From Dehalococcoidia bacterium (GTDB taxonomy: Bacteria; Chloroflexota; Dehalococcoidia; UBA2247; RBG-13-53-26), in NCBI GenBank assembly GCA_016932645.1, contig JAFGCL010000198.1:1-32765 (forward strand): a stretch of DNA of 32,765 nucleotides, in the 5' to 3' direction. The translations under genes and the position numbers were made by a program. Positions within the stretch are counted from its first letter, which is position 1. Each line of letters opens with the position of its first letter. The notes under the pieces were generated by a model. That model was not told where the DNA came from. It did not search any database and worked only from the letters and a program-made list of their open reading frames with translations. This document shows, one piece after another, positions 1 through 32,765 of the stretch.

Positions 1-58
1 CGTTGTACCAGGACGTCGGTATGTCCTTCTCATGCAGGATGAACTTGGTCTGGTCCAT
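1..58 (-). CDS. trpB: Tryptophan synthase beta chain-like (TrpB2-type), N-terminal fragment running off the left edge
   Basis: Minus-strand reading from the ATG at 58 gives MDQTKFILHEKDIPTSWYN, resembling TrpB2 N-termini (..EKDIPxxWYN). SD GGAGGAAGAG lies just upstream, and a Trp T-box precedes it. Confidence 0.75.
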   Translation of the reverse strand, partial: MDQTKFILHEKDIPTSWYN

Positions 59-147
59 GGTGTCTCTTCCTCCTTATCAAATGAGTAGAATCTCTATCTG
101 CTGTGATGACGCGGCCGTCGCCAGGGACGCGTGGCCCTTGAAAAGAC

Positions 148-163
148 TGGACTTCTAAGTCCA
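148..163 (-). terminator. Short perfect hairpin between the T-box and trpB, possible second attenuator/terminator
   Basis: TGGACTTAGAAGTCCA palindrome followed on the minus strand by GTCTTTTC. Confidence 0.35.
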
Positions 164-204
164 TAGCGGTTTGACTTAAGGTCCATTTCTGCGCTTATCA
201 TAAC

Positions 205-478
205 ACGTCCCATAATAGACAAGCCCTCCGTCCCATGAGGGGCGAAGGGCTTTGTTCGCGGTGCCACCCTCTTTGGTTCAACGACTGAACCATCTCACTA
301 ACAGGTACGGGTCTTCCCATACCCTGAACTGAGGTAACGGTGTTCTTCCGGCAAATCCTACTCGGCTGTCACCTTTCGGGTTGCGGCTCCGAGGTCCATT
401 CAGCTTCCGCTCCGGCATCGGTTCGCACCGCCCACCGACTCTCTGTGCCTGGCAGGAAACCTACTAGTCCTGTTCTTG
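205..478 (-). ncRNA. T-box riboswitch leader, Trp specifier
   Basis: The reverse complement has the T-box core AGGGTGGCACCGCGAAC (254..270), the Stem I motif AGAGAGTCGG and GGTGCGAACC. It also has GAA-TGG-ACC with TGG (396..398) as specifier, a Stem III hairpin GGTATGGGAAGACCCGTACC, and a downstream hairpin AAGCCCTTCG..CGGAGGGCTT. Confidence 0.93.
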
Positions 479-507
479 GCCTTTGGTCTATTCAGTTGTG
501 GCAAGGA

Positions 508-1485
508 TTATAGTGGCAGCGAATCGGGCTTGTCAAATGTGTGTGTACTGGACAATGCACTCTCAGGCCCGTCTTCTCCAGGAATCGGGTGTTTCCACCG
601 ATACCAGATCAGGAGGATAGGAATCAGCGCTACCAGTGAGATCATGGCAACACTAGACATGTTATTCAGAAGGTTGTGGTGACTGGTAATCCAGGTGATC
701 TCCTCTGGCAGGACATTGGTGTTACTGCCTATGTTAGGTATCGTCATGGCATCGAACATGCAATGAAGCACCAACGGTGCGAAGAAGGAGAACCTCAAGG
801 TCAGCCAGGCTAAGGACAAACCCAGAACGAAGGTGTCGACTAACCTGGAAGCGCCGTGATTGGGCAGGTGATAGAGACTGAAGGCCAGTGAAGGAAGCAC
901 GAGGTAGCCTGCCTTGGCCCAGAATGAGGCCCTTTCGCTCTTGACCCGCTTCATGAAGATCAGCAGGATGACGAAAGGTATGCCTCTGAAGACGATCTCC
1001 TCCCAGATTGGGTTGTGCCAAAGAGAGAAGATGGCGGCGTTAGCTTTACCGGCCAAGTCCATATCCCCTATGTCCTGGGCCTCTTGCCAGCCGGTGAGGT
1101 AATTGATGATGCCGGCTAGGCCCGTAGCCACCAGAACTGTTATCAAGCCCAGCAACGCCACTTTGCCCAGGTTTCGCTTGCGTGCCAGATAGATGATCCC
1201 GGCGGCATAGGAAATCAGCATGGCTCCCATGGCCAGCCAGACGGGCATACTGGGAGCCACGTGGCCATCGACCCCCGGCCAGAAGAGGAGATTGACGGGA
1301 TTCGATTCCAACATGAAACCGGTATAAACATACTGGCCGATGGTGGCTATCAGAGGGACGATCAGCACCAGAACAAATGGAAGCTGGAGAAGGGGGTTCG
1401 TGAGGATCCCGAGAGCTACCCAATGGCCGTAGCTGTAGAGCCTCTTGACGGTCGTATTCCTGTTAGACACACTGTTCGACATCAT
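508..1485 (-). CDS. CPBP-family intramembrane metalloprotease
   Basis: Multi-pass protein with EEIVFRG, FSLYHLPNH and HCMFDA, the CPBP/Abi motifs EExxxR, FxxxH and HxxxD. The start MMSNSVSN overlaps the upstream gene stop (TGATG). Confidence 0.88.
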   Translation of the reverse strand: MMSNSVSNRNTTVKRLYSYGHWVALGILTNPLLQLPFVLVLIVPLIATIGQYVYTGFMLESNPVNLLFWPGVDGHVAPSMPVWLAMGAMLISYAAGIIYLARKRNLGKVALLGLITVLVATGLAGIINYLTGWQEAQDIGDMDLAGKANAAIFSLWHNPIWEEIVFRGIPFVILLIFMKRVKSERASFWAKAGYLVLPSLAFSLYHLPNHGASRLVDTFVLGLSLAWLTLRFSFFAPLVLHCMFDAMTIPNIGSNTNVLPEEITWITSHHNLLNNMSSVAMISLVALIPILLIWYRWKHPIPGEDGPESALSSTHTFDKPDSLPL

Positions 1486-2453
1486 CAGGTTGTAGAAGCA
1501 AGGCCGCTCAAGGTCGAATTCTGATTCGTGTAGTGGGCCTGCGTGTTGTCCCACAGCTTCCACAATCCCCAGACGGCCAGGATGGCCACAATAGTCAATC
1601 CGCTAAAACACTCGTCCATATCCTTCAGCACCAGGAGTGGGATGAAGAACGCCAGCATGCCGATTACCATGGCGAGCCTATGCCGGTCATCCCAGGCTGT
1701 ACCGTTACCCGACCATCGCATAACGAGCCAGAAAGTGATGCCATCCAGCGCGGCGATAAGGACGAACAGCACCGGCCAGGCTGGCAGCCAGGAGAGGTTC
1801 TCCTCCGGGAGCACAAACAAGGACAAAAAGACCACTGTCATGTTCACGGCAGCGACCACGCCATACCAGAGCGGGCGTGTGCCGGTTCCTGCTCGCGATG
1901 GGAACACCTGTGCCGGGAGCCGCCATGCCACACAGGCTAGACCGGCAATGGTCGCTAGTGCGAGTATGAAGCCGCCGATCGGTGGCATGAAGGGGTGCAG
2001 CCATGACAGGATAGGCGCCCACAGCGCCAGCCCTGCGAAGCAGGCGGCCAGGGCCCGGTTGCTGGCCCAGCGCTCATGCCGCTGCTCAGGATACATGACG
2101 GTGACCAGTACCACGCTGCTGATTATGCTGATCGTCAGGTGGAAATGAAGCAGGACTTCGGTCCAGGTCCAGGTGATGCCTCCCCAGTAAGAGTAATCAG
2201 CCAGAGCGCCTAGTTCAGCCCAGTTCGGGTCCCAGATCGACCGTGCAACGATGGCTTCCTCGTAGATGCCGTACGCTATCCCCAGCAGCACCAGACAGAA
2301 CCAGCCCTTGCCCCAGCGCACCGTCAGTTCCCGGCAGATGATAGCGCCAAAGCCGTAGGGCAGCGCCGTGAGCACGAAGCTCAGAGGATTAACGAACTGG
2401 AACAGTGTCTGGTGCCCCGATACTAACTCGCCAAGTATAGGAGCCATCAACAA
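1485..2453 (-). CDS. Multi-pass membrane protein of unknown function
   Basis: 322-aa ORF rich in hydrophobic segments, co-directional and overlapping the CPBP gene by TGATG. No family recognised. Confidence 0.75.
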   Translation of the reverse strand: MLMAPILGELVSGHQTLFQFVNPLSFVLTALPYGFGAIICRELTVRWGKGWFCLVLLGIAYGIYEEAIVARSIWDPNWAELGALADYSYWGGITWTWTEVLLHFHLTISIISSVVLVTVMYPEQRHERWASNRALAACFAGLALWAPILSWLHPFMPPIGGFILALATIAGLACVAWRLPAQVFPSRAGTGTRPLWYGVVAAVNMTVVFLSLFVLPEENLSWLPAWPVLFVLIAALDGITFWLVMRWSGNGTAWDDRHRLAMVIGMLAFFIPLLVLKDMDECFSGLTIVAILAVWGLWKLWDNTQAHYTNQNSTLSGLASTT

Positions 2454-2496
2454 CAGGGCAACGGCCGGAGGCAGACGTTTCAGAATGGGTAGGTCC

Positions 2497-5445
2497 TCAC
2501 TCGTATCTCAAAGCTTCTGCCGGGTAGACCCTCGACGCTTGGCGGGCCGGCAGGAAGGTGGTAATCAACGAGGCGAGGTAAGCCACCGCCGCAATGAAGG
2601 CTATCCGCGTCCAGGGGACGACGAGGCTGACCCCGGGAGCTTGCTCGGACATGGTGTCCATTAGGCTGAAAGACAGCGCATAGCCCAACAGCACTCCTAG
2701 GCTGATGCCTAGCAAGGCTACGAAGGATGACTCTATGAGGAACGCCAACTGCACCGCCTCGCGCTGGAAGCCGATGGCGCGGAGGGCGCCGATCTGCTTG
2801 CGCCGCTCTACCACCGCTCTGGCGGCGATCACGCCCAGAGCGGCGATACCCACAATAAGCCCTAGCCCCATGAAGCCGAGCAACAGGTTGTTGAGCATCA
2901 TACCGGCTTTGTTGATGTCTCGTACTTCCTCGGCTATCACTACACTATCCATGCCGTTCTGTACTAGGCCTGTCTCTAGTCCCTTTGAGATGGATTTCGC
3001 ATCAGCGCCGTCCTTGATCCGGAACATGTAAGTGGTAGGCACAATAGGCTGCCGGGCCAGGCTGTCCAGACTGGCCTGTGAGGTCATGATTCCTGGCACG
3101 TATGCGGCGATATCCTTAAGCACTCCGATGACGCGCAGTCGCCCGCCAGTCGCCTCTTCCTCAACGTACACCACCGGCAATACCTTGTCCTCCTGCATGA
3201 ACCCGTCAAGAAGCAAGTACGGCGCTGAGGATCCCAGGCTGTAGTTCACCTTCCTGGCGACGAATGAGGAAGACACTACAGCCAACCCCGGTTGGTGGGC
3301 CATGGCCTGCCATACTTCGTCCGCCGAACTGTAACCTTCAGCCATCATGTTGAATCCATACGAGACGCTGTTGGCATAGCCGTCATCTATTCCCTGAACT
3401 GGGACAGTCAAATACTCTGTGTCGGTGCCGGTCTGGCGGAGCTTGAGGGCGATGATGCTGATGGCGCCGACAGCCTCGATGTCGTCGGAGTCAATGCTGC
3501 CGGCATCCTGGATGGCGGCGTTCATATCAGCTACCGGGTTGACGTAGCTGGTGGTGCCCGATATGTCGAATCCTCCACTCAGGCGGCGTGGGTCTGAGTA
3601 CAAGGAGTTCTCGGATGAGTTAATGATAGACATGACTACCAGAGTGAAGATGACCAAACAGAACATAGCCAGCGCGGCGCCGGTGCGGAACCTGTTGGCC
3701 ATCGGGTAGGAGATGGCTGTCTTCAATACAGCACTGAGGCCGCGGACCCGGCCGAAGACTAAAGCGACCGCCTTCAGGATGAGGTCCATGTTGTGTATCG
3801 CCAGAAACGTGGCACCCAAGACCAGCATGATGCCGGCCAGGAAGAACATCTCCATCCCCCGGGTCATGTCTCTGGCGCCCGAAAGCGACGGAGGCAGGAG
3901 CCACCATGCCACGAGTCCAATACCTGCCAGGCTGAAGGCCAGTCGATCAGGCAGCCCGAATCGTCTCGCTAGGAGGCAGACGCCGACGATAGCCAAAGAC
4001 ACGCCCACCATGTAGGCAGTGCCGCTGTCGCTACTGAAGCCGGCGCAGGTGAAGAGAACCCCCAGGGCGATGGCCAGGACGGCCAGCGCCAGTCCCTTCC
4101 AGTCGCGCGCTCGGGAAATCTGTGGCTCAGGGATGTCCTTCATGGCTCTGATTATGTTGAGCTTGCTGACGCGCCAGGCCGAGAAGGCTACCACGGCCAG
4201 AGTGAGCAGTACCCCCAGACAGTAGGCGATTATGAGGCTTCCAGGTCTTGAGTGAAAGGAGAACTGCACGTCAAACTGGCTGAAAGCAGCTGCCATGAGC
4301 CTGACCATGCCCCACCCGATACCCAGCCCCAGTATGCTGCCGATGGCCGAGGCCGCCAGAGCATAGATGGCTCCCTCGTAGGTGAACATGCGGATGACGT
4401 GACCATGCTGCGTGCCCAAGGCGCGGGCCGTGCCCAACTCGGTCTTGCGCTCTGCGGCCAGCATAACGAATGTGAGGAATATCAGCAGAACACCAGCGGC
4501 CACAGAGAACTGCGCCATTATGACGAACACCGACATGAAGGCGTCGCCGGCCTCGGTGGCCACATCCAGAGCTTCCTGCTTCACTGCTTCGGCGGTAAGG
4601 CCGGTTCCCTCTAGGGCGGGTTCCAGTATCGCCATCACCTCATCCGTGTGTGTTGCCCCGTGTATGGCGTTGCCCGTATTGGTTATGGCGATCAAGTTGA
4701 CCTGTTCCGGCCGGCCGAGAAGGCTCTGTGCCTCGGCCAGCGGCACAACCATCGATATCTCGTCCCCGGGGACGCCGTCGCTGTATATGCCGGCGACGGC
4801 GAAGGGGAATGGCTGCCCATCAGTGAAGACACTCACCGTGTCACCCATCCGGACCTCCAGATGCTCTGCTGCTCGAGAACTGAGATAAGCCTGTCCGGCC
4901 TGCAGGTCCGCAACAATGAGTCGCTCACCGCGGCTGTCGACTATCGGGTCGAAGTGCCGCTCCCAGGATTCATCCAGGCCCCAGAGCTCAATGTTAGGCT
5001 CATTTAACTCGGTTGTCGGTGAAATGACCGGCATGCCGGCATTCATTGCCGCGGCGACGCCTTCTACATTCGAGTCATCGCCGATGATCTGGCTCAAGTC
5101 GGCTGCATACTGCTGGTCGAAGTAGCCCTGTGATCCGGCGGCGTCAACAGCTTGGCCATGTATCATGACATCTATCTGGCCCAACTGGTCCGTTGCCATG
5201 TTGCGGATGGAATAAGATACCGTGTCGCCGATGGTGAAGGAGGCGGAGAACAACATGGCTGCCAGCATGAGTCCGAGCAATATCAGCGCGGTCTGAGCAG
5301 GACGGCGCGGCACGTTCCTGGACGCCAGCTTGAACATCACACGATTACGGAGACTACTGATCGTTAGTACCACCACGCACAAGCACATTACGATGGCCAA
5401 TCCTCCGGTAAGAGGCGCGAGAGGCAAGCCGAAAAGCTTGTTCAT
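2497..5445 (-). CDS. ABC transporter permease, FtsX/MacB-like, 982 aa
   Basis: Two FtsX-like modules, e.g. FVMLAAERKTELGTARALGTQHGHVIRMF and VVERRKQIGALRAIGFQREAVQLAFLIESSFVALLG. SD GAGGG lies upstream and an ABC ATPase precedes it. Confidence 0.93.
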   Translation of the reverse strand: MNKLFGLPLAPLTGGLAIVMCLCVVVLTISSLRNRVMFKLASRNVPRRPAQTALILLGLMLAAMLFSASFTIGDTVSYSIRNMATDQLGQIDVMIHGQAVDAAGSQGYFDQQYAADLSQIIGDDSNVEGVAAAMNAGMPVISPTTELNEPNIELWGLDESWERHFDPIVDSRGERLIVADLQAGQAYLSSRAAEHLEVRMGDTVSVFTDGQPFPFAVAGIYSDGVPGDEISMVVPLAEAQSLLGRPEQVNLIAITNTGNAIHGATHTDEVMAILEPALEGTGLTAEAVKQEALDVATEAGDAFMSVFVIMAQFSVAAGVLLIFLTFVMLAAERKTELGTARALGTQHGHVIRMFTYEGAIYALAASAIGSILGLGIGWGMVRLMAAAFSQFDVQFSFHSRPGSLIIAYCLGVLLTLAVVAFSAWRVSKLNIIRAMKDIPEPQISRARDWKGLALAVLAIALGVLFTCAGFSSDSGTAYMVGVSLAIVGVCLLARRFGLPDRLAFSLAGIGLVAWWLLPPSLSGARDMTRGMEMFFLAGIMLVLGATFLAIHNMDLILKAVALVFGRVRGLSAVLKTAISYPMANRFRTGAALAMFCLVIFTLVVMSIINSSENSLYSDPRRLSGGFDISGTTSYVNPVADMNAAIQDAGSIDSDDIEAVGAISIIALKLRQTGTDTEYLTVPVQGIDDGYANSVSYGFNMMAEGYSSADEVWQAMAHQPGLAVVSSSFVARKVNYSLGSSAPYLLLDGFMQEDKVLPVVYVEEEATGGRLRVIGVLKDIAAYVPGIMTSQASLDSLARQPIVPTTYMFRIKDGADAKSISKGLETGLVQNGMDSVVIAEEVRDINKAGMMLNNLLLGFMGLGLIVGIAALGVIAARAVVERRKQIGALRAIGFQREAVQLAFLIESSFVALLGISLGVLLGYALSFSLMDTMSEQAPGVSLVVPWTRIAFIAAVAYLASLITTFLPARQASRVYPAEALRYE

Positions 5446-5484
5446 TTGGAGTCCCTCTCTTTCTGTGAAGAGCCGTTCGCCGTG

Positions 5485-6207
5485 CTAGTGTGCTGCCGGA
5501 ACCGTAGTGCCATTGTGCTGATCGCTGGCTATGAGTCCGTCGCGCATGTGGATGATGCGATCCGCGTCGGCGCCGACATCGGGAGAGTGGGTGACCAGCA
5601 CAAAGGTCTGCCCCTTCTCTTTGTTCAGCTTGCGAAGAACCCGCATGACCTCGGTGGCTGTCTCCGTATCCAGGTTGCCCGTCGGCTCGTCGCCCCACAC
5701 TATGGCTGGCTCGTTCACTAGAGCTCGAGCGATGGCCACCCGCTGCTGCTGACCGCCGGAAAGCTCAGAGGGACGCTTGTTCTCTTGACCAGATAGGCCC
5801 ACCATGAAAAGCGCCCCAAGCGCCTTTTGTCGAGCGACCTTCGGAGACACGTCGGATAGCAGGAGGGGCAGTTCCACATTCTCCGCCACATTCAGAACGG
5901 GCAGCAGGTTGAACGATTGAAAGATGAACCCCATGCTCTGGGCCCGGAAATGAGTGCGCTGCCGCTCCGACATCTGGGTAATATGATTGCCATCGACAAT
6001 CACCTCCCCCTGATTGATATCATCCAACCCGGAGAGACAGTTGAGAAGAGTAGTCTTGCCACAGCCACTGGGTCCCATGATGGCTACCATCTCTCCCTTC
6101 TTTATGCTGAGATCCACACCCCGGAGCGCCTGGACTTTGACTGCACCGGTATCGTAGGTCTTGTGTACGCCTTTCACCTCGATTATGTGGCCATTTTGTC
6201 TCACCAT
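5485..6207 (-). CDS. ABC transporter ATP-binding protein (LolD/MacB-type)
   Basis: Walker [10 protein letters not shown], signature [15 protein letters not shown], Walker [11 protein letters not shown]-loop VTHS. ATG at 6207 has SD GGAG. Confidence 0.95.
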
Positions 6208-6291
6208 TTCTTGTTCTCCACCATCATGTCTGTAATGCAACATGGCTGCGTACTCCTCATTCGTGGTCAGACGGTCAAGCCTTCTGCCTGC

Positions 6292-7236
6292 CTACCTAAT
6301 GATCACGTCCCCGTTGGAAGTCTCGATGTGGAGGTCTGCTGCTTCTCCAGTACCGATTGTCCCTACGAGGTGGTCTGTTTCGGTCTTCGTGGCCAATATC
6401 GGCATCTCACAGTCAACCTCGCCAAAGCTGGTGGAAGCATCGAGATTGAGACTGTGCGTCCCTGTCAACTCCACTACAATATCCCCATTGGTACTCACCA
6501 GCCGATTGCTGCCAGAGGGCGTCATCTTACCGCTGAAGGACACGTTGCCATTGCTCGTTTTGATGTTGAATTCTCCTTTGGCTTCCTGCACGGTCACGTT
6601 GCCGTTGGAAGTCCTAACGAAGGTGCTGCCATCGAGAGTATCGATCTCAACCTCGCCATTGCTGGTGGTGGCTTCAAAATGTCCCTGGACTTGCTCGAGT
6701 ACTATGTCCCCGTTTGAAGTATCGAGAGTGCCACCGCGGGTTGTCCCCTGTACTTCGATCTTGCCGTCACTTGTCTTGAGTCGCAGAGCTGTATTTGCTG
6801 GCACCGTCACGTAAATGTTGGCCTCGGTATTGCCGGCAGGGAACCACCACTTCCCCTTGTTCTCGGCCGTGACGATGACTTCATCGCCGTTAGCACTCTG
6901 AGTGGCTTCGTACTCAATACGGCGGATATCTCTCAGTTCGGCCCGCACTACGACAACGTTGTCAGATCCGGCGCAGACTTCGATCCGCCCGTTAAAAGAG
7001 GTGACGTCGAGGGTGATGGGGGCACTGACGGTGAAGTTATCGGTCTCGGTACTCACGGCTGACTGCGTCGTGCATGCGGAAGACGCTAGTGCCATGACCC
7101 CAACCAGAAAGACGAGAGTGACGATAAGCAGAATGGAGATGGGACTCAAAGGCGGCCTTATGCGATGAACCCAGGGTTTCTGGTCTTTCGTGCCTCTATC
7201 ATCTTGATGCTGATGATGAGTGATTGACTTCCTCAT
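6292..7236 (-). CDS. DUF4097-family (YvlB/LiaG-like) beta-strand repeat protein with N-terminal signal/TM segment
   Basis: Repeated TSNG[D/E/N]V motifs (TSNGDIVLEQV, TSNGEVEIDTL, TSNGNVTVQEA, TSNGNVSFSG, TSNGDVIIR). N-terminal TM segment. ATG at 7236 has SD GAGGAGG. Confidence 0.85.
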   Translation of the reverse strand: MRKSITHHQHQDDRGTKDQKPWVHRIRPPLSPISILLIVTLVFLVGVMALASSACTTQSAVSTETDNFTVSAPITLDVTSFNGRIEVCAGSDNVVVVRAELRDIRRIEYEATQSANGDEVIVTAENKGKWWFPAGNTEANIYVTVPANTALRLKTSDGKIEVQGTTRGGTLDTSNGDIVLEQVQGHFEATTSNGEVEIDTLDGSTFVRTSNGNVTVQEAKGEFNIKTSNGNVSFSGKMTPSGSNRLVSTNGDIVVELTGTHSLNLDASTSFGEVDCEMPILATKTETDHLVGTIGTGEAADLHIETSNGDVIIR

Positions 7237-7288
7237 GTACGTCCTCCTCTTTGGTACCGGGCATGTAGCTTGACGGCTCCGGTTCAAC

Positions 7289-8188
7289 TTAATCCTTCTT
7301 CGACACCAGCATGAACTTGGCGAACGCGCCATGTCCCCGCCCCACCAGTTTGGCGAGGTGCATAGTAGCCGGGAGCAAAAGGACACCAAGCACGAAGAAG
7401 AAGGGTATGGACCAGGTGGTGGCCAGGTATTCGGTGTCTCCCAGAATGATGTAGGCCGGCATGTCAAGAATCCCTACCGTAATGGGCATGGCGATCAAGT
7501 AGACTGCGAGACCGATGAGAACGACGAACACGGTGAAATATGCAATGCCGAGACCTAGCATCAGGATGCAATATGCCAGCGCTGTCCAAGTGATCCTTTG
7601 TGTGAACAGGTTCTTAATTCTCTTCCAGAATCCGGTTCTGTCATCGGAGAACATTCGCCGGCGGGGCATGCGCACTCCAAGCAAGGCCTCAACCAACCGG
7701 CCTTCGATGAAGGCAATGCCGCGAATCGACAGTAGGAAGAGGACGGCCAGCGGCAGTCCGATGATGAGCACCAACAGCCCGAGCGATAGCGAGATGCCGA
7801 CGACTGCCCAGGTGAAGTAGGCGATGCCGATGGCTAGAGAGAGAAAGAGGTAGAGCATGGCTCCCCACGCCCTCGGATCGGCGAATACCCCGAAGAAGCG
7901 GTAGAAGATGGATCGCTGACCCTTGTATGCGGACCGGCCCAAGCTGGCAGGAAGCCGGGCTTCCATTTGCCTGTAGGCCGCCGCGATCTCTTGAGGTGAT
8001 CCGTACTTCTCGATGATCGGTGGGATGGCCTCTGCTTCCGAAATATCGGGTCTGCCGTTGATGGCTTGGGCCAGCGCGGTCCGGAGGTACTCTTCAGCAT
8101 CGGCGAGGGCATCTTGGATCACAGCGGCATCGCTCCCAGCTAGTTCCTTCCTGAGCAGGATCAAATACTCGTCAACGCTCTTCACCAT
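7289..8188 (-). CDS. HAAS-domain membrane protein with sensor-like/permease domain
   Basis: N-terminal MVKSVDEYLILLRKELAG...IPPIIEKYGSPQEIAAAYR resembles HAAS (DUF1700-like), followed by several TM segments. Overlaps the PadR gene by 17 bp. Confidence 0.75.
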   Translation of the reverse strand: MVKSVDEYLILLRKELAGSDAAVIQDALADAEEYLRTALAQAINGRPDISEAEAIPPIIEKYGSPQEIAAAYRQMEARLPASLGRSAYKGQRSIFYRFFGVFADPRAWGAMLYLFLSLAIGIAYFTWAVVGISLSLGLLVLIIGLPLAVLFLLSIRGIAFIEGRLVEALLGVRMPRRRMFSDDRTGFWKRIKNLFTQRITWTALAYCILMLGLGIAYFTVFVVLIGLAVYLIAMPITVGILDMPAYIILGDTEYLATTWSIPFFFVLGVLLLPATMHLAKLVGRGHGAFAKFMLVSKKD

Positions 8189-8570
8189 TGCCCTCTCCTT
8201 TCATCACTGTGTCCACGAAGCTCCTCATCTGATCCCACATCTCTCGCCAGCGCGCTAGGGTGTTGTGGCCCGACTCCGTGATCCGGTAGTAGCGCCGGGG
8301 GGGGCCAGAGACTGAAGGTTCGACTCGGCTCTCCAGGAGCCCGCTGCTCTCCAGCGACCGAAGGACCGGATAGAGTGCCCCCTGCTTCAGCACCGCTGCC
8401 TCATCCGCTTGTCCGTCGATGACCTTGGCGATCTGGTAGCCATACATCGGCTCAGCCGCCTTGTCCAGGATGGTCAGGAGGACTAGTGCCGCGACACCGG
8501 AGACAAGCTCCTTCTGAAACTTCTTGTCAGCCGACTCTGTCTCGTCAACGTTCTTGTTCTTTCCCCACAT
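8172..8570 (-). CDS. PadR-family transcriptional regulator
   Basis: LVLLTILDKAAEPMYGYQIAKVID...LKQGALYPVLRSLESSGLLES...RRYYRITESG is a PadR winged helix. Preferred ATG at 8570 with GAGGT upstream. Confidence 0.92.
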   Translation of the reverse strand: MWGKNKNVDETESADKKFQKELVSGVAALVLLTILDKAAEPMYGYQIAKVIDGQADEAAVLKQGALYPVLRSLESSGLLESRVEPSVSGPPRRYYRITESGHNTLARWREMWDQMRSFVDTVMKGEGNGEER

Positions 8571-8719
8571 ACTCAGTGACCTCGATTTCGTTGGCAGTCC
8601 ATTGATTGGCAATGATCCCGCGTCTCGGTATTATTAGACTGCTACTAGTATACACTGCATAATACTGACAGATGCATACTACCATGGCAAAACGAAGTTG
8701 TCAAGCGGGTGACGTTGCG

Positions 8720-9193
8720 ATGAGCCATGCACACCACTCCAGTTCTGATGATACAATGGCGGCGTTGATGTCGCGGCGTCTTGCCATGGATGAGCGTCAC
8801 GTAGTCACCTGCTTCCTGGAACACGATGGCCAGGTCATGATCCTGCGCCGGAGTGAACGCGTGGGCACGTACCGGGGCAAGTGGGCGGGCGTCAGTGGCT
8901 ACATCGAGGAAGGGATCAGTGCTTCCGAGCAGGCGTGGACCGAGATCAAGGAAGAGGCGGGCCTGAGTGGAGAAGATGCTGAAATGGTGCAGGAAGGCCA
9001 GCTTCTGGAAGTGGTCGACGCTGAATTAGGAAGGAAGTGGATCGTCCATCCCTTCCGGTTCAAGGTGCTGAAACCGGAGAAGATCAAGATCGACTGGGAG
9101 CACACCGAGGCGAAGTGGATCTCCCCGGAGGACATTAGCCAGCATGAGACTGTCCCCAACCTGCTGGAGGCCTGGCAGCGTTTGTCTTCATAG
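8720..9193 (+). CDS. NUDIX hydrolase
   Basis: Nudix-like box GYIEEGISASEQAWTEIKEEAGL with preceding VVTCFLEHDGQVMILRRSE. Start ambiguous (8672 or 8720). Confidence 0.85.
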   Translation: MSHAHHSSSDDTMAALMSRRLAMDERHVVTCFLEHDGQVMILRRSERVGTYRGKWAGVSGYIEEGISASEQAWTEIKEEAGLSGEDAEMVQEGQLLEVVDAELGRKWIVHPFRFKVLKPEKIKIDWEHTEAKWISPEDISQHETVPNLLEAWQRLSS

Positions 9194-9238
9194 TCCTTGC
9201 TCTCGAACGGCCTTTTCAATATACTTTTCTCCACTACT

Positions 9239-11890
9239 ATGACTGGCGACGAACTCCGGAAGGCGTTTCTCACTTTCTTTGAGAGCAAGGGGCACACCGT
9301 TGTCCCGAGTTCCTCCCTGATCCCCCAGGGCGATCCGACGCTCCTGCTGACCACGGCTGGCATGGTGCAGATGAAGCCCTACTTCCTGGGCCTTGCCGTG
9401 CCGTCCAACACCAAGTTGACCTCCTGCCAGAAGTGCTTCCGAACGACGGATGCCGATTCGGTGGGCGACAACCGACACCTGACCTTCTTTGAGATGCTGG
9501 GCAACTTCAGCGTGGGTGACTACTTCAAGAAAGAGGCCATTGAGTGGGGTTGGGAGTTTGTCACCGAGTGGCTGAAGTTTCCCCACGACCGCCTCTGGAT
9601 TACTATCTTCCTGGATGATGACGAGGCAATGGTGCACTGGCGGCGCATGGGCGTGCCGACCGAGCGCATAGTGAGACTGGGCGAGAAGCAGAACTTCTGG
9701 GGGCCGGCAGGCGACTCCGGCCCATGCGGCCCGTGCAGCGAGATCCACTACGACTTCGGCCCTGAGTTCGGTTGCGGCCAGTCAGGCTGCAGCCCCGAGT
9801 GCGAGTGCGGGCGCTTCTCTGAGATATGGAACCTGGTGTTCATGCAGTTCAACCAGGATGTGCAGGGACAGCGCACCCCTCTGCCCAAGCCCAACATAGA
9901 CACGGGCATGGGTTTGGAGCGCGTTGCAGCCATCATGCAGGAGAAGAGGACGGTCTACGAGACCGACATCTTCGCACCGCTGGTGGCCAAAGTGGCCGGC
10001 ATGACTGGGAAGCACTTCGGCAAGGACGAGGGCGTGGATCGGTCGATTAGAGTGATCGCGGAGCATGCCCGTGGCATCACGTTCTTGATCGCCGATGGAG
10101 TGGTGCCGGGCAATGAGGGCCGAGGCTATGTGCTAAGGCGGTTGCTGCGACGCACGGCGCTGTTCGGGAGGAAGCTGGGGCTGGAGGAGCCGTTCATCGG
10201 AGTTTTGGCGGATTTTGTGGTGGAGAGAATGGGGCACGTTTACCCCGAACTGCGGCAGAACCAGGAGATGGTGCGCAGCATCGTCAACCTTGAGGAAAAG
10301 AGGTTTGGCGAGGCTCTCAACAGCGGCTTGAATGCGCTGGACAAGGTCATGGAGGCGGCGGGATCTGACAAGAGGATACGCGGCGAGGATGCTTTCATGC
10401 TGTACGACACGTACGGTTTTCCTAAGGAGTTGACTGTTGAGGTGGCCTCCGAGAGGGGCTTCGCGGTTGATGTGGACGGTTTCGAGCGTGAGATGGAGCG
10501 GCAGCGTGAGCGGGCGAGGGCTGCCCACAAGTTCGGTGGCGGTGACAAGACCGAATTGAAGGCCTACGAACAACTGGGCATCACGGCATCCGGGTTCGTG
10601 GGGTATGAAACTTGTTGCCACGAATCGGTGGTGATGGGACTGATTGCTGGCGGGAAGCCGGTGGATTCCGTGTCGGAGGGTGATGAGGTGGAGGTGGTCT
10701 TGAAGGACTCGCCGTTCTATGGGGAGATGGGTGGCCAGGTGGGCGATACCGGGGAGATACGCAGCGCGCAGGGGAGGATCAGCGTGCGCCAGACGATCAG
10801 GCCTCTGCCGGATCTGATCGTTCATCAAGGCAAGGTGGTTCAGGGTCACATTGCTGTGAGCGACAGCGTAGTGGCCGAGGTGGACATCAAGCGGCGCCTG
10901 GACATTGCGCGCAATCACACGGCGACGCACCTGCTGCAATCGGCGTTGAGAGCGGTGCTGGGACAGCATGTCCGCCAGTCTGGGTCCTTGGTGACTCCGG
11001 ACCGATTCAGGTTCGACTTCAATCATCTGGAAGCGGTAGGGAAACAGCGTCTGCTGGAAGTACAGCAACTGGTCAATGAGAAGATCAGAGAGAACCTGCC
11101 TGTTATGGCGAGCGTGACCTCGTACAAGGAAGCAGTGGCAAGGGGGGCGACGGCGCTGTTCGGCGAGAAGTACGGCGATGAGGTACGCGTGCTGCAGGTG
11201 GGCGATCCGCCTTTCAGCGTGGAGCTCTGCGGCGGGACTCATGTTCATTCGACCGGCGAAATCGGCCTGCTGCACATCGTATCTGAGGAAAGTGTCGGCA
11301 GCGGACTGCGGCGGATAGAGGCGATGACAGGCAGGGCCGCGGAACGTCTGGTTGAGGAGCGCCTGTCGGAGCTGGATTCGCTGGCGGCGCAGCTTCAGAC
11401 GATGCCAGAGAGAGTCCAGGCCAAGGTCGCTTCCATGGCGGATGAGTTGGAACGGGAACGGAAGCGGGCCCTGGCTGTTGAACGAGAGACGGCGAGAAGG
11501 GCGGCTGGTTCGCTATTATCGGAGGCTCGTGACGTGAACGGAATACAAGTGATATCGACAAAAGTGACGGCGACCAGCGCAGACGCCATGCGTGAGATGG
11601 GAGACCGGCTCAAGGAAGAGCTCAAGAGCGGTGTAATAGTCTTGGGCGGCGTTTGTGACGGGAAGCCCAGCCTGCTGGCGATGGTGACCCCGGATCTAGT
11701 AGCGAAGGGCTTCAACGCGGGTCAGGTGGTGAAGGAGTTGGCCAAGGTTGTGGGTGGTGGAGGTGGGGGAAGGGCCGAGTTGGGTCAGGGCAGTGGCAAA
11801 GATGCAGGCAAGCTGGACGAAGCCTTGAAGCAGGTTGATAGGTTGGTTGAAGTACACTACGACCGAGCGTCGGGCACCTGGAAGAAGTAG
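9239..11890 (+). CDS. alaS: Alanyl-tRNA synthetase
   Basis: FFESKGHTVVPSSSLIP, GPCGPCSEIHYD, HTATHLLQSALRAVLG, SVELCGGTHV and a C-Ala tail. ATG at 9239. Confidence 0.98.
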   Translation: MTGDELRKAFLTFFESKGHTVVPSSSLIPQGDPTLLLTTAGMVQMKPYFLGLAVPSNTKLTSCQKCFRTTDADSVGDNRHLTFFEMLGNFSVGDYFKKEAIEWGWEFVTEWLKFPHDRLWITIFLDDDEAMVHWRRMGVPTERIVRLGEKQNFWGPAGDSGPCGPCSEIHYDFGPEFGCGQSGCSPECECGRFSEIWNLVFMQFNQDVQGQRTPLPKPNIDTGMGLERVAAIMQEKRTVYETDIFAPLVAKVAGMTGKHFGKDEGVDRSIRVIAEHARGITFLIADGVVPGNEGRGYVLRRLLRRTALFGRKLGLEEPFIGVLADFVVERMGHVYPELRQNQEMVRSIVNLEEKRFGEALNSGLNALDKVMEAAGSDKRIRGEDAFMLYDTYGFPKELTVEVASERGFAVDVDGFEREMERQRERARAAHKFGGGDKTELKAYEQLGITASGFVGYETCCHESVVMGLIAGGKPVDSVSEGDEVEVVLKDSPFYGEMGGQVGDTGEIRSAQGRISVRQTIRPLPDLIVHQGKVVQGHIAVSDSVVAEVDIKRRLDIARNHTATHLLQSALRAVLGQHVRQSGSLVTPDRFRFDFNHLEAVGKQRLLEVQQLVNEKIRENLPVMASVTSYKEAVARGATALFGEKYGDEVRVLQVGDPPFSVELCGGTHVHSTGEIGLLHIVSEESVGSGLRRIEAMTGRAAERLVEERLSELDSLAAQLQTMPERVQAKVASMADELERERKRALAVERETARRAAGSLLSEARDVNGIQVISTKVTATSADAMREMGDRLKEELKSGVIVLGGVCDGKPSLLAMVTPDLVAKGFNAGQVVKELAKVVGGGGGGRAELGQGSGKDAGKLDEALKQVDRLVEVHYDRASGTWKK

Positions 11891-11896
11891 GGCACG

Positions 11897-12364
11897 ATGG
11901 ACGAAGGGCGGATGTTGGGACTGGATGTAGGGGACAGATGGATAGGTGTGGCCCTCAGTGATCCCCTGGGCATACTGGCCAGTCCTCTGACGCGCATCGA
12001 GAGAACAGACGACGAGTCGGCCGTGAAAGCTATAGTCGACTTGGTGGGGAAACACCAGGTTAGGGTGGTGGTGGCGGGCTTGCCCTACTCGATGGACGGC
12101 AATGTCGGGCAGCAGGCGGTGCGGGTCCAGGAGTTCCTGAGGAGACTGTCAGAGTCTTTGCGCATCCCTATCCAGACATGGGACGAACGGCTGTCGACGG
12201 TGGCTGTCCAACGGGAGATGATCGAGGCAGGGATTCGGAGAGATACCCGTAGGGAGAGAGTGGACGCTGCAGCTGCAGCCCTGATTCTGCAAGGCTACCT
12301 GGACAGGTTGCGCCAGGAACAGGCGGAATGCGAAGACGCCGGCCCTGCCACAGACGCGAGCTAG
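11897..12364 (+). CDS. ruvX: RuvX/YqgF-family putative Holliday junction resolvase
   Basis: MLGLDVGDRWIGVALSDPLGILASPLTRI..., VVAGLPYSMDGNVGQQ, WDERLSTV. Confidence 0.94.
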   Translation: MDEGRMLGLDVGDRWIGVALSDPLGILASPLTRIERTDDESAVKAIVDLVGKHQVRVVVAGLPYSMDGNVGQQAVRVQEFLRRLSESLRIPIQTWDERLSTVAVQREMIEAGIRRDTRRERVDAAAAALILQGYLDRLRQEQAECEDAGPATDAS

Positions 12365-12461
12365 ATACCGTTTCTGGCTCTGCCTTCATCGTCCCCGCGA
12401 TAGAATTCCTCACGCAATCGGAGTAACATCGGGTAGGCGTATTTGCGTGAGGTTGGAAGAG

Positions 12462-13313
12462 ATGTCGAAATCAGTAGTACTCATTGGCCATCCCTTGAAG
12501 CACTCCATATCGCCGGCGTTCCAGCAGGCTGCCTTCGATCACTATGGACTTGATGTCACATATGAGAAATGGGAAACCCCGGAAGCGGAGCTGTCGACGG
12601 TGGTGGATCGACTTCGTGGCGCATTGGTCGTAGGTGCCAACGTGACGATACCGTGCAAAGAGACGATAATGCCGCTGCTGGACGAATTGAGCGACACAGC
12701 AGTCAGGGTCGGCGCGGTGAACACGGTGGTGAACAGAAACCGCAGGCTGATGGGCTTCAATACGGATGTAGAGGGGTTCATCACTTCCTTGCACCAGGGT
12801 GCTGGCTACCGCCTTCGCAACAGGAGGGTGGTGTTGCTGGGGGCGGGGGGCGTAGCGAGGGCTGTGGTGTTTGCGCTGCTTAATGAGGAAGTGACATCGG
12901 TGACAGTGTTCAACCGGTCTCTGGATAGAGCGAGGAGGCTAGTTAGTTCATTCGCTAGGGCGGCCGGAAGAATTGGACTGTCAGCGCAGGACTGGACAGA
13001 ACTGGAGGCGAGCGTAGCGTTACGGGACTGTGACCTGCTGGTGAACTGCACTTCCATTGGCATGAGGTACGGGGCCACGGAGTCGGACACGCCGCTGAGT
13101 GCCGAGTTCATTCCGAAGGATGCCATGGTGTATGACCTGGTGTATAATCCTGAAGAGACGCCATTCTTGAGAGAAGCGAAGAAGTCCGGGGCCGATACGC
13201 TGGGAGGGCTGTCCATGCTGGTTTATCAAGGGGCGGCCTCCTTTGAGTTGTGGACCGGAGAGAGCGCGCCAATTGACATAATGCTCCGAAGCGCCAGTAA
13301 GGCGTTGAGATAG
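12462..13313 (+). CDS. aroE: Shikimate 5-dehydrogenase
   Basis: VVLIGHPLKHSISPAFQQAAF, GANVTIPCKE, GAGGVARAVVFAL, NCTSIGM, GLSMLVYQGAASFELWTG. Confidence 0.97.
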   Translation: MSKSVVLIGHPLKHSISPAFQQAAFDHYGLDVTYEKWETPEAELSTVVDRLRGALVVGANVTIPCKETIMPLLDELSDTAVRVGAVNTVVNRNRRLMGFNTDVEGFITSLHQGAGYRLRNRRVVLLGAGGVARAVVFALLNEEVTSVTVFNRSLDRARRLVSSFARAAGRIGLSAQDWTELEASVALRDCDLLVNCTSIGMRYGATESDTPLSAEFIPKDAMVYDLVYNPEETPFLREAKKSGADTLGGLSMLVYQGAASFELWTGESAPIDIMLRSASKALR

Positions 13314-13324
13314 GAGGCTGGTTC

Positions 13325-13594
13325 TTGGGGGGCAACACGAAGCTAGTGTCGGTCTACAGAGGCAACTACCTGCAGGCGCAGATAGTGAAGGGGAGGCTGG
13401 AGAGCGAGGGCGTTCCGACTCTGTTGCAGTACGAGGGTGCGGGGCTTGTCTTCGGGGTGACCGTCGATGGGCTGGGTGAGGCCAGGGTGATGGTGCCCGA
13501 AGAACTGGCGGAAGAAGCTAAGGCGATAGTAACCGAGCATGAGTATGATGAACCTGATGACATGATGCAAGGTGAGCCGGGGGAGCAAGTGTAG
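13325..13594 (+). CDS. DUF2007-like putative signal-transducing protein
   Basis: VSVYRGNYLQAQIVKGRLESEGVPTLLQYEG...VMVPEELAEEAKAIV. Ends 1 bp before the aroC start. Confidence 0.75.
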   Translation: MGGNTKLVSVYRGNYLQAQIVKGRLESEGVPTLLQYEGAGLVFGVTVDGLGEARVMVPEELAEEAKAIVTEHEYDEPDDMMQGEPGEQV

Positions 13595-13595
13595 G

Positions 13596-14753
13596 ATGCT
13601 TCGGTTCTTGACTGCGGGCGAGTCTCATGGGTATGCCCTCACGGCAGTTGTGGAGGGTGTGCCGGCCGGATTGCGCCTGGACGAGGAGTATCTGGCGCAT
13701 GATTTGAGGAGGCGGCAGGGTGGTTATGGACGCAGCCCAAGGCAAAGTACGGAACATGATCGGGCGGAGATTGTTTCCGGAGTGCGTCTTGGCCTGACGA
13801 TGGGCAGCCCGATTACGATGGTGATTCTGAACCGTGATTGGGAGAACTGGAAGACGGCGATGTCTCCATCTCCGGCGGAGGGCGACGCGAAGCGAGTAAC
13901 GCGTCCTCGTCCCGGGCATGCGGATCTGGCTGGTGTAACCAAGTATGCGCTGGACGATGTCAGGACGATTCTGGAGCGGGCCAGCGCCAGAGAGACCGCG
14001 GCGAGAGTAGCGGTAGGCGCTGTAGCGCGCCGGTTCCTGGAGGAGTTTGGCGTCGAGATCCATAGCCATACAGTGGCCATTGGCGGTGAGAGGACGAAAG
14101 TGCCGATGCAGGTTGACTGGGACCAGGTGGAGAGTTCGGTGGTCCGATGTGCCGATCCCATAGCGGAGAAAGATATGATGGCGGCGATTGAGGAAGCCAT
14201 GAGCTCGGGGGACACGGTGGGAGGAGTGAGCGAGGTGGTGGCCTTGGGCGTTCCGGTCGGCCTGGGAAGCCATATTCAATGGGACAGGCGGCTGGATAGC
14301 AAGATTGCCCAGGCCATGATGAGCATCCAGTCCGTGAAGGGAGTGGAGATCGGGGACGCGTTTAAGGCGGCTGACGGGCGAGGCTCTCAAGTGCACGACG
14401 GCATCGTGGCAGGCGGCGGGTCTGGCTATCCCTGGCGGCGGAAGAGCAACCATGCCGGTGGCATCGAGGGAGGGATAAGCAATGGCGAACCGATTGTCTT
14501 GAGATTGGCGGTGAAGCCGATTCCCACTCTGGCGAAACCTCTGGCTTCGGTGGACCTGGCCACCGGTAAGAGCGTGCAGGCCCATTTCGAACGGAGCGAT
14601 GTCTGCGTGGTTCCCGCAGTGGGCGTCATCGGGGAGGCCATGATGGCCATCATCTTGGCGGACGCCATGCTGGAGAAGTTTGGCGGGGACAGCATGCAAG
14701 AGGCGCTGCGGAATTTCGATGGTTATCTCAAGTCGATCGGGGGACCTTGTTGA
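13596..14753 (+). CDS. aroC: Chorismate synthase
   Basis: MLRFLTAGESHGYALTAVVEGVPAGL, RRRQGGYGRSPRQSTEHDRAEIVSGVRLGLTMGSPI, RPGHADLAG. Confidence 0.98.
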   Translation: MLRFLTAGESHGYALTAVVEGVPAGLRLDEEYLAHDLRRRQGGYGRSPRQSTEHDRAEIVSGVRLGLTMGSPITMVILNRDWENWKTAMSPSPAEGDAKRVTRPRPGHADLAGVTKYALDDVRTILERASARETAARVAVGAVARRFLEEFGVEIHSHTVAIGGERTKVPMQVDWDQVESSVVRCADPIAEKDMMAAIEEAMSSGDTVGGVSEVVALGVPVGLGSHIQWDRRLDSKIAQAMMSIQSVKGVEIGDAFKAADGRGSQVHDGIVAGGGSGYPWRRKSNHAGGIEGGISNGEPIVLRLAVKPIPTLAKPLASVDLATGKSVQAHFERSDVCVVPAVGVIGEAMMAIILADAMLEKFGGDSMQEALRNFDGYLKSIGGPC

Positions 14754-15601
14754 ACCGTCTCGGTTTTCACTGCCATGCGCTAGACCATCTCGAGGAAGTG
14801 ATTCTGTCCAACGGCCTGCAGCGCGGAGAGTTCTACAATTTCTTTCCGGAGAACATCGCTGACCTGACGCGGCGGATCGAGCGCCACAATCTGGCGACGA
14901 GCATTCACGCGCCGCTGGTCAGGATACCGTGGTATCCCTCACCTCCGACGCTGTCTTTCCTGTGCGACGTCGATGAGGAGAAGAGGCGTCTGAGCTTGGC
15001 GATGGTCGAGGAGACAATGAAGGCGGCAGAGGCGTTCAGGGCCGAATACGTGGTCGTTCACTTTCCGGTGAGTCCGACGACGGGGGTCAACGGGCTGAGC
15101 CCCGAGCAGCAGAAGGCCATTGCCTGGGACAGTGCCCAACACTTGGAGGACTACAGCCAACGGTATCTCGTGCCGATCCACATCGAGGGTTTCGGCCCGA
15201 GCCCGTTCTTGACGGTGGCTTTCCTCAATGAAGTAATGCGGAGTTTTTCCTGTCTGCGCTACTGCTTTGACACTGGACACATGCACATCGCCGCTCAACG
15301 GGATGGATTCGATCTGTATGAGTTCGCCCGGCAACTGGCCCCGATCATCGGCTCCGTGCACGTCTGGAACAACCGCAATATCCAGGACTACTTCGCCTTC
15401 GGCCATATTCCGGTTCACCCTGTCCAGAGGCCGGAGGACGGGTGGGTGGACATTGGTCGAATCCTCCGCATCATAGTCCCCGGTAATCCCGGTTGCCGCA
15501 TAATCCTCGAGAGCGGCAGCCGCTATCCCCAGTCGCTGGGTGCGCACGATTTCCGAGATGGTGTTCAGTGGGTAAAAGAGCTGACAGCCCCGTTATTCTG
15601 A
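14750..15601 (+). CDS. Xylose-isomerase-like/sugar-phosphate isomerase TIM-barrel protein
   Basis: Metal-site-like motifs VVHFP, IHIEGFG, CFDTGHMHI, SVHVWNN, IILESG. TTG start overlaps the aroC stop. Confidence 0.8.
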   Translation: MNRLGFHCHALDHLEEVILSNGLQRGEFYNFFPENIADLTRRIERHNLATSIHAPLVRIPWYPSPPTLSFLCDVDEEKRRLSLAMVEETMKAAEAFRAEYVVVHFPVSPTTGVNGLSPEQQKAIAWDSAQHLEDYSQRYLVPIHIEGFGPSPFLTVAFLNEVMRSFSCLRYCFDTGHMHIAAQRDGFDLYEFARQLAPIIGSVHVWNNRNIQDYFAFGHIPVHPVQRPEDGWVDIGRILRIIVPGNPGCRIILESGSRYPQSLGAHDFRDGVQWVKELTAPLF

Positions 15602-17235
15602 TCGGCTTCTCCGGCACGGGGAAATCGATGGTGGCCCAGGGAGTGGCGAGGAGCCTCGGATGGGAGGCGGTTGACACCGACGACGAAGTCGTCAGGCTGG
15701 CCGGGAAGAGCATCCCGGATATCTTCGGACAGGATGGAGAGCCGCACTTCCGGAAGCTAGAGAGGCAGGCTCTGGAAGATGCGTGCCAGAAGACCCGGGT
15801 GGTGATCGCCACGGGCGGCGGCGCCGTTCTCGATCCGAACAACCGTGTGCTGATGAGAAGCTCAGGCGTAGTTGTCTGCCTGGAAGCCAACCCCGAAACC
15901 ATCTACCAGCGGTTGCCTAAGCAGGAGGAGAGTCCGATAGCAGTGCGTCCCCTTCTGGCTATGTCCGATCCGATGGAGCGCATCGTGGAACTGAAACAAT
16001 CGCGCCAAGCGTACTATGCCATGGCAGACTGGATCGTCCAGACCGACCACCTTACGTTGCCAGAGGTCTGCCATGAAGTCGTGCGAGGCAGGCGCTACTG
16101 GCTGCGGACCCATGAGGTGGGCGAGTCACCGAAGTACGACGAAGAGCACGTTTGTGACGTGGTAACGGCCACTGAGCGATATCCCATCTTTGTGAGTTGG
16201 GGGCTGCTGCGCGCCCTGGGACAGCGGGTGAAGGAGGCTGGGCTCAACGGCAATGCCTATGTTGTAGCCGATGCTGCGGTGTTCTCGCTGTACGGCGAGG
16301 CTGTTATGACCAGCCTGCAGGAGGCAGGCTTCGGGGTGCAGAGCTTCGCGGTGCCTCCCGGCGAGAGGAGCAAGACACAGGGCACTGTTTCTCACATCTA
16401 CGACTGGCTGGTGGATTGTCGGGTGGAAAGGGGGGACGTGCTGGTGGCGCTGGGGGGTGGGGTTATCAGTGATATGGTGGGGTTTGTAGCGGCCACTTTC
16501 CTGCGCGGGCTATCGCTGGTCCAGGTGCCCACCAGTCTGATAGCCATGACGGATGCTTCTGTAGGCGGTAAGTCGGCAGTCAACCACGCGAAGGCCAAGA
16601 ATCTGATCGGCTCTTTCTACCAGCCTCGGCTGGTGTTGTCCGATGTGCAGGCCTTGGCGACGCTTCGAGAGAGAGAGTTGACCTCCGGCTGGGCCGAGGT
16701 GATCAAGCATGGGCTGGTTCTCGACCCGGAACTGAATGCGTTCCTGGTGAAGAATGCAAAGAAGCTGGTGAAGCTGGAACCAGAGGCGACGACGGAAGCC
16801 GTTCGGCGGAGCGTGGCCATCAAGGCCCGGATCGTCAGCGAGGATGAGAGGGAACAGGGGCGCCGTATTCTGCTGAACTACGGTCATACGATCGCTCACG
16901 GTCTCGAAGCGGCGACTGGCTATGGGGAGTTCTTGCACGGGGAGGCCGTGTCGGTCGGAATGGCAGGTGCAGCCATGCTCTCCCATGAGCTGGGGTTGGT
17001 GTCGTCGGATGTGGTGAAGCAGCACCGTGGTATTCTTGGCGCGTTCGGACTGCCGATGTCGTGTTCGGACGTAAGAGTGAAGGATGTTCTGAAGGCCGTG
17101 GAATTGGACAAGAAGGTCAAGGGCAAGTCCGTGCGATGGGTGTTGCTCAGGGGCATCGGTCAGCCAGTGATCCGGCAGGATGTGCCGAGGCAGGCAGTGG
17201 TGAAGGTGCTTGAGGAGTTGCTGTCGGATCTATGA
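15568..17235 (+). CDS. aroKB: Bifunctional shikimate kinase / 3-dehydroquinate synthase fusion
   Basis: P-loop ILIGFSGTGKS...DTDDEV...ATGGGAVL (AroK), then ALGGGVISDMVGFVAATFLRG, PTSLIAMTDASVGGKSAVNH, ILNYGHTIAHGLE (AroB) in one frame. Likely GTG start at 15568. Confidence 0.95.
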   Translation: MGKRADSPVILIGFSGTGKSMVAQGVARSLGWEAVDTDDEVVRLAGKSIPDIFGQDGEPHFRKLERQALEDACQKTRVVIATGGGAVLDPNNRVLMRSSGVVVCLEANPETIYQRLPKQEESPIAVRPLLAMSDPMERIVELKQSRQAYYAMADWIVQTDHLTLPEVCHEVVRGRRYWLRTHEVGESPKYDEEHVCDVVTATERYPIFVSWGLLRALGQRVKEAGLNGNAYVVADAAVFSLYGEAVMTSLQEAGFGVQSFAVPPGERSKTQGTVSHIYDWLVDCRVERGDVLVALGGGVISDMVGFVAATFLRGLSLVQVPTSLIAMTDASVGGKSAVNHAKAKNLIGSFYQPRLVLSDVQALATLRERELTSGWAEVIKHGLVLDPELNAFLVKNAKKLVKLEPEATTEAVRRSVAIKARIVSEDEREQGRRILLNYGHTIAHGLEAATGYGEFLHGEAVSVGMAGAAMLSHELGLVSSDVVKQHRGILGAFGLPMSCSDVRVKDVLKAVELDKKVKGKSVRWVLLRGIGQPVIRQDVPRQAVVKVLEELLSDL

Positions 17236-17336
17236 ACAGGGCATGCACAAGGGCAGAGTGCCTGGAGAGCGCTACGAGGCTCAGAATGCGGGATGGCAAG
17301 GAGGTGCGGGGAGTCATCCCTGCCGAGAGGTGAACC

Positions 17337-17888
17337 ATGAACGAGAACGTCAGAGGCACGACGGTAGTAGCGGTGCGGAAGGGCGGTCAGGTAGCCATCG
17401 CCGGGGACGGCCAGATAACCACCGGTGACGTGGTGTTGAAGCATGGCGCCAAGAAGGTGCGCACCCTCTATCACGACCAGGTGATTGCGGGGTTCGCTGG
17501 CTCTGTGGCGGATGCCTTGACCCTGTTTGAGCGGTTCGAGATGGAGCTGGAGAAGTACGGTGGCCAACTGCGAAGGGCGGCCATAGAGCTGGCCAAGGAG
17601 TGGCGCACGGACCGGGTGCTGCGCCGTCTGGAGGCCTGGCTGGTGGTGGCCGATCCAAAGGAGATGCTGGTGCTGTCGGGCGAGGGAGATGTGATTGAGC
17701 CGGATGAGGACGTAGTGGCCATAGGCTCAGGCGGAGGCTACGCGCAGGCCGCGGCGAAGGCGTTGCTGCGGCATTCTAATCTCAACGCCGAAGATATAGC
17801 ACGCATCAGCATGGAAATCGCAGCCAGTATCTGCATTTATACCAACGACCAGATAACGCTGGTCAGCCTGGGTGAAGACGGCGATTGA
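17337..17888 (+). CDS. hslV: HslV/ClpQ-type proteasome-like protease subunit
   Basis: [42 protein letters not shown]..., [15 protein letters not shown]. Catalytic Thr after a short propeptide. Confidence 0.96.
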
Positions 17889-17965
17889 CTGGTGCTGGCG
17901 TCCGGGATTCTCATCAGCGTTACCTTTATCTTCTGGCGATGGCAATGATGCGGAGAGAATGATTC

Positions 17966-19090
17966 ATGGATTTCAACCTGTCTGAACGTGAGAAGATGAT
18001 CCATAGCACGTCAAGGGAGTTCGCCGTGAAGGTGGTGCTTCCCCGTGCGGCAGAGATTGATTGCACTTCCGAGTTCCCGAGAGACGTTGTTCGCGATATG
18101 GTCAAGATGGGCTACTTCGGCCTGGCTTATCCGGCTGAGTATGGCGGCAGCGGTTCGGGCTATCTCAGCTATGCACTGGTGATCGAGCAGTTGGCGCGCG
18201 CCTCGATGACGGTGGGCGCGATTGTGGCCGTCAGCATTCTTTCACAGGAATCGCTCTTTCGTTTTGGCAGCGAGGCCCAGAAGAGGGAGTTCCTGGTGCC
18301 GCTGGTACAGGGGAAGATCCTGGGCTGCTTCTGCTTCACCGAGCCGGGTACGGGGTCCGACCCCAAGGCTGTGGCTGCCAAGGCGAACCTGGAGGCCGGG
18401 CAGTATGTGATTGAAGGACAGAAGAACTTCATCTCGATGGCTTCCGCAGCTTCACAGGCCACCGTATTTGCCAAAGATGAGACAGGAAGGATCAGCGCTT
18501 TCATTGTTCCGACATCTGTTGCTGGCTTCCAGTTGCGGGAACCGTGCGAGACGCTGGGGTTGAGAGGATTCGGCGCTTGCGTCGTCTACCTGGACTCGGT
18601 GCGGGTGCCGAAGGGGAATCTGCTGGGTGAAAAGGGGGGAGGGTACGAGGTCATGCTGGAGGCCATCAGTGTGGAGAGGGTGGGCGTGGCCGCCCAGGCC
18701 GTCGGCGTCGCCCAGGCGGCACTGGATCTCTCGGTGGAGTATGCCGGACAGCGGATCGCTTATGAGAAGCCCATTGCCCGGATGCCCACGATTCAGTGGT
18801 TCCTAGCCGAGATGGCATCGAGGATCGAAGCCGGCCGTTGGCTGGCCTATCGCACCGCCTTCCTCCGCGATGAGGGCCAGAGCATCCGGAACGACTCGGC
18901 AGTGGCCAAGCTCTTCTGCTCACAGATGGCCGTCGAGGTCACCCGCATGGCCATGCAGGTCCACGGCGCCTACGGCACCATGAAGAGCCTGCCCGTGGAG
19001 CGGCTCTACCGCGATGCCAAGATGACCGAGGTTTATGTCGGCGTCTCCGAGATTCAGCGGGCTATCATCGCCAGCCATCTGATCAAGTGA
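17966..19090 (+). CDS. Acyl-CoA dehydrogenase
   Basis: FCFTEPGTGSD, RISAFIVP, YAGQRIAYEKPIARMPTIQWFLAEM, MQVHGAYGTMKSLPVERLYRDAKMTEVYVGVSEIQR. Confidence 0.97.
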   Translation: MDFNLSEREKMIHSTSREFAVKVVLPRAAEIDCTSEFPRDVVRDMVKMGYFGLAYPAEYGGSGSGYLSYALVIEQLARASMTVGAIVAVSILSQESLFRFGSEAQKREFLVPLVQGKILGCFCFTEPGTGSDPKAVAAKANLEAGQYVIEGQKNFISMASAASQATVFAKDETGRISAFIVPTSVAGFQLREPCETLGLRGFGACVVYLDSVRVPKGNLLGEKGGGYEVMLEAISVERVGVAAQAVGVAQAALDLSVEYAGQRIAYEKPIARMPTIQWFLAEMASRIEAGRWLAYRTAFLRDEGQSIRNDSAVAKLFCSQMAVEVTRMAMQVHGAYGTMKSLPVERLYRDAKMTEVYVGVSEIQRAIIASHLIK

Positions 19091-20313
19091 CAGAGCATAG
19101 AGTGAGGCGTACGTTCGAGATCGAGAAGACCTGCCCCCGGACCGGAGCGCGCGCCGGCTTCATCACCACGGCTCATGGTGTTGTTCCCACGCCGGCGTTC
19201 ATGCCCGTCGGCAGCCAGGCATCGGTTAAGGCGCTTACGCCGGACGACGTCAGGGACGTCGGGACAGAGATCCTCCTGAGCAATGCATACCACCTCTATC
19301 TCCGGCCGGGCGTTGATGTCGTCGAGCAAATGGGCGGGTTGCACCGGTTCATGGGCTGGGATGGCCCCATCCTGACCGACAGCGGCGGGTACCAGATCTT
19401 CAGCCTGGCCTCGCTGCGTCGGGTGGATGACGAAGGCGTGGTCTTCCGGTCACATATAGACGGTAGCGAGCATTTCCTCACGCCGGAGGGCGCTGTGCAG
19501 CTCCAGCAGAGACTGGGGGCCGACATTATCATGGTCCTGGACGAGTGCCCGCCCTACACGAAGGAGAAGATGTCGGTCAGGAGGGCCATGGAGCGGACTC
19601 TGCGCTGGGCTGAGAAGTGCGTGAAGGCCCATCGTGGTCGGGACCAGCAGCTCTTTGGCATTGTTCAGGGTGGTGTGTTCTCCGATCTGCGGCGGGATTC
19701 GGTGGCATTCCTGACGGCGCTGGGTTTCCCGGGGTATGCCATCGGCGGTCTGAGCTTGGGCGAGACGAAGAGCGAAACACTGGCCATGGTGGAGGAGACG
19801 GTGGCGTTTCTGCCGACGGACAAGCCGCGGTATCTCATGGGGGTGGGATCGCCGGAGGATCTGGTGGAGAATGTAGATAGAGGGGTGGACCTGTTCGACA
19901 GCGCATTGCCGACGCGGACGGCCCGGAACGGCGCGCTCTTTGCTGCGTCGGGCCGCATCAACATCCACAATGCCGGATACAAGGGTTTGGACCAGCCCAT
20001 TGATGCGGGCTGCGATTGCTACACCTGCCAGAGGTTCTCGGCGGCCTATCTGAACCACCTCTTCAAGAGCAAGGAGTTATTGGCCTACCGGCTGGCCACC
20101 ATCCACAACCTGCGCTTCGTCATGAGGCTGATGGAGCGAATGCGCCAGGCAATCGTTCAGGGCGGCTTTGGCGAGTTCCGAAGGGAATTCCTGGAGAACT
20201 ATCGCACGACCGACGAGGGTGTGCGGCTGGCCCAGAAACAGCGCTGGCTAGAGAGGTCCGTGGGTGTCCACGACGAAGGCGACGGCCCCGAAGACCCCGG
20301 CGTTGTCGCCTAG
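19087..20313 (+). CDS. tgt: tRNA-guanine transglycosylase
   Basis: LLSNAYHLYLRPGVDVVEQMGGLHRFMGWDGPILTDSGGYQIFSL, IGGLSLGETK, CDCYTCQRFSAAYLNHLFKSKE. GTGA overlap with the upstream stop. Confidence 0.97.
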   Translation: MTEHRVRRTFEIEKTCPRTGARAGFITTAHGVVPTPAFMPVGSQASVKALTPDDVRDVGTEILLSNAYHLYLRPGVDVVEQMGGLHRFMGWDGPILTDSGGYQIFSLASLRRVDDEGVVFRSHIDGSEHFLTPEGAVQLQQRLGADIIMVLDECPPYTKEKMSVRRAMERTLRWAEKCVKAHRGRDQQLFGIVQGGVFSDLRRDSVAFLTALGFPGYAIGGLSLGETKSETLAMVEETVAFLPTDKPRYLMGVGSPEDLVENVDRGVDLFDSALPTRTARNGALFAASGRINIHNAGYKGLDQPIDAGCDCYTCQRFSAAYLNHLFKSKELLAYRLATIHNLRFVMRLMERMRQAIVQGGFGEFRREFLENYRTTDEGVRLAQKQRWLERSVGVHDEGDGPEDPGVVA

Positions 20314-21234
20314 CTCGCTGGAGACGATCCGCACCACGCTGGCCGGGAACTGGAAGGCTCTCTCAGCAACCACTTTGCGCGCCGGTTTGAGCAGCATCTC
20401 TCCCATCTTGCCCATGCCTCCGCCGACGATGATCATCTCCGGGTTGAATATATTCACCAGGTTCACCATCCCCACGCCCAGATAAGTGGCGGCCTTGTTG
20501 ATGATGGACAAAGCTGCCGCGTCTCCCTTGTTGGCGGCGGTGGCTACCGTCTGAGCAGTGACGAACTGGGCGTCGCCTTCTGCAATCTCCAGGATGGCGG
20601 TCTTTGTCCCCTGGGCGATAAGGCGCTGTGCTTCCCGGGCGACAGCTTTGCCGGAAGCCAGCACCTCGAGACAGCCGATGTTGCCGCAAGCACACCGCGG
20701 ACCATTGACGTCGATGGTCATGTGGCCCAGCTCGCCGGCGCTGCCGGAAGAGCCGGAGTAGAGCTTACCAGCTATGATGATCCCGCCGCCTATGCCTGTG
20801 CTCACCGTGAGGTAGATCAGGTTGTCTACTCCTCTTCCCGCCCCAAAGCGGTGCTCGCCCAGAGCGGCAGCGGTGGCGTCGTTGATGACGAAGGTTGTTA
20901 CACCAGTGGATAGCTGGATCTCATCTTTCAGTGGGATGTCACGCCATCCGGGGAGATTCGGGGAGGCTGTGACTATACCCTTCTCGGAATCGATGGCCCC
21001 GGCGACAGCGATGGCTATGGCGGAGAGGGACGAGTAGGGAAGATCAGCATCCTTGACCAAAGTGGTGGCTGTAGTGAGGATGCGCCTGATGACCGGTTCG
21101 ACGCCCTCCTCGGCCAGGGTGGGGCTGTATTCGCGGGACAGGAGTTTACCATGCGGAGTGATCAGCGCCGTGACGATCTTGGTGCCGCCGAGGTCCACTG
21201 CCAGCACGGGTTTGCCTGCGGCCGATTCAGCCAT
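20248..21234 (-). CDS. ROK-family sugar kinase (glucokinase-like)
   Basis: VLAVDLGGTKIVTALI, TVSTGIGGGIIIAGKLYSG, GELGHMTIDVNGPRCACGNIGCLEVLASG. Confidence 0.95.
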   Translation of the reverse strand: MAESAAGKPVLAVDLGGTKIVTALITPHGKLLSREYSPTLAEEGVEPVIRRILTTATTLVKDADLPYSSLSAIAIAVAGAIDSEKGIVTASPNLPGWRDIPLKDEIQLSTGVTTFVINDATAAALGEHRFGAGRGVDNLIYLTVSTGIGGGIIIAGKLYSGSSGSAGELGHMTIDVNGPRCACGNIGCLEVLASGKAVAREAQRLIAQGTKTAILEIAEGDAQFVTAQTVATAANKGDAAALSIINKAATYLGVGMVNLVNIFNPEMIIVGGGMGKMGEMLLKPARKVVAERAFQFPASVVRIVSSELGDNAGVFGAVAFVVDTHGPL

Positions 21235-21317
21235 GATGAAGGGTATTATAGTCCCGAAGGGAGAGGGGGATCAATGAGGCAGTTCAGGAGAGCGAGGACA
21301 AAGGTCGACGAAGCGGT

Positions 21318-21512
21318 TCAATCTCTGATTCGTACGCGCCGCTCTTCGGCAATCCACAGATGCCCCTTCAGGGGTTCATCTGGAAGCATAGGGATCAGGC
21401 GGCTGAGGCTGCTCAACACATTCGCCTTGTCTGCGCGCTTGAGCCAGAGCACGACTATGCCAGCGTGCTGGGCGTGAACGGCCGGAGGCCGGGATGTGTC
21501 TGTGTTTTCCAT
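21318..21512 (-). pseudogene. Small ORF resembling the C-terminal half of a DUF5615/PIN-like toxin-family protein (probable remnant)
   Basis: MENTDTSRPPAVHAQHAGIVVLWLKRADKANVLSSLSRLIPMLPDEPLKGHLWIAEERRVRIRD. The HAGIVVL...L.G.L.I.EE.RVRIR pattern fits that C-terminus, and the catalytic N-terminal half is absent. Confidence 0.45.
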
Positions 21513-21516
21513 GTCA

Positions 21517-22296
21517 CTACCGCGCAGGCGGGAATCCGGTCCGTCTTCCAGACGTCCGCAGGCGCCGCTTCTTCTCTGCCACCACCATGATCTCCATCTC
21601 ATCGAGGTTGATCATGCCTCTTCGCCAGTCGCCCGCGGTGCCGCCCCAGATGTGGAGCACGTTGAGGCCCGCCGTCCGGAACAGCAGCGTCAGTTCCGTG
21701 GGCATAAAAGCGCGCTCCCTCATGGCCGATATCACGCCGGGGATCGAGACATCCGAGACCTCTGAGAGTGTGAGTGGGTCGAAGGTATTCTTCCCCACAT
21801 CTGCCTGGGAATGGCCTCGCGCCATGCGGTATCCGTTGAGGACGGTGAACAGGCATCGCGCCCCCGGCTTCAAGGCCCGGGCGACTCCGCGCAAGATCGC
21901 CAGCGGCTGCTCCAAGGCGTCGTCCCCCCTCCCCAGCAGCCCGAAGGCCCCCTCGCACAGGCAGATGACGGCATCGAACTGCCGCCCCAGTTGCATGCGG
22001 GCGGCGTTGGCGTGCACCAGCGTGACCGAGACCCCAGCTTCTTCGGCGCGCTTCCGGGCCTCCGCCAGCATGCCGGACGAGATATCCACGCCGGTGACCG
22101 TGTAGCCCCGGCGGGCCAGCTCAACGGCGTGCCGCCCGGCGCCGCAGCCGACATCGAGGATCGAGGCGCCGCGCTTGAGCCGCAGTTCCTTGATGAGGAA
22201 ATCGACCTCGTTGACTGTGTTCTTGGTGAAGCAGTTGTCCATGTAGACGGGAGCATGGCCGTCGAAGAACTTCTCCCAGTCGTCTCTTCTGTGCAT
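21517..22296 (-). CDS. Class I SAM-dependent methyltransferase
   Basis: ASILDVGCGAGRHAVELARRGYTVTGVDISSGMLAEARKRA. ATG at 22296 with SD AGGAG. Confidence 0.93.
   Translation of the reverse strand: MHRRDDWEKFFDGHAPVYMDNCFTKNTVNEVDFLIKELRLKRGASILDVGCGAGRHAVELARRGYTVTGVDISSGMLAEARKRAEEAGVSVTLVHANAARMQLGRQFDAVICLCEGAFGLLGRGDDALEQPLAILRGVARALKPGARCLFTVLNGYRMARGHSQADVGKNTFDPLTLSEVSDVSIPGVISAMRERAFMPTELTLLFRTAGLNVLHIWGGTAGDWRRGMINLDEMEIMVVAEKKRRLRTSGRRTGFPPAR
21522..21536. repeat. Short dispersed repeat core GCGCAGGCGGGAATC (second copy at 31542..31556)
   Basis: Exact 15-nt match between the two loci; overlaps the 3' end of the methyltransferase ORF. Confidence 0.6.
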
Positions 22297-22430
22297 ACCA
22301 GAGGCTCCTTTCTTGTCCAGGGCAGAGGTTCTGCTGGAATACATTGTGATGTTTCTGAGAAGTGTACGATGCAGGGGCTGTGGAGATCAACACGAATGTC
22401 GCTGGTTGGGCTTTGAGGGATATGGTACAA

Positions 22431-22460
22431 TTAAGGCGACTTAACTTAAGCCAGCTTAAG
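22431..22460. promoter_or_regulatory. Candidate metal-regulator operator (overlapping inverted repeats) upstream of the dtxR-feoA/feoB operon
   Basis: TTAAGGCGACTTAACTTAAGCCAGCTTAAG contains TTAAG-n4-CTTAA, CTTAA-n1-TTAAG and CTTAAG-n4-CTTAAG. A possible -10 TACAAT sits at 22426..22431. Confidence 0.6.
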
Positions 22461-22479
22461 CGGCAATAGGAGGGGGAGA

Positions 22480-23391
22480 ATGGGAAGCGAGAGAGTCGAG
22501 GAATACCTGGAGGCGATTTTCAAGAGGCAGGCCAAGGAAACGCCTGTCTCGACCTCCGCCCTGGCCGAAGATCTGAAGGTCTCGTTACCTGCTGTCACGG
22601 ACATGATGAAGAGGCTCCAAGACAGCGGTTTCATTGAGTACGAGCCAAACAAGGGGGTTTCGCTCACCGGCGAGGGCCGCCAGAAGGCGGTGTCCATTGT
22701 CAGGCGTCATCGGCTCTGGGAGAGATTCCTGACCGACATCCTTGGCCTGAAGTGGGATAAGGCGCATGAAGAAGCCTGCCGTCTGGAACACGCCACTTCT
22801 CCTGAGACTGAAGATAGGCTGGCTTCACTTATTGGAGATGCCGACACCTGTCCTCATGGCCACCCTATCCCGGACAAAGATGGAAATGTGCCGGAGCAGG
22901 GTGTAAGACCGCTTTCGGATTTCAAGTCACGGCAGAAGGTGTGCATATCGGCCATAGCCAGGGAGGACGCCGTCGTGTTGCGCAAGGTTGAGAAATTGGG
23001 GTTGAAACCCGGGAGCGTGGTATCCATCGATAGCAAGGGCAGCGGAGGATCCATGAAATTGAAGTTCGGCGATCGGAAGCTGGTGGTGGAAGGTGATATC
23101 GCGGAAGATCTGCTGGCGACGCCCTTCGTTGGCGAGGAGAGGGAGGTCAGTGCCGAGGAGGCGGTGCCCATAAGCGCGCTCCGCGCTGGGGAGTCAGCCG
23201 TCGTCAAGTCATACGCGGGTGGACGGGGAATGTTAGGTCGGTGTCTGTCTATGGGATTCACGCCGGGCAGTCAGGTGAGAATGATCGAGAACTACAGGAG
23301 AGGCCCGATATTGGTCAGTGTCTGCGGCTCAGAAGTGGCTCTAGGGAGGGAGATAGCAGGGCGGATCATGGTGAGCAGAAAGAGGCCCTGA
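22480..23391 (+). CDS. DtxR/MntR-type metal-dependent regulator with C-terminal FeoA-like domains
   Basis: N-terminal winged helix VEEYLEAIFKRQAKETPVSTSALAEDLKVSLPAVTDMMKRLQDSGFIEY..., then FeoA/SH3-like segments VCISAIAREDAVVLRKVEKLGLKPGS and VPISALRAGESAVVKSYAGGRGMLGRCLSMGFTPGSQVRMIENYRRGPILVSV. Confidence 0.92.
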   Translation: MGSERVEEYLEAIFKRQAKETPVSTSALAEDLKVSLPAVTDMMKRLQDSGFIEYEPNKGVSLTGEGRQKAVSIVRRHRLWERFLTDILGLKWDKAHEEACRLEHATSPETEDRLASLIGDADTCPHGHPIPDKDGNVPEQGVRPLSDFKSRQKVCISAIAREDAVVLRKVEKLGLKPGSVVSIDSKGSGGSMKLKFGDRKLVVEGDIAEDLLATPFVGEEREVSAEEAVPISALRAGESAVVKSYAGGRGMLGRCLSMGFTPGSQVRMIENYRRGPILVSVCGSEVALGREIAGRIMVSRKRP

Positions 23392-25394
23392 TGGCATCTG
23401 ATGACGATGCGCCTGTGGTGGCGCTGGCGGGATTGCCCAATGTGGGCAAAAGCACAGTATTCAACCTCTTGACTGGCCTGTCCCAGCACGTCGGCAATTG
23501 GCCAGGAAAGACAATAGAGCAGAAGACTGGTGTGCTGCACGACAATGGCCTGACTATTCAACTGGTTGATCTGCCAGGCACATACAGCTTGACTGCCAAC
23601 TCCGTGGAAGAGCAGATTGCCAGAGACTACCTGGTGAAGGAGAAGCCGGATCTGGTAGTAGCCGTGCTGAATGCGGCCAGCATGGAACGCAGCCTGTATC
23701 TGGTGGCTGAACTCATCGAACTTGCGCCGCGGCTGGTGATCGCTCTGAATATGACCGATGTGGCGCGGCAGGAGGGGACGAAGGTCGATGCCAAGGCGCT
23801 GGAAGCAGCCCTCAACATAACAGTCGTTCCCATGGTGGCCAGCAGGAACCAGGGAGTGAAGGACCTGGTGAAGGTGATCGGGCAGGAGTACAGCCAACCA
23901 ACCGTCGCCCGGGTAGTGAGGCATATCGAGTCGGGCAGCGAAACCGAGGCTGACATATCCCACATAGCGCGACTTCTTACTGATGAGGACACAGCCCCCT
24001 ATCCCAGGCACTGGGCGGCGACGAAATTGCTGGAAGGGGACGAGCAGATCAACAGGCTGCTACGGGAGCGCGTATCTGAGGCCAGATGGTCGGAAATCGA
24101 CAGCTTCCTCAAGGACAGGGAGTCGGCTGCCATTGTTATAGCCGGACTGCGGTTCGACTGGGTGAGGAAGATACTGTTGACCGCTCAAGAGAAGCCGCCG
24201 ATAGGACAGGTCTCCATAACCGAAAGGCTTGATCGGGCCGCTACCCATCCCCTTTTTGGCCTGATCATACTGCTGATGGTAATGGGCCTGGCATTTGCGG
24301 TCGTGTACGGCATAGGCGTCCCTGTGCAGCAGTTCCTCCAGGTGAGTGTTGTTGAGAGAATGCAAGCGTTGGTGTTCGGCGAAATGACCTTTCTACCGGG
24401 CTGGCTGCAGGGACTTCTGGGTGATGGCATTCTTGGTGGCGTGGGGATGGTTTTGACCTTCGTGCCGATACTGTTCCTGTTCTTCGTGGCGTGGGGATTC
24501 CTGGAAGACGTTGGATACACGGCCCGGGTAGCTTTCGTCACCGACCGATACATGCACGCGATAGGACTACACGGCAAGTCGTCTCTGCCTTTGATGCTGG
24601 GCTTTGGATGCAATGTGCCGGCGGTTATGGGGACGCGCATCATCGAATCCAGGCGGGCTCGCCTGCTGACTGTGCTTGTAGCTCCTCTCATTCCCTGCAC
24701 CGGCAGGATGGCGGTGATTGCGGTGATCGCAGCGGCGCTTTTCGGCGGACGGGCGATACTGGTGACGGTCGGGGTCATTGCCTTGAGCCTTGTCGTTCTG
24801 GCGCTTCTCGGCTTCTTTCTGAATCGCTTCGTCCTTGGGGGCAAAAGGGCAGCGTTGATGATGGAGTTGCCCCTGTACCATTCGCCAAGTCCGCGCACCA
24901 TAGGATTGGGGGCTTGGCAACGTACGGCGGCCTTCATTAAGCGTGCCGGAACAGTTATCTTAATCGTATCCATCGTGGTTTGGGCCTTGTCATATTTCCC
25001 GGGAGGCAGTATCGAGGAGAGTTACCTGGCGGACATCGGGAGATGGCTCGAGCCAGTGGGGAAACTGATGGGGCTGAATTGGCAGGCCATGGTGGCCCTG
25101 CTTACAAGTTTCGTAGCCAAAGAGAACACCATCGCAACATTGGGTGTCCTTCTGGGACAGAATGAAGCCGGGCTCAACGAAGCGCTCAGGGCAATGTTGA
25201 CGCCGGCCGCCGGCATAGCGTTTCTGGTGGCCCAGGTGCTCTTCGTTCCCTGCGCGGCCACGGTTGCCTGCATCCGGCAGGAGACCGGCAGTTGGCGGTG
25301 GATGGCCTTTTCTCTAGGTCTGCAATTGGTGCTCTCGCTGGGCTTGGCCATCGTCGTGTTCCAAGTGGCAAAGCTGGTCGGAGTGGGGGTCTGA
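23391..25394 (+). CDS. feoB: Ferrous iron transport protein B
   Basis: VVALAGLPNVGKSTVFNLLTGLSQHVGNWPGKTIEQKTG, VDLPGTYSL, LGFGCNVPAVMGTRIIESRRARLLTVLVAPLIPCTGRMAV. TGATG overlap with the regulator. Confidence 0.97.
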   Translation: MASDDDAPVVALAGLPNVGKSTVFNLLTGLSQHVGNWPGKTIEQKTGVLHDNGLTIQLVDLPGTYSLTANSVEEQIARDYLVKEKPDLVVAVLNAASMERSLYLVAELIELAPRLVIALNMTDVARQEGTKVDAKALEAALNITVVPMVASRNQGVKDLVKVIGQEYSQPTVARVVRHIESGSETEADISHIARLLTDEDTAPYPRHWAATKLLEGDEQINRLLRERVSEARWSEIDSFLKDRESAAIVIAGLRFDWVRKILLTAQEKPPIGQVSITERLDRAATHPLFGLIILLMVMGLAFAVVYGIGVPVQQFLQVSVVERMQALVFGEMTFLPGWLQGLLGDGILGGVGMVLTFVPILFLFFVAWGFLEDVGYTARVAFVTDRYMHAIGLHGKSSLPLMLGFGCNVPAVMGTRIIESRRARLLTVLVAPLIPCTGRMAVIAVIAAALFGGRAILVTVGVIALSLVVLALLGFFLNRFVLGGKRAALMMELPLYHSPSPRTIGLGAWQRTAAFIKRAGTVILIVSIVVWALSYFPGGSIEESYLADIGRWLEPVGKLMGLNWQAMVALLTSFVAKENTIATLGVLLGQNEAGLNEALRAMLTPAAGIAFLVAQVLFVPCAATVACIRQETGSWRWMAFSLGLQLVLSLGLAIVVFQVAKLVGVGV

Positions 25395-25402
25395 GAGGGA
25401 GG

Positions 25403-26059
25403 TCAACGTAGGTGCGCCAGTCTCAAGCGGATGGCGTCGTAGCGGCTGGTGATGTTGAGCTTGGAATAGAGCCGGGTTATGTGGTTCTTGACGGTCTTCT
25501 CCTCGAGCGAGAGTGCCTGGGCGATATCGGCATTGCTGCGGCCGTCGGCGATGAGTTCGAGGATTTCGGTTTCTCGCTCGGTGAGCGGCTCGACCGGTAT
25601 GAGGTCCGGCAAGGGATTGACACCCGGCTCATCCGAAGATAACTCTACCAGAGCTAGCGCCACGGCCGGGGATGGCGCGATCTCCTCGCCTGACGCTACC
25701 GCATAGACCGCCTTCAGCAGCTCATCGGGATCAAAGCGGCTGTAGACAAGGTATCCCCTGGCTCCGGCATGCAGAGTGCGTGCCAGGGTCTTGGCGTCTT
25801 CGGTGACGGTCAATATCAGTATCTTTGCTTCGGGGTGGCTGCGCAGTATCTCGGTGGTGGCGTCGATACCGTCGATGATGGGCATCCGGATGTCCATGAG
25901 AATAACATCCGCACGGTTCTTCTTCATCCACTGAATGGCCTCGGCCCCGGTAGAGGCCTCGCCGGAGACTTCGAGCGCCTCCTCCGCGTCCAGCAGGCTG
26001 CGCAGGCCTTGGCGAATCACAGGGTTGTCGTCGACGATGAGGAGTCTGGTTTTGGCCAT
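25403..26059 (-). CDS. NarL/FixJ-type response regulator (LuxR HTH)
   Basis: RLLIVDDNPVIRQGLRSLLDAEE, ADVILMDIRMP and LTERETEILELIADGRSNADIAQALSLEEKTVKNHITRLYSKL. Confidence 0.96.
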   Translation of the reverse strand: MAKTRLLIVDDNPVIRQGLRSLLDAEEALEVSGEASTGAEAIQWMKKNRADVILMDIRMPIIDGIDATTEILRSHPEAKILILTVTEDAKTLARTLHAGARGYLVYSRFDPDELLKAVYAVASGEEIAPSPAVALALVELSSDEPGVNPLPDLIPVEPLTERETEILELIADGRSNADIAQALSLEEKTVKNHITRLYSKLNITSRYDAIRLRLAHLR

Positions 26060-26062
26060 TCT

Positions 26063-26120
26063 CAACCCCCTTGCCCCAACTCTTGGGGGATTAAGAGGAA
26101 AACTCTGGGGGACACCCCCG
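26063..26120. repeat. Dispersed palindromic repeat, copy A (in the spacer between the kinase and regulator genes)
   Basis: TCAACCCCCTTGCCCCAACTCTTGGGGGATTAAGAGG...GGGGGACACCC, related to copies near 29884 and 31431. CCCCAActcTTGGGG is an inverted repeat. Confidence 0.75.
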
Positions 26121-26239
26121 GTTCCCCCGGCAGGAGCTTCTCCTGCACCTCTTTCATACTTCATCCTTCATCATTCGGATTAAGGTAAACCCTCAAACTA
26201 CCGGTCCGCCCAAGGCGGTCTTCACCTGATCGTTCGCGA

Positions 26240-27448
26240 TCACTTAGGCGGGGGCAGCGGAACGGTAATCAACAAGCGAGTCCCATGGCTGCCGTCGACA
26301 GAAAGCTGGCCGTTCAGTTGCTCAACCCTTTCTTTCATTCCCGATAGGCCGTACTTGCCCCTGGACATCAGCGAGAAGACTTCAGCTGACGGGTAGCCGA
26401 TCCCTTTCCCATTGTCGGCAACCTCAAGGCGCACTTCCCCGGTTTGAAGTTCGAGGGAGACACCGACCTCCGAGGCGTTGGCATGCTTGCGGACGTTTTC
26501 AAGGGCCTCGGACAGGACGCTTCGCAGATTGTGGCTGGCCAGGAGTGGCAGAGTCCGGTCGTCGCCCGACGCTGCGAACCGGGCCCTGATGCCCGTAGCA
26601 TTACTCCATTCCGTCACGATGCGCGACATCTGGGACGCGATACCCGAATCCTGGCCCTCCGTCCGCAAGTCATGAATCATCTCCCTAATGTCCTGAGTGG
26701 AACGCTGACATACACCTTCAATGTACTGGGCCTTCTCTTTGGCTGCCGGTGAGACGGCGTGCCTGCCGAGAACATGAGCCTCGAGGGCGAGACCGTGAAG
26801 TGTCTTGAGCACGGTATCATGCAGATCCCGGGCGATCCGGCTCCGCTCCTCCAGAAGGGTGCGCTCCCGCACCAGGCTGGCGCTGCGGCGGCGCTCTCTT
26901 CGTGCCTCCTCGGTGACCAATCCCACTGACAGTGCTATGAAGAGCAGAAAGATGGCCCAGAAGGCGTAGCCAGTCCAGCTGAATTCCGATCCATACTCCG
27001 AGACTCGGTAGAGCATGGCTGCGGTCAGACCGGCAACGAAGACACCTTCCATGATCAGGCTGGCCAGGAGGCCGAAGCGGACGGCTGCTTCGATAATGAC
27101 GAAGGCAAAGGCACCGTAGGCGGCCGTCTGGCCTTGCAGAAACTGGAAGATCATGGCCCAGGCGAAGGCCGCCACCAGAGCTTGGCTCAGGACTCCCAGG
27201 AGTACCTGCCTTTGGATGGTGATGATGCGCCGGTTCAGAAAAGCGGCGATGGCGGACCATACGGCAAGAAGAACGGTCAGGACGACTACGGTGATGGTGG
27301 ACACGGGGTTGTAGGCAATGCCCATGGCTATCAGCACCGGAACTCCCAGCCAGTGTACGACTATGAAGATCCATTCCAGGCTCTTCATGTCCTTAAGACT
27401 GCGTTCGCCTGAAAGAGACGTCAGAGTCGCGCTGAGATTCACTGTCAC
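26240..27448 (-). CDS. Sensor histidine kinase, NarX/HisKA_3 type
   Basis: Several TM helices, RSRIARDLHDTVLKTLHGLALEAH (HisKA_3), LEVADNGKGIG...GKYGLSGMKERVEQLNGQLSVDGSHGTRLLITVP. Confidence 0.95.
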   Translation of the reverse strand: MTVNLSATLTSLSGERSLKDMKSLEWIFIVVHWLGVPVLIAMGIAYNPVSTITVVVLTVLLAVWSAIAAFLNRRIITIQRQVLLGVLSQALVAAFAWAMIFQFLQGQTAAYGAFAFVIIEAAVRFGLLASLIMEGVFVAGLTAAMLYRVSEYGSEFSWTGYAFWAIFLLFIALSVGLVTEEARRERRRSASLVRERTLLEERSRIARDLHDTVLKTLHGLALEAHVLGRHAVSPAAKEKAQYIEGVCQRSTQDIREMIHDLRTEGQDSGIASQMSRIVTEWSNATGIRARFAASGDDRTLPLLASHNLRSVLSEALENVRKHANASEVGVSLELQTGEVRLEVADNGKGIGYPSAEVFSLMSRGKYGLSGMKERVEQLNGQLSVDGSHGTRLLITVPLPPPK

Positions 27449-27606
27449 CTCAGATCAAGTCGGCACGCATGGTGCGGAAAGCTGACTATATTGTACACGA
27501 TCGAGGCCGTTGCGTCTGTGGACGGCAGAATAGGGATCAAGGTCTCAAGACGGCGGCAGGATTGGCGCTACATATTGGTGTCAACAACGGAGAACTGAGG
27601 TTGAAG

Positions 27607-27837
27607 ATGAACTGGTTTGAACGACATCTGAACTGGACTACGGTGGTGACATTGCTGGTGGCATATGCGGCAATGGCCGTATACGTCGGATTGTTCGAGA
27701 TGGGTGGGTGGAGATGTGTACTGGTTGCCTGTCTGATCCCTCTGCTACCTTGCGGATGGGTCATCAAGAAGAAGTCACAAAGCCCTTCCGGTGGCTTGCT
27801 GTGGTATGCGCAACATCTGCCGTCTGCGGATACGTGA
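27607..27837 (+). CDS. Small membrane protein (MNWFERHLNWT-type), possibly the 5' part of a frameshifted gene
   Basis: MNWFERHLNWTTVVTLLVAYAAMAVYVGLFEMGGWRCVLVACLIPLLPCGWVIKKK. Confidence 0.55.
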   Translation: MNWFERHLNWTTVVTLLVAYAAMAVYVGLFEMGGWRCVLVACLIPLLPCGWVIKKKSQSPSGGLLWYAQHLPSADT

Positions 27838-28409
27838 GTTTGTGCGTTGTTGGACACCACTACTTCTATGGCTGGATTCCGTTCACCCGAGTCATTCCAG
27901 TCATCGTAGGGGCTGTACCTATGGCTCAGGCGAATCGGAGCAGGATTGTAGCCGCAGAGTCGAGGAGCATGTCTCCAACCTCCGCTAGTGGTTGGTCGAA
28001 TCGGAATCCAGCGTTGGATATCGGTGGTGTATCCATCGGTCTGGTTCTATTCGGCGGCGTTATAGGGCTGTTGGTCTACATGGGCACGCGCGAAATGTCT
28101 GCAGAGTATGTGGTATCGGCCGCGGCGCTTTGCCTGGCGGCACTCCTCCTGTGTCTGCCCGTAAGCATCTATGTAGCCAGCCCCGTTAGTTGTCTCGTGG
28201 CCCGCCTTATGATGGTGATGCTGGTTGCACCCGGGATCATCGGAGTTGTATTCGGAGGTGGCATGGTGATCGGGGAGAGTCACGATCCTGGCTACGGCAT
28301 GGGGTTCATCGGAGGCTATCTCCTGGCAGCGACTGGTGTGCTATTAGCGTCGGCTGGGGTGTTGGGGTTGAAGGCGCGGGAAGGGCTAAAGAGGGCAGGA
28401 GAGTGGTGA
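27756..28409 (+). CDS. Multi-pass membrane protein of unknown function, overlapping the preceding ORF in another frame
   Basis: Hydrophobic segments such as IGLVLFGGVIGLLVYMG and LMMVMLVAPGIIGVVFGGGMVIG. Start uncertain (27708 or 27756). Confidence 0.5.
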   Translation: MGHQEEVTKPFRWLAVVCATSAVCGYVSLCVVGHHYFYGWIPFTRVIPVIVGAVPMAQANRSRIVAAESRSMSPTSASGWSNRNPALDIGGVSIGLVLFGGVIGLLVYMGTREMSAEYVVSAAALCLAALLLCLPVSIYVASPVSCLVARLMMVMLVAPGIIGVVFGGGMVIGESHDPGYGMGFIGGYLLAATGVLLASAGVLGLKAREGLKRAGEW

Positions 28410-28434
28410 GGAGGGGGCGCTAGGCGGGGGTCAT

Positions 28435-28791
28435 CTACTCGACAATAATCTCGGCACCCTGCCTCGCGGCCTTGAGGACCTCTGGGTCACCGATGATTCT
28501 GCCGAGGACGGTAACGGGGCTGGCCGCGCGGATCTCATTGCCGCGGCTGGCGGGCGTCCGCCCGAAGAACAGGCATAGCGACGGACCGTCGGGCCAATAG
28601 GCCACATCGCCCATCTCGACCACTTCCTTACCGTTCTCGATACCAATCCTCAGAGGCACGTCAAAGTAGATCTCGTCTCCCCAGATATTCGCCCTTGCTT
28701 CAATTGGCAGGATTTTTATGAGGGCCTTGGCGGTCTCGGTGTTGTTCAATCCAGCCTGGATCTCGACAGTTCCAACTCTGATGCGGATCAT
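28435..28791 (-). CDS. Cyclophilin-like fold protein (TM1367/DUF369-like)
   Basis: MIRIRVGTVEIQAGLNNTETAKALIKILPIEARANIWGDEIYFDVPL...VEMGDVAYWPDGPSLCLFFGRTP. Confidence 0.85.
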   Translation of the reverse strand: MIRIRVGTVEIQAGLNNTETAKALIKILPIEARANIWGDEIYFDVPLRIGIENGKEVVEMGDVAYWPDGPSLCLFFGRTPASRGNEIRAASPVTVLGRIIGDPEVLKAARQGAEIIVE

Positions 28792-28809
28792 ATTGGCTAT
28801 GACTTCACC

Positions 28810-29880
28810 TCAGATCTTAAAGCACTCCCAGTAGCCCTCAAGGTTCCTCTTGACCTCGTCTACGACCTGTTTGGTCTCGTTGAGCCCGGAATCCTTCCGC
28901 AGCGGAAAGAGGAATGGCTCCTTGAAATCGAGATCGAGATCGGCTGATCCGGCGACCAGGGCGAGCCAGGCGACTGGGAGAACCGTCTGATTGTAGCCGC
29001 TGCCCAGAAGGTCGACCCTGCGTCCTTCGCACACACGTTCGGCGACCTCCTTCACCTTGCGTCCGATCATATAGAAACCGTTCATCGTGAGGCCGAGGTC
29101 GGTGAGTTCGTCGGCGAAGTGAGGGTCAGAACCGCCGTTCCGGATGATGATCTGCGGCTGGAACTCCTCGGCGAGGGGCGCGAATATCTGGTCCAGGGCG
29201 TACTCGTAGGCCTGGTCGGACGCTCCGGGAGTCATGGGCACATTCACGGTGAACCCCTTTCCTCTGCCCTCACCGATCTCATGAGAGAACCCGGTGCCCG
29301 GATAAAGGGTGTGCGGGTCCTGGTGCAGGTCGATTAAGAGGACTCTGGGTTCCTGGTAGAAAACGTGACATGTCCCATCACCTGCGTGGGCGTCGGTGTC
29401 GAGTATGAGAACTCTCTCCAGCCCGTGGTTTTCCAGGAGATTCAGAGCGGAGATCGCCACATCATTGTAGATGCAGAAACCCGCAGCGTAGTTGCTCCGG
29501 GCGTGGTGCAGACCACCGCCGACTCCCACCGCATGAGCCACGTCCGATTCACAAACCAACTCCGAGGCTGTCATCGAAGCTCCGACTATGAATCGCGCGG
29601 CCCTCTCCATCCCCGGCTGGAGAGGGGTGTCCGGGCTCATGTAGGCGTAGCTTGCCGTCCAGGCCCCATTGGATGCGGCTAACAGGTCGCGGATGTAGCT
29701 CTTGTCATGGACCAGCGTCAGTTCTTCGTCGGAGGCGCACCTTGGCTCAATCTCTTGGTAGGCATCGACTTTGGCCCGAAGCAGATTCATGAAATTGCTG
29801 TAGCGGTCACTACGGAACGGATGACCGGGGCCGAAGTCGTATCCCTTGATGTCGTCGCTGTAGATTATGGCGGGTGTCAT
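28810..29880 (-). CDS. Histone deacetylase / acetylpolyamine amidohydrolase family protein
   Basis: GVGGGLHHARSNYAAGFCIYNDVAISALNLL, RVLILDTDAHAGDGTCHVFYQEPRVLLIDLHQDPHTLYPGTG. Likely start MTPAIIYSDD at 29880. Confidence 0.93.
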   Translation of the reverse strand: MTPAIIYSDDIKGYDFGPGHPFRSDRYSNFMNLLRAKVDAYQEIEPRCASDEELTLVHDKSYIRDLLAASNGAWTASYAYMSPDTPLQPGMERAARFIVGASMTASELVCESDVAHAVGVGGGLHHARSNYAAGFCIYNDVAISALNLLENHGLERVLILDTDAHAGDGTCHVFYQEPRVLLIDLHQDPHTLYPGTGFSHEIGEGRGKGFTVNVPMTPGASDQAYEYALDQIFAPLAEEFQPQIIIRNGGSDPHFADELTDLGLTMNGFYMIGRKVKEVAERVCEGRRVDLLGSGYNQTVLPVAWLALVAGSADLDLDFKEPFLFPLRKDSGLNETKQVVDEVKRNLEGYWECFKI

Positions 29881-29883
29881 TAC

Positions 29884-29960
29884 ATCAACCCCCTGGCCCC
29901 CATTCTTGGGGGTTTGAAAAGAGGAGGAATTGAGGGACACCCTCAAACTCCCGGCAGCGT
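29884..29960. repeat. Dispersed palindromic repeat, copy B
   Basis: ATCAACCCCCTGGCCCCCATTCTTGGGGGTTTGAAAAGAGGAGGAATTGAGGGACACCCTCAAACTCCCGGCAG; related to copies A and C. Confidence 0.75.
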
Positions 29961-29977
29961 CCCGCTGCATTGTCTAT

Positions 29978-29997
29978 TTGATCTCGATCAGGATGTC
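29978..29997. repeat. Direct repeat of the dnaJ 3' tail, left copy (right copy at 30638..30657)
   Basis: TTGATCTCGATCAGGATGTC versus TTGATCTTGATCAGGATATC, 18/20 identical. Minus strand encodes SDILIEIK* and [10 protein letters not shown] respectively. Confidence 0.65.
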
Positions 29998-30005
29998 GGA
30001 TGGAC

Positions 30006-30575
30006 TCACGGCCGAAACGAGTCACGTTCGAGCAACCTTCCCTTCACCTTGGCAGTTCTCTCTAGCCGCGCAAGTGCTGCGTTGTAGAAGACGATGAAGT
30101 CGTTCACTGCCTGCTTCTTGCCGATTGACATCCTTGGGTCGGTGTACCCACATACTGGGCATTCGCTGTCTGTGAAGAGGTCGCCACGAGCGTTCACTTC
30201 TGCGGTCTGCGGTAGCGGTCGAAGTAGGGCTAGGCTCGGGGGTTTGAAGCAAAGGGGACATATGAAGCGCTGAACGAACTTGTCCCTTTCGGTGAGAGTA
30301 GCTAGTCTCGAATTCGCGATCCACCTTCCGAGAGGGGTCAATGCAAGCACGCTGCCACGCTCCTCTACCACCCAGCGTTTCCTGTGTTCGGACACCTTCT
30401 TATGATTGCCTGGGCAGTGTCTCATCGGCATGCCTCGCAGGCCTATCCGGCGGCCCTGCTCTTCCATGATGTTGGCAAGAAGGTCAGTCGTCCGCATCGG
30501 CCGCTTGCTGGGGGCCCTGACTATCAAGTACCGTTCGTGCCAGTTGGGATGTATCCAACCTTCTATCGTGGCCAT
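30006..30575 (-). CDS. Hypothetical protein with a C-terminal zinc-ribbon-like CPLC...CPVC pair
   Basis: ATG at 30575 with SD AAAGGAG. CxxC pairs in FICPLCFKPPS...DSECPVCGYTDPR. No family recognised. Confidence 0.7.
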   Translation of the reverse strand: MATIEGWIHPNWHERYLIVRAPSKRPMRTTDLLANIMEEQGRRIGLRGMPMRHCPGNHKKVSEHRKRWVVEERGSVLALTPLGRWIANSRLATLTERDKFVQRFICPLCFKPPSLALLRPLPQTAEVNARGDLFTDSECPVCGYTDPRMSIGKKQAVNDFIVFYNAALARLERTAKVKGRLLERDSFRP

Positions 30576-30627
30576 GCATGCTCCTTTCGATTCACCCGGC
30601 ATGTCTGCAGCATACCACGGCAGTCGC

Positions 30628-31275
30628 CTATATCGTCTTGATCTTGATCAGGATATCCCCGGGGCAACCGTCGGTTACCTGGCATGCATTCCCCAGCCTG
30701 AGAACGTTTCCTGATTTCACGCCGGGAGGCACCTTCACCTCGAGCTTCTTCCCCTTGCGGTTGAGAAGCTTCTTGGTTCCTTTCTTGGCCTCGGACCTTG
30801 TAATGGTGAGTTCGTACCGGACGTCCTGGCCATGAGGCCCCCTGGTCTGATGGAAGAAGTACTCCGGGTTAATGTTGCTGAATCTCATGGTGCCCCCGGG
30901 ACCATAGCTGAAGGTGAAATGGCCGCCAGAACCTCTCATCGCATTGCCGAAGATGTTCTGCAGGAAGTCATAGCCGAGGCCTGACTGGCCAAACTCGCGC
31001 ATAAGATCCTCGAAGGTAGTCCTGGTTCCGGCATTTCCGAAGATATCATTTACGCTGCCCGTGGTGCCGAACCGGTCGTATTGCTGCCGCTTCTCTGCGT
31101 TGCCCAGAACGCCGTAGGCTTCGTTGATCTCCTTGAACTTCTCATTAGCCCAGGCTTCCTTTCCGGGGTTCTTATCGGGGTGGTACTGCATGGCCAGCTT
31201 CCGGTAGGCCTTCTTGATGGCATCTTCGCTGGCGTTCTTTGGCACACCCAGTATGTTGTAGTAGTCTTTGGCCAT
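30628..31275 (-). CDS. DnaJ-like chaperone with J domain and a single short C-terminal domain, no zinc finger
   Basis: [38 protein letters not shown]...[10 protein letters not shown] (HPD present), C-terminal [21 protein letters not shown]...[10 protein letters not shown]. Confidence 0.93.
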
Positions 31276-31430
31276 TCTTCTCCGGTGCTTACGCTTTCTC
31301 TGCTGCCCGGCCCGGCCTGTTGTGCGGCGGATTCCTCATCGGGCGGATTTTGGAGACAAGTATAGCATCTATGTTGATTGTGCTCTAACCCGGTTTGGGT
31401 CATCGGCATGAACGTAGTGGTGACGCCGGC

Positions 31431-31560
31431 CAACCCCCTTTGTCCCACACTCTTGGGGGAAGGCGAGGAACTGAGCGACATCCTTCGTCCTGAGGCGAAC
31501 CTTCGGCTACACTACCGGTCCGCCTGAGGCGGATCATTCCTGCGCAGGCGGGAATCATAG
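31431..31560. repeat. Dispersed composite repeat, copy C
   Basis: CCAACCCCCTTTGTCCCACACTCTTGGGGGA is related to A and B. ACTACCGGTCCGCC (31511..31524) also occurs at 26197..26210, and GCGCAGGCGGGAATC also at 21522..21536. Confidence 0.7.
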
Positions 31561-31652
31561 CCTCGATCTCACGGGAAGGTGCAAATCGTGCGTAGGAGAC
31601 ACTGTTTCGATTTGAGAAGGGAAGGAGGATGAGGCGATGCCATCCTGACAAA

Positions 31653-31692
31653 GACGCCAGCCCCTGGATGGTGCATCCTTAAGGCTGGCGTC
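31653..31692 (-). terminator. Hairpin terminator downstream of the dehydratase gene
   Basis: Perfect 10-bp stem GACGCCAGCC/GGCTGGCGTC with inner GGATG-CAC-CATCC, followed on the minus strand by TTTGTC. Confidence 0.7.
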
Positions 31693-31722
31693 TGCTGGCT
31701 ACTGTTCGGTTGTTCGAGAGCC

Positions 31723-32130
31723 CTAGCCTAGGTTCATCACGCGGCCGTTCGACGCGGCCACGAGTTCCTCACGCTGATTCGTGAACGTGGACCTCATGGA
31801 GAAGAGAAGCATCTTCCGCTTCTCGTTAGATTTGTCCTGAACGCCAGTGAACTCGTTGACGATGGTGAGCTTGTCTCCGATGTGGATGGGCTTGAAGAAC
31901 TCCCAGTCTCCTCCGCCATCGACGATGCCCGGAAGGGTAAACGGGGGCATGGGTGCGGCTTCGCCCATAAGCTGGGCGGAGGTCAAAAGGGCGGGGTGCA
32001 CTTCCTTGTCCCATTTGGGATTTGTGTCGCCAATAGCTTCGCAGAAGCGCTTGTTCAAGGTCCTGTCGATTTCCCAAGTCGAAGGCTTGCCCTTGCCTCC
32101 GGCGAACTTGTTCATTTCAGCCAGATCCAT
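31723..32130 (-). CDS. MaoC/FAS1-like dehydratase-domain protein
   Basis: TLNKRFCEAIGDTNPKWDKEVHPALLTSAQLMGEAAPMPPFTLPGIVDGGGDWEFFKPIHIGDKLTIVNEFTGVQDK. ATG at 32130 with an upstream SD. Confidence 0.85.
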   Translation of the reverse strand: MDLAEMNKFAGGKGKPSTWEIDRTLNKRFCEAIGDTNPKWDKEVHPALLTSAQLMGEAAPMPPFTLPGIVDGGGDWEFFKPIHIGDKLTIVNEFTGVQDKSNEKRKMLLFSMRSTFTNQREELVAASNGRVMNLG

Positions 32131-32197
32131 GATGTCCTGTTCTCCTTTCGTAGACTTCTGCAGTGGAGAGACCACCCAGATGACTATTCTATTACTG

Positions 32198-32765
32198 CTA
32201 CCATGCCTTGGTCAAAATGCAGGCCGCGTTGTTGCCGGCGTAGCCGTAGGTCTGCGCCAGGCCGTTGGTGAGCTTGGTCTTCTTGACCTGTCCCTCTCCG
32301 CATTCGCCACGCATCTGGCGAACAAGCTGGCAAACCTGGGATAGGCCCTGGGCTACAACGGCCTCGCCCTGAGCCGCCAGGCCACCGCCGGAGCAGACCG
32401 GCAGATCGCCCTCAATCGGATGAACCTTACCCGACATCAGTATCTTGTCGGCTTCACCGGCCATGAGCTGCATGATGCACTCCAGGTAGACCAGGTAGTG
32501 CCAGGATGAGTTGTCCGGTAGCTCTATGATGTCAATGTCGGCGGGCTTGAGTCCGGCCATTGCGTAGACTGCCTTGATGGCGTTGCGGGACTCGGAGAGA
32601 TCCAGCACGCCGGGGCGCGGGAAGGCTGAGCAGAAGGTCAGTCTTATAGTCGGGTCCCCGAAGGTCGGAGTGCCGACAGCTATGCCTTTTATCCAGAGCG
32701 GTTTCTTGGCGATCTTCTTGGCATTCTCCAGCGTGGTGACGATAACGGCGCAAGCGCCGTCCGAC
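32198..32765 (-). CDS. Thiolase / SCP2-type lipid-transfer-like acyltransferase, C-terminal fragment running off the right edge
   Basis: The minus frame stays open to the window end: SDGACAVIVTTLENAKKIAKKPLWIKGIAVGT...PADIDIIELPDNSSW...CSGGGLAAQGEAVVAQG...YGYAGNNAACILTKAW. Confidence 0.88.
   Translation of the reverse strand, partial: SDGACAVIVTTLENAKKIAKKPLWIKGIAVGTPTFGDPTIRLTFCSAFPRPGVLDLSESRNAIKAVYAMAGLKPADIDIIELPDNSSWHYLVYLECIMQLMAGEADKILMSGKVHPIEGDLPVCSGGGLAAQGEAVVAQGLSQVCQLVRQMRGECGEGQVKKTKLTNGLAQTYGYAGNNAACILTKAW

Follow-up and report, generated by a model that had tools for sequence, protein, structure and literature searches.

A PadR-HAAS-DUF4097 operon with lineage-specific envelope genes in a Dehalococcoidia genome, and a predicted operator common to PadR-HAAS promoters

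Do seven adjoining genes of a Dehalococcoidia contig form one conserved system, or has a known regulatory unit acquired further genes in a single lineage? We addressed this question in a contig stretch of 32,765 nucleotides (hereafter the window), in which genes for a PadR repressor, a HAAS membrane protein, a DUF4097 protein, an ABC ATPase and its permease, an unknown membrane protein (UMP) and a CPBP protease follow each other in this order, all on the minus strand, between positions 508 and 8570. The targets of HAAS-PadR regulation are little known, and this operon is a case of a transporter, a protease and UMP apparently under such control. We found that the seven-gene set, judged by its distribution among relatives, is a local, lineage-specific assembly on a known PadR-HAAS-DUF4097 unit. 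The most useful new result is a predicted operator common to PadR-HAAS promoters, through which HAAS-PadR target genes become findable from sequence.

Gene content and domain architecture

Gene calls and profile matches bore out the seven co-directional genes, the short gaps and overlaps and the family names given in the initial annotation. The first gene (8172..8570, minus strand) encodes a PadR-family repressor of 132 aa (PF03551, 3e-20, 72 bits; cut-off 27), and the context of its ATG is conserved as GAGGTCA(C/G)TGAG(C/T)ATGTGGGG. This stand-alone PadR gene adjoins the HAAS gene (7289..8188, minus strand), as in HAAS-PadR systems. The 299-aa HAAS protein combines cytoplasmic helices with a multi-pass Sensor domain (PF13796, 1.5e-33, 117 bits); its match to the HAAS profile PF22564 was marginal (6e-6, 26.9 bits, just below the cut-off of 27), and its GxP motif corresponds to G63-S64-P65, with G and P invariant across 8 orthologs.

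The third gene (6292..7236, minus strand) encodes a membrane-anchored DUF4097 protein of the Toastrack/LiaG-like type (314 aa; PF13349, 9e-20, 72 bits). It was assigned to the DUF4097 superfamily only, as the LiaG model NF049997 scored 79.7 bits (2e-22) against a cut-off of 285. Hydropathy analysis detected a single N-terminal hydrophobic segment (residues 33-51) preceded by a basic stretch, and this anchor suggests that the protein faces outside.

The ABC transporter pair comprises an ATPase of the LolD/MacB type (252 aa; 5485..6243, minus strand; PF00005, 7e-35, 121 bits), with an intact Walker motif, and a duplicated FtsX/MacB_PCD permease (982 aa; 2497..5445, minus strand) with two FtsX and two MacB_PCD stretches, whose halves resemble each other (blastp, 4e-5). 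The intact ATPase motifs together with the FtsX and MacB_PCD domains place the pair in the MacB/FtsX ABC superfamily, while its scores stayed below the cut-offs of the LolCDE/MacB equivalog models (LolD, 241.5 vs 307.75; MacB, 211 vs 966; lolCE, 80.7 vs 362). In a tree of 20 permeases, that of the window grouped with those of genomes G101 and G175 with good support, and five same-family permeases (G052, G149, G115, G192, and G203) formed a separate clade. We also observed a protein of about 105 aa between an ABC ATPase and a duplicated permease in four other loci (L055, 7583-7897; L058, 8159-8473; L062, 7404-7718; L054, 9231-9602); it carries an ABM domain where tested and is absent from the window.

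UMP is a multi-pass membrane protein of 322 aa (1485..2453, minus strand) with no match in Pfam or NCBIfam; its start codon is uncertain, being either TTG at 2453 or a non-standard codon slightly upstream. A search that covered Chloroflexota recovered relatives in 31 of 400 genomes of that phylum, adjoining unrelated genes, and defined a family of membrane proteins of about 300 residues, in which E66 is invariant and the R41-E42 pair and H105 are nearly so. The AlphaFold2 model was confident (pLDDT 88.8), an earlier one from 5 sequences being too poor (pLDDT 45.5) and set aside. A hidden CPBP protein or a known fold was rejected: 30 members lacked Pfam matches beyond single weak ones, and a fold comparison of the model with the PDB returned nothing at E<=0.001.

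The last gene (508..1485, minus strand) encodes a CPBP/Rce1-like intramembrane protease (PF02517, 1e-11, 45 bits; cut-off 22) with the glutamic protease motifs EEIVFR at 162 (EExxxR), FSLYH at 202 (FxxxH) and HCMFD at 241 (HxxxN/D).

Operon structure and flanking genes

The PadR and HAAS genes overlap by 17 nt and a TGATG holds both the stop of UMP and the start of CPBP, both as initially described, and the gaps in the rest of the run, from HAAS to UMP, measure 52, 48, 39 and 43 nt. A consensus scan of positions 1-9300 returned two minus-strand promoters with at least 10/12 matches (8704-8676 and 536-507), and none between 600 and 8600. Given the scan result together with the overlaps and short gaps, a single transcription unit from PadR through CPBP is the simplest reading, and it is plausible that the seven genes are all expressed from one promoter under repression.

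The site at 536-507 is a perfect TTGACA-18-TATAAT promoter that lies inside the 3' end of the CPBP gene. It reads into a T-box leader (235-486, minus strand; RF00230, 108 bits) and the gene behind it (58..1, minus strand), whose initial residues are MDQTKFILHEKDIPTSWYN and which is TrpB-like by appearance. On the other side, the longest reading of a divergent NUDIX gene (8672-8720, plus strand) begins within the -10 region of the operon. Its true start is probably 8720, and the NUDIX gene and the seven-gene operon may be under common control.

Promoter and predicted PadR operator

The operon promoter (8676..8704, minus strand) is of the sigma-70 type, TTGACA-17-TAGTAT, with 10/12 consensus matches and a TG before the second hexamer. 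Across four members of the family (the window and genomes G192, G203 and G052) both of its boxes, -35 and -10, are conserved, and CTTGACAA and CATGGTA.TAT are invariant. Just 3' of the -10 box we identified a 9-1-9 dyad without strand assignment, TATTATGCAGTGTATACTA (8646..8664), as the predicted PadR operator; it perfectly matches the pattern TAnTATnnAnTnnATAnTA. An extra half-site, TAGTATGCA (8673-8681), overlaps the -10 box, so that the half-site is repeated at 17 nt spacing. The same-genus genome G203 has the operator in a degraded form only.

The pattern TAnTATnnAnTnnATAnTA is present at PadR-HAAS promoters of several phyla. We scored 72 such promoters and found 16 perfect copies and 33 with one mismatch, for which shuffles expect 0 and 0.3, respectively; the pattern was derived from the same promoters as those scored, so its location and uniqueness are the stronger tests. 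In 1.12 Mb of related loci, all 15 perfect copies were located at PadR promoters (15/15) and none elsewhere, while a control pattern gave 0. In the 2.43 Mb genome of the window there is one perfect copy, that at 8646-8664. PadR dimers repress by binding dyads of this kind, and from the predicted operator at its own promoter, the only perfect genomic copy, we infer that PadR represses its own operon.

Two perfect copies were associated with other operons. In G039, a perfect operator and a one-mismatch copy stand in tandem, 17 nt apart, over the promoter of an operon that encodes the ATPase and two permeases of an ABC-2 exporter (L184 2483-2518; G039:C9:102982-103017). This exporter operon is a likely trans target; it is a single case, and the exporter class differs from that of the window's permease. 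In G062, a DnaJ-MerR-ClpB operon has a perfect operator over its promoter (L185 about 2234; G062:C6:15733-15751), again a single case, which could be due to chance. A scan for a wider regulon with one mismatch was at background in AT-rich genomes, where control counts were equally high, so perfect or tandem sites alone were used.

Conservation of the locus

HAAS relatives were detected in 28 of 294 genomes of the class, with strong matches (at least 49% identity) in eight, the window counted. Across 80 named loci from Chloroflexota, Fermentibacteria/Aegiribacteria, Krumholzibacteriota, Gammaproteobacteria and others, PadR stands directly upstream of HAAS in 70 and most runs hold no further gene, although some distant neighbours could be missed with single-sequence searches and short contigs. 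By this distribution, PadR-HAAS is an old pair. The order PadR-HAAS-DUF4097 was found in all four family loci (the window, G052, G192 and G203), and DUF4097 as third gene is restricted to this Dehalococcoidia family. In four other loci (L077, L085, L105 and L114), HAAS is followed by a DUF2807 protein, one of which also weakly matches DUF4097; we take DUF2807 to be a surface domain related to DUF4097.

The window's PadR-HAAS genes (7289-8570; compared with L038 and L039) are nearer to those of G052, which belongs to another genus, than to those of the same-genus G192, and AlaS shows the opposite. Identity to the window HAAS is 86% in G052 and 76% in G192, and identity to the window AlaS is 72-76% and 86-87%, respectively. 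We read this discordance as a hint of horizontal transfer, in which PadR and HAAS may have moved together.

The prevalence of PadR-HAAS alone would also fit a narrower regulatory role, in which PadR controls only HAAS and DUF4097, as in the Listeria lltR operon, and the four genes that follow (the ABC pair, UMP and CPBP) lie alongside under weak promoters of their own, without a common function. In Listeria, a derepressed mutant lost its phenotype once the HAAS-like gene lmo0600 was deleted (PMC6624303). We consider this separation of the genes unlikely in the window, where it has to contend with the short gaps, the TGATG overlap and an interval from 600 to 8600 without a minus-strand promoter of at least 10/12.

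The genes behind DUF4097 have a much narrower distribution. Apart from the window, G203 is the sole genome with CPBP behind DUF4097; there was no further CPBP match at E<=1e-6, i.e. CPBP is found in 2 of 294 class genomes, and one same-family genome stops at PadR-HAAS-DUF4097. In G203 the order is PadR-HAAS-DUF4097-CPBP, with neither the ABC pair nor UMP in between: its DNA is similar to that of the window as far as the end of DUF4097 (about 6299 in the window) and again from near the CPBP start (about 1400), and the part that G203 lacks holds the genes for the ABC ATPase, its permease and UMP. An ABC pair or UMP occurred within the HAAS gene run in none of the 80 related loci (0/80), and the full seven-gene arrangement was in no relative examined, so we regard it as a patchwork on a known design and not as a conserved new system. 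The proposal in the initial annotation that the full combination looks like one sensing and detoxification system was not supported, as a conserved system, by G203 and the 80 loci; its suggested neighbourhood check beyond PadR-HAAS came out positive for DUF4097, narrowly so for CPBP, and negative for the ABC genes and UMP. A seven-gene module conserved across genomes was likewise rejected, since ABC-pair relatives (38-53% identity), which are common in the class, and UMP relatives are found beside unrelated genes.

The same distribution bears on the idea that the seven genes act jointly as a module dedicated to resistance against antimicrobial peptides or bacteriocins, HAAS and DUF4097 sensing the compound, the ABC transporter removing it and CPBP degrading it or conferring immunity. 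The PadR-controlled ABC exporters LmrR-LmrCD and LftR-LieAB (PMC6624303), the PadR-HAAS-type operator at the G039 exporter promoter, the intact CPBP motifs and the translational coupling of UMP and CPBP would agree with such a module. We nevertheless judge it quite unlikely, as of the genomes examined the window genome alone has the combination, the operon of a same-genus genome lacks the transporter and UMP, CPBP is so rare in the class, and a general reading of the window brought up no precursor-peptide gene. We advise against annotating the seven-gene set as a conserved resistance module.

Most likely, the ABC transporter and UMP were inserted later between DUF4097 and CPBP; alternatively, the block may have been lost in G203. 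No foreign base composition was seen in the ABC-UMP block, whose GC3 (0.66-0.74) is like that of its neighbours. That the block is an assembly artefact is very improbable: the source genome is a draft, probably metagenome-assembled (238 contigs, 72.8% complete), and the order is found in no second genome, but the block ends coincide with gene borders, the UMP and CPBP genes overlap in TGATG, and GC3 agrees with the neighbouring genes.

Proposed function of the operon

We consider it probable, though well short of certain, that the locus is a self-repressed, one-component membrane-stress switch formed by PadR and HAAS, with lineage-specific envelope cargo. The genes, their common promoter, the operator motif, the patchy conservation and the separate clade of the permease can be read from the sequences; that PadR represses, that HAAS senses, that membrane stress induces the operon and what the effectors do, we infer. 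A PadR dimer bound to the dyad at 8646-8664, near the -10 box, would keep the whole minus-strand operon off, its own gene included. HAAS would be made together with PadR by overlapping translation, and a membrane perturbation or a ligand would change its shape and thereby relieve repression by PadR. The derepressed operon would then supply the DUF4097 surface protein, the LolCDE/MacB-type ABC transporter, UMP and the intramembrane protease; the transporter might act on the membrane or expel a lipophilic compound, and the products together would protect or remodel the envelope. As PadR-HAAS lacks cargo of this kind in most lineages, the effectors may be passengers.

We also put forward, tentatively, a wider reading of this switch, in which PadR-HAAS would be a widespread device with TAnTATnnAnTnnATAnTA as its operator code, recruiting different envelope effectors in two ways: in cis, where genes are captured behind DUF4097 as in the window, and in trans, where other promoters acquire the operator, as at the ABC-2 exporter of G039 and perhaps the DnaJ-MerR-ClpB operon of G062; UMP would then be a membrane protein of a new class that takes part in the response.

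Comparison with known systems

The window resembles the ADOP systems of Acidobacteria (TIGR03434) with their PadR regulators (TIGR03433) in combining PadR with a duplicated MacB_PCD/FtsX permease. Its matches to these families were weak and well below the cut-offs (PadR, 67 bits vs 101.8; permease, 65 bits vs 622), and unlike in ADOP, a protein of its own carries HAAS and a dedicated ATPase accompanies the permease. An ABC transporter under a PadR repressor is likewise found in LmrR-LmrCD and LftR-LieAB, but to our knowledge neither has a HAAS partner. PadR proteins often control ABC exporters such as these (PMC6624303), and LmrR binds inverted repeats of the ATGT/ACAT type (PMC3506622), which TAnTATnnAnTnnATAnTA does not resemble.

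The association of PadR-HAAS and DUF4097 with envelope-stress loci, already pointed out in the initial annotation, agrees with a known unit of the membrane-stress type (PMC6624303, PMC11237479). The Listeria monocytogenes lltR operon (lmo0599-lmo0600-lmo0601) has the same order of PadR, DUF1700/HAAS-type membrane protein and DUF4097 exoprotein and is auto-repressed about 100-fold (PMC6624303); the likeness of lmo0600 is taken at the level of its DUF1700/HAAS type. It consists of three genes, without the ABC pair, UMP or CPBP of the window.

According to a published proposal, HAAS-PadR takes the place of a two-component system as a switch for membrane stress, with HAAS relaying a membrane signal to PadR (PMC11237479). 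The systems described there share with the window a GxP HAAS with a stand-alone PadR, a fused multi-pass membrane domain and a Toastrack partner. They differ in the placement of Toastrack, which that proposal takes to be intracellular, whereas the N-terminal anchor in the window suggests the outside. The passages of PMC11237479 that were compared mention neither an ABC pair together with UMP and CPBP nor an operator sequence, and the window has both, the latter as a predicted site.
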